Positions 1 to 64,000 of a stretch of 64,000 nucleotides of DNA are shown here, piece by piece. The stretch lies in NCBI GenBank assembly GCA_030535455.1, contig JAUNJY010000014.1:1-64000 (forward strand), read 5' to 3'. The DNA comes from a bacterium (GTDB lineage Bacteria > Bacillota > Clostridia > Lachnospirales > Lachnospiraceae). Numbering within the stretch: position 1 is the stretch's first letter; each line of letters starts with the position of its first letter. A program made the position numbers and the translations under genes. Under the pieces are notes generated by a model that saw only the letters and a program-made list of their open reading frames with translations, was not told the origin of the DNA and did not search any database.

Positions 1-53
1 AGAGCAAGGGACTGAAAATCCCTGTGTCGCTGGTTCGATTCCGGCTCTGGGCA
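1..53 (+). tRNA. tRNA-Phe (GAA), 5' end outside window
   Basis: The sequence begins inside the D arm. The anticodon stem AGGGA/TCCCT closes a seven-base loop with anticodon GAA. The T arm GCTGG-TTCGATT-CCGGC and the 3' acceptor strand follow, with discriminator A at position 53. CCA is not encoded. The 5' acceptor strand lies before the window, so the gene is partial only because of the window edge. Confidence 0.9.
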
Positions 54-86
54 TTGAGAAGACTTTAAGTTTGAAAAAATAGTTAT

Positions 87-159
87 GGGATATTAGCTCA
101 GTTGGTAGAGCACTTGACTTTTAATCAAGTTGTCCGGGGTTCGAATCCCCGATGTCTCA
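87..159 (+). tRNA. tRNA-Lys (TTT), copy 1
   Basis: This is a 73-base cloverleaf. The acceptor GGGATAT pairs with ATGTCTC (one G-T and one T-G pair), the D arm is normal, and the anticodon stem CTTGA/TCAAG carries TTT. The T stem is CGGGG/CCCCG. CCA is not encoded. A second copy lies 79 bases downstream and differs by one T-stem base pair. Confidence 0.96.
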
Positions 160-170
160 TTGATAAGGAC

Positions 171-196
171 GAAAGTCTAAAAGACTTTCTTTTTTA
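171..196 (+). terminator. Rho-independent terminator after tRNA-Lys copy 1
   Basis: A hairpin with arms GAAAGTC/GACTTTC and loop TAAAA is followed by a run of T. It ends the transcript of the tRNA cluster or acts as a partial processing signal. Confidence 0.75.
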
Positions 197-238
197 TTCT
201 AAAAATTAAAAAAAGTAGTTATTGAAACTAAATACTAT

Positions 239-311
239 GGGATATTAGCTCAGTTGGTAGAGCACTTGACTTTTAATCAAGTTGTCCGGAGTTCGAATCT
301 CCGATGTCTCA
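239..311 (+). tRNA. tRNA-Lys (TTT), copy 2
   Basis: This is identical to the copy at 87-159 except in the T stem, where CGGGG/CCCCG is replaced by CGGAG/CTCCG. Both sides changed, so pairing is kept. The anticodon is TTT, and CCA is not encoded. Confidence 0.96.
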
Positions 312-320
312 TTTCTACAA

Positions 321-359
321 AAAGCATTTATGAATACTGTAGTTTTATAAATGCTTTTT
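321..359 (+). terminator. Terminator after tRNA-Lys copy 2
   Basis: An inverted repeat AAAGCATTTAT...ATAAATGCTTT is followed by T residues. Confidence 0.7.
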
Positions 360-401
360 ACTTGATTATTTGATCAAGTAGGTATATAATATAATTAATG
401 T

Positions 402-475
<74 letters not shown>

Positions 476-488
476 TTTCATAACGCAG

Positions 489-530
489 AAGCATTTACAA
501 AACTATAAAGTTTGTAGATGCTTTTTTTTT
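489..530 (+). terminator. Terminator after the initiator tRNA
   Basis: A 13-base stem, AAGCATTTACAAA with TTTGTAGATGCTT, is followed by a run of T. It closes the tRNA cluster. Confidence 0.85.
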
Positions 531-550
531 GTTTAATTTGCATAAATGAT

Positions 551-579
551 TTGTCAAGCAGTTAAAAACTAGATATAAT
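551..579 (+). promoter_or_regulatory. Sigma-A promoter of the rpiR-type gene
   Basis: The -35 TTGTCA (551-556) and the -10 TATAAT (574-579) are separated by 17 bases. Transcription would start near 586 and read into the RpiR-family gene at 709. Confidence 0.8.
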
Positions 580-609
580 AACCGTATTATAGTATTAGGC
601 AAGAAAAAG

Positions 610-638
610 AGGGGCTCCCTAATGGGGGAGGATTTTTT
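610..638 (+). terminator. Possible attenuator hairpin in the rpiR leader
   Basis: CTCCC (615-619) pairs with GGGAG (626-630), followed by GATTTTTT. It lies between the promoter at 551-579 and the start codon at 709, so it could attenuate that gene. The stem is short. Confidence 0.4.
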
Positions 639-708
639 ATAGAATTAAATAATAATTCCGATGGAAATACTAAATATAAGATTATAATAAATTGTAGGAG
701 AGAAAGAA

Positions 709-1551
709 TTGAGTGATATATATGAGAGTATTGCAATTAAAATGGGGAGCATGAGTAAGACTCAAAGAAAAATTGCAGATTATATACTAAATAACAGAAT
801 TGATACTGCATTTTTCAATGTAAAGCAATTAGCAAAGAATGCAGATGTAAGCGACGCTAGCATTATACGTTTTGCTAATTTCCTTGGTTATACCGGATAC
901 TCACAGTTACAACAATTATTTCAAGAGAGCACTCAGTCAAAGTTAAAGTCAAATAAGACAGAGTCAGAGTTACAAGATCAAAGTGACACACAGCTGCTTG
1001 AAGGTATTTTTCAAAAAGAAATACAACATATCCAAGTAACATATGATAATTTAAATACAGAGGAGTTTTTCCATATTGCAGATAGCATTGTAAATGCAAA
1101 GAGAGTATTTATTATTTGCGGAAGGAGTACAAGGACTCTTGGAAGTTATTTTGAATATTATCTAAAACTTATCTTGGACAATGTATACTTCTTAGATACA
1201 TTTGACGGAAATGAAGAGATCTTTAGCAAAATGGGAAGTGATGATGTTGTTATTGGCATTACCTTTAAGCGATATACCAAAAAGACAATTGAGTTAATCG
1301 AATTTGTAGATAAAAGAAATGCAAAGATTATCGGAATTACAGATTTCGTTACTTCACCGATCCTTAAATATACGGATCATTATTTATTAGCGGAAACAAG
1401 AACATTTAAACACTTAGATTCTTTTGTTGCACCACAGGTATTAGTGAATGCTCTAATTACTTGTGTTGGTAAGAGGAAGAATATGCAGTTAGATAAGCGA
1501 TTTAATGAATATGAGGAAGTATGTGAGTCGATGCAATTATATGTTGATTAG
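709..1551 (+). CDS. MurR/RpiR-family transcriptional regulator (HTH-6 plus SIS domain)
   Basis: This 280-residue protein has the two-part structure of the MurR/RpiR family. An N-terminal helix-turn-helix (about residues 1-75; SKTQRKIADYIL, then VSDASIIRFANFLGY) is followed by a sugar-isomerase (SIS) domain at about 115-260. SIS domains of such regulators bind phosphosugars. The start is TTG, placed eight to ten bases after TAGGAGAG. It has its own promoter (551-579) and terminator (1557-1590). The next gene is an amino-acid symporter whose promoter overlaps TGAAA/TTTCA-type inverted repeats, so I infer that it controls that transporter. The true ligand is unknown. Confidence 0.88.
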   Translation: MSDIYESIAIKMGSMSKTQRKIADYILNNRIDTAFFNVKQLAKNADVSDASIIRFANFLGYTGYSQLQQLFQESTQSKLKSNKTESELQDQSDTQLLEGIFQKEIQHIQVTYDNLNTEEFFHIADSIVNAKRVFIICGRSTRTLGSYFEYYLKLILDNVYFLDTFDGNEEIFSKMGSDDVVIGITFKRYTKKTIELIEFVDKRNAKIIGITDFVTSPILKYTDHYLLAETRTFKHLDSFVAPQVLVNALITCVGKRKNMQLDKRFNEYEEVCESMQLYVD

Positions 1552-1556
1552 AAGAG

Positions 1557-1590
1557 AGACCTACTGTAGAAATACGGTAGGTCTTTTTTT
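1557..1590 (+). terminator. Terminator of the rpiR-type gene
   Basis: AGACCTAC (1557-1564) pairs with GTAGGTCT (1577-1584), followed by six T. Confidence 0.9.
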
Positions 1591-1591
1591 A

Positions 1592-1735
1592 GTGATAGGA
1601 GACTTTTCTTATAGAAGTCTCCCATCACATAAAAGATTTTCTAAAAAGCAGAAAGCCAAGATGCATCCTCACCGAAAAAGGAGTATGTCCCTAACGCGGC
1701 CAGGTTCGGTGTAGGCAACGTATGTGGAAGACACA
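1592..1735. other. Structured intergenic element of unknown function
   Basis: This is an unassigned stretch between the rpiR terminator and the symporter promoter. A first hairpin (1592-1628) has arms GTGATAGGAGACTT/AAGTCTCCCATCAC with one mismatch. A second, complex fold follows: CACCGAA (1670-1676) pairs with TTCGGTG (1705-1711) and, beyond a bulged T, CCT (1667-1669) pairs with AGG (1713-1715). A small hairpin TGTG-GAAGA-CACA closes the region near 1723-1735. It is richer in G and C than its surroundings. It matches no riboswitch consensus I know. It could be a small RNA or a dispersed repeat, and the strand is undecided. Confidence 0.5.
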
Positions 1736-1787
1736 CTTTGTTCTATATCGTAAATATAAAATTAATCTTATATTTTTCATAAATTGA

Positions 1788-1827
1788 AATAAATATTTCA
1801 TAAAGTGTTGAAAATGAAATATTTATT
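1788..1827. promoter_or_regulatory. Candidate RpiR-type operator
   Basis: Two 14-base arms, AATAAATATTTCAT (1788-1801) and its exact reverse complement (1814-1827), are separated by 12 bases. Each contains the TGAAA/TTTCA element often seen in RpiR-family operators, and the second overlaps the -35 of the promoter at 1826-1854. Binding here would block transcription of the symporter. The nearest regulator is the RpiR-type gene just upstream. Confidence 0.5.
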
Positions 1828-1854
1828 GACAAAATGTTTTTTTACTGCTATATT
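1826..1854 (+). promoter_or_regulatory. Promoter of the symporter gene
   Basis: TTGACA (1826-1831) and TATATT (1849-1854) are separated by 17 bases. The 5' leader to the start codon would be about 140 bases. Confidence 0.75.
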
Positions 1855-2003
1855 ATATTAGTAAAGCAAATTACAAAAAAATACCAAAACAGTTGACTAA
1901 TTACAGTTACATAGAGAAAGTATCGTAGGAGTAGCAACTGTGATTTAAGAAAGTTAGTTAGGTATCTATTTACAATATAAAATTTAGGATAAAGGAGATT
2001 TAC

Positions 2004-3290
2004 ATGAAACATATTAAGAATTTAAAAATGTGGCAAAAGATATTTATTTGTTTAATCACAGGTATTATCTTTGGTATAGTGTTAAGTACTTTAGGTGGAA
2101 CAGAAGTTGCTTGGATTGCAAAGGTATGTGCATTCAGTCAATTTTTAGGAAACATATTTATTCGATTGATAAAAATGGTCGTTGTACCTCTTGTATTATT
2201 CTCAATTGTATCAGCAGTTGCAGAATTAAAAGATTTAAAGCGTTTAAGATCAATTGGTATTAAGACATTATTAATTTTTACAGTTACAAGTGCGGCAGCA
2301 ATCACAATTGGTGTTGGCATGGCTTATCTTATCAAACCAGGTACTGGAATTAATCTGGAAGGGGTAACAAATTCCCTTACAGTTGCAGAGCCAAGCGGTG
2401 TGTATGACACAATTTTAGATATGATTCCAACAAATATTTTTGAAGCACTTACTAGCGGTAACATGTTACAGATTATCGTATTTTCGATCTTTGTTGGTAT
2501 CGCATTAATTCTTCTTGGAGAAAAGGGAGAAAAGGTTCAGGATGCATTTAAGACTGGTGCAGATGTAATTTATAAAGTGGTTGATATCGTAATCAAGTTC
2601 ACACCAATCGCAGTATTTGGTTTAATGACTAATGCAATGGCAGTAAACGGTGTAGCTGTGTTAGGAAATATTATGAAGTTTATTATGACTCACTATATTG
2701 CAGCAACATGTCAGATACTATTAATATATATTCCTTTGCTTGTATTCATTGCAAAGGTAAATCCAATCAAGTTCTTCAAGGTTGCATTTGAATCCTGGCT
2801 TTTAGGATTTAGTACATGTGCATCTATGGCAGTACTTCCAGTGTCCTTAAAGAATGCTACAAAGCGTATGGGTATTCCAAATGAAGCAGCTAGCTTTATT
2901 CTTCCTTTTGGTGCAACTGCCAATATGGATGGTACAGGAATTTTCTTAGGAATTGTAGTTGTATTTGCTTCTCAGATTGCAGGTGTTGAACTTACATTTG
3001 CTCAATTGGCAGCTTTAATTATTGAAGCAACTTTATTATCAATTGGTTGTGCGGCAGTTCCTCAAATGGGATTGGTAATTGCTACATCTATGATTACAAC
3101 TATGGGATTACCTGTTGCAGTAATCGGATTAGTAGCTGGTGTTTATCGTATTATCGATCAAATGAATACTGCAACAAACTCTACAGGTGATTTAGTTGTT
3201 GCAACATGCGTTTCTGCTTCTGAAGGAATTCTTGACCGTAGTGTTTATGATGACGACTTCGATGGCAGTAGTGCTATGAATATGGAATAA
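2004..3290 (+). CDS. Dicarboxylate/amino-acid:cation symporter (SLC1/DAACS), probably neutral amino-acid type
   Basis: This 428-residue integral membrane carrier of the GltP/SstT family is driven by Na+ or H+. Hydrophobic segments run through the whole chain. The signature NMDGTGIF (about residue 311) and the last core helix DQMNTATNSTGD (about 387-398) are present. In acidic amino-acid carriers an arginine precedes the TxxN motif; here the aligned residue is N (DQMNTATN), as in Ser/Thr-type SstT proteins. I therefore favour a neutral substrate such as serine or threonine over glutamate. A good ribosome site (AAAGGAG) precedes the ATG. Control by the upstream RpiR-type protein is inferred. 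Confidence 0.85.
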   Translation: MKHIKNLKMWQKIFICLITGIIFGIVLSTLGGTEVAWIAKVCAFSQFLGNIFIRLIKMVVVPLVLFSIVSAVAELKDLKRLRSIGIKTLLIFTVTSAAAITIGVGMAYLIKPGTGINLEGVTNSLTVAEPSGVYDTILDMIPTNIFEALTSGNMLQIIVFSIFVGIALILLGEKGEKVQDAFKTGADVIYKVVDIVIKFTPIAVFGLMTNAMAVNGVAVLGNIMKFIMTHYIAATCQILLIYIPLLVFIAKVNPIKFFKVAFESWLLGFSTCASMAVLPVSLKNATKRMGIPNEAASFILPFGATANMDGTGIFLGIVVVFASQIAGVELTFAQLAALIIEATLLSIGCAAVPQMGLVIATSMITTMGLPVAVIGLVAGVYRIIDQMNTATNSTGDLVVATCVSASEGILDRSVYDDDFDGSSAMNME

Positions 3291-3300
3291 CGGACGAAAG

Positions 3301-3330
3301 AAGGCTATGATGAAAATCATAGTCTTTTTT
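3301..3330 (+). terminator. Terminator of the symporter gene
   Basis: AAGGCTATGA pairs with TCATAGTCTT, followed by T residues. Confidence 0.8.
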
Positions 3331-3353
3331 AGTTATCAAAAAACGACTAGAGA

Positions 3354-3367
3354 CATGTTATAACATG
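3354..3367. promoter_or_regulatory. Perfect 14-base palindrome, candidate operator
   Basis: CATGTTATAACATG is its own reverse complement. It lies about 90 bases upstream of the small membrane protein gene at 3457, right before a possible micro-ORF. No partner regulator is obvious nearby. Confidence 0.35.
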
Positions 3368-3436
3368 GAGGTGTTGATAGGCGTGATTGCAAGAGATAGG
3401 TATAAATACCGGTGTAGATGCCTATATTGTAAATAA
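3365..3436 (+). CDS. Possible micro-ORF with a CxCxxC motif
   Basis: An ATG inside the palindrome at 3354-3367 opens 23 codons. An alternative GTG at 3383, 11 bases after GGAGG (3367-3371), opens 17 codons. Both end at the TAA 3434-3436, and the C-terminal part reads RYKYRCRCLYCK. The coding strand also folds (ATAGGC against GCCTAT enclosing GGTAT/ATACC). It could be a leader peptide for the next gene or simply chance. I do not recognise it. Confidence 0.25.
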   Translation: MEVLIGVIARDRYKYRCRCLYCK

Positions 3437-3456
3437 AACGGATGAGAGGAAGTAGG

Positions 3457-3999
3457 ATGAGGGCATTAAAGAGGGAAGAGCGATGGATTGTACTTGGAAT
3501 TCCAGTGTTATTTTTAGCAGGATGTCTGTTTCATTTTCTATATGATATAACAGGAAGGTTTGCTGTGATTGCTGCAATTGCTCCTGTTAATGAGAGTGTT
3601 TGGGAACATGAGAAACTGATGGTTGTACCAATTATTTTATGGTGGGTAATATATTATGTGGTCAGTCCCAGGATGGGAAGAAGAAACATTAGAAAGTGGA
3701 TGGCAGCTACTGTAGTAGCGTTGATAGGAGCATTATTACTGATGCCTATGATATATTACTTTTATACAGAGGCATTAGAGTTTAATTCAGTGATAATCGA
3801 CATCATTATTTTACTTATATGCCTCGTATGGGCACAGCTGCTTGGGCTTCATATATACCAACATGGTAGGGGAATACCAGTATGGATCTCTATACTTATC
3901 TTATGTAGCATAATATTTGGAATGATCCTTGCTACATTTTATCCACCTCATATTGCTATATTCAGGGATTCTTTAAGTGGAGGATATGGAATTCTGTAA
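3457..3999 (+). CDS. Small multi-spanning membrane protein (DUF6512-like)
   Basis: This 180-residue hydrophobic protein has five or six likely transmembrane segments and the conserved-looking stretch APVNESVWEHEKL between the first two. I associate this pattern with the uncharacterised DUF6512 family, without certainty. I start it at the ATG at 3457, seven bases after AGAGGA; an ATG at 3442 would overlap that ribosome site. It has its own terminator at 4014-4073 and lies alone between the symporter and sirtuin genes. Its function is unknown. Confidence 0.7.
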   Translation: MRALKREERWIVLGIPVLFLAGCLFHFLYDITGRFAVIAAIAPVNESVWEHEKLMVVPIILWWVIYYVVSPRMGRRNIRKWMAATVVALIGALLLMPMIYYFYTEALEFNSVIIDIIILLICLVWAQLLGLHIYQHGRGIPVWISILILCSIIFGMILATFYPPHIAIFRDSLSGGYGIL

Positions 4000-4013
4000 T
4001 AAAGTGTGAAAAT

Positions 4014-4073
4014 AAAAAACCTTACTTATGAGTTCAGCATGGTTATGTTGCTGGGACATAGGTAAGGTTTTTT
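4014..4073 (+). terminator. Terminator with a long branched stem
   Basis: AAAAAACCTTACTTATG pairs with CATAGGTAAGGTTTTTT (4057-4073), with a second, inner stem in between. It can work in both directions. Confidence 0.85.
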
Positions 4074-4176
4074 ATACGATTATTAGCATTAACGATGGTC
4101 AGTAAAGAAAAACTGCAGGCATGGGTGGTAAATTAAATATGTGGTATAATAAAGAAAAACGTTCGGAGATGATGAT

Positions 4177-4914
4177 ATGAATGAAAAGATAGAACAACTG
4201 TCCAAAATTCTTAAGGAAAGCAATAATATTGTATTCTTTGGTGGAGCAGGAATTAGTACGGCTAGTGGAATACCTGATTTTCGAAGCTCTACTGGCCTAT
4301 ATAGCAGAAAATTAAATCGAAACTTTACACCGGAGCAGGCAGTGTCACATAGTTTTTTTATACAATATCCAGAAGAGTTTTTTGACTTTTATAAGAAAAA
4401 TCTTATATACCCGGAGGCTAAGCCATATGATGCTCATATCGCACTTGCTAAATTAGAGAAGATGGGCAAGCTAAAGGCGGTTGTGACACAGAATATTGAT
4501 GGCCTTCATCAAGCGGCAGGTTCTAAGAATGTATATGAGCTTCACGGGTCTGTTCTTCGTAACTACTGTATGAAGTGCCATGCTTTTTATGATGTTGATT
4601 ATGTTATAGGTACAGAGAGAGTTCCAAAGTGTGAGAAGTGTGGAGGAACAGTTAAGCCGGATGTGGTGCTTTATGAAGAGGGATTAGATGAAGACATAAT
4701 TTCTGGCGCTATTCATGCCATTACAGAAGCGGATACTTTGATTATTGGTGGAACTTCTTTAGTAGTATATCCTGCAGCTGGGCTGATTGACTACTTTAGA
4801 GGCAAGAATTTAGTACTGATTAATAAGAGTTCAACTTCTGCAGATCATAAGGCAGATCTTGTAATCAATGAGGATATTGCTAAGGTAATGAAAGAAGCAG
4901 TTGCCAATTTATAA
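4177..4914 (+). CDS. NAD-dependent protein deacylase, Sir2 family
   Basis: This 245-residue sirtuin removes acyl groups from protein lysines using NAD+, giving nicotinamide and O-acyl-ADP-ribose. The Rossmann motif GAGISTASGIPDFRS is at about residues 23-37, TQNIDGLH follows at about 108, and the catalytic histidine sits in ELHGS. A structural zinc site is formed by CMKC and CEKC. The length is usual for bacterial CobB/SrtN. The ribosome site GGAG lies eight bases before the ATG, and TATAAT at 4145-4150 may be the -10. It appears monocistronic and separated from spoVAF by 83 bases. Confidence 0.93.
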   Translation: MNEKIEQLSKILKESNNIVFFGGAGISTASGIPDFRSSTGLYSRKLNRNFTPEQAVSHSFFIQYPEEFFDFYKKNLIYPEAKPYDAHIALAKLEKMGKLKAVVTQNIDGLHQAAGSKNVYELHGSVLRNYCMKCHAFYDVDYVIGTERVPKCEKCGGTVKPDVVLYEEGLDEDIISGAIHAITEADTLIIGGTSLVVYPAAGLIDYFRGKNLVLINKSSTSADHKADLVINEDIAKVMKEAVANL

Positions 4915-4997
4915 GTTTTCATCCATCAAATAAATATAAATACACATCTTGGATAAACTACCATTATGATTGACTATTGGTAAATGAGGTGATTATA

Positions 4998-6431
4998 GTG
5001 GAAAACAAGCTATCTTGTGAGTTGGCAATTAATATAAAGAATATTAATCAGGCTCTGAATGTGGAGACTAATTTTGATATTGTATATCGGGTACTTACGA
5101 TTGCAGATACCGAAGGCTGTTTCTATGTCGTAGATGGAATGAATAAGGACGATGTAATGCAGAAACTGATGCAGTTCTTTTATGGCATTAAGCCTGAGGA
5201 AATGCCAAAGAATGCCCATGAGATGTCAGTAAAGCTTCTTCCCTATGGAGAAGTGGATTTTGTTAAGGATATAGACACACTTGTAACGAATGTATTGTCA
5301 GGCGTGCCTGTACTGGTTGTAGATGGGTATGATAAGGCAATTAGTATTGATTTTCGTACGTATCCATCCAGAGGTATTGAGGAACCAGAGAAAGAAAAGG
5401 TGCTTCGCGGAGCAAGGGATGGATTTTGTGAGACACTTGTAATGAATACAGCATTGGTCAGAAGACGGATCAGAAATCCCAATCTTACTATGGAGTATGT
5501 CACTGCAGGAAAGAGTTCGAAAACAGATATTGTATTCTGTTATATGAAGGACAGGGTAGACCATCAGTTTTTAGCTCGTCTGCAGGATAAAGTAAAGTCA
5601 ATAAACGTAGATGCACTGACAATGGGTTCAGAAAGTCTGGCAGAGTGCATCCATCGTGGAAGCTGGTGGAATCCATTTCCCAAGTTTAAATATAGCGAGA
5701 GGCCGGATGCAACAGCAAGCGCAGTACTAGAAGGAAGCATTGTTATTTTTGTTGATACTAGTCCTTCTGCTATGATATTGCCAACTTCTTTATTTGAAAT
5801 TACAGAGGAGGCAGATGATTATTATTTTCCTCCGATTACAGGAACCTATTTACGAATAACAAGAGCTGTGATTAACTTGATTGCTTTATTTTTAACACCG
5901 CTCTGGTTACTTTTAATGAATAACCAAGGCCTGATTCCAAAACCGTTAGAGTTCATCGTAGTAAAGGATGCTATTAATATTCCTTTGCTTGCCCAGCTTT
6001 TAATTCTTGAGTTTGCCATAGATGGATTAAAGATGGCGTCGGTCAATACTCCGAGTATGTTAAGTACGCCGTTAAGTGTTGTTGCAGGTATCGTACTTGG
6101 TGACTTCACAGTAAGTTCAGGATGGTTCAATTCCGAGACTATGCTGTATATGGCATTTGTAGTAATTGCAAATTACTCTCAGTCCAGTTATGAGCTTGGA
6201 TATGCACTTAAATTCTTGCGGATCATTTTATTAGTATTAACAGGAGTATTTGGTATTTGGGGATTTGTTGCAGGACTGCTGATTACGTTTATTACAATCT
6301 GCTTTAACAAGACAATATCCGGACAGAGTTATCTTTATCCACTTATTCCATTTAATGCAAGAGAGCTTGGAAGGCGCTTCTTACGACTTTCTTTGCCTGC
6401 AGTAACTAGGGAAAATAGAAAAACGCATTAA
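4998..6431 (+). CDS. spoVAF: Stage V sporulation protein AF (GerA-family membrane protein)
   Basis: This protein of about 477 residues belongs to the GerA/SpoVAF family of spore inner-membrane proteins. The N-terminal soluble part contains VLSGVPVLVVDG, TYPSRGIEEPEKEKVLRGARDGF and a run of NTALVRRRI, all close to SpoVAF. Several transmembrane helices fill residues 290-450. I prefer the GTG at 4998, which follows GAGGTGA, over a TTG at 4977 without a ribosome site. In Bacillus spoVAF ends the spoVA operon, but here it stands alone after a sirtuin gene. The role in dipicolinic acid movement or germination is inferred from the family. Confidence 0.85.
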   Translation: MENKLSCELAINIKNINQALNVETNFDIVYRVLTIADTEGCFYVVDGMNKDDVMQKLMQFFYGIKPEEMPKNAHEMSVKLLPYGEVDFVKDIDTLVTNVLSGVPVLVVDGYDKAISIDFRTYPSRGIEEPEKEKVLRGARDGFCETLVMNTALVRRRIRNPNLTMEYVTAGKSSKTDIVFCYMKDRVDHQFLARLQDKVKSINVDALTMGSESLAECIHRGSWWNPFPKFKYSERPDATASAVLEGSIVIFVDTSPSAMILPTSLFEITEEADDYYFPPITGTYLRITRAVINLIALFLTPLWLLLMNNQGLIPKPLEFIVVKDAINIPLLAQLLILEFAIDGLKMASVNTPSMLSTPLSVVAGIVLGDFTVSSGWFNSETMLYMAFVVIANYSQSSYELGYALKFLRIILLVLTGVFGIWGFVAGLLITFITICFNKTISGQSYLYPLIPFNARELGRRFLRLSLPAVTRENRKTH

Positions 6432-6437
6432 AAAGCT

Positions 6438-6487
6438 ACATGGAGGATTTTAAAGCTGAAGACAGGGCTTAAATCTTCCATGTTTTT
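6438..6487 (+). terminator. Terminator of spoVAF
   Basis: A long imperfect stem pairs ACATGGAGGATTTTAAAGC with GCTTAAATCTTCCATGT, followed by TTTT. Confidence 0.85.
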
Positions 6488-6618
6488 CATTTATAGGAAA
6501 CTGATATGACGAAGATACATTGTTCTATGCAAGGGAGTGGCTAGACTCTTGTTGTAAGATACTATATAATTGTAAATAATCGTGAGAACAAAAGGCAGCA
6601 GCAGGGGAGGAAATGACA

Positions 6619-7362
6619 ATGGAGGAGTCTTTTTTCAACGCATGCGAATTAATTAGAGAGAATAGAGATACGAATTCTGGAATAGGGACGTTATCAGAAA
6701 AGACGTTACATGCCATATTAAAATATTATTTTGAACCGGATAATACATTTCATGAAATCCGCTACCAAGGATATGTAGCAGATATTTTACATGATCAGGA
6801 TGTCATCGAGATACAGACGGCAGGGTTTAATAAGCTTCGTCGTAAGTTAGATGTCTTTTTACCTGCGGGATCCGTAAGGATTGTATATCCAATTGCTTAT
6901 GAGAAGTATTTGGAATGGATTGATGAAGAGACGGGAAGAATTACAGATAAGCGCAAGTCACCAAAGAAGGGATCGCCATATGAGGCATTCTTCGAGCTAT
7001 ATAAAATCAAGTCTTATCTGACTCATCCAAACCTATCATTATCTATCGTGCTTATGAATATGGAAGAGCAGCGTCTGTTAAATGGATGGAGCCACAACAA
7101 GAAGAGAGGTTCAAGCAGATATGAGAGAGTTCCCACAAAGTTAGTAGACCAGATTGATATTAACTGCGTAGAAGACTATGCAAAGTTAGTTCCGGAAAGC
7201 CTGGGAGAAACTTTTACAACAAAGACATATAAAGAAGCAACCAAATTGTCCATTGGAGTGGCAAGAACGGCAATTCATGTACTTAATTATGTTGGAGTGA
7301 TCAGAAAGGTTGGAAAACAGGGAAACCTTATTATATATGAGCGTGTAAAGAAAGACAGTTAA
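6619..7362 (+). CDS. Uncharacterised protein, possible PD-(D/E)XK-like fold plus winged helix
   Basis: I do not recognise this protein of about 247 residues. Residues 45-80 contain [20 protein letters not shown], which resembles the D...(E)x(K/Q) core of PD-(D/E)XK nucleases with Q in place of the lysine. A basic stretch follows ([14 protein letters not shown]). The C-terminal 60 residues, ending [19 protein letters not shown], look like a winged helix. I start at the ATG at 6619, eight bases after GGGGAGG; an ATG at 6613 is too close to it. The stop lies 29 bases before nfo, an AP endonuclease gene, which suggests a DNA-related role. This is inference only. Confidence 0.6.
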
Positions 7363-7391
7363 GAAGCAGACAAGAAAGGTTAGATAGAATT

Positions 7392-8291
7392 ATGAGATTA
7401 GGATCACATGTAGGTATGAGCGGGAAAGAGATGATGTTAGGTTCCGCTAAGGAAGCACACTCTTATGGCGCAAATACATTTATGTTATATACAGGGGCAC
7501 CACAGAATACAAGAAGAAAAGATATTAGCGAGTTGAACATTGATGCTGCGTGGGATTATATGAAGCAGCATGATATTGATGATATCGTGGTACATGCTCC
7601 TTATATTATTAATTTAGGAAATACAGTAAAGCCAGAGACATTTGAGATTGCCATACAGTTTTTAGATTTAGAGTTAAAGCGTACAGAGGCTATGAGAGCG
7701 AAGTACCTTGTGCTTCATCCAGGAGCTCATGTAGGAGCTGGAGAAGAGGCAGGCATTAAACAGATCGTTACCGGTTTAAATGAGGTCTTAACAAGAGAAC
7801 AGAACGTATATGTTTGTTTAGAGACAATGGCCGGAAAGGGAACAGAGCTTGGATGTACCTTTGAACAGCTAGCAAAGATTTATGATGGTGTTAAGTTTAA
7901 TGATAAATTAAGAGTATGTTTCGATACATGCCATGTAAATGATCAAGGTTATGATTTAGTAAATGATTTAGATGGAGTATTTGATCAGTTTGACCGTGTA
8001 CTTGGAAAAGACCAGATTGCGGTATTCCACATCAATGATAGTAAGAATGTATTAGGTGCAAAAAAGGATCGTCATGAGAATATTGGCTTTGGTAATCTTG
8101 GATTTGATACAGTTAAGAATATTATTTACCATAAGGACTTTATGAACGTGCCAAAAATCTTAGAGACGCCTTATGTTGCAGTACCAGGAGAGACAAAGAA
8201 GACGCTTGCACCATATAAATATGAAATCGCCATGTTAAAGGAAGGCGTATTCCATGAAAATCTGATCGAAGAGATCTTAGCACAGAAATAA
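7392..8291 (+). CDS. nfo: Endonuclease IV (AP endonuclease)
   Basis: This 299-residue zinc enzyme cuts DNA 5' of abasic sites in base excision repair. It has the TIM-barrel metal ligands of the family: [11 protein letters not shown] (about residue 110), LETMAGKG (about 146), [13 protein letters not shown] (about 177), HINDSKN, and [12 protein letters not shown], followed by ILETP. The length matches Nfo proteins. It probably shares a transcript with the preceding nuclease-like gene and with the downstream decarboxylase gene, which begins 32 bases later. Confidence 0.95.
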
Positions 8292-8323
8292 GTTGAAATA
8301 AGTTATAAAAGGAGAAGGAACCA

Positions 8324-9748
8324 TTGGATTCACTATACGATAAATTAGCAGGCTATCAGGCAGAGGGCATTTACCCAATGCATATGCCGGGCCATAAACG
8401 AAATACTCGGTTGTTTGACATGCCTAATCCATATTCCATGGACATTACAGAAATCGAAGGCTTTGATGACCTTCATCAGCCAGAAGAAATCATTCTTCAT
8501 TCTATAGAGCAGGCAAGAAAGCTATATGGCGCAAAGCATACGTATTATCTTGTAAATGGAAGTACGGTAGGGCTATTGGCAGGAATTATGGCTTGTACAA
8601 AGAAGCATGACCATGTATTAGTGGCAAGAAACTGTCATAAGGCAGTCTATAATGCTATTTATATGCATGAGCTTACACCGGTTTATCTATATCCTGAATT
8701 CAATGAGGACTTCGGCTGTTATAAAGAAGTGTTAGCCAGTTCAGTAAAAAAGGCATTAGAAGAAAATGAAAAGATTTCCTTAGTCGTTCTTACCAGTCCG
8801 ACCTATGAAGGAATCGTATCGGATATTAAGGCCATTGCAGCAATCTGCCATGAGAAGAAAATCCCGTTACTTGTGGATGAGGCACATGGAGCACATCTTG
8901 GCTTCCATCCTTATTTTCCGGAAAGTGCCCTCAAAGAGGGGGCAGATGTTGTCATCCAAAGTGTCCATAAGACATTGCCGGCATTTACCCAGACAGCATT
9001 ATTGCATTGTGATGACAAGCTGGTGGACCAGTCACGGATCAAACGTTATCTGTCCATGCTGCAAAGCAGCAGCCCATCATATTTATTAATGGCCGGGATT
9101 GATCAGTGCATTCGCTATGTAAGTAAGAATAAGGAAACCGTGTTTGACCAATATGAGAGTGACCTTAAGAGTTTTTATGAACGTATGAAGGCACTGAAAC
9201 ATTTAACAATTTTAACAAAGCCGGAGGGCAGTGGAGTTAAGAGAGATCCTTCTAAGATTGTAATTGGTGTTTTGGGAACTACTCTTTCTGCAACGGAGTT
9301 ATATGACCGACTGTTAAATCAATATAAGATCCAGCTGGAGATGATCAGTCGTGATTACGGCATTGCAATGACAAGCATTTGCGATACCAAGGAAGGCTAT
9401 GGCAGGCTTGCAGCAGCATTATTAGAGATAGATGGTTCACTTGAAGCATCCATAACAACAAAGAAGATCAATCCATACAATATTCCAACCCTTCTTACAA
9501 AGCTTAATCCTTATGAAGCAATGGATGAGGTATATGATGTAATACCGTTTGAGGAGGCAGCAGGCCATATCAGTGCGGAATATATCTATTTTTATCCGCC
9601 AGGAATTCCAGTGGCAGTTCCAGGGGAAGTAATTAGTAGTCAGCTGTTACAGGCTATTTTGGAGTTTAAGGACACAGGAATTCATATTAAGGGAGTGAAT
9701 GATGCTTCCCTACAGACATTACGAGTTATAAAGCAAAAGGAGGCGTAG
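8324..9748 (+). CDS. PLP-dependent Orn/Lys/Arg decarboxylase family protein (YaaO-like)
   Basis: This 474-residue fold-type I PLP enzyme has MHMPGHKRN at its N terminus, LTSPTYEGIVSDI, VDEAHGAHLGFH, and the PLP-binding lysine in SVHKTLPAF (about residue 219). The C-terminal domain ends in YFYPPGIPVAVPGEV. Such proteins decarboxylate arginine, lysine or ornithine in polyamine formation, but the substrate cannot be read from the sequence. The start is TTG after GGAGAAGG. In Bacillus the orthologous position (yaaO) precedes tmk; here the next gene, four bases on, is guanylate-kinase-like. Confidence 0.88.
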   Translation: MDSLYDKLAGYQAEGIYPMHMPGHKRNTRLFDMPNPYSMDITEIEGFDDLHQPEEIILHSIEQARKLYGAKHTYYLVNGSTVGLLAGIMACTKKHDHVLVARNCHKAVYNAIYMHELTPVYLYPEFNEDFGCYKEVLASSVKKALEENEKISLVVLTSPTYEGIVSDIKAIAAICHEKKIPLLVDEAHGAHLGFHPYFPESALKEGADVVIQSVHKTLPAFTQTALLHCDDKLVDQSRIKRYLSMLQSSSPSYLLMAGIDQCIRYVSKNKETVFDQYESDLKSFYERMKALKHLTILTKPEGSGVKRDPSKIVIGVLGTTLSATELYDRLLNQYKIQLEMISRDYGIAMTSICDTKEGYGRLAAALLEIDGSLEASITTKKINPYNIPTLLTKLNPYEAMDEVYDVIPFEEAAGHISAEYIYFYPPGIPVAVPGEVISSQLLQAILEFKDTGIHIKGVNDASLQTLRVIKQKEA

Positions 9749-9752
9749 AAGT

Positions 9753-10349
9753 ATGTCGCATAAAATCTATGTAGTTATGGGAAAAAGCGCTTCTGGCAAA
9801 GATACCATCTATAAAGAGCTAGCAAAAGATAGAGAGCTTCAGTTAAAAGAGGTGGTAACATATACGACAAGACCGATCCGTGAAGGAGAGAGGGAGGGAG
9901 TAGAGTACCACTTTGTCACAGAGGAGAAACTGGATGCCTTAGAGAAAGAGGGAAAGATCATCGAACACCGCACCTATCAGACGGTTTATGGTGCATGGCA
10001 TTACTTTACGGTAGAGGATGAACAGATTGATTTAAAAAATCATGACTATGTATTGATTGGGACATTAGAATCCTATCGCCAAATTCTTGCGTACTATGGC
10101 AGTGAAATTGTAAAGCCAATTTATGTTGAAGTAGAGAGCGGTGAGCGACTAGAGAGAGCTCTCTCAAGAGAGCGTAAGCAGCCGGAGCCAAAATATGCGG
10201 AGATGTGTCGAAGATTTTTAGCAGATGAGCAGGACTTCTCAGAAGAAATGATTAAAGAAGCAGGCATTTTAGTACGCTTTCAAAATAAAGATTTAAGGAA
10301 ATGCATTGGGGAAATCAAAGCATTCATCCAAGCAAAAACTATTATGTAA
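9753..10349 (+). CDS. Guanylate-kinase-like protein
   Basis: This 198-residue P-loop kinase resembles guanylate kinase. It has the nucleotide loop MGKSASGKDT (residues 9-18) and the GMP-binding signature TYTTRPIREGEREGVEYHF (about 36-54). The P-loop ends in KD rather than KS/KG, unlike standard Gmk. It lies between a YaaO-type decarboxylase and yaaR, where Bacillus has thymidylate kinase (tmk), so it may be a paralogue and not the essential Gmk. The substrate is therefore uncertain. The start ATG follows AAAGGAGG. Confidence 0.75.
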   Translation: MSHKIYVVMGKSASGKDTIYKELAKDRELQLKEVVTYTTRPIREGEREGVEYHFVTEEKLDALEKEGKIIEHRTYQTVYGAWHYFTVEDEQIDLKNHDYVLIGTLESYRQILAYYGSEIVKPIYVEVESGERLERALSRERKQPEPKYAEMCRRFLADEQDFSEEMIKEAGILVRFQNKDLRKCIGEIKAFIQAKTIM

Positions 10350-10407
10350 TTAAGACTATATATGATATAATAAATTACAAAGGCTTGATGATAGGAGGAT
10401 ATTTGAT

Positions 10408-10848
10408 ATGGATTTACGTGTAAATCAAATGCAGAATATGAATCAGCTGAGTGCTACAAATCAAGTAAGAGAATCCGACGGTTCATTTAAATTTACGCTG
10501 GTAAGCCATATTGAAGAAGAGGGCCTGCAGGCAAGACTTACCCTGATGCTTGAAGAAATTACAAGTCAAGGGGATAGAATAAAAAAGCGTATGGATGTTA
10601 AGGATGTAAAGAGATATCGATCCTTAATTCAGGAATTTATGAATGAGGTCGTATCACGCTCCCATCAGTTTAGTCGTGAGAATTCTCTTGATCGACGAGG
10701 AAGACACCGGGTATATGGAATCGTCAAACTTGTCAATCAGGCAATTGATGAATTAGCACAGGAGTTAATCAGTGAAGAACAGGATTCCTTAAGTATATTA
10801 GGTCGTATAGATGAAATAAGAGGAATGTTATTAGATATCTTTATGTAA
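10408..10848 (+). CDS. yaaR: YaaR family protein (DUF327)
   Basis: This 146-residue mostly helical protein matches the YaaR/DUF327 family in length, in LKFTLVSHIEEEGLQ-like and MDVKDVKRYRSLIQEFM segments, and in position just before holB. The family has no firmly known function. The stretch RSHQFSRENSLDRRGRHR is basic. A ribosome site (AGGAGG) precedes the ATG. It is part of the yaaO-to-rsmI operon. Confidence 0.85.
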   Translation: MDLRVNQMQNMNQLSATNQVRESDGSFKFTLVSHIEEEGLQARLTLMLEEITSQGDRIKKRMDVKDVKRYRSLIQEFMNEVVSRSHQFSRENSLDRRGRHRVYGIVKLVNQAIDELAQELISEEQDSLSILGRIDEIRGMLLDIFM

Positions 10849-10878
10849 CTACCTTGCATAAGATAAAGGGGTGTAAGC

Positions 10879-11865
10879 ATGTTAGATTATAGTCAGGTAA
10901 TCGGTCACAAGAATATAATAAAACATTTAAAGATGGCAGTTGAGAACAGCAGAGTATCTCAAGCATATATCTTAAGTGGAGAAGACGGCTCTGGAAAGAT
11001 GTTATTGGCACAGATTTTTGCTAAGACACTTTTATGTGAGGAAGGAAAAGATGCGCCTTGTAACAGGTGTAAGTCCTGCCTTCAGGTAGAAGGGGAAAAC
11101 CAGCCGGATTTAAAATATGTGACTCATGAAAAAGCAAGTATCAGTGTTGATGATATTCGTATCCAGGTAAACAATGACATATTTATCAAACCATTTAGCA
11201 GCAAATACAAGATCTACATTGTTGATGAAGCAGAAAAGATGACAGAGCAGGCACAGAATGCCTTATTAAAGACAATTGAAGAGCCACCAGAATATGCAAT
11301 CATATTATTGTTAACAACGAATACGACAAAGCTATTGCCTACGATTTTATCTAGATGTGTGACGCTACCATTAAAAGCGGTACCACAAAAAGATATTAAG
11401 AAATATCTAATGGAACATATCGGAGTGCCAGACTATCTTGCAGACATTAGTGCAGGCTTCTGTCAGGGCAACGTAGGACGAGCTATCAAGTATGCATCTA
11501 GTGAGTCTTTCATTGAAGGAAAAGATGCAATACTACAAGTACTTAAACGAATCGATCAGATGGAACTCTATGAGATTATGGATGCAATTAAGGAGTTTAG
11601 CGCCAGAAAGCTTGAGATTGAAGACTATATTGATTTGATGATTTTGTGGTATCGTGATGTTTTGTTATGTAAGGTGACTAGGGATCCAAATTTATTATTA
11701 TATAAAAATGAGTACAGAGCAATTATAAAGCAAGCAGAAAAACACAATTATGAAGGCATTGAGAACAGTATTAAGGCAATGGAAAAGGCCAAGGTTCGTT
11801 TAAAGGCCAATGTCAACTTCGATACAGCGATTGAATTAATGCTGTTGTCATTAAAGGAGAATTAA
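10879..11865 (+). CDS. holB: DNA polymerase III subunit delta'
   Basis: This 328-residue clamp-loader subunit has the AAA+ core: a P-loop-like GEDGSGKM (residues 34-41, with M where active ATPases have S/T), the zinc cysteines in CNRCKSC (about 60-66), VDEAEKM (Walker B, about 114-120), NALLKTIEEPP and ILSRC (sensor 1). Delta' subunits do not need ATPase activity, which fits the altered P-loop. RicT follows with only one base between, its ribosome site being inside the holB end. Confidence 0.93.
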   Translation: MLDYSQVIGHKNIIKHLKMAVENSRVSQAYILSGEDGSGKMLLAQIFAKTLLCEEGKDAPCNRCKSCLQVEGENQPDLKYVTHEKASISVDDIRIQVNNDIFIKPFSSKYKIYIVDEAEKMTEQAQNALLKTIEEPPEYAIILLLTTNTTKLLPTILSRCVTLPLKAVPQKDIKKYLMEHIGVPDYLADISAGFCQGNVGRAIKYASSESFIEGKDAILQVLKRIDQMELYEIMDAIKEFSARKLEIEDYIDLMILWYRDVLLCKVTRDPNLLLYKNEYRAIIKQAEKHNYEGIENSIKAMEKAKVRLKANVNFDTAIELMLLSLKEN

Positions 11866-11866
11866 G

Positions 11867-12772
11867 ATGGTAAATGTAATTGGAGTTAGATTTCGACAAG
11901 CCGGCAAGATTTATTTTTTTGATCCGGTAGATCTTGAAATCAAACAAGGGGATAATGTCATTGTTGAGACCGCAAGAGGCATTGAATATGGAAACGTTGT
12001 ATTAGGACACAAAGAAGTTTCAGATGAAAAGATTATTCAGCCTTTAAAACAAGTAATCCGCGTGGCAACCCCAGATGATGATGAAATAGAAAAACGTAAT
12101 AAGGCGAAGGAAAAGGATGCATTTGCAATCTGTTTAGAGAAGATCAAAAAGCATGGCCTTGAAATGAAATTAATCGACGCTGAGTATACGTTTGATAATA
12201 ATAAAGTGCTATTTTATTTTACCGCAGATGGACGTATTGATTTCCGTGAGCTGGTAAAAGACTTAGCAGCAGTATTTAAGACAAGAATAGAGTTAAGACA
12301 GATCGGCGTACGTGATGAGACTAAGATTGTAGGAGGCATTGGTATTTGTGGAAGACCATTATGCTGTCACACATTCTTATTTGACTTTGTACCTGTATCC
12401 ATCAAGATGGCGAAGGAACAAAACTTAAGTCTTAATCCGACTAAGATTTCAGGTGTCTGCGGACGTTTAATGTGCTGTCTTAAAAATGAAGAAGAAGCTT
12501 ATGAAGAGCTTAACAGCAAGCTTCCTAATGTAGGAGACTATGTAATTACTTCAGACCGTCTAAAGGGTGAAGTACAAAGTGTAAGCGTGTTAAAACAATT
12601 AGTAAAAGTAGTCGTTACCTTAGATCACGATGAAAAAGAAGTACGTGAATATAAAGTTGACGATTTAAAATTCACACCAAGAAAGAAACGTGAGAGATTA
12701 GCAATGGATGAAGAGTTACGTGCCTTAGAATTAGCTGAGAAACGTGAAAGTAAGTCCAGGTTAAACGAGTAG
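11867..12772 (+). CDS. ricT: RicT/YaaT regulator (PSP1 C-terminal domain)
   Basis: This 301-residue PSP1-family protein has the clustered cysteines ICGRPLCC (about residues 162-169) and VCGRLMCC (about 197-204). In Bacillus these help the RicT-RicA-RicF complex hold iron-sulfur clusters and promote RNase Y processing, competence and sporulation. Neither RicA (YmcA) nor RicF (YlbF) is in this window. The gene sits between holB and trmN6 as in Bacillus, but the replication regulator gene yabA is missing from the 16-base gap that follows. Confidence 0.92.
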   Translation: MVNVIGVRFRQAGKIYFFDPVDLEIKQGDNVIVETARGIEYGNVVLGHKEVSDEKIIQPLKQVIRVATPDDDEIEKRNKAKEKDAFAICLEKIKKHGLEMKLIDAEYTFDNNKVLFYFTADGRIDFRELVKDLAAVFKTRIELRQIGVRDETKIVGGIGICGRPLCCHTFLFDFVPVSIKMAKEQNLSLNPTKISGVCGRLMCCLKNEEEAYEELNSKLPNVGDYVITSDRLKGEVQSVSVLKQLVKVVVTLDHDEKEVREYKVDDLKFTPRKKRERLAMDEELRALELAEKRESKSRLNE

Positions 12773-12788
12773 TAAAAGGAGTTAGTTC

Positions 12789-13523
12789 ATGGAATTATTA
12801 TTACCAGGAGAGAGATTGGATGAACTACAACGTAATAACTATAAAATCATCCAAAATCCAAAAAAGTTCTGTTTTGGAATGGATGCAGTATTGTTAGCCG
12901 GCTTTGCAGAAGTGAAAGAGGGCGAGACTGCGCTTGATCTTGGCACAGGTACAGGGATTATCCCAATTCTTCTTGAGGGGAGATATAATGGAAAGCATTA
13001 TACCGGACTTGAAATTCAAGAAGAGAGTGCAGATATGGCAAGACGCAGTGTCCTCTATAATAACTTGACAGACAAAGTTGATATTGTTACTGGAGATATA
13101 AAGGAAGCCTCTAAATTATTCAAAGCGGCTTCCTTTGATGTTGTTACAACCAATCCACCATATATGACCAATAGCCATGGTCTGGTAAACCCAGATATGC
13201 CAAAAGCAATTGCAAGACATGAATTGTTATGTTCTCTTGAAGATGTTGTCAGAGAAGGAGCAAAGGTGTTGCGACCAGGTGGAAGATTTTATATGGTACA
13301 TCGACCAACCCGTTTGGTTGAAATTATTAATATGTTAACAAAATACAAGCTTGAACCTAAGAGATTAAAAATGGTTCATCCTTATGTAGATAAAGAAGCC
13401 AATATGGTTTTAATTGAGGCAGTCAGAGGTGGAAAATCCATGATTAAGATAGAGAAGCCTTTAATTGTTTATAAAGATGTAAAAGTCTACACAGATGAGA
13501 TTTATGATATCTACGGATATTAA
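12789..13523 (+). CDS. trmN6: tRNA1(Val) adenine-N6 methyltransferase
   Basis: This 244-residue class I SAM-dependent methyltransferase has LDLGTGTGIIPILL (SAM site, about residues 49-62) and the amino-methyltransferase motif NPPYM (about 122-126), with the end-of-domain LIEAVRGGK. By family it methylates N6 of an adenine next to the anticodon of tRNA-Val. It lies 13 bases before rsmI in the operon. The GIY-YIG gene yazA that Bacillus has here is absent. Confidence 0.9.
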   Translation: MELLLPGERLDELQRNNYKIIQNPKKFCFGMDAVLLAGFAEVKEGETALDLGTGTGIIPILLEGRYNGKHYTGLEIQEESADMARRSVLYNNLTDKVDIVTGDIKEASKLFKAASFDVVTTNPPYMTNSHGLVNPDMPKAIARHELLCSLEDVVREGAKVLRPGGRFYMVHRPTRLVEIINMLTKYKLEPKRLKMVHPYVDKEANMVLIEAVRGGKSMIKIEKPLIVYKDVKVYTDEIYDIYGY

Positions 13524-13536
13524 ACTGGAGGTTTAA

Positions 13537-14376
13537 ATGGCAGGAAAATTATATTTATGTGCAACTCCGATTGGAAACTTAGAGGATATTACGTATCGTG
13601 TGCTTCGTACTTTAAATGAAGTGGATTTAATCGCAGCAGAGGATACAAGACATTCCATTAAATTACTCAATCACTTTGAGATTAAGACACCAATGACAAG
13701 CTATCATGAATTCAATAAGATTGAGAAGGCGAAGTATCTAGTACAAGAGATGTTGGATGGAAAAAATATCGCATGTATTACTGATGCAGGTACGCCAGGT
13801 ATTTCAGATCCAGGGGAGGAGCTTGTTAAGTTTGCCTATGAAGCAGGTATCGAAGTAACATCCTTACCAGGCCCAGTTGCTTGCGTGACAGCGCTTACAT
13901 TATCCGGTCTTAGTACTAGAAGATTTTGTTTTGAGGCGTTCTTACCAACTGATAAGAAGGAAAAGAGAGCAGTTTTAGAAGAACTAAAGACAGAAACTAG
14001 AACTACGATTATCTATGAGGCACCACATCGCTTATTAAAGACATTACGTGAACTTCTTGATACATTAGGCAATCGTAAGATTACAATCTGCAGAGAGCTT
14101 ACTAAGAAGCATGAGACAGCATTCTTAACTACCATTGAAGATGCAATCGCTCACTATACAGAGACGGATCCTAGAGGAGAATGCGTAATTGTAATAGAGG
14201 GTGTTAATCGAGAAACACTTGTGGAAGAAGAAAGAAGCAAGTGGGATGAGTTATCCTTAGAAGAGCATGTAGAGTATTATATACAACAAGGACAGTCTAA
14301 GAAGGATGCAATGAAGCTAGTTGCAAAAGATCGTGGATTATCCAAAAGAGATGTTTACCAGGAATTAATCAAATAG
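13537..14376 (+). CDS. rsmI: 16S rRNA cytidine-1402 2'-O-methyltransferase
   Basis: This 279-residue tetrapyrrole-methylase-fold enzyme has LCATPIGNLEDIT at its start, AAEDTRHS, ITDAGTPGISDPG (about residues 82-94), SLPGP, and YEAPHRL. It methylates the ribose of C1402 in 16S rRNA. It is the last gene of the operon, and a bidirectional terminator separates it from the convergent abrB-type gene. Confidence 0.95.
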   Translation: MAGKLYLCATPIGNLEDITYRVLRTLNEVDLIAAEDTRHSIKLLNHFEIKTPMTSYHEFNKIEKAKYLVQEMLDGKNIACITDAGTPGISDPGEELVKFAYEAGIEVTSLPGPVACVTALTLSGLSTRRFCFEAFLPTDKKEKRAVLEELKTETRTTIIYEAPHRLLKTLRELLDTLGNRKITICRELTKKHETAFLTTIEDAIAHYTETDPRGECVIVIEGVNRETLVEEERSKWDELSLEEHVEYYIQQGQSKKDAMKLVAKDRGLSKRDVYQELIK

Positions 14377-14423
14377 AGTGTAACGAGAAGAAACATGCAG
14401 TGCAAGTTTTTCTGTTATTATAT

Positions 14424-14472
14424 AAAAAAAGAAGCTATGACAGCCGAGGGGGACTTTCATAGCTTCTTTTTT
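14424..14472. terminator. Bidirectional terminator between rsmI and the abrB-type gene
   Basis: AAAAAAAGAAGCTATGA (14424-14440) pairs with TCATAGCTTCTTTTTT (14458-14472). The A and T flanks let it work on both strands. Confidence 0.9.
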
Positions 14473-14476
14473 ATGC

Positions 14477-14514
14477 TGCAATAGTAACCGAAATGTATAT
14501 GTACTACTATTGCA
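14477..14514. repeat. Hairpin of unknown role 3' of the abrB-type gene
   Basis: TGCAATAGTA (14477-14486) and TACTATTGCA (14505-14514) form a perfect 10-base stem with an 18-base loop. No T run follows directly on either strand, so it is not a normal terminator. Confidence 0.45.
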
Positions 14515-14566
14515 ATAGATGATCAGCGTGGCCAATCAATATGTGTTTAATAAATTTAATTACTGA

Positions 14567-14824
14567 TTATTCAATGATACCAGCTAATTTAGCTAATTGA
14601 ATAATGCTTTCTTTAGATACTTTCTTACCGCAGTAATCAAATAAGTCATTCTTTTCACCATTGAAGACATCAGTTGGTTCATATTTTTGTAATACGATTC
14701 TATCTTCATCAACAAAGATTTCAAGTGGATCTCTTTCACTTACTCCTAAAGTTCTTCTTAATTCGATAGGAAGTGTGATACGTCCTAATTCATCGAGTTT
14801 TCTAACAATACCAGTACTTTTCAT
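14567..14824 (-). CDS. abrB: AbrB/SpoVT-family transition-state regulator
   Basis: This 85-residue protein has the swapped-hairpin DNA-binding domain of AbrB at residues 1-52: GIVRKLDELGRITLPIELRR then LEIFVDEDRIVLQKYEP. The short C-terminal part has two cysteine-containing turns. In Bacillus AbrB represses stationary-phase genes and sits after rsmI exactly as here. The ribosome site GGAGTAG precedes the ATG on the minus strand. A palindrome at 14851-14867 just upstream may serve autoregulation. Orthology to AbrB itself rather than a relative is likely but unproven. Confidence 0.9.
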   Translation of the reverse strand: MKSTGIVRKLDELGRITLPIELRRTLGVSERDPLEIFVDEDRIVLQKYEPTDVFNGEKNDLFDYCGKKVSKESIIQLAKLAGIIE

Positions 14825-15470
14825 AATTCTACTCCTTTGAATATATTAAACAAGTATGTAATACTTGGTGATATTTATAAAAATAACACTTACTCCAAAT
14901 AAAGTAAATGCAAAATATTAATCTAATATAGCACAATTTTAAGGTGGCTTTTTCCGATAATAAGAAAAATGTAATGTGTAAAATAATGTATATCACTGTT
15001 GATTTAGTTAATTATTACCAAAAACTAGTGAATTTATATCGAAAATAGCACATATTTGTATTAAAAGTCAGCATTACCTAAGAGAATAAGGAAAAATTGG
15101 AAGAAAGTATAGTAAAATATTTTTACCATTTTAAAGCCAGCGAAAGAAAAAAAATAGAATAATATGATTGCTTTTTATGATACCGCTTACAAAGAAAATC
15201 GTTATATTTTGAATAACTGATATAAAAATGCGTTGAAAACACGTGAAAGGAAATGAAAGTAAATCCGAAATAAATAGTTTTAATTATAAGAGAAAGTTTC
15301 TAATTGCCAGTAAATGGATAAAAATAGTAATTCAATATGGTTTAATTTTATAAAATGTTTATATTCTGTTAAAAATAAATCAAATTCATAAAATTGTGCT
15401 ACTTGGACATAGTTTTTGCGTGACAGCATATAGTTAAATGAAGACGAGCTAAAGGAGGTCAAGTTTACAG
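14825..15470. other. Intergenic gap of about 650 bases between divergent abrB and spmA genes
   Basis: I see no credible gene here; it is very AT-rich. It holds a perfect palindrome CAAGTAT-GTA-ATACTTG (14851-14867) close to the abrB start and a single cre-like site at 15178-15191 (reverse complement TGTAAGCGGTATCA). An AGGAGG ahead of spmA lies at 15452-15457. Promoters for both genes must be here, but none has a clear consensus. Confidence 0.5.
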
Positions 15471-16055
15471 ATGCTCAATTATTTATGGGCCTTTATGATT
15501 CTTGGCGGTATCGTATATGGAACTCTTACAGGAAATATTTCCTCCATTACTACAGTGACATTGGACTCTTCTAAAGAGGCAGTCACCTTATGTATTACAA
15601 TGTTAGGCATTATGTCCCTATGGACAGGGTTAATGCAGGTTGCTAAGGCAGTTGGCATAATAGATCGGTTAACTAAGCTATTGATGCCAATACTTAAGCT
15701 ATTATTTCCGGACATCCCAAAGGGACATATCGTAAATGAATATATTGCATCCAATATGATTGCCAATTTACTTGGATTAGGATGGGCAGCAACCCCCATG
15801 GGATTAAAGGCAATGGGAGAGTTAAAGAAATTAAATCATGATAGTGACATAGCAAGTTCTGATATGTGTACATTTTTAATCATTAATATATCCTCCTTAC
15901 AGTTAATTCCCGTAAATATCATTGCATATCGTACTCAGTACCAATCGGTAAGTCCTACTCAGATCTTAGGTGCTGCAATAGTGACGACATGCTTTTCTAC
16001 CATGGTTGGTGTATTATTTTCAATTATTGCTAGAAAGGTATCGAGAAAGGGATAG
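15471..16055 (+). CDS. spmA: Spore maturation protein A
   Basis: This 194-residue membrane protein of the nucleoside-recognition (Gate) family has four or more hydrophobic segments and is paired with spmB. In Bacillus the SpmA/SpmB pair helps dehydrate the spore core; how is not known. Typical segments are MIPILKLLFPDIPKGH-like text (LMPILKLLFPDIPKGH, about residues 67-82) and NMIANLLGLGWAATPMG. The AGGAGGT sits 12-13 bases before the ATG, longer than usual, and there is no nearer in-frame start. Confidence 0.92.
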   Translation: MLNYLWAFMILGGIVYGTLTGNISSITTVTLDSSKEAVTLCITMLGIMSLWTGLMQVAKAVGIIDRLTKLLMPILKLLFPDIPKGHIVNEYIASNMIANLLGLGWAATPMGLKAMGELKKLNHDSDIASSDMCTFLIINISSLQLIPVNIIAYRTQYQSVSPTQILGAAIVTTCFSTMVGVLFSIIARKVSRKG

Positions 16056-16064
16056 GGAAGCGGT

Positions 16065-16589
16065 ATGAATTTTTTATTATATGTTTCAGATTATATGATT
16101 CCATTTGTGTTCTTTATTGTGATTGGATATGGAGTCCTTTGCAAGGCACCTGTCTATGATGAGTTTGTTAAGGGAGCTAAGGATGGATTAAAAGTGGTAG
16201 TTGGAATTCTTCCTACCCTGATAGGATTGATGGTGGCAATCGGGGTGTTACGGGCATCAGGAGTACTTGACGCATTATCAGTGGCCATTGAGCCTTTTGT
16301 TGCAAAGCTGATGTTCCCAGCTCAGTTGGTTCCATTGGTAATCATAAAGATGTTTTCTTCTTCTGCGGCTACATCATTGCTTCTTGATATTTTCAAGCAG
16401 TATGGTCCGGACAGCTATTATGGAATGTTGGCATCTATCATTATGAGCTGTACAGAGACCATCTTTTATACCATGGCAGTATACTTTATGGTGGCAGGCG
16501 TTAAGAAAACAAGGTATACATTAGTGGGTGCATTAATTTCTACCTTTGCTGGCGTGATTGCAAGTGTATTTATTATGAAATTTATTTAA
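16065..16589 (+). CDS. spmB: Spore maturation protein B
   Basis: This 174-residue membrane protein is the partner of SpmA. It has a Gate domain and the typical KMFSSSAATSLLLDIFKQYGPDS-type segment at about residues 102-122, followed by SCTETIFYTMAVYF. It starts nine bases after spmA, so the two are co-transcribed and presumably sporulation-controlled. The trp operon promoter follows 25 bases after its stop. Confidence 0.93.
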   Translation: MNFLLYVSDYMIPFVFFIVIGYGVLCKAPVYDEFVKGAKDGLKVVVGILPTLIGLMVAIGVLRASGVLDALSVAIEPFVAKLMFPAQLVPLVIIKMFSSSAATSLLLDIFKQYGPDSYYGMLASIIMSCTETIFYTMAVYFMVAGVKKTRYTLVGALISTFAGVIASVFIMKFI

Positions 16590-16614
16590 AATATTAAATA
16601 TTTACATATTTTGG

Positions 16615-16643
16615 TTGACAAAGAAAAAATGGAAGAATATACT
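16615..16643 (+). promoter_or_regulatory. Consensus sigma-A promoter of the trp operon
   Basis: TTGACA (16615-16620), 17 bases, TATACT (16638-16643). It drives the T-box leader and the seven trp genes. Confidence 0.9.
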
Positions 16644-16649
16644 AAGTAA

Positions 16650-16945
16650 AAATAAAAATTATTAAAACCTATGACCGAGATGAGTATATTAGGAAATGTT
16701 TTAAAGAGAGCCGCGAAAGGTGAGATGCGGTAAACAGGAACTTCTAGAATGGCCTCGGGAGGGCAGCTTGAAAGAACCTATGGTTTAAGTAGACGCTGAC
16801 GGGATCCTTATCCGTTATCAAAGAGGTGCATATGATTGTATGTAACTGAGTGGATGCTTTTGGCATCAATTTGGGTGGTACCGCAGGAGTTTATAGCTTT
16901 TGTCCCTTTATTTATAAGGGACAGAGGCTTTTTTTTATGCTCAAT
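16650..16945 (+). promoter_or_regulatory. T-box leader, tryptophan-responsive
   Basis: Uncharged tRNA binding prevents termination. Stem I starts with CCGAG (16675-16679) and GATGAG, has the AGAGAGCC distal element, and closes with CTCGG (16754-16758). The likely specifier is TGG (16750-16752) just before that closing strand. The T-box sequence TTGGGTGGTACCGC is at 16871-16884. The terminator pairs AGCTTTTGTCCC (16895-16906) with GGGACAGAGGCT, followed by T. The assignment to Trp rests on the specifier position and on the trp genes; ATG overlaps it by one base. Confidence 0.93.
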
Positions 16946-17014
16946 TATAAATAGTTCCCAAGAAAGCTCATTCTACGTACTTTCGCCAATTATAAAGAAA
17001 AGGAGAGAGTCACG

Positions 17015-18475
17015 ATGAAATTATTAAGTTTTGAACAGGTAAATGCATTTTCAAAGGAGTATTCCTTTGTGCCAGTAAGTCAGGAAGTCTATTGTGATAT
17101 GATGACGCCAATCTCATTGATGCGAAAGCTGGCTGAAAAGTCAGAACATTACTTCTTACTGGAGAGTGTGGTAAATGGAAAGGATATTGGCAGATATTCA
17201 TTTTTAGGCTATGACCCAAGGATGCGTGTCTATTGTAAAGACAAAAAGGTATTTTACTGTGTAAACAATGAGACGAAACAGCTGGAGGGGGAACCAATTC
17301 AAGTAATGAAGCGGTTTATAAAAGAATATAGAGCACCAAAAATAGAGGGTCTTCCAACTTTTGCAGGAGGATTTGTAGGATACTTCTCTTATGAGATGAT
17401 CTCCCTTGCAGAGCCTAAACTAGTAATTAAGGAAAGCGAGTTTCCTCAGTTCGACCTAATGTTTTATGATCGAGTGATTGCATTTGATCACCTAAAACAG
17501 AAAGTATGTATCATTGCAAATGTGGAGTTGGAGAAGGGCAGGGCAGCCTATGAGGCAGCATTAAAGGATATTGAAAGAATGGCAAAGGAAGTAGTAGATC
17601 AGATGCCAATCAAGAAATGTATAGCACAGGAAAAAGTAGAGTTTTCTTGTAACATGTCAAAAGAGCAGTTCTGCAATATGGTAAATCAGGTGAAGGCACA
17701 TATTAAGGAAGGTGATGTCTTCCAGACCGTAGTATCAAGGCGGTTTGAAGCAGATTATGAAAGCAGTCTGATCAATACCTACCGAGTCATGAGGACCATC
17801 AACCCATCTCCTTATATGTATTATTTAAAGTCACAGGATATAGAGATAGCCGGTGTCAGCCCAGAGACATTGGTTAAGTTAATTGATGGAACGCTGACAA
17901 CATTTCCGGTAGCAGGTACCAGGAAGAGAGGAGATACGGTTCAGGAAGATAAAAAGCTGGAGATTGAGCTATTACAGGATCCGAAGGAACTGGCGGAGCA
18001 CAATATGTTAGTAGACCTTGCAAGGAATGATATTGGCAGGCTAAGTGAGCTTGGAAGCGTTAAGGTAGAAGAGTATATGCAGATCCATCGTTTTTCCAAG
18101 GTTATGCACATTGCTTCTGTTGTAACAGGACGGTTGCGAGAGGATAAGGATGCTATGGATACCATCACGACCATGCTTCCGGCGGGAACCTTGTCAGGCG
18201 CACCAAAGTTTCGTGCCTGTGAACTGATCGATGAGCTGGAGCAGGATCCAAGAGGAGTATATGCAGGTGCAATCGGCTATCTAGACATGTCGGGAAATGC
18301 AGATGTCTGTATCGGAATTCGTACTGCAGTAAAGAAGGATAACAAAGTCTATGTCCAGGCAGGCGCAGGCATTGTTGCAGACAGTGACCCAGAAGAAGAG
18401 TATGAAGAGTCCTATAATAAGGCAAAGGCAGTGTTAGAGGCAATTATGAAGGCAAGCGAGGTGAATGGATTATGA
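17015..18475 (+). CDS. trpE: Anthranilate synthase component I
   Basis: This 486-residue enzyme converts chorismate and ammonia (from TrpG) to anthranilate. The N-terminal domain has the tryptophan feedback site LLES (about residues 50-53). The C-terminal chorismate-binding domain carries GDVFQTVVSRRF, INPSPYMYYL, ISPETL-like VSPETLV, PVAGTRKRG, LPAGTLSGAPK and GIRTAV. It is the first gene after the Trp T-box, with AAGGAGAG before the ATG, and overlaps trpG by four bases, which suggests coupled translation of the two subunits. Confidence 0.96.
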   Translation: MKLLSFEQVNAFSKEYSFVPVSQEVYCDMMTPISLMRKLAEKSEHYFLLESVVNGKDIGRYSFLGYDPRMRVYCKDKKVFYCVNNETKQLEGEPIQVMKRFIKEYRAPKIEGLPTFAGGFVGYFSYEMISLAEPKLVIKESEFPQFDLMFYDRVIAFDHLKQKVCIIANVELEKGRAAYEAALKDIERMAKEVVDQMPIKKCIAQEKVEFSCNMSKEQFCNMVNQVKAHIKEGDVFQTVVSRRFEADYESSLINTYRVMRTINPSPYMYYLKSQDIEIAGVSPETLVKLIDGTLTTFPVAGTRKRGDTVQEDKKLEIELLQDPKELAEHNMLVDLARNDIGRLSELGSVKVEEYMQIHRFSKVMHIASVVTGRLREDKDAMDTITTMLPAGTLSGAPKFRACELIDELEQDPRGVYAGAIGYLDMSGNADVCIGIRTAVKKDNKVYVQAGAGIVADSDPEEEYEESYNKAKAVLEAIMKASEVNGL

Positions 18476-19071
18476 TTTTGATCATTGATAATTATGATAG
18501 TTTCTCTTATAACCTGGTTCAGGTAATTGGAAGCATAATGAAGAAGAGAAAGACAAATGGCTTTGGTCAGGAGGAACCTATAAAGGTAGTAAGGAATGAT
18601 GAAATTACCATAGACGAAATAAGGAAAATAGATCCATCTCATATTATTCTATCACCAGGTCCGGGAAGGCCAAAGGATGCCGGAATTTGTGAGACTGTGC
18701 TTCAAAAACTGTATAGGGACTATAAGATTTTGGGAGTATGTTTAGGCCATCAGGCCATTTGTGAGACCTTTGGAGCTACCATATCCTATGCAAATCAGTT
18801 AATGCATGGAAAACAAAGCCAGGTGACGGTTGCTGATGACTGTAAGCTATTTGCAAGTCTTGAAAGACATCAGACAGTGGCAAGGTATCATTCCCTTATA
18901 GCTACAAAGGACTCCATTCCAGAGGAGCTTCAGGTTATTGCTACAGACGAAGAAAACCAAGTAATGGGCGTTAAGTTTAAGGAGTATGAAGTATATGGAC
19001 TGCAGTTCCATCCAGAGTCTGTGCTGACTCCAAATGGAGCAAAGATGATTGAGAATTTTCTATATTTATAA
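18472..19071 (+). CDS. trpG: Anthranilate synthase component II (glutamine amidotransferase)
   Basis: This 199-residue class I glutaminase supplies ammonia to TrpE. The catalytic cysteine is in GVCLGHQAI (about residue 85), and the His-Glu pair is in QFHPES (about 178-183). A substrate loop LSPGPGRP is present. It is a separate gene, not fused to trpD. Its start codon overlaps the end of trpE. Confidence 0.96.
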
Positions 19072-19087
19072 TCGGGGGGAAATGAAT

Positions 19088-20113
19088 ATGATTAAGGAAG
19101 CAATTAAGGATGTAGTAGAGGGAAAGAATTTAACAAAAGAGACTGCAGAGCAGGTTATGGATGAGATTATGAGTGGAACCGCATCACAGGTTCATATCGG
19201 TTCCTATCTTACGGCACTTCGTATAAAGGGTGAGACGATTGACGAGATTACGGGAAGCACGGCAGGCATGAGGAAACATTGCAAGCGTCTGCTTCATAAT
19301 CAGGAGGTACTTGAAATTGTAGGAACCGGTGGAGACGAGGCAAATACATTTAATATCTCTACGACGGCATCCATAGTTGTATCTAGTGCAGGAATTCCTG
19401 TTGCAAAGCATGGAAATCGTGGGGTATCCAGTAAATCAGGTGCTGCAGATGTTTTAGAAGCATTGGGCGTAAAGATTGATTTAGAGCCAGAACAAAGTAC
19501 GAAGATTTTAAATGAGATTAATTTATGTTTTATGTTTGCACAGAAATATCATTCGGCCATGCGTTTTGTAGCACCTGTCAGAAAGGAACTAGGGATCCGT
19601 ACAATATTTAATATCCTTGGCCCTCTTGGGAATCCAGCAGGAGCAAATATGCAGCTTCTTGGAGTCTATGAGGAAGCCTTGGTAGAACCGCTTGCCAAAG
19701 TTCTTGTGCAGCTTGGAGTAACTAGAGGAATGGTAGTGTACGGACAGGATAAGCTAGATGAAATCAGCCTAAGTGCTCCAACAACAGTCTGCGAAATTCG
19801 AGATGGAGTCGTTAGCTCTTATATTATCCGTCCGGAGGATGTGGGATTAACCACTTGCAAGAAGGAAGAGCTGGTAGGTGGTACTCCAAAAGAAAATGCA
19901 AAAATAACAAGAGATATCTTAAATGGTGTAAAAGGACCAAAACGGGATGCCGTCCTTTTAAATGCAGGTGCCTGTATCTATATGAATGAGAATGGCATCA
20001 CGTTAGAAGAGGGAGTAAGAAGGGCAGCCCAGTTAATTGACAGTAAAAAGGCATTAAGGCAGTTAGAGCAGTTTATCAAGTTATCCAACGAAATCTGCAG
20101 TGTACGTGAATAA
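19088..20113 (+). CDS. trpD: Anthranilate phosphoribosyltransferase
   Basis: This 341-residue enzyme joins anthranilate to PRPP. It has the glycine-rich [14 protein letters not shown] (PRPP site) and [23 protein letters not shown] with the family spacing. I take the ATG at 19088, eight bases after GGGGGGA; in-frame upstream ATGs at 19049 and 19082 lack a usable ribosome site. It follows trpG by 16 bases. Confidence 0.95.
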
Positions 20114-20122
20114 GGAGGGTTT

Positions 20123-20914
20123 ATGATCTTAGATGATATTGTAGAAGCAACCAGACAAAGAGTCGAGAGTCTGAAACAGAAAGAGTCCTTAGAAAGCGTA
20201 AAAGCCAGGGCATTGGAGATTGTACGCAATGAGAAGAGAAAGGAAGTTACCTTTTACTCTCAGTTAAGAAAACCCGGGCTTCATATGATATGTGAGGTAA
20301 AGAAAGCATCCCCGTCAAAGGGAGTCATTACTTCAGAATTCGATTATATGGCAATTGCAAAAGAGTATGAGGAGATTGGGGCATCCTGTATTTCTGTATT
20401 GACAGAGCCTGCCTTCTTTCAAGGAGACAATGCATATCTTGCAGAAATCAAACAGGAAGTTTCCATACCTGTACTCCGAAAAGATTTTATTATAGAGGAG
20501 TATCAGATCTATGAGGCAAAGACGCTACATGCGGACTGTATTCTATTGATTACAGCCATTTTAAATCAGGAACAGTTAGAAGAGTATATTACACTTAGTG
20601 AGACATTACATATGAACGCATTAGTGGAAGCACATGATGAGGAAGAGATAAGGAGGGCACTTAAAGCAGGTGCCACCATAATAGGAGTAAACAACCGTAA
20701 TCTAAGAGATTTTACAGTTAATATAGAAACCAGTATAGATCTTCGAAAGCAAGTTCCTAAGGAAGTGGTATTTATTGCGGAGAGTGGTATAAAGACAGCT
20801 AAAGACATACTGAGGCTTTATCAAAATGATGTAAATGGAGTTCTGATTGGAGAGACATTTATGAGAAGTAGTGGCAAGGGTAAGGTAATAGCCGATCTTA
20901 CCAGTCTGCTCTAA
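20123..20914 (+). CDS. trpC: Indole-3-glycerol phosphate synthase
   Basis: This 263-residue TIM-barrel enzyme closes the indole ring of carboxyphenylamino-deoxyribulose phosphate. The family motifs are CEVKKASPSKG (about residues 57-67), SVLTEPAFFQG, VLRKDFI, GVNNRNLRDF and FIAESGI. It is not fused to TrpF. It follows trpD by nine bases with AAGGAGG before the start. Confidence 0.96.
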   Translation: MILDDIVEATRQRVESLKQKESLESVKARALEIVRNEKRKEVTFYSQLRKPGLHMICEVKKASPSKGVITSEFDYMAIAKEYEEIGASCISVLTEPAFFQGDNAYLAEIKQEVSIPVLRKDFIIEEYQIYEAKTLHADCILLITAILNQEQLEEYITLSETLHMNALVEAHDEEEIRRALKAGATIIGVNNRNLRDFTVNIETSIDLRKQVPKEVVFIAESGIKTAKDILRLYQNDVNGVLIGETFMRSSGKGKVIADLTSLL

Positions 20915-20928
20915 GCGAGGTGACAGGG

Positions 20929-21561
20929 ATGGTAAAGGTTAAGATTTGTGGAGTGAAGTCATTAGAGGATGTGGATATTGTAAATCATACGATGCCGGAT
21001 TACGTGGGATTTGTATTTGCAGAAAGCAAACGGCAGATCAGTGATGACCATGCAAAGCGGCTAAGGAAAGCATTAGATCCGAAAATCCTATCAGTTGGGG
21101 TGTTTGTAAATGACACGATCAGCCATATCACCTCACTTTGCAAAAATCATGTAATTGATTTGGTACAGCTTCATGGAGAGGAAAGTGCGGAGTATATCAT
21201 GGCGTTAAAAGGGCAGATATCAGTGCCAATAATCAAAGCAGTCCGTCTACAGTCAAAGAGCCAGGGAGCAGGACTTTTAATCAGCCAGGCAGACTATATC
21301 TTATTTGACAGTTATAAAGAGGGCAGTGAATATGGAGGAACAGGCAAACAGCTAAATCAGGCATTGCTCCCTGCTTTAATTCGGCCGACGTTTTTGGCAG
21401 GCGGCATGAACGAACAAAACGTAAAACAAGTAATGGAGAAATATCAGCCTTTTTGCATCGATGTAAGCAGCAGCGTAGAGACCGATGGAAAGAAGGATTT
21501 AAGAAAGGTAGAGCGTATGATAAAGATCATACGAGAAAATGGAGGTAATAAGTGTGAGTAA
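20929..21561 (+). CDS. trpF: Phosphoribosylanthranilate isomerase
   Basis: This isomerase of about 210 residues has the N-terminal catalytic [10 protein letters not shown] and the conserved [26 protein letters not shown] and [10 protein letters not shown] blocks. The ATG at 20929 follows GAGGTGA with normal spacing; the GTG at 20920 lies inside that ribosome site. The end overlaps the start of trpB by eight bases. Confidence 0.93.
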
Positions 21562-22738
21562 AGGAAGATTTGGAGAGTATGGAGGACAATATATTCCAGA
21601 GACATTAATGAATGCAGTACTTGAAGTTGAGAAAGCATATGAGACCTATAAGGATGATGAAGAGTTTAACCGTGAGCTTACCGACTTACTAAACAATTAT
21701 GCAGGAAGGCCATCGTTATTATACTATGCCGAAAAGATGACAAATCAGCTTGGTGGAGCAAAGGTTTATTTAAAGCGTGAGGATTTAAACCACACAGGAT
21801 CCCACAAAATCAATAATGTACTGGGGCAGGTATTGCTTGCAAAGCGAATGGGAAAGACTAGAGTCATTGCAGAAACAGGAGCAGGCCAGCATGGCGTTGC
21901 AACGGCAACGGCAGCAGCCCTTATGGATATGGAATGTGAGATCTTTATGGGAAAGGAAGATACCGACAGGCAGGCATTGAATGTATATCGAATGGAGCTT
22001 TTAGGGGCCAAGGTACATGCGGTAACAAGTGGCACGATGACATTAAAGGATGCAGTAAATGAGACGATGAGAGAGTGGGCGAGACGGGTAGACGATACCT
22101 TTTACGTACTTGGATCAGTAATGGGACCACATCCATTTCCAACCATGGTTCGTGATTTCCAATCCATTATTAGTAAGGAAATCAAGCAGCAGATCCTTGA
22201 AACAGAAGGAAAGCTTCCAGATGCAGTAATTGCCTGCGTTGGAGGCGGAAGCAATGCAATGGGTGCATTTTATAATTTTATTGAGGACACAAGTGTAAAG
22301 CTGATTGGATGCGAGGCAGCAGGGCTTGGCGTGGAAACGGCTAGAAATGCAGCGACCATAGCAACTGGAACTACGGGTGTATTCCATGGAATGAAGTCGA
22401 TCTTTTGTCAGGACCAATATGGTCAGATTGCACCGGTATATTCGATTTCAGCAGGGCTTGATTATCCTGGAATTGGACCGGAGCATGCAAGACTTTATGA
22501 GACAGGGAGAGCAGAGTATGTGCCAATTACAGATGATGAGGCAGTAGATGCGTTTGAGTACTTATCAAGGACAGAAGGCATCATCCCTGCAATTGAAAGC
22601 TCTCATGCAGTTGCCTATGCAATGAAGCTTGCGGGAACAATGGAAAAGGATCAGATTATTGTAGTAAATATCTCCGGCCGTGGAGATAAGGATGTTGCAG
22701 CAATTGCAAGATATAGGGGGGTAAAAATTTATGACTAG
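21554..22738 (+). CDS. trpB: Tryptophan synthase beta chain
   Basis: This PLP enzyme of about 394 residues makes tryptophan from indole and serine. It begins [13 protein letters not shown], has the PLP lysine in HTGSHKINN (about residue 88) and GAGQHG (about 110), and the phosphate-binding glycines in [10 protein letters not shown] choose the GTG at 21554, seven bases after GGAGGT, over an ATG at 21539 that overlaps this ribosome site. It overlaps trpF upstream and trpA downstream by eight bases each. Confidence 0.95.
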
Positions 22739-23534
22739 GATAGAAGAAGCATTTTATGACAAGAAGGCATTTATTTCATTTGTGACAGCAGGCGATCCAT
22801 CATTGGAAGTAACCAAGCAGCTAGTAATCCGTATGGAACAAGAAGGTGCAGATCTGATCGAGCTGGGAATTCCATTTTCAGATCCTGTGGCAGAAGGTCC
22901 TGTCATCCAGGCAGCAAATGAGCGGGCACTAAAGGCAGGAACCACGACAGATAAAATCTTTGCCATGGTGAAAGAGATAAGGAAGACGGTAAAGGTTCCA
23001 CTGGTATTTCTGACGTATTACAATCCGATCTTTACGTATGGAGTTGAACGTTTTTTAAAAAATTGCAAGGAATGTGGAATTGATGGAGTAATCGTTCCAG
23101 ATCTTCCATTTGAAGAGAAGAGGGAGCTTTCTGATGTATGCAAAGAGTATGGAGTGGCATTTATCAGCTTGATTGCACCAACATCTCATGACCGCATTAA
23201 GATGATTGCAAAGGAGGCAGAAGGATTTATCTATTGCGTGTCCTCCCTTGGAGTAACAGGAGTACGGGCAAAACTAGCTAGTGATATAGAGAACATGGTC
23301 AGTCTGGTGCGTCAGACCACGAATGTGCCTTGTGCTGTCGGATTTGGAATTGCAACAAAGGAACAGGCAATGGATATGGCAAGTATATCGGATGGTGCCA
23401 TTGTAGGAAGTGCTATTGTCGAGCTGGTTGCAAAGCATAAGGAGGCTGCAGTTGATTATGTAGGGGAATATGTGCATCAGATGAAGCAGGCAGTGGAAAG
23501 CCTAGAAGAAGTGCAGGAAGAGATAGCAAAATAG
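22731..23534 (+). CDS. trpA: Tryptophan synthase alpha chain
   Basis: This 267-residue TIM-barrel subunit cleaves indole-3-glycerol phosphate to indole, which passes to TrpB. The catalytic Glu and Asp are in [16 protein letters not shown] (about residues 43-58); [12 protein letters not shown] and VGFGIAT follow. It ends the operon before the terminator at 23540-23578. Gene order is trpEGDCFBA. Confidence 0.96.
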
Positions 23535-23539
23535 GAATA

Positions 23540-23578
23540 AAAGGGGCTGTCACATGGAAATCATGAGGCAGCCCCTTT
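23540..23578. terminator. Terminator of the trp operon
   Basis: AAGGGGCTG pairs with CAGCCCCTT, with an inner CATG/CATG stem, followed by a short T stretch. It lies between convergent trpA and the DUF885 gene and may serve both. Confidence 0.85.
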
Positions 23579-23589
23579 AGTTAACAAAG

Positions 23590-25383
23590 TTACTTTTTCT
23601 GTTCTTCAATCCACTGATCTAGGTACTTATTGATAATATCATATTGTGCAGGTCCTAGGTTTAGGATAAATTCATGATAGTCTTTTAAGGAGAATTTCTT
23701 ACCCAATGCCTCTTTGGCCTTCTCATTCAGCTGTTTCATTTCAACATAGCCTAAGGTGTATTTTAAATAGTTACAAGGCTCTTCAATGACAGCTTTGTAC
23801 ATTTCTTTGGCAACATCGGCGTTTCCTAGTCCTAGTGAATTTAAGAAGGTCAAAAGCTCTTCTTCTGTCCAGCCGGTGTAGTTGACACCAATATCACATA
23901 ATCCATAAATACAAAGGATGGAGGACTGGTTAAGCTTTAATAGCTTGGAGACGCTTTCATCCAATCCGGCTAGATCATAGGAATAAATCTCAACATAAGT
24001 GGCCCAGCCTTCTGAGTAGCCGCCAAAATCAATAATGTTTCGTATCAGGCTTGGATTGGTTGAGGCATAATATACAGTCTGATAGAGATGTCCAGGGTAG
24101 CCCTCATGTGCCAATGTAGTAAAGATATCAGAAAGATCATACTTTTGTGATTTATTAATATAGACAGAATTATTTGTGTAGGAGTCGATTGGAGGAGTCA
24201 GATAAAAGGCAGGGCTCATATGGTCTTCCAAAGATTTATCCACGTATTTAATGGAACAGTTAACGGAATGAACTTTTGGAAAGTCCTTTTTAATTTCTTT
24301 TTCAAGATAGTTGATGATCTCTTGGGGATCTGTCAGTTTATACTTTACATCCTGAACCTTGTCTAATGCTTTGGAGTCGTTGCTAATGACAGACTGCATC
24401 TCTTGTACCGATGTAGTTAGCTCTGCTTCTAAAGCTGTCTTTGTTTCCTCAACGGTCTTGCTTGAACCGGTCTGGTTCTTAAGCAATAATGAATAATATT
24501 CTTTTCCATTTTCCAGATTACATATGCCGCCGGTATTCTTTCCGGTTCCCTTAAGCCCTTTTAGGGTTTCAACCAGATGGGTATAAGCTGGAATGACATG
24601 GTTTAATACGATTTCCTTATTTTCTGCAATCAGAGCTTTCTTTTCTTCTTCGGTGTAGTCAAACTTGTCTAATTTAGAGGAAAAAATGTCGATTAATAGG
24701 TTTTTTTCCGGAGTCTGTATAAACTGATTGCATTGGTCAATGACTTCATCAGCCGTGGTGTCACTCATAAACAGTCCGGCTTCTGATTTCTTAGTCTCAA
24801 ATTCACAAATCTTATTAAAATATGAGTCTATATCTTTCAGTAATAGAAGGTAATTGGTAACATCCTTTTTGCTGTTAAAATTGTATTCAGCCAGCAATAC
24901 AGGAAGCTGTGCCTGAAGTCCGGTGGTGGAACTTAGTACCTCATCATACAGGATATAGTCCTTGAATTTTAAATCATCAGTATACAGTTCTTTTAGAATA
25001 TCATACGTAATCTGCTGATCTTGTGTCAGATCTTCATACACAAAGGAGTTCAGCTTGGCTAGATTTTGTTCGTCTTCCTTGAAATTATTCTCCATGTCCT
25101 CCACAGAATACTCGCCAAAGGTTGGAGTAAAATTGGTGATGCCATAGTTTTCAGGATTGGCAAGGGTATAGTTTAGAGTTATGCTATCCGTTTGTACCTT
25201 CTTTGTAAATAAATCATCGGTAAACAAGTCAAATGCCACTTGTTGTGAAGTCTTGTCATTGGGGATGGCAGTGACTTCTGGCTCTACAGATTCTGTATTT
25301 TGAGCGCTCGGTGAGAAAAGGGAACAGCTACAAAGAAAAGTAAGGACTATTGTTAATGATAAGGCTATGACACGTCGTTTCAT
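23590..25383 (-). CDS. DUF885-family lipoprotein, putative metallopeptidase
   Basis: This 597-residue exported protein has a lipoprotein signal with FLCSC (Cys at about residue 20), so it is anchored on the outer face of the membrane. The mature part has the DUF885 layout. The zinc-binding-like motif AHEGYPGHLYQ is at about residues 431-441 and GGYSEGWATYVE at about 469-480, as in family members thought to be metallopeptidases. The substrate is unknown. A ribosome site GGAAGGGAA precedes the ATG. It is monocistronic and convergent to the trp operon. Confidence 0.88.
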   Translation of the reverse strand: MKRRVIALSLTIVLTFLCSCSLFSPSAQNTESVEPEVTAIPNDKTSQQVAFDLFTDDLFTKKVQTDSITLNYTLANPENYGITNFTPTFGEYSVEDMENNFKEDEQNLAKLNSFVYEDLTQDQQITYDILKELYTDDLKFKDYILYDEVLSSTTGLQAQLPVLLAEYNFNSKKDVTNYLLLLKDIDSYFNKICEFETKKSEAGLFMSDTTADEVIDQCNQFIQTPEKNLLIDIFSSKLDKFDYTEEEKKALIAENKEIVLNHVIPAYTHLVETLKGLKGTGKNTGGICNLENGKEYYSLLLKNQTGSSKTVEETKTALEAELTTSVQEMQSVISNDSKALDKVQDVKYKLTDPQEIINYLEKEIKKDFPKVHSVNCSIKYVDKSLEDHMSPAFYLTPPIDSYTNNSVYINKSQKYDLSDIFTTLAHEGYPGHLYQTVYYASTNPSLIRNIIDFGGYSEGWATYVEIYSYDLAGLDESVSKLLKLNQSSILCIYGLCDIGVNYTGWTEEELLTFLNSLGLGNADVAKEMYKAVIEEPCNYLKYTLGYVEMKQLNEKAKEALGKKFSLKDYHEFILNLGPAQYDIINKYLDQWIEEQKK

Positions 25384-25560
25384 AATAAATTCCCTTCCAT
25401 CCTTTCCGTTATAAAGATACTTATAATTACTTAATTATAAGCATAGCTTGCCCAAAATATGATAGACATGCAAAGATAAGTAAATTTATTTCAATGGGAG
25501 TATAAATTAACAGAAACGAAGCAATACTAATAGGCAGAACGGTGTCGTGCTTGGTTTTAC

Positions 25561-25589
25561 TTGACAAATAATCGTTAAAAACGTACACT
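25561..25589 (+). promoter_or_regulatory. Promoter of the metG T-box transcript
   Basis: TTGACA (25561-25566), 17 bases, TACACT (25584-25589). Confidence 0.85.
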
Positions 25590-25596
25590 AACAATA

Positions 25597-25873
25597 TATG
25601 AAAAAGGCGACGAAAAGAAGAGTAGGTGCTTATTACATGACAGAGAGTCCCGGTTTGCTGAGAAGGGATCATGGAAAGAGTGACTGAACATGGCCTTGGA
25701 GCTGCGTACCGACTATAGACGATTAGGTTTATATAGGCTACGACGGGTTCACCCGTTATAGTGAGATGCCATTAGTAGATGGCTAATAAGGCTTATTTTG
25801 TAAAAAATTAAGTAAAATAAAGTGGTACCACGGGTTAACTCGTCTTTAATAATAATTTAAAGGCGTTTTTTTT
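25597..25873 (+). promoter_or_regulatory. T-box leader, methionine-responsive
   Basis: Stem I opens with AAGGC (25604-25608) and a GAAGAGTA turn, includes AGAGAGTCCC, and closes with GCCTT (25693-25697). The likely specifier is ATG (25690-25692), directly before the closing strand. The T-box AAGTGGTACCACGGG is at 25820-25834. The terminator pairs CGTCTTTAA with TTTAAAGGCG (to 25865), followed by T. It controls metG, which encodes methionyl-tRNA synthetase. Confidence 0.93.
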
Positions 25874-25930
25874 TGCCCCAAATTGCACCGCTTATTAAAT
25901 AAATTAGTTAGTTAAAAGGAGAGATGTCTT

Positions 25931-27892
25931 ATGGCAAAGCAACCATATTATATTACAACAGCTATTGCATACACATCCGGTAAACCTCATATCGGTAATA
26001 CGTATGAAATCGTTTTAGCAGATGCAATCGCAAGATACAAAAGAGCAGAAGGTTATGATGTATTCTTCCAGACAGGAACAGATGAACATGGCCAAAAAAT
26101 CGAATTAAAAGCAGAAGAAGCTGGAATTACTCCAAAAGAATTCGTAGATCAGACAGCAGGCGAAATCAAACGTATCTGGGATCTTATGAACACTTCTTAT
26201 GATAAGTTCATCCGTACAACAGATGACTACCATGAAAAACAAGTGCAAAAAATCTTTAAGAAACTGTATGACCAAGGCGATATCTACAAAGGATATTATG
26301 AAGGTATGTACTGTACACCATGTGAATCTTTCTTCACAAGCAGCCAGTTAGAAGATGGAAAATGTCCTGATTGTGGACGTGAATGTCAGCCAGCAAAAGA
26401 AGAAGCATACTTCTTAAAATTAGACAAATATACAGATCGTTTAATCGAACACATCAATACACATCCAGAATTTATTCAACCAGAATCTCGTAAAAACGAA
26501 ATGATGAATAACTTCTTATTACCAGGATTACAAGATTTATGTGTATCCAGAACAAGCTTTAAATGGGGAATTCCAGTAAGCTTCGATGACAAACACGTAA
26601 CTTATGTATGGTTAGATGCACTTTCTAACTATATCACTGGTATCGGTTATGACTGTGATGGAAACAGCACAGATCAATACAAGAAATTCTGGCCAGCAAA
26701 CTTACACTTAATTGGAAAAGATATTCTTCGTTTCCATACAATTTATTGGCCAATCATGTTAATGGCTCTTGGTGAACCATTACCAAAACAAATCTTCGGT
26801 CATCCTTGGTTATTACAAGGAGATGGTAAGATGAGTAAATCCAAAGGAAACGTATTATATGCAGATACATTAGTAGATTTCTTTGGTGTAGATGCAGTAC
26901 GTTACTTCGTACTTCATGAAATGCCATTTGAAAATGACGGCGTTATCACTTGGGAGTTAATGGTTGAACGTATGAATTCTGACCTTGCTAACACATTAGG
27001 TAACTTAGTAAACCGTACAATTTCCATGAGCAACAAATACTTCGGTGGCGTTGTAACAAACAAGAACGTAAATGAAGAAGTAGATGAAGATCTTAAGAAC
27101 GTAGTTCTTGGAGCAAGAGAAAAAGTAAGTGCGAAGATGGAACATTTAAGAGTTGCAGATGCAATCTCCGAAATCTTTACAGTATTCAAACGTTGTAACA
27201 AATACATCGATGAAACTATGCCATGGGCACTTGCAAAAGACGAAGCAAAACAGGAACGTCTTGAAACAGTACTTTACAACTTAGTAGAAGGCATCACAAT
27301 TGGCGCAAGCTTACTTGAATCCTTCATGCCTGAAACAGCAGCTAAGATTGTAGCAGACCTTAACACAAGCGTTCGTTCTTTAGAAGAAATGAATGAATTT
27401 GGATTATATCCAAACGGAAATAAAGTAGTAGAAAAACCAGAAATCTTATTCGCAAGATTAGACATTAAAGAAGTATTAGAAAAGGTAGAAGCAATGAAAG
27501 CAGAAGAAGCAGCAAACGTAGAAGAAGTTAAAGAAGAAGGACCAGTAATCGATATCGAAGCAAAAGAAGAAATTACTTTTGATGACTTTATGAAACTTCA
27601 ATTCCAAGTTGGTGAAATCATCAAATGTGAAGAAGTTCCAAAGTCTAAGAAATTATTAGTTTCTCAAGTTAAAGTTGGATCCAAGGTACGTCAGATCGTA
27701 TCCGGTATCAAAGCTCATTACACACCAGAAGAAATGGTTGGTAAAAAAGTTATGGTATTAGTAAACTTAAAACCAGCAAAACTTGCAGGCGTATTAAGTG
27801 AAGGTATGTTATTATGTGCAGAAGACGAAAATGGCGTTTTAGCATTAATGAAACCTGAAAAAGAAATGCCAGCAGGCGCAGAAATCTGCTAA
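25931..27892 (+). CDS. metG: Methionyl-tRNA synthetase
   Basis: This 653-residue class I synthetase has HIGN (about residues 21-24) and KMSKS (about 300). Zinc-type cysteines occur in CTPCES and CPDCGREC. The C-terminal tRNA-binding (EMAP/Trbp111-like) domain covers about residues 550-653 and is joined by an acidic linker (EEAANVEEVKEEG). This is the long form with dimerising tail. It follows the Met T-box. In Bacillus metS also lies next to abrB and tatD. Confidence 0.97.
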   Translation: MAKQPYYITTAIAYTSGKPHIGNTYEIVLADAIARYKRAEGYDVFFQTGTDEHGQKIELKAEEAGITPKEFVDQTAGEIKRIWDLMNTSYDKFIRTTDDYHEKQVQKIFKKLYDQGDIYKGYYEGMYCTPCESFFTSSQLEDGKCPDCGRECQPAKEEAYFLKLDKYTDRLIEHINTHPEFIQPESRKNEMMNNFLLPGLQDLCVSRTSFKWGIPVSFDDKHVTYVWLDALSNYITGIGYDCDGNSTDQYKKFWPANLHLIGKDILRFHTIYWPIMLMALGEPLPKQIFGHPWLLQGDGKMSKSKGNVLYADTLVDFFGVDAVRYFVLHEMPFENDGVITWELMVERMNSDLANTLGNLVNRTISMSNKYFGGVVTNKNVNEEVDEDLKNVVLGAREKVSAKMEHLRVADAISEIFTVFKRCNKYIDETMPWALAKDEAKQERLETVLYNLVEGITIGASLLESFMPETAAKIVADLNTSVRSLEEMNEFGLYPNGNKVVEKPEILFARLDIKEVLEKVEAMKAEEAANVEEVKEEGPVIDIEAKEEITFDDFMKLQFQVGEIIKCEEVPKSKKLLVSQVKVGSKVRQIVSGIKAHYTPEEMVGKKVMVLVNLKPAKLAGVLSEGMLLCAEDENGVLALMKPEKEMPAGAEIC

Positions 27893-27900
27893 TAATCAAA

Positions 27901-27950
27901 TGAAAAAAGGGGGCTCGTTGCACATTTTTGCTGCACAGCCTCCTTTTTCA
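27901..27950 (+). terminator. Terminator of metG
   Basis: TGAAAAAAGGGGGCT pairs with AGCCTCCTTTTTCA around a GCAC/GTGC-type inner part; the T run is included in the stem. Confidence 0.8.
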
Positions 27951-27976
27951 TTTATAAGCCTAATATAGAGTATGTA

Positions 27977-28052
27977 AGTGTTCCCACACGTTTATTTTAT
28001 ATTAAATGGAGGTTTAATATGGCTGACAGGAGAAGGAGTGTGTGGGAGCACT
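27977..28052. repeat. Long inverted repeat enclosing a micro-ORF
   Basis: AGTGTTCCCACAC (27977-27989) pairs with GTGTGGGAGCACT (28040-28052), 13 positions with one G-T pair, around a 50-base loop. The loop carries GGAGG and an ATG. It lies in the 390-base metG-tatD gap; I see no other strong feature in 28060-28330. Confidence 0.5.
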
Positions 28053-28054
28053 AA
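28019..28054 (+). CDS. Candidate micro-ORF of 11 codons inside a hairpin
   Basis: ATG at 28019, seven to eight bases after GGAGG, opens the peptide MADRRRSVWEH and stops at TAA 28052-28054. The last third of the ORF is the 3' arm of the inverted repeat 27977-28052, so a translating ribosome would open the hairpin. No T run follows directly. This could be a sensing leader peptide or chance; I do not recognise it. Confidence 0.3.
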   Translation: MADRRRSVWEH

Positions 28055-28336
28055 TCGATTAAAAGTAAAAATGATCTTATAAGATTTGAAATCATATTTG
28101 GTTTCTTATCTTGTTATTAGTGTATGGAGAAGGAGATTTGAAATACTAGTAAAAATCGTATGGTATGGTATAAAACGAGTTAATAAACATTATTTTGGAT
28201 AGAAAACCAAGGTTAAAAAAGAACAACTGAGGAAATCAAAGCATTGTAATTTACTTGCGAAATATAAGAAAATAAGGTAAGATAAGCCATATTATAATTC
28301 AACGAAAACGATAATAGTAATAAAGAGGACGATATT

Positions 28337-29101
28337 ATGATTATAGATACACATGCACACTATGATGATAAACAATTTGATATAGATCGTGACCAGCTTT
28401 TAAGAGGACTGTTTTCAAATGGAATGGAACGTATCGTGAATATTGGTGCAAGTATTGAGACAAGTAAGTCAACCATTGAACTTACAAAGCAATATGAGCA
28501 GATTTATGGTGCAGTAGGAGTTCATCCAAATGAAGTAGAAGAATTAAATGAAGAAAATATGGCATGGCTAAAACAAAGCTGTTCTTTAGAAAAAATCGTT
28601 GCAGTCGGAGAAATCGGACTGGACTATTATTATAAAGAACCAGAACGTCAAATCCAAAAAGAATGGTTTGACCGTCAGATGATCCTGGCAAAAGAAGTGA
28701 ATTTGCCAATGGTTATTCACAGCCGTGATGCAGCAGCAGATACATTAGATATGATGAAAGCGGAAAATGCAAGAGACATCGGTGGAGTCATTCATTGCTT
28801 TTCTTATGCAAAGGAAATGGCAAGAGAATTTTTAAATATGGGATTTTATTTAGGAATTGGCGGCGTAGTAACGTTTAAAAACGGCAAGACTTTAAAAGAG
28901 GTTGTGGAATATGCTCCAATTGAGCAGTTAGTATTAGAAACAGACTGTCCATATCTTTCTCCTGAGCCAAATCGTGGTACAAGAAATGATTCCAGTAATT
29001 TAAAATATGTAATCAACCAAATTGCTGATTTGAAAAAGATGACATATGAAGAAGTCGTGATGCGTACCAATGAAAATGCAAAACGATTATATCGATTTTA
29101 A
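28337..29101 (+). CDS. tatD: TatD-family metal-dependent deoxyribonuclease
   Basis: This 254-residue TIM-barrel hydrolase has metal ligands in IDTHAHYDD, VGEIGLDYYY (about residue 91), VIHSRDA (about 126), IHCFSY (about 152) and ETDCPYL (about 203). TatD proteins act as 3'-5' DNA exonucleases in repair. It is 37 bases from rsmA. The ribonuclease M5 gene (rnmV), which lies between the two in Bacillus, is missing here. Confidence 0.93.
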   Translation: MIIDTHAHYDDKQFDIDRDQLLRGLFSNGMERIVNIGASIETSKSTIELTKQYEQIYGAVGVHPNEVEELNEENMAWLKQSCSLEKIVAVGEIGLDYYYKEPERQIQKEWFDRQMILAKEVNLPMVIHSRDAAADTLDMMKAENARDIGGVIHCFSYAKEMAREFLNMGFYLGIGGVVTFKNGKTLKEVVEYAPIEQLVLETDCPYLSPEPNRGTRNDSSNLKYVINQIADLKKMTYEEVVMRTNENAKRLYRF

Positions 29102-29138
29102 GAAATAAGACAGCTAAGTAACTAGAAAGAGGTAAATG

Positions 29139-30017
29139 ATGGCTACGTTAGGCAATCCAAAGAACACGATAGAAGTACTTCAAAAGTACGGATTTAATTT
29201 TCAAAAACGTTTTGGACAAAACTTTTTGATTGATACCCATGTCCTTGAAAAAATCATTCGCTCTGCGAATGTAACAAAAGACGATATGGTATTAGAGATT
29301 GGACCAGGTATTGGAACAATGACTCAATATTTATGTGAAAATGCAAGAGAAGTCGTTGCAGTTGAAATTGATAAAAACTTAATTCCAATCCTAGAAAATG
29401 ATACATTATCCGAATACGATAATATTACAATTATCAATGAAGATATTTTAAAGGTAGATATTAAGAAATTAGCGGAAGAGAAAAACAATGGCAAACCAAT
29501 CAAAGTAGTTGCAAACCTTCCTTACTATATTACAACTCCAATCATCATGGGACTTTTTGAAAGCGAAGTGCCAATTGAAAACATTACAGTCATGGTACAA
29601 AAAGAAGTAGCTGATCGTATGCAGACGGGTCCTGGATCCAAAGACTATGGTGCACTTTCTTTAGCAGTACAATATTATGCAGAACCATATATTGTAGCAA
29701 ATGTTCCACCAAACTGCTTTATGCCAAGACCAAATGTTGGCTCTGCAGTAATCCGTCTTACAACTCATACAACACCTACCGTTGAAGTAAAAGACAAGAA
29801 GTTAATGTTCAAAATCATCCGTGCAAGCTTTAACCAACGTCGTAAGACACTTTTAAATGGTTTAAATAATTCCTCTGAATTATCTATTCCAAAAGAAGTA
29901 ATCGTACAGGCAATTGAAAATATCAATAAGCCTGCCAGCATAAGAGGAGAAGCATTGACATTAGAAGAGTTTGCAGCTCTTACAAATGAAATCATTGCCC
30001 TTACGGATAAAGAATAG
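29139..30017 (+). CDS. rsmA: 16S rRNA dimethyladenosine transferase
   Basis: This enzyme of about 292 residues (KsgA) dimethylates A1518 and A1519 of 16S rRNA. It has FGQNFLID, the SAM site LEIGPGIGTMT (about residues 49-59) and the catalytic NLPYYITTPI (about 119-128). The second of two adjacent ATGs (29139) has better spacing from AGAGG than the one at 29136. A strong terminator follows. Confidence 0.96.
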   Translation: MATLGNPKNTIEVLQKYGFNFQKRFGQNFLIDTHVLEKIIRSANVTKDDMVLEIGPGIGTMTQYLCENAREVVAVEIDKNLIPILENDTLSEYDNITIINEDILKVDIKKLAEEKNNGKPIKVVANLPYYITTPIIMGLFESEVPIENITVMVQKEVADRMQTGPGSKDYGALSLAVQYYAEPYIVANVPPNCFMPRPNVGSAVIRLTTHTTPTVEVKDKKLMFKIIRASFNQRRKTLLNGLNNSSELSIPKEVIVQAIENINKPASIRGEALTLEEFAALTNEIIALTDKE

Positions 30018-30032
30018 AAAACAGGCAGCAAG

Positions 30033-30072
30033 AAATATACATGGGAATTTAATTTCCATGTATATTTTTTTG
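30033..30072 (+). terminator. Terminator of rsmA
   Basis: AAATATACATGG pairs with CCATGTATATTT around GAATTTAATTT, followed by T. Confidence 0.9.
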
Positions 30073-30173
30073 CATTTTGCATATAAATTTAGAATAGTAT
30101 ATGTGCATTTGCACGCGTTCTAAGCATATTTGTCCAAACAATATCATATTATGGTATAGAGGGAGTGAGGTCT

Positions 30174-31811
30174 TTGGCTAATTATAAGAGAGTAATATCC
30201 TATATGTATCAGTATCGAGGCAAGATAAAAGGAAATAATGTAGGATTTGCAAGGATAGAAACTAGAGACACACAATGTAAGATTACAATTAATATACGTG
30301 TACCAAACATGAAAGAGCAGGATATCAAAAGCTATATATATTGTTGGTACAATCGGGAAATGCATGGAGTTTTCCTAGGAAATGTACATATTAATAATGG
30401 TGTCGGAGAATTAGTTGTAAAGACAGATGTAGATAATATTATGAGTAGTAAATACCGTTTATCAGATATGGGCGGTATTATTTTGTATGTCACAGACTCC
30501 TCTTATCTTGGAACAGAATGGGATGGAAAAGCTGTAGTTTGTGACGGACTATTTGTGGATGCCCAAAAACCACAAGACTTTGTTGATCAAATCAACAAGC
30601 CATCCAATGCAAGAGAAGTCCTAAAAGCGGTTCCAAAAGAGGAGCCGGCAGTTCCAGTTAGCAAAGTTCCTGTAGAGAAGGTCGTGCAGGAAGAGCAAAA
30701 AGTGGTACCATTTAAACAAGTGGAAGAAGAAAAAGAGGAACACTTGCTTAGAGGGGCAGAGGCCGAAGAAGTCCAGCCTTCGTTCAGCATGGATGAGTTG
30801 ATCGAAGATGAGGTGGCAAAGGAAGAACAGAATGCCACCACGATGACAGCAGCTGTAGCAGAGCCTATAGAAAAGGAAAAAGAAGAGGCACTAGGGGAAG
30901 AGCCGGTGCATGAGGAAGTTATGACGGAGCAGTCTGTAGAAAAGCAGCCGGTGGTAACACCGTCAGACACAGAGGCTGCAGATTCCTCTTTCCCATTAAG
31001 TAAAGAAAAAATTGATAATTTAGATAAACAGGCACAGGAACTGTTTGGCACAATGTTGTTTAATACCTTCTTTCCAGAAGAAGAGAAGAAGGAGGAAACG
31101 GTAAAAACTGCTTCTGAAGAACAACCTTCAGTGGAGCCACAACAAGTGCAGGCAAATGAGATGCTTAAGGTCAGTCCTAAAAGTGCAATCGAGTGCTTTA
31201 CTGCATTTCGTTCTTGTGAGTCAAAGAAAGAGTATGAGGAGATCCAAGAAGAGATTGAGACAATGAAAGCCCAGATTGCTCATTTAGAGTTATTATCAAA
31301 GGAATGGAGAATAAAAGAGGAACGGCTAAATGAACAGGAAGAGGCAAGAGCTGCCAGCGAGCAGGAAAAGATTGCATTGGAAGAAGAAGCAAGGGAGTCA
31401 TTCCATATTGATGGAGTAGAAGGAGACCTTGAGGCAGCAGAACTAACGGGAAATGTAGTAAGCCGTATCTTTAGTAAATATCCGGCAATGCAGCCATTTA
31501 AGGCAGGCGAAGTAGAGGCTTGTATCCGTATTGAACCACAGGATCTTGGCATCTTCCCAATGGAGAACTGGATCCTTGCGAATAATAGCTTCCTGCTTCA
31601 TGGCTATTATAGCTATCGCCATCTAATCTTTATAGAGACCAAGGAGAACGGAAGGGATAAGTTCTTGCTTGGCGTACCGGGAGTAAACCATAGCAGAGAA
31701 CGCTTTATGGCAAATATGTTTGGCTTTAACGAGTTTAGAAGTTTGGCCGAACAGGAAGATGCATCCGGAGAGTTCGGTTATTGGTGTCAGGAAATAAAGA
31801 TGCATGTATAA
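30174..31811 (+). CDS. Uncharacterised two-domain protein with a long acidic linker
   Basis: I do not recognise this protein of about 545 residues. Residues 1-140 form a compact, beta-rich part (GFARIETRDTQCKITINIRV, GVGELVVKTDVDNIMSSKYR). Residues 150-340 are low-complexity, rich in E, V, P and K. A coiled coil (EYEEIQEEIETMKAQIAHLE) follows, and the last 100 residues (CIRIEPQDLGIFPMENWILA...FLLGVPGVNHSRERFMANMFGF) look like a second globular domain. No signal or membrane segment is seen. The start is either GTG 30165 or TTG 30174; the latter is better spaced from GGGAG. Confidence 0.65.
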   Translation: MANYKRVISYMYQYRGKIKGNNVGFARIETRDTQCKITINIRVPNMKEQDIKSYIYCWYNREMHGVFLGNVHINNGVGELVVKTDVDNIMSSKYRLSDMGGIILYVTDSSYLGTEWDGKAVVCDGLFVDAQKPQDFVDQINKPSNAREVLKAVPKEEPAVPVSKVPVEKVVQEEQKVVPFKQVEEEKEEHLLRGAEAEEVQPSFSMDELIEDEVAKEEQNATTMTAAVAEPIEKEKEEALGEEPVHEEVMTEQSVEKQPVVTPSDTEAADSSFPLSKEKIDNLDKQAQELFGTMLFNTFFPEEEKKEETVKTASEEQPSVEPQQVQANEMLKVSPKSAIECFTAFRSCESKKEYEEIQEEIETMKAQIAHLELLSKEWRIKEERLNEQEEARAASEQEKIALEEEARESFHIDGVEGDLEAAELTGNVVSRIFSKYPAMQPFKAGEVEACIRIEPQDLGIFPMENWILANNSFLLHGYYSYRHLIFIETKENGRDKFLLGVPGVNHSRERFMANMFGFNEFRSLAEQEDASGEFGYWCQEIKMHV

Positions 31812-31859
31812 AAAATAGGCTGTCATACGACTTAAGTGTGTTGTATGACAGCCTATTTT
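31812..31859. terminator. Bidirectional terminator
   Basis: AAAATAGGCTGTCATACGA pairs with TTGTATGACAGCCTATTTT. It serves the convergent genes on either side. Confidence 0.9.
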
Positions 31860-31906
31860 ATTATTTGTGAGTGGTTTCTTTAGAAGTCTGACATAAGGAA
31901 AACGGA

Positions 31907-32608
31907 TTAATAAGCCTCGCCACGGATATGGGTATTAGGAAGATCAGTTAGAAGGAGACGTTTTATCTCATTTAGTTCTTCCATTGTAAATCCATGAAGT
32001 CCCTTTTGAATGACATGTTCAGAGTCTTTAAAGTTTTGTAGAATGTAGGTAGAGGGGCCCTTAAGCCACTTGCCGATTTCATGCATTCGTTCTATTGTAT
32101 GCTGTTCCTTTACCACTGTTGTGCGAAACTCATAGGGAATACAAGTTGTCTTTAAAAATTCTACGGATGCCTTGATTTCTTCTAAGCTGGTATGCGATGT
32201 ACCAGCACTGAGTGTGTATTCAGGCAAGGAATTTTTAATATCCATGGCAATATAGTCAACTAAATGTTTTTTTGTAAGGTCCATTAGCAGGTCAGGATTG
32301 GTGCCGTTAGTATCTAGCTTAATTAAATATCCAAGTTTTTTAATTTTGGCCAGAAATGAGGGAAGGTCTTTGTATAGGGTAGGCTCTCCACCAGTGATGC
32401 ACACGCCTTCAATAATGCCTTGCCGTTTATGTAAGTGGGTAAATAATTCTTCTTCTGTGATCAGTGGCTCAGTAATTGTGGAACCAATGAGTAATGAATT
32501 TTGGCAAAATGGGCAACGATAATTACAGTGGCCAAAAAAAATGGTAGATGCAACATACCCTTTATAGTCTAATAATGTTGTTTTCTGTAAACCATATATA
32601 GGAATCAA
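31907..32608 (-). CDS. nrdG: Anaerobic ribonucleotide reductase activating protein (radical SAM)
   Basis: This 233-residue radical SAM protein has the [4Fe-4S] motif CNYRCPFC (about residues 28-35), the SAM-binding GGEPT (about 73-77) and LDTNGTNP. It best fits the NrdG/PflA-type activases that make a glycyl radical on the anaerobic class III reductase. No nrdD partner lies nearby, so the target is inferred. The start is TTG after AAGAAGG. Confidence 0.82.
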   Translation of the reverse strand: MIPIYGLQKTTLLDYKGYVASTIFFGHCNYRCPFCQNSLLIGSTITEPLITEEELFTHLHKRQGIIEGVCITGGEPTLYKDLPSFLAKIKKLGYLIKLDTNGTNPDLLMDLTKKHLVDYIAMDIKNSLPEYTLSAGTSHTSLEEIKASVEFLKTTCIPYEFRTTVVKEQHTIERMHEIGKWLKGPSTYILQNFKDSEHVIQKGLHGFTMEELNEIKRLLLTDLPNTHIRGEAY

Positions 32609-32737
32609 AGGATTACCTTCTTTCTGAAAGGATATTGTCTATTAGATAACTTGATGTTACTATATGTACTAATAGTGTATCAAAGATATTATGGAAATAA
32701 AACCATAGAATTACTACTGGCAGATGGAGGTGTTAGA

Positions 32738-33232
32738 GTGGAACGGTTTATGAAAGAAGCAATCAAACAGGCAAAGAAGGCATATAAGATTGAGGAAGTA
32801 CCAATTGGCTGCGTGATTGTACATGAGGATAAGATAATAGCTAGGGCATATAATAAGCGTAATTATAAGAAATCGACACTTGCGCACGCAGAGCTGTTAG
32901 CTATTACAAAGGCATCCAAAGTGTTAAATGACTGGCGTTTAGAAGGGTGCACCATGTATGTGACCCTAGAACCGTGCCAAATGTGTGCCGGTGCAATTGT
33001 ACAGTCCAGATTAGACAAAGTCGTGATCGGCTGTATGAATCCAAAGGCAGGATGTGCTGGATCGGTAATCAATTTATTAGATATGAAAGGGTTCAACCAT
33101 CAGGTAGAAGTGGAAAAAGGAGTAATGGAAGAAGAGTGCTCAAATCTTCTACAACAGTTTTTTAAAGAGCTGAGAGAAAAGAAGAAAAAAATGAAACAAT
33201 TACTGAAAAGCATGGATGAAACTTCCAAATAA
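32738..33232 (+). CDS. tadA: tRNA-specific adenosine deaminase
   Basis: This zinc deaminase of about 164 residues makes inosine at the wobble position of tRNA-Arg(ACG). The zinc/catalytic motifs are HAE in LAHAELLAI (about residue 55) and PCQMCAGA (about 85). The GTG at 32738 follows GGAGG by seven bases; longer in-frame starts from 32651 lack ribosome sites. It lies just before the SRP RNA, as in Bacillus (yaaJ-scr). Confidence 0.93.
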   Translation: MERFMKEAIKQAKKAYKIEEVPIGCVIVHEDKIIARAYNKRNYKKSTLAHAELLAITKASKVLNDWRLEGCTMYVTLEPCQMCAGAIVQSRLDKVVIGCMNPKAGCAGSVINLLDMKGFNHQVEVEKGVMEEECSNLLQQFFKELREKKKKMKQLLKSMDETSK

Positions 33233-33260
33233 TTATCAGGTTAGTGAAAGTGAAATGGGC

Positions 33261-33289
33261 TTGACAGAAGTTTGAAAAACCAGTATACT
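33261..33289 (+). promoter_or_regulatory. Consensus promoter of the SRP RNA
   Basis: TTGACA (33261-33266), 17 bases, TATACT (33284-33289). The predicted start near 33296 is about 25 bases before the mature RNA end. Confidence 0.9.
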
Positions 33290-33318
33290 TATCACTATAT
33301 GTTACGTTTATAAAGTTT

Positions 33319-33580
33319 CCGTGCAGCCGGGGAGATAGCGGTGCCCTATACCTGCAATCCGCTACAGCAGGGGTGATATTTTGCCTCGGGTTTATTCTTG
33401 TAGGGCTGCCCTTTATAAGTGATGTTGACGTTTGGGTCTTACGCAACAGGAATTTGTGAACCGTGTCAGGTCAGGAATGAAGCAGCACTAAGCAAACACT
33501 CTTGTGTGCCGTAAGGCAGCCTGAGCCGAGTTAACTGTAAAGGTAACGCTTATGAGGTAGATTCAAAGCAAAATGCACGG
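33319..33580 (+). ncRNA. ffs: Signal recognition particle RNA, large Bacillus/Clostridium type
   Basis: The closing helix is CCGTGCA (33319-33325) with TGCACGG (33574-33580), giving about 262 bases. The S-domain core GTCAGGTCAGGAATGAAGCAGCACTAAG-like text lies at about 33465-33491 (GTCAGGTCAGGAATGAAGCA). The 5' part (GGTGCCCTATACCTGCAATCC) is the Alu-type domain. It binds Ffh to target membrane proteins. Confidence 0.95.
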
Positions 33581-33602
33581 ATATTAATATATAAGAATTT
33601 AG

Positions 33603-33632
33603 TCGTCTACGATTTGTAGGCGATTTTTTTTT
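33603..33632 (+). terminator. Terminator of the SRP RNA
   Basis: TCGTCTAC pairs with GTAGGCGA (one T-G), followed by nine T. Confidence 0.9.
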
Positions 33633-33804
33633 ATTTCTAGAAAAATTCTCTTAGAGTTTTGGCCTAGGAAATATGTCATGTTGGGCGTTTTTTTGTAGAT
33701 TTACATAGAAGTTTTAATAGTCCTAGTTTATAATGAATACAACAAATGTGCTATTTTTCCTTAAGTAGCAACAGTTAAACAATCAGATAAGGAGTTATGA
33801 CGAC

Positions 33805-36123
33805 ATGGGACAGTCATTAAAGTTAGGAACCATTAATCAGCTGGAAGAAGGGAAGATCCTATACCAAGAGGGAGAAAGACTTGAAAGCGTGGCATTAGTA
33901 TTGAAAGGGAATGTTATTTGCGCGAATTCAGGGATGAATATGGTATTTGGACCAGGTGAATTTATTGGAGTAAACGATCTGTATATAGGAAGTTATTCAG
34001 GTACAGCAAAAGCAGGTGCAGATTGTGTAGTATATGCAATCGAGGCAAGTGGAATGGAGCAGATTCCATCTATTATTAACATAAAGCAGGAATACAGAGG
34101 ATACCTGATTAAATCATTAAATCGTTATCTTATACAGGTGTATGAGACATATTATTCTGTATTAGGCGTTGCAAATGATACTCTAAGCCAGGCAAATGAG
34201 GTTATGAAGCAGTATAGCGAAATCATATTTGCTTTTGGAGGGGAAGCAGAGACCGTTTATGCATTAGAGAAGTTAGAAGCATATACAAAAGAGCTTCCGG
34301 TAAAGCCAGAATGGATACAGACAATAAAGGAAATGCAAGCAATTCCTATTGATGTGATGTCTTCTTATTATTCTTATATTCCGGTATCTTCTCTTCGTGA
34401 GATTGAGGAAAAAATCAAGATTTGTACAATCCTTATGAATGCAATGAAACATCTTACTGCATATGTAACAAACGTAAGTGATTTATTAATCAGTGATGGT
34501 TCAGACTGTGTCTTTAAAGCCATTTGCAGATCGGTAATTACTTTGGCACCAAGCCATGCAAATTACAGTGACATGATTGAGCTGGTTGACCGTACAGTGG
34601 AATTAGTAAATAAGCTTGAGGAAGAATTAGAGAAGCGTGCGGGCAAGGCAACGATTGTAAATCGTGCTCAGATGGAAGCACTATATTACAGCATTATTTC
34701 AGGTACTACGCAGGAAGAAATAATGGAGGATGAGGAAACAGAGCAGGATATCTTACGAAGCTTCGAAAACAGTCTGCAGCAAATTCTTTCTTATGGAGAG
34801 ATTGAGACTGAGACTAGAAATAAATATACAGACTACATGGAGAGATTTATAGCATTAAAGGATAAGAATTCGACTGCAGATGAAGTGAGGGAATTACGTC
34901 ATAGTATGACAGGAATTTTCTTCTACATCTATAAGAAGGTATTTTTAAAGGCATATCACAGTGGAAGCTATGATAAGGCAGTCAAGCTATTCCTACAGTT
35001 TGGCTTTATGGATGAAAGATTGTTATCGAAGGAACAGTTACTTAGCCTTTCTAAGCTAAAGGTAAAGAATACGATGACACATTATTGTAATTGCTATACA
35101 ATATTTGACTGGTTAGTAGAAATTTATGAAGGCCGCAAAGAGCCTTCAAAGAGTGAAATGGATCTTGATTATCGAGATTACATTAGACAGATGACTGGAA
35201 AAGGAAAGCTTACACCTCAAGAAGAGCGACAATACATGGAAGATTATGATGCTAAGCTGGATTTTGAGCTCTCAAACATGTTCCAGCATAATATGAAGTT
35301 AACAAATGGAAAGGTATCTACATATGTACCATTCTTATATGAGGATATTATGCCATTAAATATAGAAAAGTATTTCTTAACGCCAACAAAGATCGATGAG
35401 GCAATTCGAGATATTATAGCAATTGATTTTTCCGCATTTTATCGTGAAGTCATATTCTCGGATCCTAGTATTGGTATTCAACGTGAAATTCTTCAAAAAG
35501 AGTATCTTCCAGATGTTTTATTATATCCGACTTGTGGCACAAACGGCATCATGTGGCAGGAGACAGCCAATAAATCAAGAGAGAGTGCTGCCAGATTTTG
35601 TGTGGCAATCTTAAGTGAGGCAAACTTACAGGATACGATGATTCATCTAATTGCACGATTTAGATGGGAATTATGTCGTACATTGCAAGGATACGGATGG
35701 AATGATATTGCAAATAAATGTTTGACAGCAGAGTATAATGATTATATTCAGTTCTACCGTAGAAATAAAGAACTGAGTGAAGATAAAAAAGAAAAGTTAA
35801 AGCAGCAGATACAGAAGGCTAGAAATAATACAAGAGAGTGTTTTGTTATTGATTATGAGCAGTGGATCAAATTTGAAATCAACGGTTCTGTACGATTAAA
35901 TAAATGTGCCAGAGATATTCTTGCAACGTATTGTCCATTCAATAAGCAAATTCGTGAAGGTCTTTCAAGCAGACAACAGTATCAGGATGACTTCTTTAAA
36001 TATGAGAAAGAAGCAAAAGCAAAGGCTCGTATTTTGGATGCAAAGATTTTATCCCTTAAGAAGAATGGAATGACAGTGCCAAAAGAATTAGAGTCTACAG
36101 CAGCTTATTACAATAATAAATAA
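33805..36123 (+). CDS. Large protein with N-terminal cyclic-nucleotide-binding-like domain
   Basis: Residues 1-120 of this 772-residue protein look like a Crp-type cNMP-binding fold (LEEGKILYQEGE, VALVLKGNV, FGPGEFIGVNDL). The arginine that holds the cyclic phosphate (GExxxLL...R-A) is missing; the text reads YSGTAKAG, so the ligand may differ. The remaining 650 residues are mostly helical with no motif I know and no HTH domain. It starts 172 bases after the SRP terminator. A lone ABC ATPase follows within 23 bases and a TPR/AAA-like protein after it, which suggests one functional unit. Confidence 0.7.
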   Translation: MGQSLKLGTINQLEEGKILYQEGERLESVALVLKGNVICANSGMNMVFGPGEFIGVNDLYIGSYSGTAKAGADCVVYAIEASGMEQIPSIINIKQEYRGYLIKSLNRYLIQVYETYYSVLGVANDTLSQANEVMKQYSEIIFAFGGEAETVYALEKLEAYTKELPVKPEWIQTIKEMQAIPIDVMSSYYSYIPVSSLREIEEKIKICTILMNAMKHLTAYVTNVSDLLISDGSDCVFKAICRSVITLAPSHANYSDMIELVDRTVELVNKLEEELEKRAGKATIVNRAQMEALYYSIISGTTQEEIMEDEETEQDILRSFENSLQQILSYGEIETETRNKYTDYMERFIALKDKNSTADEVRELRHSMTGIFFYIYKKVFLKAYHSGSYDKAVKLFLQFGFMDERLLSKEQLLSLSKLKVKNTMTHYCNCYTIFDWLVEIYEGRKEPSKSEMDLDYRDYIRQMTGKGKLTPQEERQYMEDYDAKLDFELSNMFQHNMKLTNGKVSTYVPFLYEDIMPLNIEKYFLTPTKIDEAIRDIIAIDFSAFYREVIFSDPSIGIQREILQKEYLPDVLLYPTCGTNGIMWQETANKSRESAARFCVAILSEANLQDTMIHLIARFRWELCRTLQGYGWNDIANKCLTAEYNDYIQFYRRNKELSEDKKEKLKQQIQKARNNTRECFVIDYEQWIKFEINGSVRLNKCARDILATYCPFNKQIREGLSSRQQYQDDFFKYEKEAKAKARILDAKILSLKKNGMTVPKELESTAAYYNNK

Positions 36124-36146
36124 CAAAGCCAGTCAGGAGGGGTGTT

Positions 36147-36863
36147 TTGTTAGAAGTTATTGAAGTAACAAAGAAGTATAGAAACAAGATTGCAGTGGAG
36201 GAACTTACCTTTTCGTTAAAAGAAGGAGAGGTGATTGGCTTGCTAGGCTCCAATGGGGCCGGTAAGTCGACTACCATTGCCATGATTGCAACACTTCTTA
36301 AGCCGGATCATGGTGATATTTTACTTGATGGTGAAAGCATCATAAAGAATCCAAAAAGGATGAGGGAGAGATTAGGTTATGTGCCTCAGGACATTGCCTT
36401 ATATGAAAACCTGTCTGGTTTGGATAATTTAAAATTCTGGGGTCGCTCCTATGGCCTCAGAGGTGATGCATTAAAAGCAGCAATTGAAACAGTCTCAGGA
36501 ATTATCCGATTTACAAATGACGAGTTACGACAAAAGGTATGCACTTACTCCGGTGGAATGAAAAGAAGAATGAACATAGGCGTGGCACTTTTGCATAATC
36601 CTAAAATCGTAGTAATGGATGAGCCAACAGTAGGACTTGATATTATCTCAAGACGTGCAATAATAGCAGCAATTAAAGAGATAAATAAACGAGGAGTCAG
36701 TATTATTTATACTGGTCACTATTTTGAAGAAATAGAAGAAATTTGTAGTCGAATTATAATATTAGAGCAGGGAAAACTACTTATTAATGACGATAAAGAG
36801 ACATTATTACATGAACAGATGAATTTAGAACAGTATTACTTGAGTATTGTCAAAGAAGAGTAG
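36147..36863 (+). CDS. ABC transporter ATP-binding protein without an adjacent permease
   Basis: This 238-residue ATPase has a complete motif set: Walker A GSNGAGKST (about residues 33-41), Q loop YVPQD, signature YSGGMKRR (about 135), Walker B IVVMDEPT (about 154) and H loop TGHY. It resembles the CcmA/DrrA-type exporters. The start is TTG after GGAGGGG. No membrane partner is encoded next to it; the neighbours are a cNMP-fold protein and a TPR/AAA-like protein. The permease may be elsewhere or the ATPase may act without one. Confidence 0.9.
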   Translation: MLEVIEVTKKYRNKIAVEELTFSLKEGEVIGLLGSNGAGKSTTIAMIATLLKPDHGDILLDGESIIKNPKRMRERLGYVPQDIALYENLSGLDNLKFWGRSYGLRGDALKAAIETVSGIIRFTNDELRQKVCTYSGGMKRRMNIGVALLHNPKIVVMDEPTVGLDIISRRAIIAAIKEINKRGVSIIYTGHYFEEIEEICSRIIILEQGKLLINDDKETLLHEQMNLEQYYLSIVKEE

Positions 36864-36902
36864 AAAACTTGTTTATGTTGGAAGATAAGGAGGAGAAGGA
36901 AC

Positions 36903-38492
36903 TTGGAAAAGTATGATAATATTGTAAAGAGTTCGGAAATACGTAAGTTAGTGGATAATAAGATGTATCAAAAAGCATTTATGATCCTTGAAACAATAGA
37001 TGTTAACAGAGTAAGGATACTTACAGACTTAAGTGTATATGCAGAAGTGTATATACAGACAGGACATTATGATAAGGCTAAGAAATTACTGCTTCGAATA
37101 CGCAGTAAATCCAACAGCAGAAGAGTGGTTGGGCAGCTGATTAAGCTGGCAATTAAAGAACAGAATGTACAAGATGCAGAAGCCTATTATAAAGAGTACG
37201 AGGAAATTGCTCCAAGGGATACGGAAAAGTTCATCTTACGATATCGTATTGACCGTATGAAGGGCGAAGGGATAGATGTATTAATCAGTTCCCTAGAAAA
37301 GCTTAAGGAGTATGACTATATTGAAAGATGGTCTTATGAGCTTGCCAAGCTATATCAAAAGGCCGGAATGAAAGAAAAATGTATCCGTGAATGCAGCGAC
37401 ATCATACTTTGGTTTGGGGATGGCGTCATTGTTGAGAAAGCAAAAATGCTGAAGGCAATGTATACAGAAGATAAAGAGCTTGCAAAGACAAAGGATTTGT
37501 CAGATGTGACGCTTCAGGTAAAGTCCATCTTGCACCAGGAAAAAGTGGAAGAAAAAGAAGAGACAAAAGAAGAAAAACAGGAACAAATAGTACTTAAGAC
37601 AGAGGAACAAGTCCAAGAAGAAACAAAATCAATGGATAGTTCTGCTAATATAAAAAAAATACTTGAAAATCAGGACGATATTCAGTATAATCACAAATCT
37701 ATACAGGAAATCCCAAAAGATGGGGATAGTTCTGTTGATTACAAGTATATTTATGAGAATGAGACGCTGCAAGCCATATTTAAAGAACATTTAGAATTAG
37801 AAGGCATGAGAAGACAGATTGCTAGTTATTTAAATCAGGCATTAAAAGCGAATCAGGCTACTCCATTTGCCATAACAGGCGAGGAAAGTTCTCATTGTAT
37901 GACGCTTGCGAAAGAGATGGCGAAGGCCATTCATGAGCTTAATATATTTGAGACTTGCCGTCTTGCAAAAATTACGGCAGCAAAGCTTAATAAAATCAAG
38001 TTAGCAGATAACTATGAACGATTAAAAGACAGCTTTGTTGTTATTGAGGAAGCATCTTTGTTAACGGAAGAATGTCAATCTGACATTATAAACATGTTAA
38101 CAGATATGAAAGGCCACATTATCGTTATCTTAGTGGACAAGAAAGAGAACCTTGCAGCCTTCCTTAATCAAAGCAAGGAATTTGGCTCTTGTTTTTCACA
38201 TACTCTTCAAATTGAGTATAGATCAAAAGAGGAGTTAATGGACCTGGCATCCCATCTATTTGAAACTTCAGAGTTTGAATTAGAGGATGGGGCAAAAGTA
38301 TGCTTAGAAACCGCTTGTAATCAAATCGCAGTCAATGTAATTGATGGAGAGCGCTTAAGCAGCTTAAAGAAACTTATTGAGGGTGTAATAGAGAAGGCAG
38401 AGATGCGAAATCTTACGGAAGTTACATTATCAGAAGGCATTATCAATTATAAGGACAGTCAAATAAATAAAATAATTGCACAAGATTTTTAA
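36903..38492 (+). CDS. TPR-like protein with a degenerate AAA-like C-terminal domain
   Basis: Residues 1-190 of this 529-residue protein are helical repeats of TPR type (AEVYIQTGHYDKAKKLLLRI, LAKLYQKAGMKEKCIRECS). A Glu/Lys/Gln-rich linker follows (about 205-285). Residues 295-525 resemble an AAA+ module of the SpoVK/CbbX kind, but the P-loop is altered: AITGEESSHCMTLAKEM has no GK(S/T). FVVIEEASLL corresponds to Walker B and GHIIVILVDKK to sensor 1. I infer a non-hydrolysing adaptor. The start is TTG after AGGAGGAG. It is the third gene of the cluster begun at 33805. Confidence 0.65.
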   Translation: MEKYDNIVKSSEIRKLVDNKMYQKAFMILETIDVNRVRILTDLSVYAEVYIQTGHYDKAKKLLLRIRSKSNSRRVVGQLIKLAIKEQNVQDAEAYYKEYEEIAPRDTEKFILRYRIDRMKGEGIDVLISSLEKLKEYDYIERWSYELAKLYQKAGMKEKCIRECSDIILWFGDGVIVEKAKMLKAMYTEDKELAKTKDLSDVTLQVKSILHQEKVEEKEETKEEKQEQIVLKTEEQVQEETKSMDSSANIKKILENQDDIQYNHKSIQEIPKDGDSSVDYKYIYENETLQAIFKEHLELEGMRRQIASYLNQALKANQATPFAITGEESSHCMTLAKEMAKAIHELNIFETCRLAKITAAKLNKIKLADNYERLKDSFVVIEEASLLTEECQSDIINMLTDMKGHIIVILVDKKENLAAFLNQSKEFGSCFSHTLQIEYRSKEELMDLASHLFETSEFELEDGAKVCLETACNQIAVNVIDGERLSSLKKLIEGVIEKAEMRNLTEVTLSEGIINYKDSQINKIIAQDF

Positions 38493-38572
38493 GTGTATGT
38501 ATAAAATAAAATGTTGTGGTCAACTTCTAACAGTAGAAACGTTGATCCAATGTAAGACTGGAGGACTAGTAA

Positions 38573-40228
38573 TTGTCAAACCAAAATCGAAGCGTATATG
38601 TCATCGGACATAAAAATCCAGATACTGATTCTATCTGTTCTGCAATTGCATATACAGCATTAAAAAATAAACTAAATAATGGTGGCTATAAAGCGAAACG
38701 TGCCGGTCATGTAAGTCCAGAGACACAATTCGTATTAGACTACTTTAAAGTGGATGAACCAGAATACTTATCTGACGTAAAATTACGTGTAAGAGATATT
38801 GAAATTCGTGAGTATGAAGGTGTAGAAAGCCATATTTCTATTAAGAGAGCATGGGAAATGATGGGCGATTTAAATATCGTTACAATTCCAATCGTACACA
38901 ACAAGCATTTAAAAGGCCTTATCACATTAGGTGATATCACAAAGGCATACATGAACGTATTTGATAATGAAATCATCGGTCATGCAGATACTCCATATAG
39001 AAACATCGTAGAAACATTAGATGGTGATATGGTTGTTGGTGAAATCGAAGAAACAATTAGTTCAGGAAAAGTCTTAATTGCAGCAGCAAATCCAGACTTA
39101 ATGGAAAACTATATTGAACAGGGAGATATTGTAATCCTTGGTAACCGTTATGAATCTCAATTATGTGCAATTGAAATGAATGCACAGTGTATTATCGTCT
39201 GTGAAGGGGCTTTAGTATCTAAAACGATCATTAAACTTGCAGCGGCAAACAACTGTACAATCATTCGCACGCCATATGATACGTATACAGTGGCACGACT
39301 TATCAATCAAAGTATGCCAATCGGACATTTTATGAGAAAGAGCGGATTAGTGTCCTTTACGAAAGAAGATTATATCGAAGATATCAAAGACATCATGGCG
39401 AAGAAACGTTATCGTGACTTCCCTGTCCTTGACAAAGAAGGAAACTTCTGTGGTATGATTTCAAGACGTAACTTATTAGATGGAAAACGTCGTAAGTTAA
39501 TTATGGTAGATCATAATGAAAAGAGTCAGGCAGTTGATGGATTAGAAGATGCAGATATCCAAGAAGTAATCGATCACCATAGAATTGGTTCTTTAGAAAC
39601 AATCAATCCTGTTTACTTTAGAAATCAGCCAGTTGGATGTACGTCTACAATTGTGTATCAGTTATATAAAGAAAATGGAGTGGAAATTGAGCCAAGCATT
39701 GCCGGCTTAATGTGTTCTGCAATCCTTTCAGATACATTAGTATTCCGTTCCCCAACTTGCACTGCAGTAGATAAAGCGGCAGCAGAAGACTTAGCAAAAA
39801 TTGCAGGTATCGAAATTGAAGAGTATGCAATTAAGATGTTCAAAGCAGGAAGCAATGTACTTGATAAGACTCCAGAAGAGATCTTTTATCAAGATTACAA
39901 ACAATTTACTGCAGGCGAATTAGTATTCGGCGTTGGACAGATTACTGCAATGACTCAGGATGAATTAGACGAAATCAAAGTGAAATTAAAACCTTATATC
40001 GTTCAAGTTCAAAAAGAAAAAGCAATTCCAATGATCTTCTTTATGCTTACAAACATCATTGAAGAATCAACAGAGTTACTATATATCGGAGAAGGCGCAT
40101 TTGGCGTAGTAAAAGACGCATTCAGCGTTAGCGACGATGCAGCTTCCCGCGTTTATCTAGAAGGCGTTGTTTCTCGTAAGAAACAGTTAATCCCAGCATT
40201 AGTAAAGACGCTTCAAGAAAATAACTAA
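38573..40228 (+). CDS. ppaC: Manganese-dependent inorganic pyrophosphatase with CBS and DRTGG domains
   Basis: This 551-residue family II pyrophosphatase hydrolyses PPi. The DHH-type catalytic part begins GHKNPDTDS (about residues 11-19) and includes VIDHHRIGS (about 330). It is split by a regulatory insert of two CBS motifs and a DRTGG domain between about residues 70 and 300. CBS-PPases of this kind are inhibited by AMP/ADP and activated by ATP or diadenosine polyphosphates in related clostridia. The start is TTG after GGAGG. It has its own terminator at 40236-40280. Confidence 0.94.
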   Translation: MSNQNRSVYVIGHKNPDTDSICSAIAYTALKNKLNNGGYKAKRAGHVSPETQFVLDYFKVDEPEYLSDVKLRVRDIEIREYEGVESHISIKRAWEMMGDLNIVTIPIVHNKHLKGLITLGDITKAYMNVFDNEIIGHADTPYRNIVETLDGDMVVGEIEETISSGKVLIAAANPDLMENYIEQGDIVILGNRYESQLCAIEMNAQCIIVCEGALVSKTIIKLAAANNCTIIRTPYDTYTVARLINQSMPIGHFMRKSGLVSFTKEDYIEDIKDIMAKKRYRDFPVLDKEGNFCGMISRRNLLDGKRRKLIMVDHNEKSQAVDGLEDADIQEVIDHHRIGSLETINPVYFRNQPVGCTSTIVYQLYKENGVEIEPSIAGLMCSAILSDTLVFRSPTCTAVDKAAAEDLAKIAGIEIEEYAIKMFKAGSNVLDKTPEEIFYQDYKQFTAGELVFGVGQITAMTQDELDEIKVKLKPYIVQVQKEKAIPMIFFMLTNIIEESTELLYIGEGAFGVVKDAFSVSDDAASRVYLEGVVSRKKQLIPALVKTLQENN

Positions 40229-40235
40229 CTAATAA

Positions 40236-40280
40236 AAGTGTATGTGTAATCAATTAACGAATTATGCATACACTTTTTTT
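40236..40280 (+). terminator. Terminator of ppaC
   Basis: AAGTGTATG (40236-40244) pairs with CATACACTT (40267-40275), followed by T. The first copy of the duplicated hairpin element begins immediately after it. Confidence 0.85.
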
Positions 40281-40476
40281 AAGGGGTGGGAAGTTTTCTT
40301 CCCACCCCTTAAAAAAACACCCTTTGAAAAACAAGAGTGAATGCGCACTCGCTTTAGCAGAAGGGATCACTGTCGTGACAGCGCTCGGCGCAGACAGAAA
40401 GCAACAAGTGCTTTCTGAACTACACGCTTTGTGGGATCAGGGAAGTTTTCTTCCCACCCCTTAAAAAAACACCCTT
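40281..40476. repeat. Duplicated-hairpin intergenic element A
   Basis: A perfect 13-base stem AAGGGGTGGGAAG/CTTCCCACCCCTT (40281-40310, loop TTTT) starts the element. A 37-base segment from 40288 to 40324 recurs exactly at 40440-40476. Between the copies lie further hairpins: GAGTG/CACTC (40335-40350), CTGTC/GACAG (40370-40381), GCGC-TCG-GCGC (40381-40391), and CAGAAAGCA/TGCTTTCTG (40395-40417). The insert is visibly richer in G and C than its surroundings. A 66-codon frame across it starts at 40264 without a ribosome site, and I do not accept it as a gene. Confidence 0.75.
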
Positions 40477-40609
40477 CTATTTTGCAATTGAAAATTGTTA
40501 ATAAAAATAGATTGTGATATAATAAATAATGTTGTGCTTAAATGTAATTTTATGTTTATGCATGCAAAAAATGTTCGTTTGAATTAACAGCTAGATACAG
40601 GAGACGAAA

Positions 40610-41194
40610 ATGAAGAAACAGACATGGAAACCAGGAAATATGGTGTATCCATTACCAGTCGTAATGGTTAGTTGCGCAGAAGAGGGAAAAGCGCCTAATA
40701 TCTTTACGGTAGCATGGACAGGAACCGTATGCACCAATCCACCTATGGTTTATATATCAGTAAGACCAGAAAGACACTCCTATGATATGATCAAGAATTC
40801 TAAGGAGTTTGTAATAAATCTAACAACAAAAGACCTTACACGTGCAACAGATTTCTGTGGAGTACGTTCAGGAAGGGATATTGATAAATTTAAAGAGATG
40901 GGTCTCACTCCGGTAAAAGGAGAAGTGGTATCTGCACCATTAGTTGGCGAAAGTCCAGTTAATATTGAGTGTCAGTTGGAACAAATCCTTCCACTTGGAT
41001 CTCATCATATGTTTATTGCCAAAGTAGTAGCAGTAAATGTAGATGAACAGTATATTGATGAAAAAGGGAAATTTCATTTAGCAGATGCTAAGCCAGTGGT
41101 ATATTCACACGGAGAATACTTTGATCTTGGTGAATTAGTTGGTACCTTTGGTTATTCCGTACGCAAGAACAAAAAGACAAAGAAAAGAAAATAG
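40610..41194 (+). CDS. Flavin reductase-like FMN-binding protein
   Basis: This 194-residue protein has the split-barrel flavin reductase fold. It includes YPLPVVMVSC, NIFTVAWTGTVCTNPPMVYISVRP (about residues 28-51), EFVINLT and SGRDIDKF. Members bind FMN and accept electrons from NAD(P)H or act as flavoprotein oxidoreductases; the partner here is unknown. The basic tail RKNKKTKKRK is unusual but may only aid solubility. A ribosome site AGGAG precedes the ATG. The next gene is 27 bases downstream. Confidence 0.85.
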   Translation: MKKQTWKPGNMVYPLPVVMVSCAEEGKAPNIFTVAWTGTVCTNPPMVYISVRPERHSYDMIKNSKEFVINLTTKDLTRATDFCGVRSGRDIDKFKEMGLTPVKGEVVSAPLVGESPVNIECQLEQILPLGSHHMFIAKVVAVNVDEQYIDEKGKFHLADAKPVVYSHGEYFDLGELVGTFGYSVRKNKKTKKRK

Positions 41195-41221
41195 AATAAA
41201 ATTCTGCTTAGGGGTGGTAGC

Positions 41222-43087
41222 ATGAAGATTAATTATCTTAAGATCGAGAACTATAAGTCGATCCGCAGCCTTGTAATTGAAGACATTGAGAACGTACTAA
41301 TTCTCGTAGGAAAGAATAATACGGGAAAGACCGTGGTAATTGATGCAATACGATTGGTATCCGGAGATTGTGAAATCAGGGATAGCGATTATGTGGATCG
41401 TAAAAGGCCTATTTCAATTACCATGAAAGTTGAGTTTGATGAGTCAGACCTGATGGTGTACCATAATCGTGGCGTTGTCAGTAAGTATAAGAAATACGAG
41501 CTATGGCAAAAAGATTTTAATTCAAAGTTACCTTCCTATCAGGATGGAATTCTATCCTTTTCATGTACCATATCGCCGACAAAAGTAGTAAAATACTCCG
41601 ACGGTGTGCGTAAAAATAACCCTTATATTAAAATGGTATTTCCGAAAGTGTTTCATCTGGATCAGACACGGCTAGTGGAAGATCTGCAGATAGAAATATT
41701 TCGTTTCTATGATAAGGAAAGCATTCAGGATTTACGAGATGAGGTCTGTATGTTTGATAAGACCAGGAAATGCAATCGCTGCTTTCAATGTATTGGAAAG
41801 ATTGGAAAGAAGCAGGCAGAACAGCTGTCTGTGTTTGAACTTACCAAGTTAATGGAATATAAGCTGTGCCGTATAAATATCAATGAATTTACGGAAAGAA
41901 TTAATAAGTATTTTCATATCAACGGAAGTCCGAGTCAGGATATTCGATATGTATATAATGTGGATGTGGAAAAAGTATTTACGATTGATACCCAGGTGAT
42001 AAACCGGGATCGTAACGTGGTAGGCACGATCAATTATCTTAGCGAAGGATTACGCACCATTTATGCGCTGTCACTTCTTGAAGCCTACATTGAGGAAAAG
42101 GATAAGGTGCCATGCATTCTGCTTGTTGAAGACCCGGAGATTTATCTTCATCCTCAATTACAGAAAGCTGCCAGTGAAATTTTATTTCGAGTATCGAAAA
42201 AAAATCAAGTAATTTTCTCAACCCATTCACCAAATATGATTTTTAATTTCTCTTCTAAACAAATAAAGCAGGTAGTATTAGATGAAGAATATTACACGAC
42301 CATCAATCCATCTACCGATGTAGATGAGATCTTAGACGATTTAGGCTATACGGCAAATGATTTGATGAACGTGAGTTTTGTATTTATTGTCGAAGGAAAG
42401 CAGGATGGAAATCGTTTACCATTGCTACTTGAAAAATATTACTCAGAGATATATGATGAAGAAGGTCATATACAACGTATTTCAATTATTCCTACCAATA
42501 GCTGTACGAATATAAAGACTTATGCCAATTTGAAATACATTAATAAGTTGTATTTAAAAGACCAATTTTTGATGATACGCGATAGTGATGGAAAAAATCC
42601 AAACCATTTGGTAAAGCAATTATGTAGCTATTATAGTCAGCGAGCACTGGAGGATGTTGATAATCTTCCTAGGGTAACGCCGAAAAACGTTTTAATACTA
42701 AAATACTATTCTTTTGAAAATTATTTTTTAGATCCGGAAATCATGACCAAAATTGGTGTGGTTAAAAGTACCGATGAGTTTTATAATATTCTGTTTACAA
42801 AATACAAAGACTATTTATATAGGCTTGGAAGTGTAAAGAGGATGATTAAGAACACCGGAATCCGTATCAATTCCAAACGTGATATTGAAAAGAATATGGA
42901 GTTATTCCGTATTTATGTCCGTGGGCATAACTTATTCGATATCTTTTATTCCAAATATCGTAATGACGCAGAGCAGGAGATATTAAAGAAGTATATTGAT
43001 GCGGCTCCAAGAGATAATTTTAAAGATATTTTTGATAAGATTGATTCATTCATATATTTTGAGAATCGTAAGAAAAACAGCAAATAG
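41222..43087 (+). CDS. OLD-family ATPase with TOPRIM nuclease domain
   Basis: This 621-residue protein joins an ABC/SMC-type ATPase to a TOPRIM nuclease. Walker A is GKNNTGKT (about residues 31-38), the signature YLSEGLRT follows (about 275), Walker B is ILLVEDPE (about 300) and the switch histidine lies in STHSP (about 337). TOPRIM residues are FIVEGKQDG (about 391) and IRDSDGKN (about 460). A cysteine group CNRCFQC (about 183) is inserted in the middle. OLD proteins include the phage P2 Old and the GajA defence nucleases. No GajB-like helicase follows, so a defence role is possible but unproven. Confidence 0.82.
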   Translation: MKINYLKIENYKSIRSLVIEDIENVLILVGKNNTGKTVVIDAIRLVSGDCEIRDSDYVDRKRPISITMKVEFDESDLMVYHNRGVVSKYKKYELWQKDFNSKLPSYQDGILSFSCTISPTKVVKYSDGVRKNNPYIKMVFPKVFHLDQTRLVEDLQIEIFRFYDKESIQDLRDEVCMFDKTRKCNRCFQCIGKIGKKQAEQLSVFELTKLMEYKLCRININEFTERINKYFHINGSPSQDIRYVYNVDVEKVFTIDTQVINRDRNVVGTINYLSEGLRTIYALSLLEAYIEEKDKVPCILLVEDPEIYLHPQLQKAASEILFRVSKKNQVIFSTHSPNMIFNFSSKQIKQVVLDEEYYTTINPSTDVDEILDDLGYTANDLMNVSFVFIVEGKQDGNRLPLLLEKYYSEIYDEEGHIQRISIIPTNSCTNIKTYANLKYINKLYLKDQFLMIRDSDGKNPNHLVKQLCSYYSQRALEDVDNLPRVTPKNVLILKYYSFENYFLDPEIMTKIGVVKSTDEFYNILFTKYKDYLYRLGSVKRMIKNTGIRINSKRDIEKNMELFRIYVRGHNLFDIFYSKYRNDAEQEILKKYIDAAPRDNFKDIFDKIDSFIYFENRKKNSK

Positions 43088-43119
43088 GACTAATATTACA
43101 AGAGATTAAGGAGCACAGT

Positions 43120-43626
43120 ATGATGAATAAAAATAATGTGGTTTTAATTGGAATGCCTGGTGCAGGAAAGAGTACAGTCGGTGTTATATTAGCTAAAGTT
43201 CTAGGATATCAGTTTATCGACGCAGATCTTGTGATTCAAGATAGAGAAAGCAGGTTGTTAAAAGATATTATAGAAGAAGAAGGCTTGGATGGATTTTTAC
43301 AGATAGAAAATGAAGTCAATGCCTCCATAAATACGAAAGAGACTGTAATTGCTACAGGAGGAAGTGTCGTATATGGAGAAGAGGCGATGGAGCATCTGAA
43401 ATCTATAGGCACGGTTGTATACATAAAGCTGAGTTATGATACTTTAGACAGTAGACTTGGCAATATAAAGCAAAGGGGTGTTGCTCTTAAAGACGGCCAA
43501 ACATTATTTTCATTGTATGAGGAGCGCTGTCCATTATATGAAAAATATGCAGATATTGTAATAGATTCCGAGAATTTGGGAGTAGAGGAGCTGTTAGATA
43601 AGATAAAATGTTATTTTGTATGTTAA
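43120..43626 (+). CDS. aroK: Shikimate kinase
   Basis: This 168-residue kinase phosphorylates shikimate in aromatic amino-acid synthesis. It has Walker A GMPGAGKST (about residues 10-18), the shikimate-binding FIDADLVI (about 31-38), ATGGSVV (about 76-82) and a lid arginine in KQRG. Two adjacent ATGs follow AAGGAG; either may be used. No other shikimate-pathway gene is beside it, though the trp operon in the same window uses the pathway product. Confidence 0.9.
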   Translation: MMNKNNVVLIGMPGAGKSTVGVILAKVLGYQFIDADLVIQDRESRLLKDIIEEEGLDGFLQIENEVNASINTKETVIATGGSVVYGEEAMEHLKSIGTVVYIKLSYDTLDSRLGNIKQRGVALKDGQTLFSLYEERCPLYEKYADIVIDSENLGVEELLDKIKCYFVC

Positions 43627-43674
43627 CAATGCAAAATTAATGTAAAATACACCTTTATTTTCTTAATTTTTTCT

Positions 43675-43703
43675 TTTACTAATTTAAAAATATGTGATAT
43701 AAT
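43675..43703 (+). promoter_or_regulatory. Probable promoter of murA
   Basis: TTTACT (43675-43680), 17 bases, TATAAT (43698-43703). The -35 is weak but the -10 is perfect. Confidence 0.55.
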
Positions 43704-43806
43704 CAAGTAAAATGTAGTCAGAATGTACAAATGCAAATGTCTAAATTGTACAATATAACGAATTTAAAAAGATACTCATTAATTGAGATTTGTATAGAGG
43801 TGTGCG

Positions 43807-45105
43807 ATGGAGCAATATATTATAAAAGGTGGAAAACCATTAGTTGGCGAAGTAACGATCGGTGGCGCTAAAAACGCAGCATTAGGTATTTTAGCAGCTG
43901 CAATTATGTCCGATGAAACTGTAACAATTGATAACTTACCAGACGTAAGTGATATCAATATTCTTTTAGAAGCACTTGAAGGAATTGGTGCAAAGGTAGA
44001 ACGTGTAAATGCTCATATGGCTAAGATTAACGGTAGCGGAATCCAAACATGCAGCATTGACTACGATTTTATTCGTAAAATCCGTGCATCTTACTATTTA
44101 TTAGGTGCATTACTTGGAAAATATAGATCTGCTCAAGTAGCTTTACCAGGCGGATGTAACATTGGTAGCAGACCAATTGACCAACATATCAAAGGTTTCG
44201 AAGCATTAGGTGCTGAAGTTAAGATTCATGGTGGTATGATTGATGCTAAGGCTGAAAACTTATTAGGAAGCCATATTTATCTTGATTGTGCAAGTGTTGG
44301 AGCAACAATTAACATTATGTTAGCAGCTTCTCTTGCAGATGGTAAGACTATTATTGAAAATACAGCGAAAGAGCCTCATGTAGTAGATGTTGCGAACTTC
44401 TTAAACTCTATGGGTGCTGATATCAAAGGCGCTGGTACAGACATTATCCGTATTAATGGTGTTAAGAAGCTTCATGGCTGTGAATACTCTATTATTCCAG
44501 ATCAAATTGAAGCAGGTACCTTTATGATTGCTGCAGCAGCAACAAAAGGTGATATTTTAATCAAAGATGTTATTCCAAAACATTTAGAAGCAATTACAGC
44601 TAAGTTAGAAGAAATCGGTGCAACAGTTGAAGAATTCGATGATGCAGTTCGTGTAGTAGCTACAAAACGTCTTGGACATACTCATGTTAAGACTTTAACT
44701 TACCCAGGTTTCCCAACAGATATGCAACCACAGATTACGACTTTATTAGCTCTTTCTATGGGAACTAGTATTGTAACTGAAAGCATCTTTGAAAACCGTT
44801 TCAAATATGTGGACGAGCTTGCTCGTATGGGTGCAAACGTTAAAGTGGAAGGTAATAGTGCTATTATCGATGGCGTACAAGGATTTACAGGCGCTGTTGT
44901 AAGTGCTCCAGACTTACGTGCTGGTGCAGCAATCGTAGTTGCTGGTTTAGCAGCTGAAGGCATTACAATTGTTGATTCTATCGGATATATCGAACGTGGA
45001 TATGAAGGGTTTGAAAGAAAATTACAAGCATTAGGTGCTGTAATGGAAAAACTCGATGACGAAGATGAAAAAGCAATTCGTAAATTTAAATTAAAAGTTA
45101 GCTAA
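43807..45105 (+). CDS. murA: UDP-N-acetylglucosamine 1-carboxyvinyltransferase
   Basis: This 432-residue enzyme commits UDP-GlcNAc to peptidoglycan synthesis using PEP. The lysine of GGAKNAAL (about residue 22), the catalytic cysteine in LPGGCNIGSRP (about 118) and the aspartate in YPGFPTDMQ (about 305) are all present, so fosfomycin sensitivity by this residue is expected. A ribosome site AGAGGTG precedes the ATG. murG lies 6 kb downstream on the other strand. It is convergent with metK, with a hairpin-rich element between them. Confidence 0.96.
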   Translation: MEQYIIKGGKPLVGEVTIGGAKNAALGILAAAIMSDETVTIDNLPDVSDINILLEALEGIGAKVERVNAHMAKINGSGIQTCSIDYDFIRKIRASYYLLGALLGKYRSAQVALPGGCNIGSRPIDQHIKGFEALGAEVKIHGGMIDAKAENLLGSHIYLDCASVGATINIMLAASLADGKTIIENTAKEPHVVDVANFLNSMGADIKGAGTDIIRINGVKKLHGCEYSIIPDQIEAGTFMIAAAATKGDILIKDVIPKHLEAITAKLEEIGATVEEFDDAVRVVATKRLGHTHVKTLTYPGFPTDMQPQITTLLALSMGTSIVTESIFENRFKYVDELARMGANVKVEGNSAIIDGVQGFTGAVVSAPDLRAGAAIVVAGLAAEGITIVDSIGYIERGYEGFERKLQALGAVMEKLDDEDEKAIRKFKLKVS

Positions 45106-45139
45106 TTAATAGAATATTCTATCAATAGCTTCGTATAAA

Positions 45140-45443
45140 AAACAAGCCCTACCTTAATTGGTAGGGCTTGTTTCAGACTGTAGACAAATGAAATCTTACA
45201 TTCACTCCAGCGCATTGCTTAGAGGAAAGTTTGAAAACCGTAGGTTTTCATTAAAATCAATATCCGGAAACCGCGCTTTTCGGATATTGGATTAGTGCGA
45301 ATAGGTCCTGTTTTAGAAGGACTTGCACGAGTGAGCACTAATCGTTTCCTTCGGCACTGGATGAAAGCCTGATTTCATCCAAAGCTTGTCGACTTTGTCG
45401 ACAAGCTGAAACAAGCCCTACCTTAATTGGTAGGGCTTGTTTT
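45140..45443. repeat. Duplicated-hairpin intergenic element B
   Basis: A 34-base perfect hairpin, AAACAAGCCCTACC/GGTAGGGCTTGTTT around TTAATT, occurs at 45140-45173 and again, identical, at 45409-45442. Between them is a chain of perfect stems: TGAAAACC/GGTTTTCA (45232-45250), CAATATCCG/CGGATATTG (45258-45289), GATTAGTGC/GCACTAATC (45290-45343, with GTCCT/AGGAC inside), GGATGAAA/TTTCATCC (45359-45380) and AGCTTGTCGAC/GTCGACAAGCT (45383-45407). It lies between convergent murA and metK, where only one terminator is needed. Confidence 0.8.
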
Positions 45444-45510
45444 GGTGTATATAACTATTGGTGTTAAAGAAGATAAGTATCTTTTTATAACCTATAAAAG
45501 CACCAGCCTC

Positions 45511-46716
45511 TTAGCAAGTAGCGGAAACTTCTTTGTAAGCTGCTAACTCAGAAGCTTTGTCTGTCTTTTCCCATGGTAAGTCTAAATCATGTCTGCCAAA
45601 GTGGCCATAAGCTGCTGTTTGTTTGTAGATTGGTCTTCTAAGGTCTAACATTTGGATGATGCCTGCTGGACGAAGATCAAAATGTTTACGAACGATTTCA
45701 ACTAATTTTTCATCGCTTAAAGTGCTTGTTCCAAATGTTTCAACATTGATAGAAGTTGGAGCAGCAACACCGATTGCATAGCTTAATTGAACTTCACATT
45801 TGTCAGCAAGACCGGCAGCAACGATATTTTTAGCTACGTAACGAGCTGCATAAGCTGCACTACGGTCAACTTTCGTACAGTCTTTACCAGAGAAAGCACC
45901 ACCGCCGTGACGAGCATATCCACCGTATGTGTCTACGATGATCTTACGTCCTGTAAGACCGCTATCGCCGTTTGGTCCACCGATTACAAAACGACCAGTT
46001 GGATTGATGTAGAATTTAGTATTTTCATCTACTAATTCAGCAGGAAGAACTTCGTTGAATACATATTTCTTAATGTCTTCATGAATTTGTTCCTGGCTGA
46101 TTTCAGCACTGTGTTGTGTAGAAAGAACAACAGCATTTAAGTGAATTGGTTTGCCGTTTTCATCATATTCTACAGTTACCTGTGCTTTACCATCTGGACG
46201 AAGGTAAGCAAGTGTGCCGTCTTTTCTTACATCAGATAATCTCTTAGTTAATTTATGAGCTAAAGAAATTGGGTATGGCATAAGTTCTTCTGTTTCATTA
46301 CTTGAATAACCAAACATCATACCTTGGTCACCTGCACCAATTGCTTCGATTTGTTCATCAGTTAATTCATTGTTTCTTGCTTCAAGTGCTTTATCAACAC
46401 CCATAGCGATATCGGCAGACTGTTTGTCTAATGCTACGATAACACCGCATGTGTTGGCATCGAAGCCTTTATCAGAATGGTCATAGCCGATTTCTGTAAT
46501 CGTCTCACGAACAATTTTTTGAATATCGATTTGAGCTTTAGTAGTAACCTCACCCATTACTAAAACTAAACCAGTTGTAATAGCTGTTTCACAAGCTACA
46601 CGACTCATTGGATCTTGTGCCATGATGGCATCAAGTACTGCATCAGAAATCTGATCACAGATTTTGTCTGGATGTCCTTCCGTAACAGATTCGGACGTAA
46701 ATAAAAATTTTTCCAT
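45511..46716 (-). CDS. metK: S-adenosylmethionine synthetase
   Basis: This 401-residue enzyme makes SAM from methionine and ATP. It has [14 protein letters not shown] (about residues 14-27), [11 protein letters not shown] (about 115) and the P-loop-like GGGAFSGKD (about 270). I start it at the ATG at 46716, after AAGGAGG; a longer in-frame ATG at 46806 lies inside the riboswitch terminator. It is controlled by the SAM-I riboswitch upstream. Confidence 0.97.
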
Positions 46717-46790
46717 AAAATCCTCCTTTGAGATATTAAATTTATTTGGTGAACGAATTGACTTGAAATCGGTATGTTCTGCTTTCGGGT

Positions 46791-46819
46791 AAAAAAATAA
46801 GTCCATCTAAGATGGACTT
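46791..46819 (-). terminator. Riboswitch-controlled terminator upstream of metK
   Basis: On the minus strand AAGTCCATC-TTA-GATGGACTT is followed by a T run (seen as AAAAAAA at 46791-46797). It is the expression platform of the SAM-I riboswitch. Confidence 0.9.
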
Positions 46820-46839
46820 GAACATTTATATATCAAATC

Positions 46840-46936
46840 ATCTTATTGTTCGATTACTCGCTCAGATTGGCACCTTCCTTAACGGGGTTGCCGTGGTTTC
46901 GTTGAGCCTTTACTCTCCACCACTCCAAATAAGATA
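46840..46936 (-). promoter_or_regulatory. SAM-I (S-box) riboswitch
   Basis: On the minus strand P1 is ATCTTATT with AATAAGAT (46929-46936 and 46840-46847). Between them are the S-box blocks GGAGTGGTGGAGAG, ACCACGGCAACC, AAGGTGCCAATC and the terminal GAACAATAAG. With SAM bound, the terminator at 46791-46819 forms and metK is turned off. Confidence 0.96.
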
Positions 46937-46967
46937 TCCTATTTATTATTGTATTTATAGCTCCTTA

Positions 46968-46996
46968 ATAATATACTCTTTTTTTCCATTCGTCAA
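46968..46996 (-). promoter_or_regulatory. Promoter of the metK riboswitch transcript
   Basis: On the minus strand TTGACG (46991-46996), 17 bases, TATTAT (46968-46973). Confidence 0.85.
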
Positions 46997-47149
46997 GAGA
47001 AAATATTTTTTGATAATATTTTCTAGAATTTATCAAATGTTTAGATTCCTTATAGTTTGTTTAGGTGTAAATATAGTGCTGCTATGTTATAATATTAGGT
47101 AGTAAAATAATGAGAAATATTAAAATAATAGATAGAATTGGGGTATATT

Positions 47150-48649
47150 ATGAAGATGCGTGCAAAGCTGTTTATGGCTTTTATTCTTGTAATCGTTCTC
47201 CCCGTTGGTTTGATTACATTTGTGGGTACATGGATTATTCATTACCAAGTGGAGTCCATTCAACGTTCCTATGATGTGAATTCAGATACGCTTGATGTAA
47301 TACAAAATCCAATCCATATTTTAAATGGTGTAACCAGAGGCGTCTACAATGAAATCAAATTATTAGCAATTAAGGATCCAGATAGGTTATGTGATAAGTC
47401 TTATTTAGATGAGGTAAATGACGACTTATTGACAAAGTACTCTTTTCTGATTGTTGAGAGGGAAGGAGACATGATTTATTGCGGAAATCCAAAACAGGCC
47501 ATCCTGATGGAAGACAACCTTCCTAAGTTTGGAGATAATACGGCAAACGTTGATGGTGGAGTATATGTGGGTGGCCATGAGTCATTTTTAATAAAACAGC
47601 AGGATTTTTATAGTGATAATAAAGAGTGCAGTATCTATGTGGTAACCGATGTTAATACCATGGTTCCTCAGATTAAGAACTTTGCAGTTGAAATCTGTAT
47701 CGCATTCTTTGTCATTATCTGTCTCACGTCAGCATTAATTACCGGCTGGCTATATCGATGTATGATCAGACCGCTTAATAAACTTAGGATTGCAACCCAA
47801 CGAATGAAAGAGGGAGACCTTAATTATTCGGTTATAAGTGATAAGACAGATGAAATCGGCTTATTATGTGAGGATTTTGAAGAAATGCGCCTTCGCTTGA
47901 AGACATTGATTGATACAAAGCTACAGTATGAACAGGAATCAAAAGAGCTAATCAGCAACATTTCTCATGATCTTAAGACACCATTAACAGCAATTAAGGG
48001 ATATACTGAAGGTATTCTGGATGGTGTTGCGGATACAGAGGAAAAACGAGAGAAGTATTTAAAGACTATTTATACAAAGGCAAACGATATGACAATGCTG
48101 GTGGATGAGTTATCACTTTATACTAAGTTAGATACCAATACCATTCCATATAACTTTGTCACAGTAAATCTAAATCAGTACTTTGCAGACTGTATATCAG
48201 AACTTAGTCTTGATTTGGAGGTTAAGAATATCGATCTTGGATACTTTAACTATGCAAGTCATGAAATAGATGTGGTCATTGATCCAGAGCAGATTAAGCG
48301 TGTTATCAACAATATTGTTGGCAATGCAGTGAAATACATGGATAAGCGAAGAGGCATCATTAATATTCGAATTCATGAAAATGAAGATACGGTTGTAATT
48401 GAGATTGAAGACAACGGAAAAGGTATTGCAGCAAAGGATCTTCCATATATCTTTGATCGATTTTATCGTGCAGATGCATCCCGTAATTCCTCTACAGGAG
48501 GAACTGGATTAGGGCTTGCAATTGCAAAAAAGATCGTAGAGGAGCATAATGGTAGCATATGGGCAAAGAGTAAGGAAAATATCGGAACTATTTTTTATAT
48601 GAGCCTGAAAAAGGAGATGGAAATTGATGAACAAGATATTAATCATTGA
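47150..48649 (+). CDS. Membrane sensor histidine kinase (HAMP)
   Basis: This kinase of about 499 residues has an N-terminal transmembrane helix (about 5-28), an extracellular domain of about 150 residues, a second helix (about 175-200) and a HAMP domain. The phosphoacceptor histidine is in NISHDLKTPL (about residue 275). The ATPase has NIVGNAVKYM, DNGKGIA and GTGLGLAIAKK. The ATG at 47150 follows GGGG; a TTG at 47138 is too early. Its end overlaps the response regulator gene, its cognate partner. The signal is unknown. Confidence 0.92.
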   Translation: MKMRAKLFMAFILVIVLPVGLITFVGTWIIHYQVESIQRSYDVNSDTLDVIQNPIHILNGVTRGVYNEIKLLAIKDPDRLCDKSYLDEVNDDLLTKYSFLIVEREGDMIYCGNPKQAILMEDNLPKFGDNTANVDGGVYVGGHESFLIKQQDFYSDNKECSIYVVTDVNTMVPQIKNFAVEICIAFFVIICLTSALITGWLYRCMIRPLNKLRIATQRMKEGDLNYSVISDKTDEIGLLCEDFEEMRLRLKTLIDTKLQYEQESKELISNISHDLKTPLTAIKGYTEGILDGVADTEEKREKYLKTIYTKANDMTMLVDELSLYTKLDTNTIPYNFVTVNLNQYFADCISELSLDLEVKNIDLGYFNYASHEIDVVIDPEQIKRVINNIVGNAVKYMDKRRGIINIRIHENEDTVVIEIEDNGKGIAAKDLPYIFDRFYRADASRNSSTGGTGLGLAIAKKIVEEHNGSIWAKSKENIGTIFYMSLKKEMEIDEQDINH

Positions 48650-49316
48650 AGATGAAAAGACAATTGCAGAGCTTGAAAAGGATTATTTAGAATTAAGCGG
48701 CTTCCAGGTAACTATTAATTTAGATGGAGAAACAGGACTAAACTCTGCACTTCGTGAGGATTATGACCTTGTAATTCTAGATCTAATGCTTCCTGGAGTA
48801 GATGGATTTGAAATTTGCAAAAAGGTTCGTGAGATTAAGAATATTCCAATTATCATGGTATCAGCAAAAAAAGATGATATCGATAAAATCAGAGGTCTTG
48901 GGCTAGGTGCAGATGACTATATGACAAAACCATTTAGTCCAAGTGAGCTGGTAGCCAGAGTAAAAGCGCATTTAGCACGTTATGAACGATTGATTGGAAC
49001 CGGCGTAAAAGAGAATACAATGATCGAAATTCGTGGTATAAAGATTGATAAAACAGCCAGACGCGTTTATATTAATAATGAAGAGAAGATTTTTACAACG
49101 AAGGAATTCGATTTATTAGCATTTCTTGCAGAAAATCCAAATCATGTGTATACAAAGGAAGAGCTGTTTAAACAGATTTGGGATATGGAGAGTATCGGTG
49201 ATATTGCTACTGTTACCGTTCATATTAAGAAAATTCGAGAGAAGATTGAAAAGAATACTTCGAAGCCTCAGTATATTGAGACAATCTGGGGTGTGGGATA
49301 TCGCTTTAAAGTATAA
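48627..49316 (+). CDS. OmpR-family response regulator
   Basis: The receiver domain of this 229-residue regulator has DE (residues 9-10), the phosphorylated aspartate in VILDLMLPG (about 52), VSAKK, and KPF (about 101). A winged-helix DNA-binding domain follows (about 130-229), ending ETIWGVGYRFKV. The ATG at 48627 is preferred over the TTG at 48624. It overlaps the kinase gene by 23 bases. Confidence 0.94.
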   Translation: MNKILIIEDEKTIAELEKDYLELSGFQVTINLDGETGLNSALREDYDLVILDLMLPGVDGFEICKKVREIKNIPIIMVSAKKDDIDKIRGLGLGADDYMTKPFSPSELVARVKAHLARYERLIGTGVKENTMIEIRGIKIDKTARRVYINNEEKIFTTKEFDLLAFLAENPNHVYTKEELFKQIWDMESIGDIATVTVHIKKIREKIEKNTSKPQYIETIWGVGYRFKV

Positions 49317-49330
49317 GAGCAGGAGGCTTT

Positions 49331-50017
49331 ATGAAGCTTAATATATTACATGAAGACAACGATATAATCGTTTGTGAAAAGCCAGCGGGGGTACCTTCCC
49401 AAAGTGACAAATCCATGGCATTGGATATGGTGAGTATGATCAAGACATATTTGTGTGAGCAGAACCACACATCAAATCCGTATTTAGGAATTGTCCATCG
49501 CCTGGACCGACCGGTAGGAGGTGTTATGGTATTTGCGAAGACAAAGCAGGCAGCTGCAGAGTTAAGCAGACAATTACAAAGCCATGAAATGAACAAACGT
49601 TATTATGCCATTGTCAGTTCGTCAGTTCCAGCTAGTGAAGATGGAAAACAGGTACTTTTAGAGGACTACCTGGTAAAAGACGCTAAGACTAATCTTTCTA
49701 AGGTGGTTAATTCCAATGTAAAGGATGCCAAACAGGCATTATTGGAATATAAAGTAGTGGGAAATGTGGAAGTGGAAAAGGAACAATGCAGCCTGATCGA
49801 CGTGCATTTGCTTACAGGAAGACACCATCAGATTCGTGTGCAGCTTGGAGAACATCTAGGTGGCATCTGGGGGGATACAAAATACAATGCAAGATTTAAG
49901 GATAGAAGAGGCTGGACGAAAATTGCCCTTTATTCTTATTATTTAACATTCAAACATCCGAAGCTTAAGAAAACGGTTGAGTTTACATGTAAACCAACAG
50001 CGTTCCCATTTTCTTAA
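49331..50017 (+). CDS. RluA-family pseudouridine synthase
   Basis: This 228-residue enzyme has the catalytic aspartate in IVHRLDRPVGG (about residue 59), the late motif LLTGRHHQIRVQL (about 155-167) and no S4 domain at its start (NILHEDNDIIVCEKPAGVP). It isomerises uridines in rRNA or tRNA, and the target cannot be told. It begins 15 bases after the response regulator stop and may be co-transcribed with the two-component system. A lone kinase gene converges on it from the other strand. Confidence 0.88.
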   Translation: MKLNILHEDNDIIVCEKPAGVPSQSDKSMALDMVSMIKTYLCEQNHTSNPYLGIVHRLDRPVGGVMVFAKTKQAAAELSRQLQSHEMNKRYYAIVSSSVPASEDGKQVLLEDYLVKDAKTNLSKVVNSNVKDAKQALLEYKVVGNVEVEKEQCSLIDVHLLTGRHHQIRVQLGEHLGGIWGDTKYNARFKDRRGWTKIALYSYYLTFKHPKLKKTVEFTCKPTAFPFS

Positions 50018-50032
50018 GCGAATAGATGGCCT

Positions 50033-50788
50033 TTACTGATTGTTCTTAGTTAGCGGAAGAGCAACGGTAAAGGTTGTTTTATTTTGTTCGGAGATAACGG
50101 TAATTGTACCGTCATGAGATAAGACGATGCGTTTGGCAGTTGGAAGTCCAAGTCCGGAACCGTTTGGCTTTGTCGTAACAAATGGAGTGAAGATTTTTGT
50201 TAAGTTCTCTTCCGGGATGGTAGAGCCGGTGTTGGATACTGAAATAAGAAGTCGGTCGTGTTCGCTGTCAGCCAAACATTTGAGCTCGATTTCTCCGGTA
50301 TCTTCAATTGCTTCTACTGCATTTTTGATTAAGTTGGTAAAGACTTGCTTTATCTTTGTTTCATCACAAGGATAGCTATGTATAAATGGTTTGGCATATC
50401 TTCCGATATTTACAGAAATGGAAATGGATTTGTCTGACATGTATGGCTTGAATGAGGTTACCAGTTCTGTAAGGAGGATCTGTAAATCTACGGGCTGGAT
50501 TGATAAGGTGTCACAATGATTATATTCGCTAAGCTGATCTAACAGCGAGAATACATCTTTCATATCATCCTTTAGATTAGACCAATAGTTTATCTGGGTA
50601 ATGTCTGGATTTTTATGCTCGATTAGTTGTAAGGTGCTGTAGATGAGGGTCAGTGGATTTCTAATTTCATGTGTGATTTGCGACAAGAGTAATTTATTTT
50701 CTTCTTCGTATTGTTTCATCAGATCAGTAAGTTCAGAGTTATTGGTACATAGCTGATGAATCTTTTCATCCACATCATTTTGATACAT
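50033..50788 (-). CDS. Cytoplasmic sensor histidine kinase without sensor domain
   Basis: This kinase of about 251 residues begins with a short coiled coil and then has the phosphoacceptor in QITHEIRNPLTL (about residue 42). The ATPase has NLIKNAVEAIED, SNTGSTI and GSGLGLPTAKRI. There are no membrane helices. The ATG at 50788 follows AAAGGGG; the frame upstream contains no ribosome site. Because it resembles the C-terminal half of sporulation kinases (KinB/KinD-like) and no regulator gene lies beside it, Spo0A or Spo0F is a possible partner. This is inference. Confidence 0.85.
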   Translation of the reverse strand: MYQNDVDEKIHQLCTNNSELTDLMKQYEEENKLLLSQITHEIRNPLTLIYSTLQLIEHKNPDITQINYWSNLKDDMKDVFSLLDQLSEYNHCDTLSIQPVDLQILLTELVTSFKPYMSDKSISISVNIGRYAKPFIHSYPCDETKIKQVFTNLIKNAVEAIEDTGEIELKCLADSEHDRLLISVSNTGSTIPEENLTKIFTPFVTTKPNGSGLGLPTAKRIVLSHDGTITVISEQNKTTFTVALPLTKNNQ

Positions 50789-50947
50789 AATAAGTCCCCT
50801 TTCAGTTTTCTTTCTATCGCTTATTCTACTACAACACAGGGAGAAAAAGAAGATAAAATGCATGGATTTGGTAATTTTGCCTATACCGAAAGATTTGGGT
50901 GTGCTATACTGAAAAAATAAAAGAACACAATATTGGAGGTAGTTAGA

Positions 50948-51364
50948 ATGAATAGCGATTGTATTTTTTGTAAAATAGCTGCAGGAGAAATTCCATCTTC
51001 CACAGTATATGAAGATCAAGACTTCAGAGTAATCATGGATATCAATCCGGCATCTAAAGGACATGCTATTATTCTTCCAAAGGAACATGCAGCAAATATC
51101 TTTGAGCTAAGCGATGAGACAGCAGGCAAGATTTTTGTTGTTGCTAAGAAAGTTGCTACAGCAATGAAGGAAGAACTTAATTGTGAAGGTATTAATATCC
51201 TACAGAACAATGGTGAAATAGCAGGACAGACAGTATTTCATGTACATGTGCATTTAATTCCACGTTACAAAGAGGATAGTGTAACCATTGGATGGGCTCA
51301 TAAAGAAGTTTACAATGATGATTTCGCTGGAATTGCAAAATCAATTGCAGCAAGAATAAAATAA
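50948..51364 (+). CDS. HIT-family nucleotide hydrolase/transferase
   Basis: This 138-residue histidine-triad protein has the zinc cysteines of CIFCKIAAGEIP at its start and the catalytic HVHVHLIPR (about residues 97-105). HinT-type members hydrolyse AMP-lysine and other nucleoside phosphoramidates. I start at the ATG at 50948, eight bases after GGAGG. The gene is followed by a terminator at 51372-51406. Confidence 0.93.
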   Translation: MNSDCIFCKIAAGEIPSSTVYEDQDFRVIMDINPASKGHAIILPKEHAANIFELSDETAGKIFVVAKKVATAMKEELNCEGINILQNNGEIAGQTVFHVHVHLIPRYKEDSVTIGWAHKEVYNDDFAGIAKSIAARIK

Positions 51365-51371
51365 AAAAATA

Positions 51372-51406
51372 AAGCTCCATACAATACAACAATATTGTGT
51401 GGAGCT
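51372..51406. terminator. Bidirectional terminator between hit and murG
   Basis: AAGCTCCATACAATA pairs with TATTGTGTGGAGCTT (one T-G). Confidence 0.85.
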
Positions 51407-51463
51407 TCATTAATATATAGAAGACTTCTCCTGAATTAGCATGTAGCTGACATATACAGTCTA

Positions 51464-52543
51464 TTACTTAGAATGTTTCTTAGAAGCTGCTTCGTCGCAT
51501 AAATCAAGGATTGTCTTGATAGAGTCATTTAATGTGCTTTCACTCATAGTCTTAACATAAGAGGCACGAGCATCATAAACTTCATTGATTGCAGATAATA
51601 AGCTTTCGTTTGTGATATTTTCCTCTTCTAAAACATAGCTGTATCCTTGTTTCTTAAAGGAGTTGGCATTAAGAATCTGATCGCCTCTGCTTTGTGCGGC
51701 AGAAAGAGGGATTAAGATATTAGGCTTTCTAAGTGCAAGAATCTCACAGATTGCATTGGCACCGGCTCTAGAGATAATCAAGTCAGAAGCTGCAAAAAGA
51801 TCAGCAAGCTGTTCGTTAATATACTCATATTGTACATAGCCGTTTACATTGCTTAAGCTTTCATCTAATTTACCACGTCCACATAAATGGATGACTTGGA
51901 ACTTCTTAAGAAGTTCTGGTAAGATTGCACGTACTGCATTGTTAACAGCAGTAGCACCAAGGCTTCCACCAATAATCATTAAGACAGGCTTGTTAGAAGT
52001 AAGGCCGGCAAAATCTAATCCTTTGATCTTGTTCCCTTTAAATAATTCTGCACGAATAGGAGTGCCTGTTAATACAGCTTTTTCTTTAGGGAGTGCATCA
52101 ACGGTCTCGCTGAAGTTTGCACATACTTTTGTTGCCTTTGGAATACAGATACGGTTTGCAAGTCCAGGAGTCATATCGGATTCATGGATGATTGCAGGAA
52201 TTTTTCTACGGTTTGCTGCAAGTACTACAGGTACTGTAACAAATCCGCCTTTAGAAAATACCACGTCTGGTTTTAATTTCTTTAAGATTTTATAAGCATC
52301 GAAGTAGCCTTTGATTACCTTAAAAGGATCGGTGAAGTTTTTGATATCCAGATATCTTCTTAATTTACCAGAAGAGATTCCATAGTATGGAATGTTGTAA
52401 TCTTCGATTAACTTTTTCTCCATGCCATTGATTGATCCGATGTAATATACTTCGTATCCTCTTGCTTTTAATTCTGGCAAAAGCGCTATGTTTGGAGTTA
52501 CATGTCCAGCGGTTCCGCCTCCTGTTAATACGATGCGTTTCAT
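51464..52543 (-). CDS. murG: UDP-GlcNAc: lipid II precursor GlcNAc transferase
   Basis: This 359-residue glycosyltransferase adds GlcNAc to lipid I, forming lipid II at the inner face of the membrane. It has the N-terminal GGGTAGHVTPN, the GGSLGA loop (about residues 190-195) and the nucleotide-binding SRAGANAICEI (about 258-268). It stands alone, away from a mur/fts cluster. A ribosome site AAGGAAGG precedes the ATG. The TSCPD gene upstream may be co-transcribed. Confidence 0.95.
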   Translation of the reverse strand: MKRIVLTGGGTAGHVTPNIALLPELKARGYEVYYIGSINGMEKKLIEDYNIPYYGISSGKLRRYLDIKNFTDPFKVIKGYFDAYKILKKLKPDVVFSKGGFVTVPVVLAANRRKIPAIIHESDMTPGLANRICIPKATKVCANFSETVDALPKEKAVLTGTPIRAELFKGNKIKGLDFAGLTSNKPVLMIIGGSLGATAVNNAVRAILPELLKKFQVIHLCGRGKLDESLSNVNGYVQYEYINEQLADLFAASDLIISRAGANAICEILALRKPNILIPLSAAQSRGDQILNANSFKKQGYSYVLEEENITNESLLSAINEVYDARASYVKTMSESTLNDSIKTILDLCDEAASKKHSK

Positions 52544-52574
52544 ATTAACCTTCCTTTCTTAACTAAGTAAAGTC

Positions 52575-52823
52575 CTATTTAGTATTCTCTTTATATTCTG
52601 TTAGGGCGTGAGCCAATTGATCAGGGCAGGATGTGCTTTTGAATCCGCAAGTCAGGCCAGTAAGGCGGCTGATCACATCATCAATGTTCATTCCTTCTAC
52701 TAATTTGCAGATGCCTTTTAGATTACCATCACATCCTCCGGTAAAATGAATGGATGTAACAATATCGTTTTCAATTTCGAATTCTATGGATTTGGAACAA
52801 GTTCCTTTAGTTTTATATATCAT
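52575..52823 (-). CDS. TSCPD-domain protein (TIGR03905-like)
   Basis: The single TSCPD domain of this 82-residue protein has GTCSKSIEFEI near the start, GGCDGNLKGI (about residues 29-38) and the naming motif STSCPDQLAHAL near the end. The same fold closes some class II ribonucleotide reductases; free-standing members have no known function. I start at the ATG at 52823, with AAGGGAAG before it; an ATG at 52841 would sit inside that site. It is 31 bases upstream of murG on the same strand. Confidence 0.8.
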   Translation of the reverse strand: MIYKTKGTCSKSIEFEIENDIVTSIHFTGGCDGNLKGICKLVEGMNIDDVISRLTGLTCGFKSTSCPDQLAHALTEYKENTK

Positions 52824-52910
52824 AAGTGGTCTTCCCTTCATATCATTTGTTTTCTGCTCTTAATTTTATACCAGGAAGAAACGTTTGGCAATGCCAGAAA
52901 GGAATAGTTT

Positions 52911-52939
52911 TTGCTATCTTTGGCTTTGTATGGTATCAT
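52911..52939 (+). promoter_or_regulatory. Promoter of mtnN
   Basis: TTGCTA (52911-52916), 17 bases, TATCAT (52934-52939). Confidence 0.7.
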
Positions 52940-53004
52940 ATTCGAAAAGTGAGTCATACTTAATAAAAACACAATTTATAAATAACAAGTGAGGGTATAT
53001 CCAA

Positions 53005-53703
53005 ATGAAAATAGGTATTATTGGCGCAATGGAAATCGAAGTAACTACATTAAAGAGCAGAATGAATGTAGAACGTGTAGTTACTAAGGCATCCATGGAA
53101 TTTAATGAAGGAACGTTAGAAGGAAAAGAAGTTGTCGTTGTAAGAAGCGGTATCGGCAAAGTAAATGCTGCAGTATGTGCACAAATCCTTGTAGACGTAT
53201 TTAATGTAGATATCATTATCAATAGTGGTATTGCAGGTGGAATTCATGATGAAATCGAAATTGGAGATCTTGTAATCTCTAAAGACGTACTTCACCATGA
53301 TATGGATGCGACAGGATTTGGTTATGGATTAGGAGTAATTCCTCAAATGGAATGTTCCGATTTCGTAGCAGATCAAGAATTAGTAGAATTAGCACAAGAA
53401 GTATGCAAGGAAGTGGATCCTTCTATTACAACACGTGTTGGACGTATCGTTACAGGAGACCAATTTATCTCAGGTATTGAGAAAAAGACTTGGTTAAAAG
53501 AAAACTTTGGTGGTTACTGTGCGGAAATGGAAGGCGCTGCAATTGCACAAGTTGCGTATTTAAATGATACTCGTTTTGTGATTATCCGTGCAATCTCTGA
53601 TAAAGCAGATAGTACAGCATGTGAAGATTACCCACAATTTGAAAAGAAAGCAGCAGAACATGCAGTTGCATTAGTAACAGGAATGCTTCGTAAACTTGCA
53701 TAG
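53005..53703 (+). CDS. mtnN: 5'-methylthioadenosine/S-adenosylhomocysteine nucleosidase
   Basis: This 232-residue nucleosidase cleaves MTA and SAH, freeing adenine and recycling the product of SAM-dependent reactions. It has the N-terminal GIIGAMEIEV (catalytic Glu about residue 11), NSGIAGGI (about 75-82), VTGDQFI, MEMEGAAIAQVA (about 172-183) and RAISDKAD with the catalytic Asp (about 198). It complements the metK function in the same window. A strong terminator follows at 53780-53828. Confidence 0.95.
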   Translation: MKIGIIGAMEIEVTTLKSRMNVERVVTKASMEFNEGTLEGKEVVVVRSGIGKVNAAVCAQILVDVFNVDIIINSGIAGGIHDEIEIGDLVISKDVLHHDMDATGFGYGLGVIPQMECSDFVADQELVELAQEVCKEVDPSITTRVGRIVTGDQFISGIEKKTWLKENFGGYCAEMEGAAIAQVAYLNDTRFVIIRAISDKADSTACEDYPQFEKKAAEHAVALVTGMLRKLA

Positions 53704-53779
53704 TTGTAGCCACCAGATTTGGTGCTAGGGAAGTGTATGTTCCATATACTTTATTTAAATATTAAAAAAATTTTTCTTT

Positions 53780-53828
53780 AATGCGTAGAATTCTACAGAC
53801 TATTATGTAGAATTCTACGCATTTTTTT
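53780..53828. terminator. Very strong terminator after mtnN
   Basis: An 18-base perfect stem, AATGCGTAGAATTCTACA with TGTAGAATTCTACGCATT, has an eight-base loop and is followed by T. Confidence 0.92.
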
Positions 53829-53958
53829 AATTATCAGAATAATTAATGCATTTGTACGGTATTCTTGTCAATCGATTCTGTTTGCTTGTCCTTGTTTTTG
53901 GGGGTAAACTCAAATCATAGTATGAGTAAAAAACTGGGTTAAAAGCAGGAGGTATCGT

Positions 53959-54975
53959 ATGGTTCAAGAGTGGTTTGAGAACAACATATTCACTTACATC
54001 GTATTAGGTATATTTGCGGCTGGTTTTTTGATGAAATGTTTAATTTCCCTAAAATACCGAACTCTAATTCGAGCTTCAAAACGAATGGGCACATCGAAGA
54101 ATAAGTTAATGCGTGTGCTTCGCTTAAAATTTGAAACTTGTTATAAAATAAAACTGGGTGTTAATAATGTGGATACTTTTGTGGATAAGTATGTATATAG
54201 ACATCGTTTTTGCGGCATAAAGTTATACACATGGGAAACGATAAGTGGGGAATTTGTTATTCTTTGTACATTAGTAGCCTCTATATTTGCCTTACTTGGA
54301 GTTTTTTATGATTGTGGAAGGAATCAGATTTTATCCACATTGGCTGTGGGTGTTTTAAGTTCGGCAGTGTTAGTGGCTGTTGATTTTGTCATTAATCTTC
54401 GTATGAAACGTCTGGTCCTTCGTACCAATATAAAGGATTATTTAGAGAATTTCTTAAAAGCAAGACTAGAAAGCGATGAATTTAGTGCAGAGCTTTTAGA
54501 TCAATATAAGAAAGAATACTTTGATATGCCAAAAGCTGCAGCAGAAGTTAAACTAACGAGAAAGCAAAGAAGAGAACAAGCAAAACAAGCAAAACAAGAG
54601 AAACGGATCAAAGCTGCCGAAATGAAGGCAAGAAAGAAAGAGAAACAAGAAGTAGATCCAGGAATCAAACGCAGGGAAGCAAAAAAGAAAGAATTAAAAG
54701 AACTGATTGCTGCAGACAAACAAAAGAAGCAAATGAGGCAGATGAAAGAGAAGGCATCTGTGAAGGCAGTGGCTGCAGTGGCTGAACCAGTCGTTGAGGA
54801 AAAGCCGGTTAATGTGAAGGAAGAAATTGCAGTCAGCGAATTCGAACGCTATAAATCAGCAAATAAGAAAGTGAATGTAAAGAAACAGTTAAAAGAGCCA
54901 TCCATCGTTATGGATGACATTACTGAGGAAGAGGCAAAAGTCATTGAAGATATCTTGAAAGAGTATTTATTGTAG
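53959..54975 (+). CDS. Uncharacterised membrane protein with a long basic coiled coil
   Basis: I do not recognise this 338-residue protein. It has one transmembrane helix at the N terminus (about residues 11-29), a cytoplasmic segment, and two further helices at about 95-120 and 125-145. From about 190 to 265 it is a highly charged, Lys/Arg/Glu/Ala-rich helix (RKQRREQAKQAKQEKRIKAA), followed by an acidic tail. This could be a membrane-anchored scaffold. A ribosome site CAGGAGG precedes the ATG. It is alone between the mtnN terminator and pgi. Confidence 0.65.
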   Translation: MVQEWFENNIFTYIVLGIFAAGFLMKCLISLKYRTLIRASKRMGTSKNKLMRVLRLKFETCYKIKLGVNNVDTFVDKYVYRHRFCGIKLYTWETISGEFVILCTLVASIFALLGVFYDCGRNQILSTLAVGVLSSAVLVAVDFVINLRMKRLVLRTNIKDYLENFLKARLESDEFSAELLDQYKKEYFDMPKAAAEVKLTRKQRREQAKQAKQEKRIKAAEMKARKKEKQEVDPGIKRREAKKKELKELIAADKQKKQMRQMKEKASVKAVAAVAEPVVEEKPVNVKEEIAVSEFERYKSANKKVNVKKQLKEPSIVMDDITEEEAKVIEDILKEYLL

Positions 54976-55133
54976 GCTGATTTTTCAGTATCCTAATTTC
55001 TCTAAAAAATGAGATAAAATTACTATAATATAACAAATATGGATAATATATTTAGTTTTAATGTTGATAATACCTGCTTATTTTGTTAGAATATACTATA
55101 ACAGTTTAGTAAAATCAAAGGAGTGTAGGTATA

Positions 55134-56483
55134 ATGTTAAAACAAGTACGATTTGATTATTCAACAGCTAAAGATTTTGTTACTGACAGTGAACTTGAGA
55201 TGATAAAAGACATTGCTGAAGGAGCTAAGACAAAGTTACTGAATAAGTCTGGCGCCGGAAATGACTTTTTGGGTTGGATTGATCTTCCTGTAAATTATGA
55301 CAGGGTTGAATTTGATAGAATTCAAAAGGCAGCTGCTAAAATTCAGAGTGATTCTGAAGTGCTTATTGTAATTGGTATTGGTGGTTCTTACTTAGGCGCT
55401 AGAGCAGCAATTGATTTCTTAGGTCATAGTTTTTATAACAATGTGTCAAAGGAACTTCGTAAAGCTCCTGAAATCTATTATGTTGGTAACAGCATCAGTA
55501 GTACTTATATCAAACATCTATTAGATGTTGTTGGGGATAGAGACTATTCAATTAATGTAATCAGTAAATCTGGTACAACAACAGAGCCTGCAATTGCATT
55601 CCGTATCTTTAAGAAACACTTAGAAGAAAAATACGGAAAAGCAGAAGCAGCTAAGAGAATTTATGCAACAACAGATAAATCTAAGGGAGCATTAAAGAAT
55701 TTAGCAGATGCTGAAGGATATGAAAGCTTTGTAGTTCCAGATGATGTTGGAGGACGTTTCTCAGTATTAACAGCAGTTGGTTTATTACCAATCGCAGCAA
55801 GCGGTGCAGACATCAAAGCATTAATGGATGGAGCTGCAGCAATGAGAGAACGTTGTATCAACAATAAGTTTGAGGAAAATGATTCTGTTCTTTATGCAGC
55901 AAGCCGTAATATCTTATTAAGAAAAAATAAGAGTATTGAAATTCTTTGTAACTATGAGCCATCCTTACATTATACAAATGAATGGTGGAAACAGTTATAT
56001 GGCGAAAGTGAAGGAAAAGACAGCAAAGGTATTTTCCCAGCAGCGGTTGATTTAACAACAGATCTTCACTCCATGGGTCAGTTTATCCAAGATGGCCAAA
56101 GAACTATGTTTGAAACAGTTCTTGAAATCGAACAGCCAACTTGTGATTTAACAATTGAAGAAGAAGAGGTTGATCTTGATGGATTAAACTACTTAGCTGG
56201 AAAATCCATTGATTTTGTTAATAAATGCGCCATGAGAGGTACAAGACTTGCTCATACAGATGGTAATGTTCCTAACTTCTTAGTGAAAATTCCATCTCAA
56301 GACGAGTTCTCCCTTGGTCAGTTATTCTATTTCTTTGAATTCGCAGTAGGCGTTAGTGGATATATCTTAGGTGTAAATCCATTTAATCAGCCAGGTGTTG
56401 AAAGCTATAAGAAAAACATGTTTGCATTACTTGGTAAACCAGGTTTTGAAAAAGAACGTGAAGAATTAGAGAAGAGACTTTAA
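55134..56483 (+). CDS. pgi: Glucose-6-phosphate isomerase
   Basis: This 449-residue enzyme interconverts glucose-6-phosphate and fructose-6-phosphate. It has [11 protein letters not shown] (about residues 80-90), [12 protein letters not shown] (about 142-153), [12 protein letters not shown] and [12 protein letters not shown]. The short form, under 460 residues, is usual in Firmicutes. A ribosome site AAGGAG precedes the ATG. A phosphofructokinase gene lies 4.3 kb downstream. Confidence 0.96.
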
Positions 56484-56498
56484 TCTTTTAAATAATAA

Positions 56499-56536
56499 AA
56501 AGGCCCATAAGCTGTTTAGTGCTTATGGGCCTTTTC
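56499..56536. terminator. Bidirectional terminator between pgi and the M15-like gene
   Basis: AAAAGGCCCATAAGC pairs with GCTTATGGGCCTTTT around an eight-base loop. Confidence 0.92.
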
Positions 56537-56541
56537 TCTGG

Positions 56542-57150
56542 TTAAATATGTTCAAAATGCTGATAGTCTTTGCTGTCAGTCCAGTCACCACCCCAAGTAA
56601 ATCCATATTTAAGAAAGATAGTATAGCAAGCGTCATTCTTTTTTATATAGTAAGGGTTATTTTCTGTCCGATCTGCATATGCGGCCCCTTCTGGTGGTAA
56701 AATACGTTCTTTTCCGTCGACTGTTTTAATATAAGGATTATAAAGTGGATTAATATCTAAGGCCAATCCTTTACTGTGATTTGAGAGAATTGTGGTACTG
56801 TCAATATAACGATAGTTAAAGGCAGAAGAGTTATTGTCGGTCATGGAAAGAATATCGTCCGCACCGTAGGCATCGATTAATACCATTTTTTCAATTGGAT
56901 ATCCAATTTGAAATAATTCCTTAAATGCATTTAGCGTATCTTCTGCAATTCTGGAATTTACAATTAATTCACCAATACAGATCTCATTTGAGAAATTTAC
57001 ATATGGTATTGTCAGATAGGATAATTCATCAAGAGAAATATCTGGATTTGCCTTGTAGGAGATATTCCATATTCTTCGTCTTATTTCCGGCGTGATTGAG
57101 GAAATCGTAAATTTACATTGGTAATTCTTTATATCATCAGCAAAGCTCAT
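56542..57150 (-). CDS. Putative M15-family peptidase (D-Ala-D-Ala carboxypeptidase-like)
   Basis: This 202-residue protein shows the M15 zinc motifs: SNHSKGLALDINPL (about residues 122-135, with His and Asp ligands) and YQHFE near the C terminus (third ligand). M15 enzymes cut peptidoglycan peptides. No signal peptide or membrane helix is present (it starts MSFADDIKNYQCK), which is odd for a wall enzyme; it could be a spore or phage-type lysin, or be released otherwise. AAGGAGG precedes the ATG. It is probably co-transcribed with the small gene 20 bases upstream. Confidence 0.78.
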   Translation of the reverse strand: MSFADDIKNYQCKFTISSITPEIRRRIWNISYKANPDISLDELSYLTIPYVNFSNEICIGELIVNSRIAEDTLNAFKELFQIGYPIEKMVLIDAYGADDILSMTDNNSSAFNYRYIDSTTILSNHSKGLALDINPLYNPYIKTVDGKERILPPEGAAYADRTENNPYYIKKNDACYTIFLKYGFTWGGDWTDSKDYQHFEHI

Positions 57151-57170
57151 AATAGTTGGCCTCCTTATTT

Positions 57171-57440
57171 TTAATCTTCTTCGATTACTTGAATTTCTAA
57201 ATAGTCGAAATCGATGGCTTCCATAAAATTATCTTGGGTAAATCTTGTTTTATCATGTCGTTTGAAATCATCGATCGTTGCTTGTAACCAAATCGGTTTG
57301 GATAGATCGAAGTTATAGCAGATTTCATCGATAGCATGATAAATTTTTCGTGTACGGTTCAATGTTAAATCATCATTTTCTACAACCATATCACATTGCA
57401 TGCGATTATCTTTAAAAACTTTTGCCCATAAGCGAAACAT
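57171..57440 (-). CDS. Small uncharacterised protein
   Basis: I do not recognise this 89-residue protein. It has no membrane helix, one TRKIYHAIDEICYNFDLSKP segment and an acidic end. The start ATG follows AAGGA by about nine bases. It precedes the M15-type gene on the same strand and is divergent from niaR, with two palindromes in between. Confidence 0.6.
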   Translation of the reverse strand: MFRLWAKVFKDNRMQCDMVVENDDLTLNRTRKIYHAIDEICYNFDLSKPIWLQATIDDFKRHDKTRFTQDNFMEAIDFDYLEIQVIEED

Positions 57441-57467
57441 TTTAGTAGTCCTTTCTATTTATGGATT

Positions 57468-57502
57468 GTCTACTGTATAGACTTATTGTTAACTAAGTTA
57501 AC
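57468..57502. promoter_or_regulatory. Two palindromes between the small gene and niaR, candidate operators
   Basis: GTCTA-CTGTA-TAGAC (57468-57482) and GTTAAC-TAA-GTTAAC (57488-57502) lie in the divergent intergenic region. Either could bind NiaR for autoregulation or control of the divergent pair. No experimental consensus was checked. Confidence 0.4.
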
Positions 57503-57580
57503 ACCGATTATAGCATGAAAATATGGCATGGACAACTAGTAGCACTATTGATATGATTATATTATTAGGAAAGGAACGAT

Positions 57581-58102
57581 ATGCAGATGGATGGAAAAGA
57601 AAGAAGAGATAAGATTGTGGAACTGCTTGGTTCTTCAGCAGATGCCATTTCAGGCAACCAGCTGGCAAAGATATTAGGTGTAAGCAGACAGGTCGTTGTG
57701 CAGGATATTGCATTGCTCCGTGCAACGAATAAAAATATAATTTCGACAACAAGAGGCTATATGCTTTATATAGTAGAGGATTTAAAGGCAACAAGAAGCT
57801 TTTTGGTAAGACATACAACAGAACAGATCGAGGACGAGCTTTGTGTTATCGTTGATAATGGTGGAAAAGTACTGGATGTTACCGTAATGCATGATATTTA
57901 TGGGCAGATACAGGCAGATTTGATCATTAAGACAAGACAGGAAGTTTATGAGTTTGTGGAAAAGGTTAAGACAAAACGTACAGTGCCTCTAAAAGAATTG
58001 ACGGATGGAATCCATGTCCATACAGTTGAGGCAGATTCAGAAAATGTTTTAGATCGCATCGAAGATGCATTAAGAGAAAGAGGCTTTTTAGTTACAGAAT
58101 AA
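57581..58102 (+). CDS. niaR: NiaR-type transcriptional repressor of NAD synthesis (HTH plus 3H domain)
   Basis: This 173-residue protein has an N-terminal winged helix (about residues 5-60; ISGNQLAKILGVSRQVVVQDIALLR) followed by a 3H domain with histidines in MHDIYGQI and GIHVHTV. NiaR (YrxA) represses niacin uptake and NAD biosynthesis genes when nicotinate is available. The start ATG follows AGGAAAGGA. The next gene, 47 bases downstream, is a IIC-type permease, and no NAD gene is adjacent. Confidence 0.9.
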   Translation: MQMDGKERRDKIVELLGSSADAISGNQLAKILGVSRQVVVQDIALLRATNKNIISTTRGYMLYIVEDLKATRSFLVRHTTEQIEDELCVIVDNGGKVLDVTVMHDIYGQIQADLIIKTRQEVYEFVEKVKTKRTVPLKELTDGIHVHTVEADSENVLDRIEDALRERGFLVTE

Positions 58103-58149
58103 AACAATATTACTTTTGAGTCTTGTACAGTTCATGGAGGAAAAACAAA

Positions 58150-59211
58150 ATGAATAAGTTTGTGAAGTGGTTAGAACGAATTTTTATTGATGGATTAAGT
58201 GGGATGGCTCTAGGGCTGTTTGCAACATTGATTGTGGGAACGATTATAAAGCAGGTAGCGCCATTGTTTCCGAGTGATATTGCAGGTTACATAACCATGG
58301 TTGGTGCAATGGCCAGCTGTCTGACAGGTGCAGGTATAGGATGCGGTGTGGCATATAAGTTTAAGGAGAGTCCTTTAGTTGTTGTTTCCGCAGCAGTTGC
58401 AGGTATGATTGGGGCACAGGCCAAAATAATGGTCGCAGGTACGTTGCTAACAAAGACAGGAATTGCCCTTTCTACTGGTGACCCATTAGGTGCATTTATC
58501 GCAGCATACGTAGCAATTGAGATAGGACACTTTGTGTCAGGAAAGACAAGTGTGGATATATTGGTTACCCCTATTTTAAGCATAGGGTCAGGAGCGTTGG
58601 TAGGCATCTTATTGGGACCTAAGATTACGGCTATGATGAATAGCCTCGGAACCATTATTACATGGGCAACGGAGCAGAGACCATTCTTAATGGGAGTTGT
58701 TATATCTGTAATAATGGGAATGGCGTTAACTTTGCCAATTAGTTCGGCAGCATTGGGAATTATTCTTAGCCTTCATGGACTTCCGGCAGGTGCGGCAACA
58801 GTGGGCTGTTGTGTAAATATGATAGGATTTGCAGTTATTAGCTATCGAGAGAATGGAATTGGAGGCTTATTAGGACAAGGGCTTGGTACGAGCATGCTCC
58901 AAATTCCTAACATAGTAAGAAAGCCAATTATCTGGCTTCCGGTAATTCTGACAAGTGCCATATTAGGACCGGTATCTACACTTTTATTTAAAATGACAAA
59001 TAATAGTGTGGGATCGGGTATGGGAACTGCCGGTCTAGTAGGGCAAATTCAGACATATAGCAGTATGGTAGGTGTAGATGGGGCTGTAATTACATTACTT
59101 AAGATTGCCATCTTACACTTTGTATTACCGCCAGCATTATGTCTGACTTTTTCTGAATTTATGCGAAAAAAGGGCTGGATTAAAAATGGAGATTTAAAAT
59201 TAGAACTTTAG
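58150..59211 (+). CDS. PTS-IIC-like permease (PTS_IIC_2 type)
   Basis: This hydrophobic protein of about 353 residues, with roughly nine membrane segments, looks like the PTS_IIC_2 family (GLFATLIVGTIIKQ, SGKTSVDILVTP, ISSAALGIILSLHGL). No IIA or IIB gene is close, so phosphorylation-coupled transport is doubtful. I start at ATG 58150, nine bases after GGAGG; the track of in-frame codons before it has no ribosome site. Because niaR lies 47 bases upstream on the same strand, a role in niacin or NAD precursor transport is conceivable. This is inference. Confidence 0.72.
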   Translation: MNKFVKWLERIFIDGLSGMALGLFATLIVGTIIKQVAPLFPSDIAGYITMVGAMASCLTGAGIGCGVAYKFKESPLVVVSAAVAGMIGAQAKIMVAGTLLTKTGIALSTGDPLGAFIAAYVAIEIGHFVSGKTSVDILVTPILSIGSGALVGILLGPKITAMMNSLGTIITWATEQRPFLMGVVISVIMGMALTLPISSAALGIILSLHGLPAGAATVGCCVNMIGFAVISYRENGIGGLLGQGLGTSMLQIPNIVRKPIIWLPVILTSAILGPVSTLLFKMTNNSVGSGMGTAGLVGQIQTYSSMVGVDGAVITLLKIAILHFVLPPALCLTFSEFMRKKGWIKNGDLKLEL

Positions 59212-59217
59212 TCAATG

Positions 59218-59255
59218 TGGTCAATTTCCTGAAGGAAGGGAGATTGACCATTTTT
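59218..59255 (+). terminator. Terminator after the permease gene
   Basis: TGGTCAAT pairs with ATTGACCA, with TTCC/GGAA inside, followed by five T. Confidence 0.8.
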
Positions 59256-59404
59256 AGTTGATAGAAAAACAATTATAATTCTCGAAAAGAAGATAAGGTT
59301 GTAAAAAAATGTATAAATAGGTATAATATAGAAGTTAAGATTTGATATCATAAAGCTCTTGCAAACAGATTATCAATCTAATAATAACGGGAATGGAGTT
59401 ATAA

Positions 59405-60694
59405 GTGTTTATGAAGAAGGGGAAACAAAGAAAACTGCTTGTCTTACTGCTTTCGATCTTAGCCGCAGTAGTAGTTGTATTTACCGTAGTGAATATTTTT
59501 TCACTGAAAGAGGGACAAAACAAGACAAGTTATGTTAAACAGGAGACAACAAAGCAGCCCGCATTAGGACAAAATGCAGCAACTGCTTCACCAAAACAAA
59601 ATACCACGCCGAAGGCAGATGCGACGCCAAGTGCTAAGCCTGCAGAGACAAAGTCACCACAGGCCGGTGATGGAGAAGAACATGAAGTATCCTTATTGGC
59701 AGTGGGAGATGATTTAATACATACCCAAGTTATTTCAAGTGGAAAACGTAACGACGGAACTTACAATTTTGATCATTTATATAAAAACCTAAAAGGAGAC
59801 ATTTCTAATGCTGATATTGCAGTTGTAAATCAAGAAACTGTATTAGGCGGAAAATCATTAGGATACTCTGGATATCCTACATTTAATTCTCCAACAGAAG
59901 TGGGAGACGCATTGGTTAAGGCTGGATTTGACGTAGTATTGCAGGCAACAAATCACAGTATGGATAAAGGTGAGAAGGGGCTTCAGAATACACTGGATTA
60001 CTGGAAGACAAAAAAGGGAATTACCGTGCTTGGTGCTAATGAGACGAAGAAGGAGCAGGATACGGTAAAAGTAGTTGAGAAAAATGGAATTAAGATTGCG
60101 ATGCTTAATTATACATATGGTCTAAATGGACTACCTTTGCCATCAGACCGTAAGTACATGGTTAATTTATTAGATGAGAAAAAGATTAAGAAAGATATTG
60201 CTAAGGCAAAAGAAGTCTCTGATTTTATTGTAGTATTTGTGCATTGGGGAACAGAATATGAATATGAGCCGGACTCTGAGCAGAAGAAGTATACAAAAGT
60301 GTTTGCAGAAGCAGGAGTGGATCTTGTAATTGGATCCCATCCGCATGTTATTGAGCCGGTAGAATGGGTAAATGGTTTGGATGGACATAAGATGTTAGTA
60401 TATTACTCTTTGGGCAACTTTGTATCGGGACAGTCTGAGGTGCCTCGTATGCTTGGAGGGCTTGCAAAAGTCACAATTCATAAGAGTGCAGATGGAAAGA
60501 CCACAATTAAGGATGCATCGGTGACTCCAACAGTGACCCATTTTAGTTCGTCCTATAAGGCATATACTGTATACAAGCTATCAGAATATACCAACAGCCT
60601 TGCCAGTGAACATCGTTTACATGGGAAGGGGCTTACCGTTTCAAAATTACAAAACTTAGCAAAACAGGTATTTGGAGATTGGTATAAGAAATAA
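59405..60694 (+). CDS. CapA-family protein (PgsA/CapA-like)
   Basis: This 429-residue protein is anchored by an N-terminal helix (about residues 11-32), so the rest is outside the cell. A low-complexity Thr/Pro/Lys/Ala linker follows (about 45-90). The metallophosphoesterase-like CapA domain has VGDDLIHT (about 101), NQETVLGG (about 140), HWGTEY (about 280), GSHPHVIEP (about 308) and YSLGNFVSG. Related proteins are needed for poly-gamma-glutamate capsule, but no capB/capC genes are here. The start is GTG after GGAG. Confidence 0.85.
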   Translation: MFMKKGKQRKLLVLLLSILAAVVVVFTVVNIFSLKEGQNKTSYVKQETTKQPALGQNAATASPKQNTTPKADATPSAKPAETKSPQAGDGEEHEVSLLAVGDDLIHTQVISSGKRNDGTYNFDHLYKNLKGDISNADIAVVNQETVLGGKSLGYSGYPTFNSPTEVGDALVKAGFDVVLQATNHSMDKGEKGLQNTLDYWKTKKGITVLGANETKKEQDTVKVVEKNGIKIAMLNYTYGLNGLPLPSDRKYMVNLLDEKKIKKDIAKAKEVSDFIVVFVHWGTEYEYEPDSEQKKYTKVFAEAGVDLVIGSHPHVIEPVEWVNGLDGHKMLVYYSLGNFVSGQSEVPRMLGGLAKVTIHKSADGKTTIKDASVTPTVTHFSSSYKAYTVYKLSEYTNSLASEHRLHGKGLTVSKLQNLAKQVFGDWYKK

Positions 60695-60699
60695 AGCAG

Positions 60700-60743
60700 A
60701 AGCTCTTAATGGAACTTGAAATGGTTCGGTTAAGGGCTTTTGT
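60700..60743 (+). terminator. Terminator after the CapA-like gene
   Basis: AAGCTCTTAA pairs with TTAAGGGCTT around a GGAAC/GTTC inner stem, followed by TTT. Confidence 0.75.
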
Positions 60744-60816
60744 TATTTACAAATATATTGTAAAATATTACTAATGATATTTTTAGGCAAAGTAATCGAG
60801 GAGGTAGCGTAAGGGA

Positions 60817-61890
60817 ATGAAAAAAGTAGGGTTCTTAACCAGCGGAGGAGATTGTCAAAGCTTAAATGCTACAATGAGAGCAACTGTAAAGGCGTTATGC
60901 GATACATATAAAGAGATTCAGATTATTGGAATACTTGATGGTTATAAAGGATTGATATATGGGAATTATATAACTATGTGCGAGAAAGATTTTGAGGGGA
61001 TTTTATCATTGGGAGGTACGATTCTTGGAACTTCCAGACAGCCATTTAAACAAATACAAAGGCTTGAGGAGAATGGATTTGATAAGATAGAGGCAATGGT
61101 AAGAACCTATAATGAACTTGCACTTGACTGTCTGATCATACTTGGTGGAAATGGAAGTCACAAGACTGCAAACCTATTAAGCACCAAGGGTCTTAACATC
61201 ATTACGCTGCCAAAGACCATTGATAATGATATCTGGGGAACGGATGTCACATTTGGATTTTATAGTGCGGTAGATGTGGCAACTTATGCGATAGATTGTA
61301 TACATACAACGGCATCTTCTCATAGCAGGGTGTTTGTTGTAGAGGTTATGGGACACAAGGTCGGATGGCTTACCTTACATGCCGGAGTTGCAGCAGGTGC
61401 AGATGCAATTATCATTCCGGAAATTCCTTATGATATTCATAAGATTGCAGACTTAATAAAGAGGCAAAAAGAAGCAGGAAAGAACTATACCATACTGGCA
61501 GTAGCTGAAGGAGCCAAATCGGTAGAGGACAGCCAGCTTACGAAAAAGGAGTATAAGGAAAAGTTGAAAGGATTGCCATATCCATCAATTTCGTATAAAA
61601 TAGGTGAGGAAATTGAGGCACTTACAGGTGAAGAGGTTCGTATTACCATACCAGGACATATGCAAAGAGGCGGAGGCCCCAATGCGTATGACCGTATCTT
61701 GTCTTCAAGGATGGGGTCTGCAGCGGCAGCCTTTGTAAAAGAAGGCATGTTTGGCTATATGGTTGGAATTCGAAACCATGAGTTGGTACCGGTGCCTTTG
61801 TATGAGGTAGCTGGAAAACTAAAACAAGTTGACCCTGATAGTGCGTTTATAAAAGAAATTAAAGATCTTGGAATAGTATTTGGAGATTAG
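60817..61890 (+). CDS. 6-phosphofructokinase family protein with unusual substrate motif
   Basis: The N terminus of this 357-residue kinase, FLTSGGDCQSLNATMR, has the ATP/PPi loop. The catalytic PKTIDND (about residues 126-132) has a lysine where ATP-type E. coli PfkA has glycine, and the loop usually written GGDGS reads GGNGS (about 108-112), so the Mg-binding aspartate is asparagine. VMGHKVGW, IIIPE and IPGHMQRGG follow. The donor (ATP or PPi) cannot be decided, and a role in glycolysis beside pgi is inferred. dnaX follows 14 bases later. Confidence 0.8.
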   Translation: MKKVGFLTSGGDCQSLNATMRATVKALCDTYKEIQIIGILDGYKGLIYGNYITMCEKDFEGILSLGGTILGTSRQPFKQIQRLEENGFDKIEAMVRTYNELALDCLIILGGNGSHKTANLLSTKGLNIITLPKTIDNDIWGTDVTFGFYSAVDVATYAIDCIHTTASSHSRVFVVEVMGHKVGWLTLHAGVAAGADAIIIPEIPYDIHKIADLIKRQKEAGKNYTILAVAEGAKSVEDSQLTKKEYKEKLKGLPYPSISYKIGEEIEALTGEEVRITIPGHMQRGGGPNAYDRILSSRMGSAAAAFVKEGMFGYMVGIRNHELVPVPLYEVAGKLKQVDPDSAFIKEIKDLGIVFGD

Positions 61891-61904
61891 AAAGAGGGTA
61901 AATT

Positions 61905-63473
61905 ATGTCTTATACATCGTTATATCGTAAGTTCCGCCCGATTGGTTTTGAGGATGTGAAGGGGCAGGAACACATTGTTAAGACATTACAAAACCAGATT
62001 ACATCTGGTCGTGTGGGACATGCTTATCTGTTTTGTGGTACTCGTGGTACGGGTAAGACAACAATAGCTAAGATCTTAGCGAGAGCAGTAAACTGCGAAC
62101 ACCCTATAGATGGAAGCCCATGTAATGAATGTGCGGTTTGTAAAAGTATTTTAAATAATACGTCAATGAATGTAATAGAGATTGATGCTGCATCCAATAA
62201 TGGTGTAGATAATATTCGTGAAATCATTGATGAAGTTCAATATTCTCCAACAGAGGGAAAATATAAGGTTTATATTATCGATGAGGTTCATATGCTATCA
62301 GCAGGTGCATTTAATGCACTTCTTAAGACATTAGAAGAGCCACCATCATATGTAATCTTTATTTTGGCAACAACGGAAGTCCATAAGATACCGATTACAA
62401 TTCTTTCAAGATGTCAGCGTTATGACTTTAGAAGAATTTCCATTGATACCATTGCTGATCGTATGGCAGATTTGATGGTAGAGGAAAAGGTGGAAGTAGA
62501 ACCAAAGGCACTTCGTTATGTGGCAAAGGCAGCAGATGGCTCCATGCGTGATGGACTGAGCCTGTTGGACCAGTGTATTGCATTTAATTATGGAGAAGTC
62601 TTAACTTATGATAAGGTGTTAGAAGTACTTGGTGCAGTTGATATCGAAGTATTCCAAAAATTGATGACCTATATAAGGACTCAGGATGTGGTAAACTGCA
62701 TGGAGCTTATAGAGGAGTTATTAATTAAAGGTAGAGAATTAAGCCAATTTGTGATAGACTTTACCTGGTACTTAAGAAATCTTATGCTTTTAAAGACTTC
62801 CGAACATGCTGAAGATATGATAGAAGTATCGACAGAGAATTATGAACAGTTAAAGCAAATGGCAAATGAGGTAGAGTTAGATACATTAATGCGATATATT
62901 CGTATTTTTTCCGATTTAGCAAACCAAATTAAATACGCGTCTCAGAAACGAGTTCTTGTCGAAGTTGCCTGCATTAAGTTATGCAGACCAGAGATGGAGA
63001 CAAATTATGATTCAGTTTTAGACCGCCTTCGAGTATTAGAGGATAAGTTAGAAAATGGAGTCGTAGTTTCAGGAAGACAAGAGAGTGGGGCAGCTAAACC
63101 GATGGAAACATCAGAGAGTGAACCTGCACAGCCTCAGATTTTAGTGGAAGCACTTCCTGAGGAAGTACAAAACATTGCTGGAAACTGGAACCGAATTCTA
63201 GATATTCTGGAAGGTCCAATACGTTCTATGTTAATGGGTGCAAAACCAACGGTAAATGAAGCAAATGAAATTGTATTGGTATTCTCAAAAGACTTGGATC
63301 GCACATATGTTGAGCGTGAAGACTCTATGGCCATCTTAAAGCAGGCAATTGGAGAATACTCAGGCAAGGAAGTTAAGATTCAGACCAAGGTGGTAGCTGA
63401 AGGACGTGATGGATTTGACAAGATTTCAGATATAAGTAAACTTATAAAGACACCAAATGTGGAATATGATTAA
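61905..63473 (+). CDS. dnaX: DNA polymerase III subunits gamma/tau
   Basis: This 522-residue clamp-loader ATPase has Walker A GTRGTGKTT (about residues 45-53), four zinc cysteines from CEHPIDGSPCNECAVC (about 64-79), Walker B IIDEVHML, NALLKTLEEPP and the SRC motif ILSRC (sensor 1). The tail after about residue 360 carries the polymerase-binding part, with a variable linker. ybaB and recR follow as in many bacteria. In Bacillus the SRP RNA is directly upstream of dnaX; here it is 28 kb away. Confidence 0.96.
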   Translation: MSYTSLYRKFRPIGFEDVKGQEHIVKTLQNQITSGRVGHAYLFCGTRGTGKTTIAKILARAVNCEHPIDGSPCNECAVCKSILNNTSMNVIEIDAASNNGVDNIREIIDEVQYSPTEGKYKVYIIDEVHMLSAGAFNALLKTLEEPPSYVIFILATTEVHKIPITILSRCQRYDFRRISIDTIADRMADLMVEEKVEVEPKALRYVAKAADGSMRDGLSLLDQCIAFNYGEVLTYDKVLEVLGAVDIEVFQKLMTYIRTQDVVNCMELIEELLIKGRELSQFVIDFTWYLRNLMLLKTSEHAEDMIEVSTENYEQLKQMANEVELDTLMRYIRIFSDLANQIKYASQKRVLVEVACIKLCRPEMETNYDSVLDRLRVLEDKLENGVVVSGRQESGAAKPMETSESEPAQPQILVEALPEEVQNIAGNWNRILDILEGPIRSMLMGAKPTVNEANEIVLVFSKDLDRTYVEREDSMAILKQAIGEYSGKEVKIQTKVVAEGRDGFDKISDISKLIKTPNVEYD

Positions 63474-63512
63474 TAATAACAATAAAGATGCATTTATAAG
63501 GAGGAAATAAAA

Positions 63513-63866
63513 ATGGCAAAACGTGGTGGATTCCCAGGAGGACTTCCTGGTAACATGAACAACTTAATGAAACAAGCACAAAAAATGCAAAAACAAATGG
63601 AAGAAAAGACAAAAGAGCTCGAAGAGAAAACTTGGGAAGCTACTGCAGGTGGCGGAGCTGTTACTGTTTGTGTATCCGGTAAAAAAGAACTTGTTTCTGT
63701 TAAGTTAAAAGAAGAAGTTGTAGATCCAGATGATATCGAAATGTTAGAAGATTTAATTATGGCAGCAACAAACGAAGCTCTTAGAAAAATGGAAGATGAG
63801 TCTGGTCAAATGATGAACTCTATCGCAGGTGGTTTAGGCAACCTTGGCGGAGGATTTCCTTTCTAA
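63513..63866 (+). CDS. ybaB: YbaB/EbfC-family nucleoid-associated protein
   Basis: This 117-residue DNA-binding protein has the coiled segment [18 protein letters not shown] (about residues 16-33) and the [18 protein letters not shown] region (about 78-95). It has glycine-rich ends. It lies between dnaX and recR, as usual. A ribosome site AAGGAGG precedes the ATG. Its TAA overlaps the recR ATG by one base. Confidence 0.95.
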
Positions 63867-64000
63867 TGGATTATTATAGCAAACAGATTAGTAAGTTAAT
63901 TGAGGAGTTGTCACGACTACCTGGAATTGGATCCAAATCAGCACAACGTTTGGCATTTCATATTATAAATATGCCTGAGGATCAGGTTATGAGCCTTAGT
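63866..64000 (+). CDS. recR: Recombination protein RecR, start of gene only
   Basis: The first 45 codons are present, starting [19 protein letters not shown] and continuing with the helix-hairpin-helix [14 protein letters not shown]. RecR acts with RecF and RecO to load RecA on gapped DNA. The ATG overlaps the ybaB stop as TAATG. The rest, with the zinc finger and TOPRIM domain, lies past the window end. Confidence 0.92.

Follow-up and report, generated by a model that had tools for sequence, protein, structure and literature searches.

The window analysed here, a 64,000-nucleotide stretch of a Lachnospiraceae contig (JAUNJY010000014.1), contains two convergent open reading frames (ORFs), named murA and metK as in the initial annotation, and the gap between them holds a series of hairpins (Table 1). 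The initial annotation had noted a duplicated 34-base hairpin in this gap, and this observation was borne out: the two copies form an exact direct repeat, and each consists of a 14-bp perfect stem with a 6-nt loop. The further stems it had described between the copies were likewise recovered as five inverted repeats, which measure, in order from 45232 to 45407, 8 bp, 16-nt arms (88% complementary), 9 bp, 9 bp and 11 bp. No ORF of at least 60 aa was found inside the 235 bp that separate the hairpin copies. The same annotation had spoken of a terminator at this site; a scan of 45060–45520 for T-tracts (at least five T in eight bases) returned zero terminators, and thus “terminator-like” is the safe wording there.

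Two other features of the window lie outside this gap. The Rfam scan located an ordinary SAM riboswitch upstream of metK (46840–46935, minus strand), and at 40269–40476 a 56-nt stretch bearing an A/T-flanked terminator-like hairpin occurs twice (84%), about 96 bases apart. The latter repeat, which is possibly the “Element A” of the initial annotation, has no dispersed copies in its own genome.

Table 1 Features of the murA–metK locus, in window coordinates
Feature	Position	Strand	Remarks
murA ORF, 432 aa, convergent gene upstream	43807..45105	+	ORF; name from the initial annotation
Host hairpin, left copy (murA–metK terminator-like palindrome; target duplication)	45140..45173	.	Exact repeat; single copy at the G001 orthologous site
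235-bp non-autonomous mobile element (MITE), very probably IS1182-type	45174..45408	+	At least 40 strong own-genome matches; relatives in G001 and G003
Left terminal inverted repeat (TIR) CAGACTGTAGACAAA	45174..45188	+	12/15 letters common to right end
Interior hairpin 1, 8 bp, covarying	45232..45250	.	Alignment pairs 60–67/71–78
Interior hairpin 2, covarying	45258..45289	.	Alignment pairs 87–99/106–118
Interior hairpin 3, covarying, nested stem 45302–45325	45290..45343	.	Alignment pairs 119–138/147–172
Interior hairpin 4, 9 bp, nearly invariant	45358..45381	.	Alignment pairs 192–199/206–213
Right-end subterminal hairpin, 11 bp	45383..45407	.	Alignment pairs 217–226/230–239
Right terminal inverted repeat (TIR) CAGCTTGTCGACAAA	45394..45408	-	
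Host hairpin, right copy (target duplication)	45409..45442	.	Exact repeat
metK ORF, 431 aa, convergent gene downstream	45511..46806	-	ORF; name from the initial annotation

Dispersed copies and empty sites

Besides the window's own genome (G000), the analysis covered three congeners (G001, which is the closest relative, G002 and G003) and a genome from another family of the same order (G046). We found at least 40 strong matches to the 235-bp insert in G000, where 40 of the 111 candidates were scored and the copy number is thus a minimum, while relatives of the insert reached 86–90% identity in G001 and 70–75% in G003 (12 candidates scored per genome). The similarity to G046 is limited to the final 37 bases of one end (86%), and the elements native to that genome have a different interior and a hairpin duplication of the same kind. 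Alignment of the flanks at 40 loci showed that intact copies start with CAGACTGTAGAC and finish with GTCGACAAGCTG, and that the flanking hairpin differs from site to site, being present on the left and mostly repeated on the right. Shorter derivatives of 45–187 bp also occur in G000, the smallest of which (L073, positions 203–247, contig C60) is a 45-bp element that amounts to barely more than the two ends. Chains of elements were seen in the same alignment at L003, L008 and L028. A separate stretch resembling GAAGAGAAGTTTCCTATCAATAAAAAA recurs beside host hairpins in the flanks of L013, L035, L077, L080 and L081, and is possibly another dispersed repeat of G000.

Comparison of the murA–metK gap in close relatives, which the initial annotation had suggested as a way to find an empty site, gave such a site in G001, where one hairpin and no element is present. 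The G001 gap aligns to the window minus the element and one hairpin, and its hairpin differs from that of the window at one stem base and five loop bases. For two further G000 sites (L016 and L024) the orthologous G001 sites also lack the element and carry a single diverged hairpin each, so that all three of the orthologous sites examined in G001 are empty. In G003, where about 1.3 kb separate murA from metK, one hairpin precedes metK and the element has no match; the G002 locus stops short of the gap. With its 235 bp, multiple copies, lack of a transposase gene, TIRs, target duplication and empty sites, the element is a miniature inverted-repeat transposable element (MITE).

Geometry of the duplicated hairpins at MITE and IS1182 loci

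To describe the duplication, 72 TIR pairs with 60 nt of flank were compared without gaps and with the ends fixed by the terminal repeats; these pairs include recombinants and a few chance end pairings (364 bp in L024; 67 and 275 bp in L061). A direct repeat of 17–38 bp was present at the exact ends in 55 of the 72 (26/35 in G000, 6/11 in G001, 18/21 in G003 and 5/5 in G046); this figure is the one without boundary shift, and allowing a shift of up to 2 gave 58 of 73. When the empty site was rebuilt, the palindrome axis fell within 0.5 nt of the repeat midpoint in 52 of the 55, for which random placement within 10 nt would give 6%. The duplicated segment begins with A in 53/55 and ends with T in 48/55, in 46/52 the cut lies 1–4 bp further out than the first G:C pair in the stem, and the duplication length correlates with the length of the G:C-bounded stem (r 0.73). 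Inverted repeats often run on for up to 16 bp past the duplicated segment, and this, together with the A preference at the cut, implies that sequence contributes alongside structure. Among the 17 pairs without a duplication in the ungapped test, a few have hairpins with small indels on both sides and three look like chance end pairings; others sit between two unlike hairpins or beside one hairpin only, which we read as products of recombination, deletion or misassembly.

A candidate for the mover was found in G002, where the C-terminus of an IS1182 transposase lies directly inside the same TIR, adjoining a hairpin (PF13751, 114.7 bits). The 187-aa fragment scored 171.6 bits with NF033551 over model positions 352–488, and the insertion sequence (IS) is represented by a single end on its contig. 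A complete IS1182 of 1511 bp is present in G046 between two hairpin copies, and its 475-aa transposase scored 417 bits against the NF033551 cut-off of 270, which was passed by all six full-length proteins tried (394–471 bits). The motif CAG..TGT.GACAA is common to the ends of the MITE and to the G002 IS end (L100/L118), and the corresponding end of the G046 IS (L119) is CAGTCTGTCAA; the similarity between MITE and IS is confined to about 15 bp of the ends. At this G046 locus (L119, 1361–2950) the order is hairpin, IS1182, hairpin and then a second element end 2 bases after the second hairpin copy; the duplicated hairpin had apparently been reused as a target. Copied hairpins can serve as targets again, giving chains such as those at L119 and at the three MITE loci named above.

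In the assembled G000 and G001 there were zero PF13751 matches each, and the mover in G000 is for this reason deduced from contig ends. In G000 the contig ends cut off two sequences that come after the same terminal repeat; one of the two matches the G002 IS end at 43–45 of 50 letters, and contigs C20 and C57 stop at a single common terminator. These matches and the shared terminator suggest that a multi-copy IS1182 is likely present and unassembled in G000. The complete, MITE-rich genome of G003 has one PF13751 match, an interrupted gene that is not enclosed by MITE ends; it adjoins a MITE end from the outside (L120, 1468–2853). Elements of the IS1634/IS4 type are known for long variable direct repeats, and a mover of that type was considered and rejected, as PF01609 had zero matches in G000 and NF033559 reached at best 29 bits against a cut-off of 100.

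Beyond the genus, we retrieved at least 444 relatives of the G046 transposase in genome contigs and kept the best 80, which are not a random sample and include the query's own element (L124). These best 80 span Clostridia, Bacillus relatives, Enterococcus, Exiguobacterium, Selenomonadales and one Chloroflexota genome. Nineteen loci were dropped before counting (9 lacking a TIR pair, 10 having less than 45 nt of flank), and 51 of the 61 testable loci among these best 80 of at least 444 relatives, in 39 of 46 genomes, carry an exact hairpin duplication, 20–42 bp long and centred on the palindrome in 48 of the 51. Left and right flanks taken from different IS1182 loci served as decoys and matched in 0 of 3660 cases. 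Within the same best 80, six loci lie on complete chromosomes (five in Cytobacillus oceanisediminis and one in Enterococcus mundtii) and all six have the repeat, so the pattern is not merely an assembly effect. The duplication length correlates weakly with the G:C-bounded stem in the IS1182 set (r 0.22, versus 0.73 for the MITEs). Ten of the 61 loci lack a duplication in the ungapped test, and several of these have unlike hairpins on their two sides, an arrangement expected from recombination between copies or from a chimeric assembly. The elements observed between two unlike hairpins are the MITEs at L062, L059 and L044 and the IS1182 copies at L126, L130, L150 and L172, and the same two processes are their likely origin.

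Insertion at terminator hairpins

The initial annotation had raised the idea that the insert is a palindromic mobile element whose terminator target becomes duplicated, and this is supported by our data: the insert has dispersed copies, its duplicated hairpins vary from site to site, the empty sites hold one hairpin, and the element shares its ends and its exact hairpin duplication with IS1182 elements. We regard it as very probable that 45174–45408 is a MITE moved in trans by a DDE transposase of the IS1182 family, with duplication of the whole terminator hairpin. In the mechanism that we propose, each strand of an intrinsic-terminator palindrome has one 5′ foot, and the transposase would join the element ends to these two feet; gap repair would then copy the entire hairpin, so that the target duplication would be the terminator itself and its length would track the hairpin. 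The duplication left by a DDE transposase is normally constant in length, and a fixed joining spacing would give a single value; the variable lengths centred on the axis fit joining at both 5′ feet of a palindrome that has been extruded, after which the gaps would be filled. We infer that the transposase recognises its target in extruded form, as a cruciform or hairpin, instead of as linear DNA, that IS1182 acts on the MITE in trans, and that the terminator retained on each side makes the insertions tolerable.

An exact 34-bp repeat could by itself originate locally, through chance or slippage duplication of a single terminator with no mobile element involved. The initial annotation had tied this explanation to an insert that has no version in relatives and no covariation; relatives exist, the interior stems covary, and the dispersed copies at differing hairpins together with the G001 empty site already refute a local event, to which we assign a next to negligible probability. 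A stem-loop replacement of the kind published for IS1272, followed by recombination instead of duplication at insertion, has in its favour that the transposase belongs to the same family (PMC5678879, PMC4923244). Replacement would lose the hairpin and leave no duplication, whereas palindromic repeats lie at the exact ends of 55/72 MITE pairs and of 51/61 IS loci (best 80 of at least 444), with 0/3660 in the decoys, and we rejected it as very improbable. Duplication of the hairpin at insertion is the reading that we retain, and the duplications of 17–42 bp centred on the target palindrome make structure-guided (cruciform) target choice directly testable.

A further explanation, which the initial annotation had raised as a multi-hairpin RNA, concerns what the insert is for: it may primarily be a structured RNA (a small RNA or 3′-UTR module) that was spread by the IS1182 machinery and retained for its RNA function. 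The region 45130–45450 folds to −143.3 kcal/mol against a dinucleotide-shuffle mean of −76.8, part of this energy being supplied by the two flanking hairpins, and both strands fold equally well (z −12.7 for plus and −13.9 for minus), which does not favour a transcript of one strand. Double compensatory changes were found at 21 of 54 predicted pairs (59 copies, three species); the underlying events are fewer than the cells since there are few lineage splits, and the covariation may stem from these few splits or from palindrome-templated mutation. Pair cells total 185 G:T against 13 A:C, in favour of this explanation, but the excess rests on three fixed columns, and elsewhere the cells number 27 against 12, with 13 columns having any G:T and 13 any A:C. 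The long-range pair ATGAAATC/GATTTCAT that the initial annotation took as a sign of one folded unit is present in the sequence, yet it is lost in the G003 copies, and RNAalifold gives local hairpins in its place.

The placement of the copies relative to genes, with gene directions read off roughly called open frames (300 nt or longer), also bears on this explanation. Of the 40 tandem sites, 30 have a gene reading into the right end of the element and 10 have one reading into the left end (p 0.002), while IS1182 copies have no orientation bias (16 vs 14), and at 66 of 67 MITE sites at least one flanking gene points into the element. The bias comes mainly from G000 (20:4), compared with 3:1 in G001 and an unclear 7:5 in G003, and in the commoner orientation the neighbouring gene does not read the strand that the G:T count favours. 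No promoter-like site was found, and a known RNA family was rejected because nothing over the insert reached an Rfam gathering score (weak matches, with E up to 10, fell below it). An RNA function of the interior is possible but unproven, and we consider RNA as the primary nature of the insert unlikely. In its fullest form, in which a structure-measuring transposase has carried a covarying RNA module of several hairpins to the 3′ ends of genes, where this module acts as a repeated 3′-UTR or small-RNA cassette between two copies of each gene's terminator, the proposal is equally doubtful; if it were true, target duplication would be measured by DNA structure (the hairpin arm) and not by a fixed protein spacing.

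Relation to known elements

The nearest known systems are IS1272 and TnSha1 of staphylococci, which belong to the IS1182 family and target inverted repeats or terminator hairpins of varied sequence and length (PMC5678879, PMC4923244). Wan and co-workers showed in 2017 that IS1272 replaces the stem-loop, and target duplication appears in their scheme only as a hypothetical alternative (Fig. 13, pathway b; PMC5678879), while deletion of the hairpin is reported for IS1272/TnSha1 (Furi and co-workers, PMC4923244). These insertions delete or replace the hairpin with no target duplication, whereas here the whole hairpin is duplicated. Some members of the family are reported to target palindromes (PMC5678879). 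The other IS1182-family elements in the loci studied here resemble the present one in their ends, CAGNCTGTNGANAAA, and in an NF033551 transposase. For the family as a whole, ISfinder lists direct repeats of 0–60 bp. For the Paracoccus member ISPse1, unlike the elements described here, the listed target duplication is 4 bp (PMC3281130), so the IS1182 family is not uniform.

Two further groups share individual traits with the element. Bacterial MITEs of the ERIC type are short, gene-free, multi-copy, intergenic and folded and have compensatory changes, all of which apply here, whereas the terminator hairpin as target and duplication is a feature of the present MITE. Group IIC introns also insert next to intrinsic terminators; they are not known to make a target duplication, in which they differ from the element, and the Rfam scan of the window gave no group II intron family. 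The IS1182 family and its preference for hairpins are thus known, and in the open-access literature we found no statement that the duplication is the terminator hairpin, nor a comparable IS1182 MITE; duplication as a rule and the structured MITE were not found described there.

A terminator on both sides of the insert is a plausible route to a transposon that is harmless for its host, and genes can keep their terminator: of the 66 MITE sites with at least one gene pointing in, 22 lie between convergent genes. In genome sequences, the duplicated hairpin also offers a simple rule by which IS1182 elements of this type, and their MITEs, can be delimited exactly.
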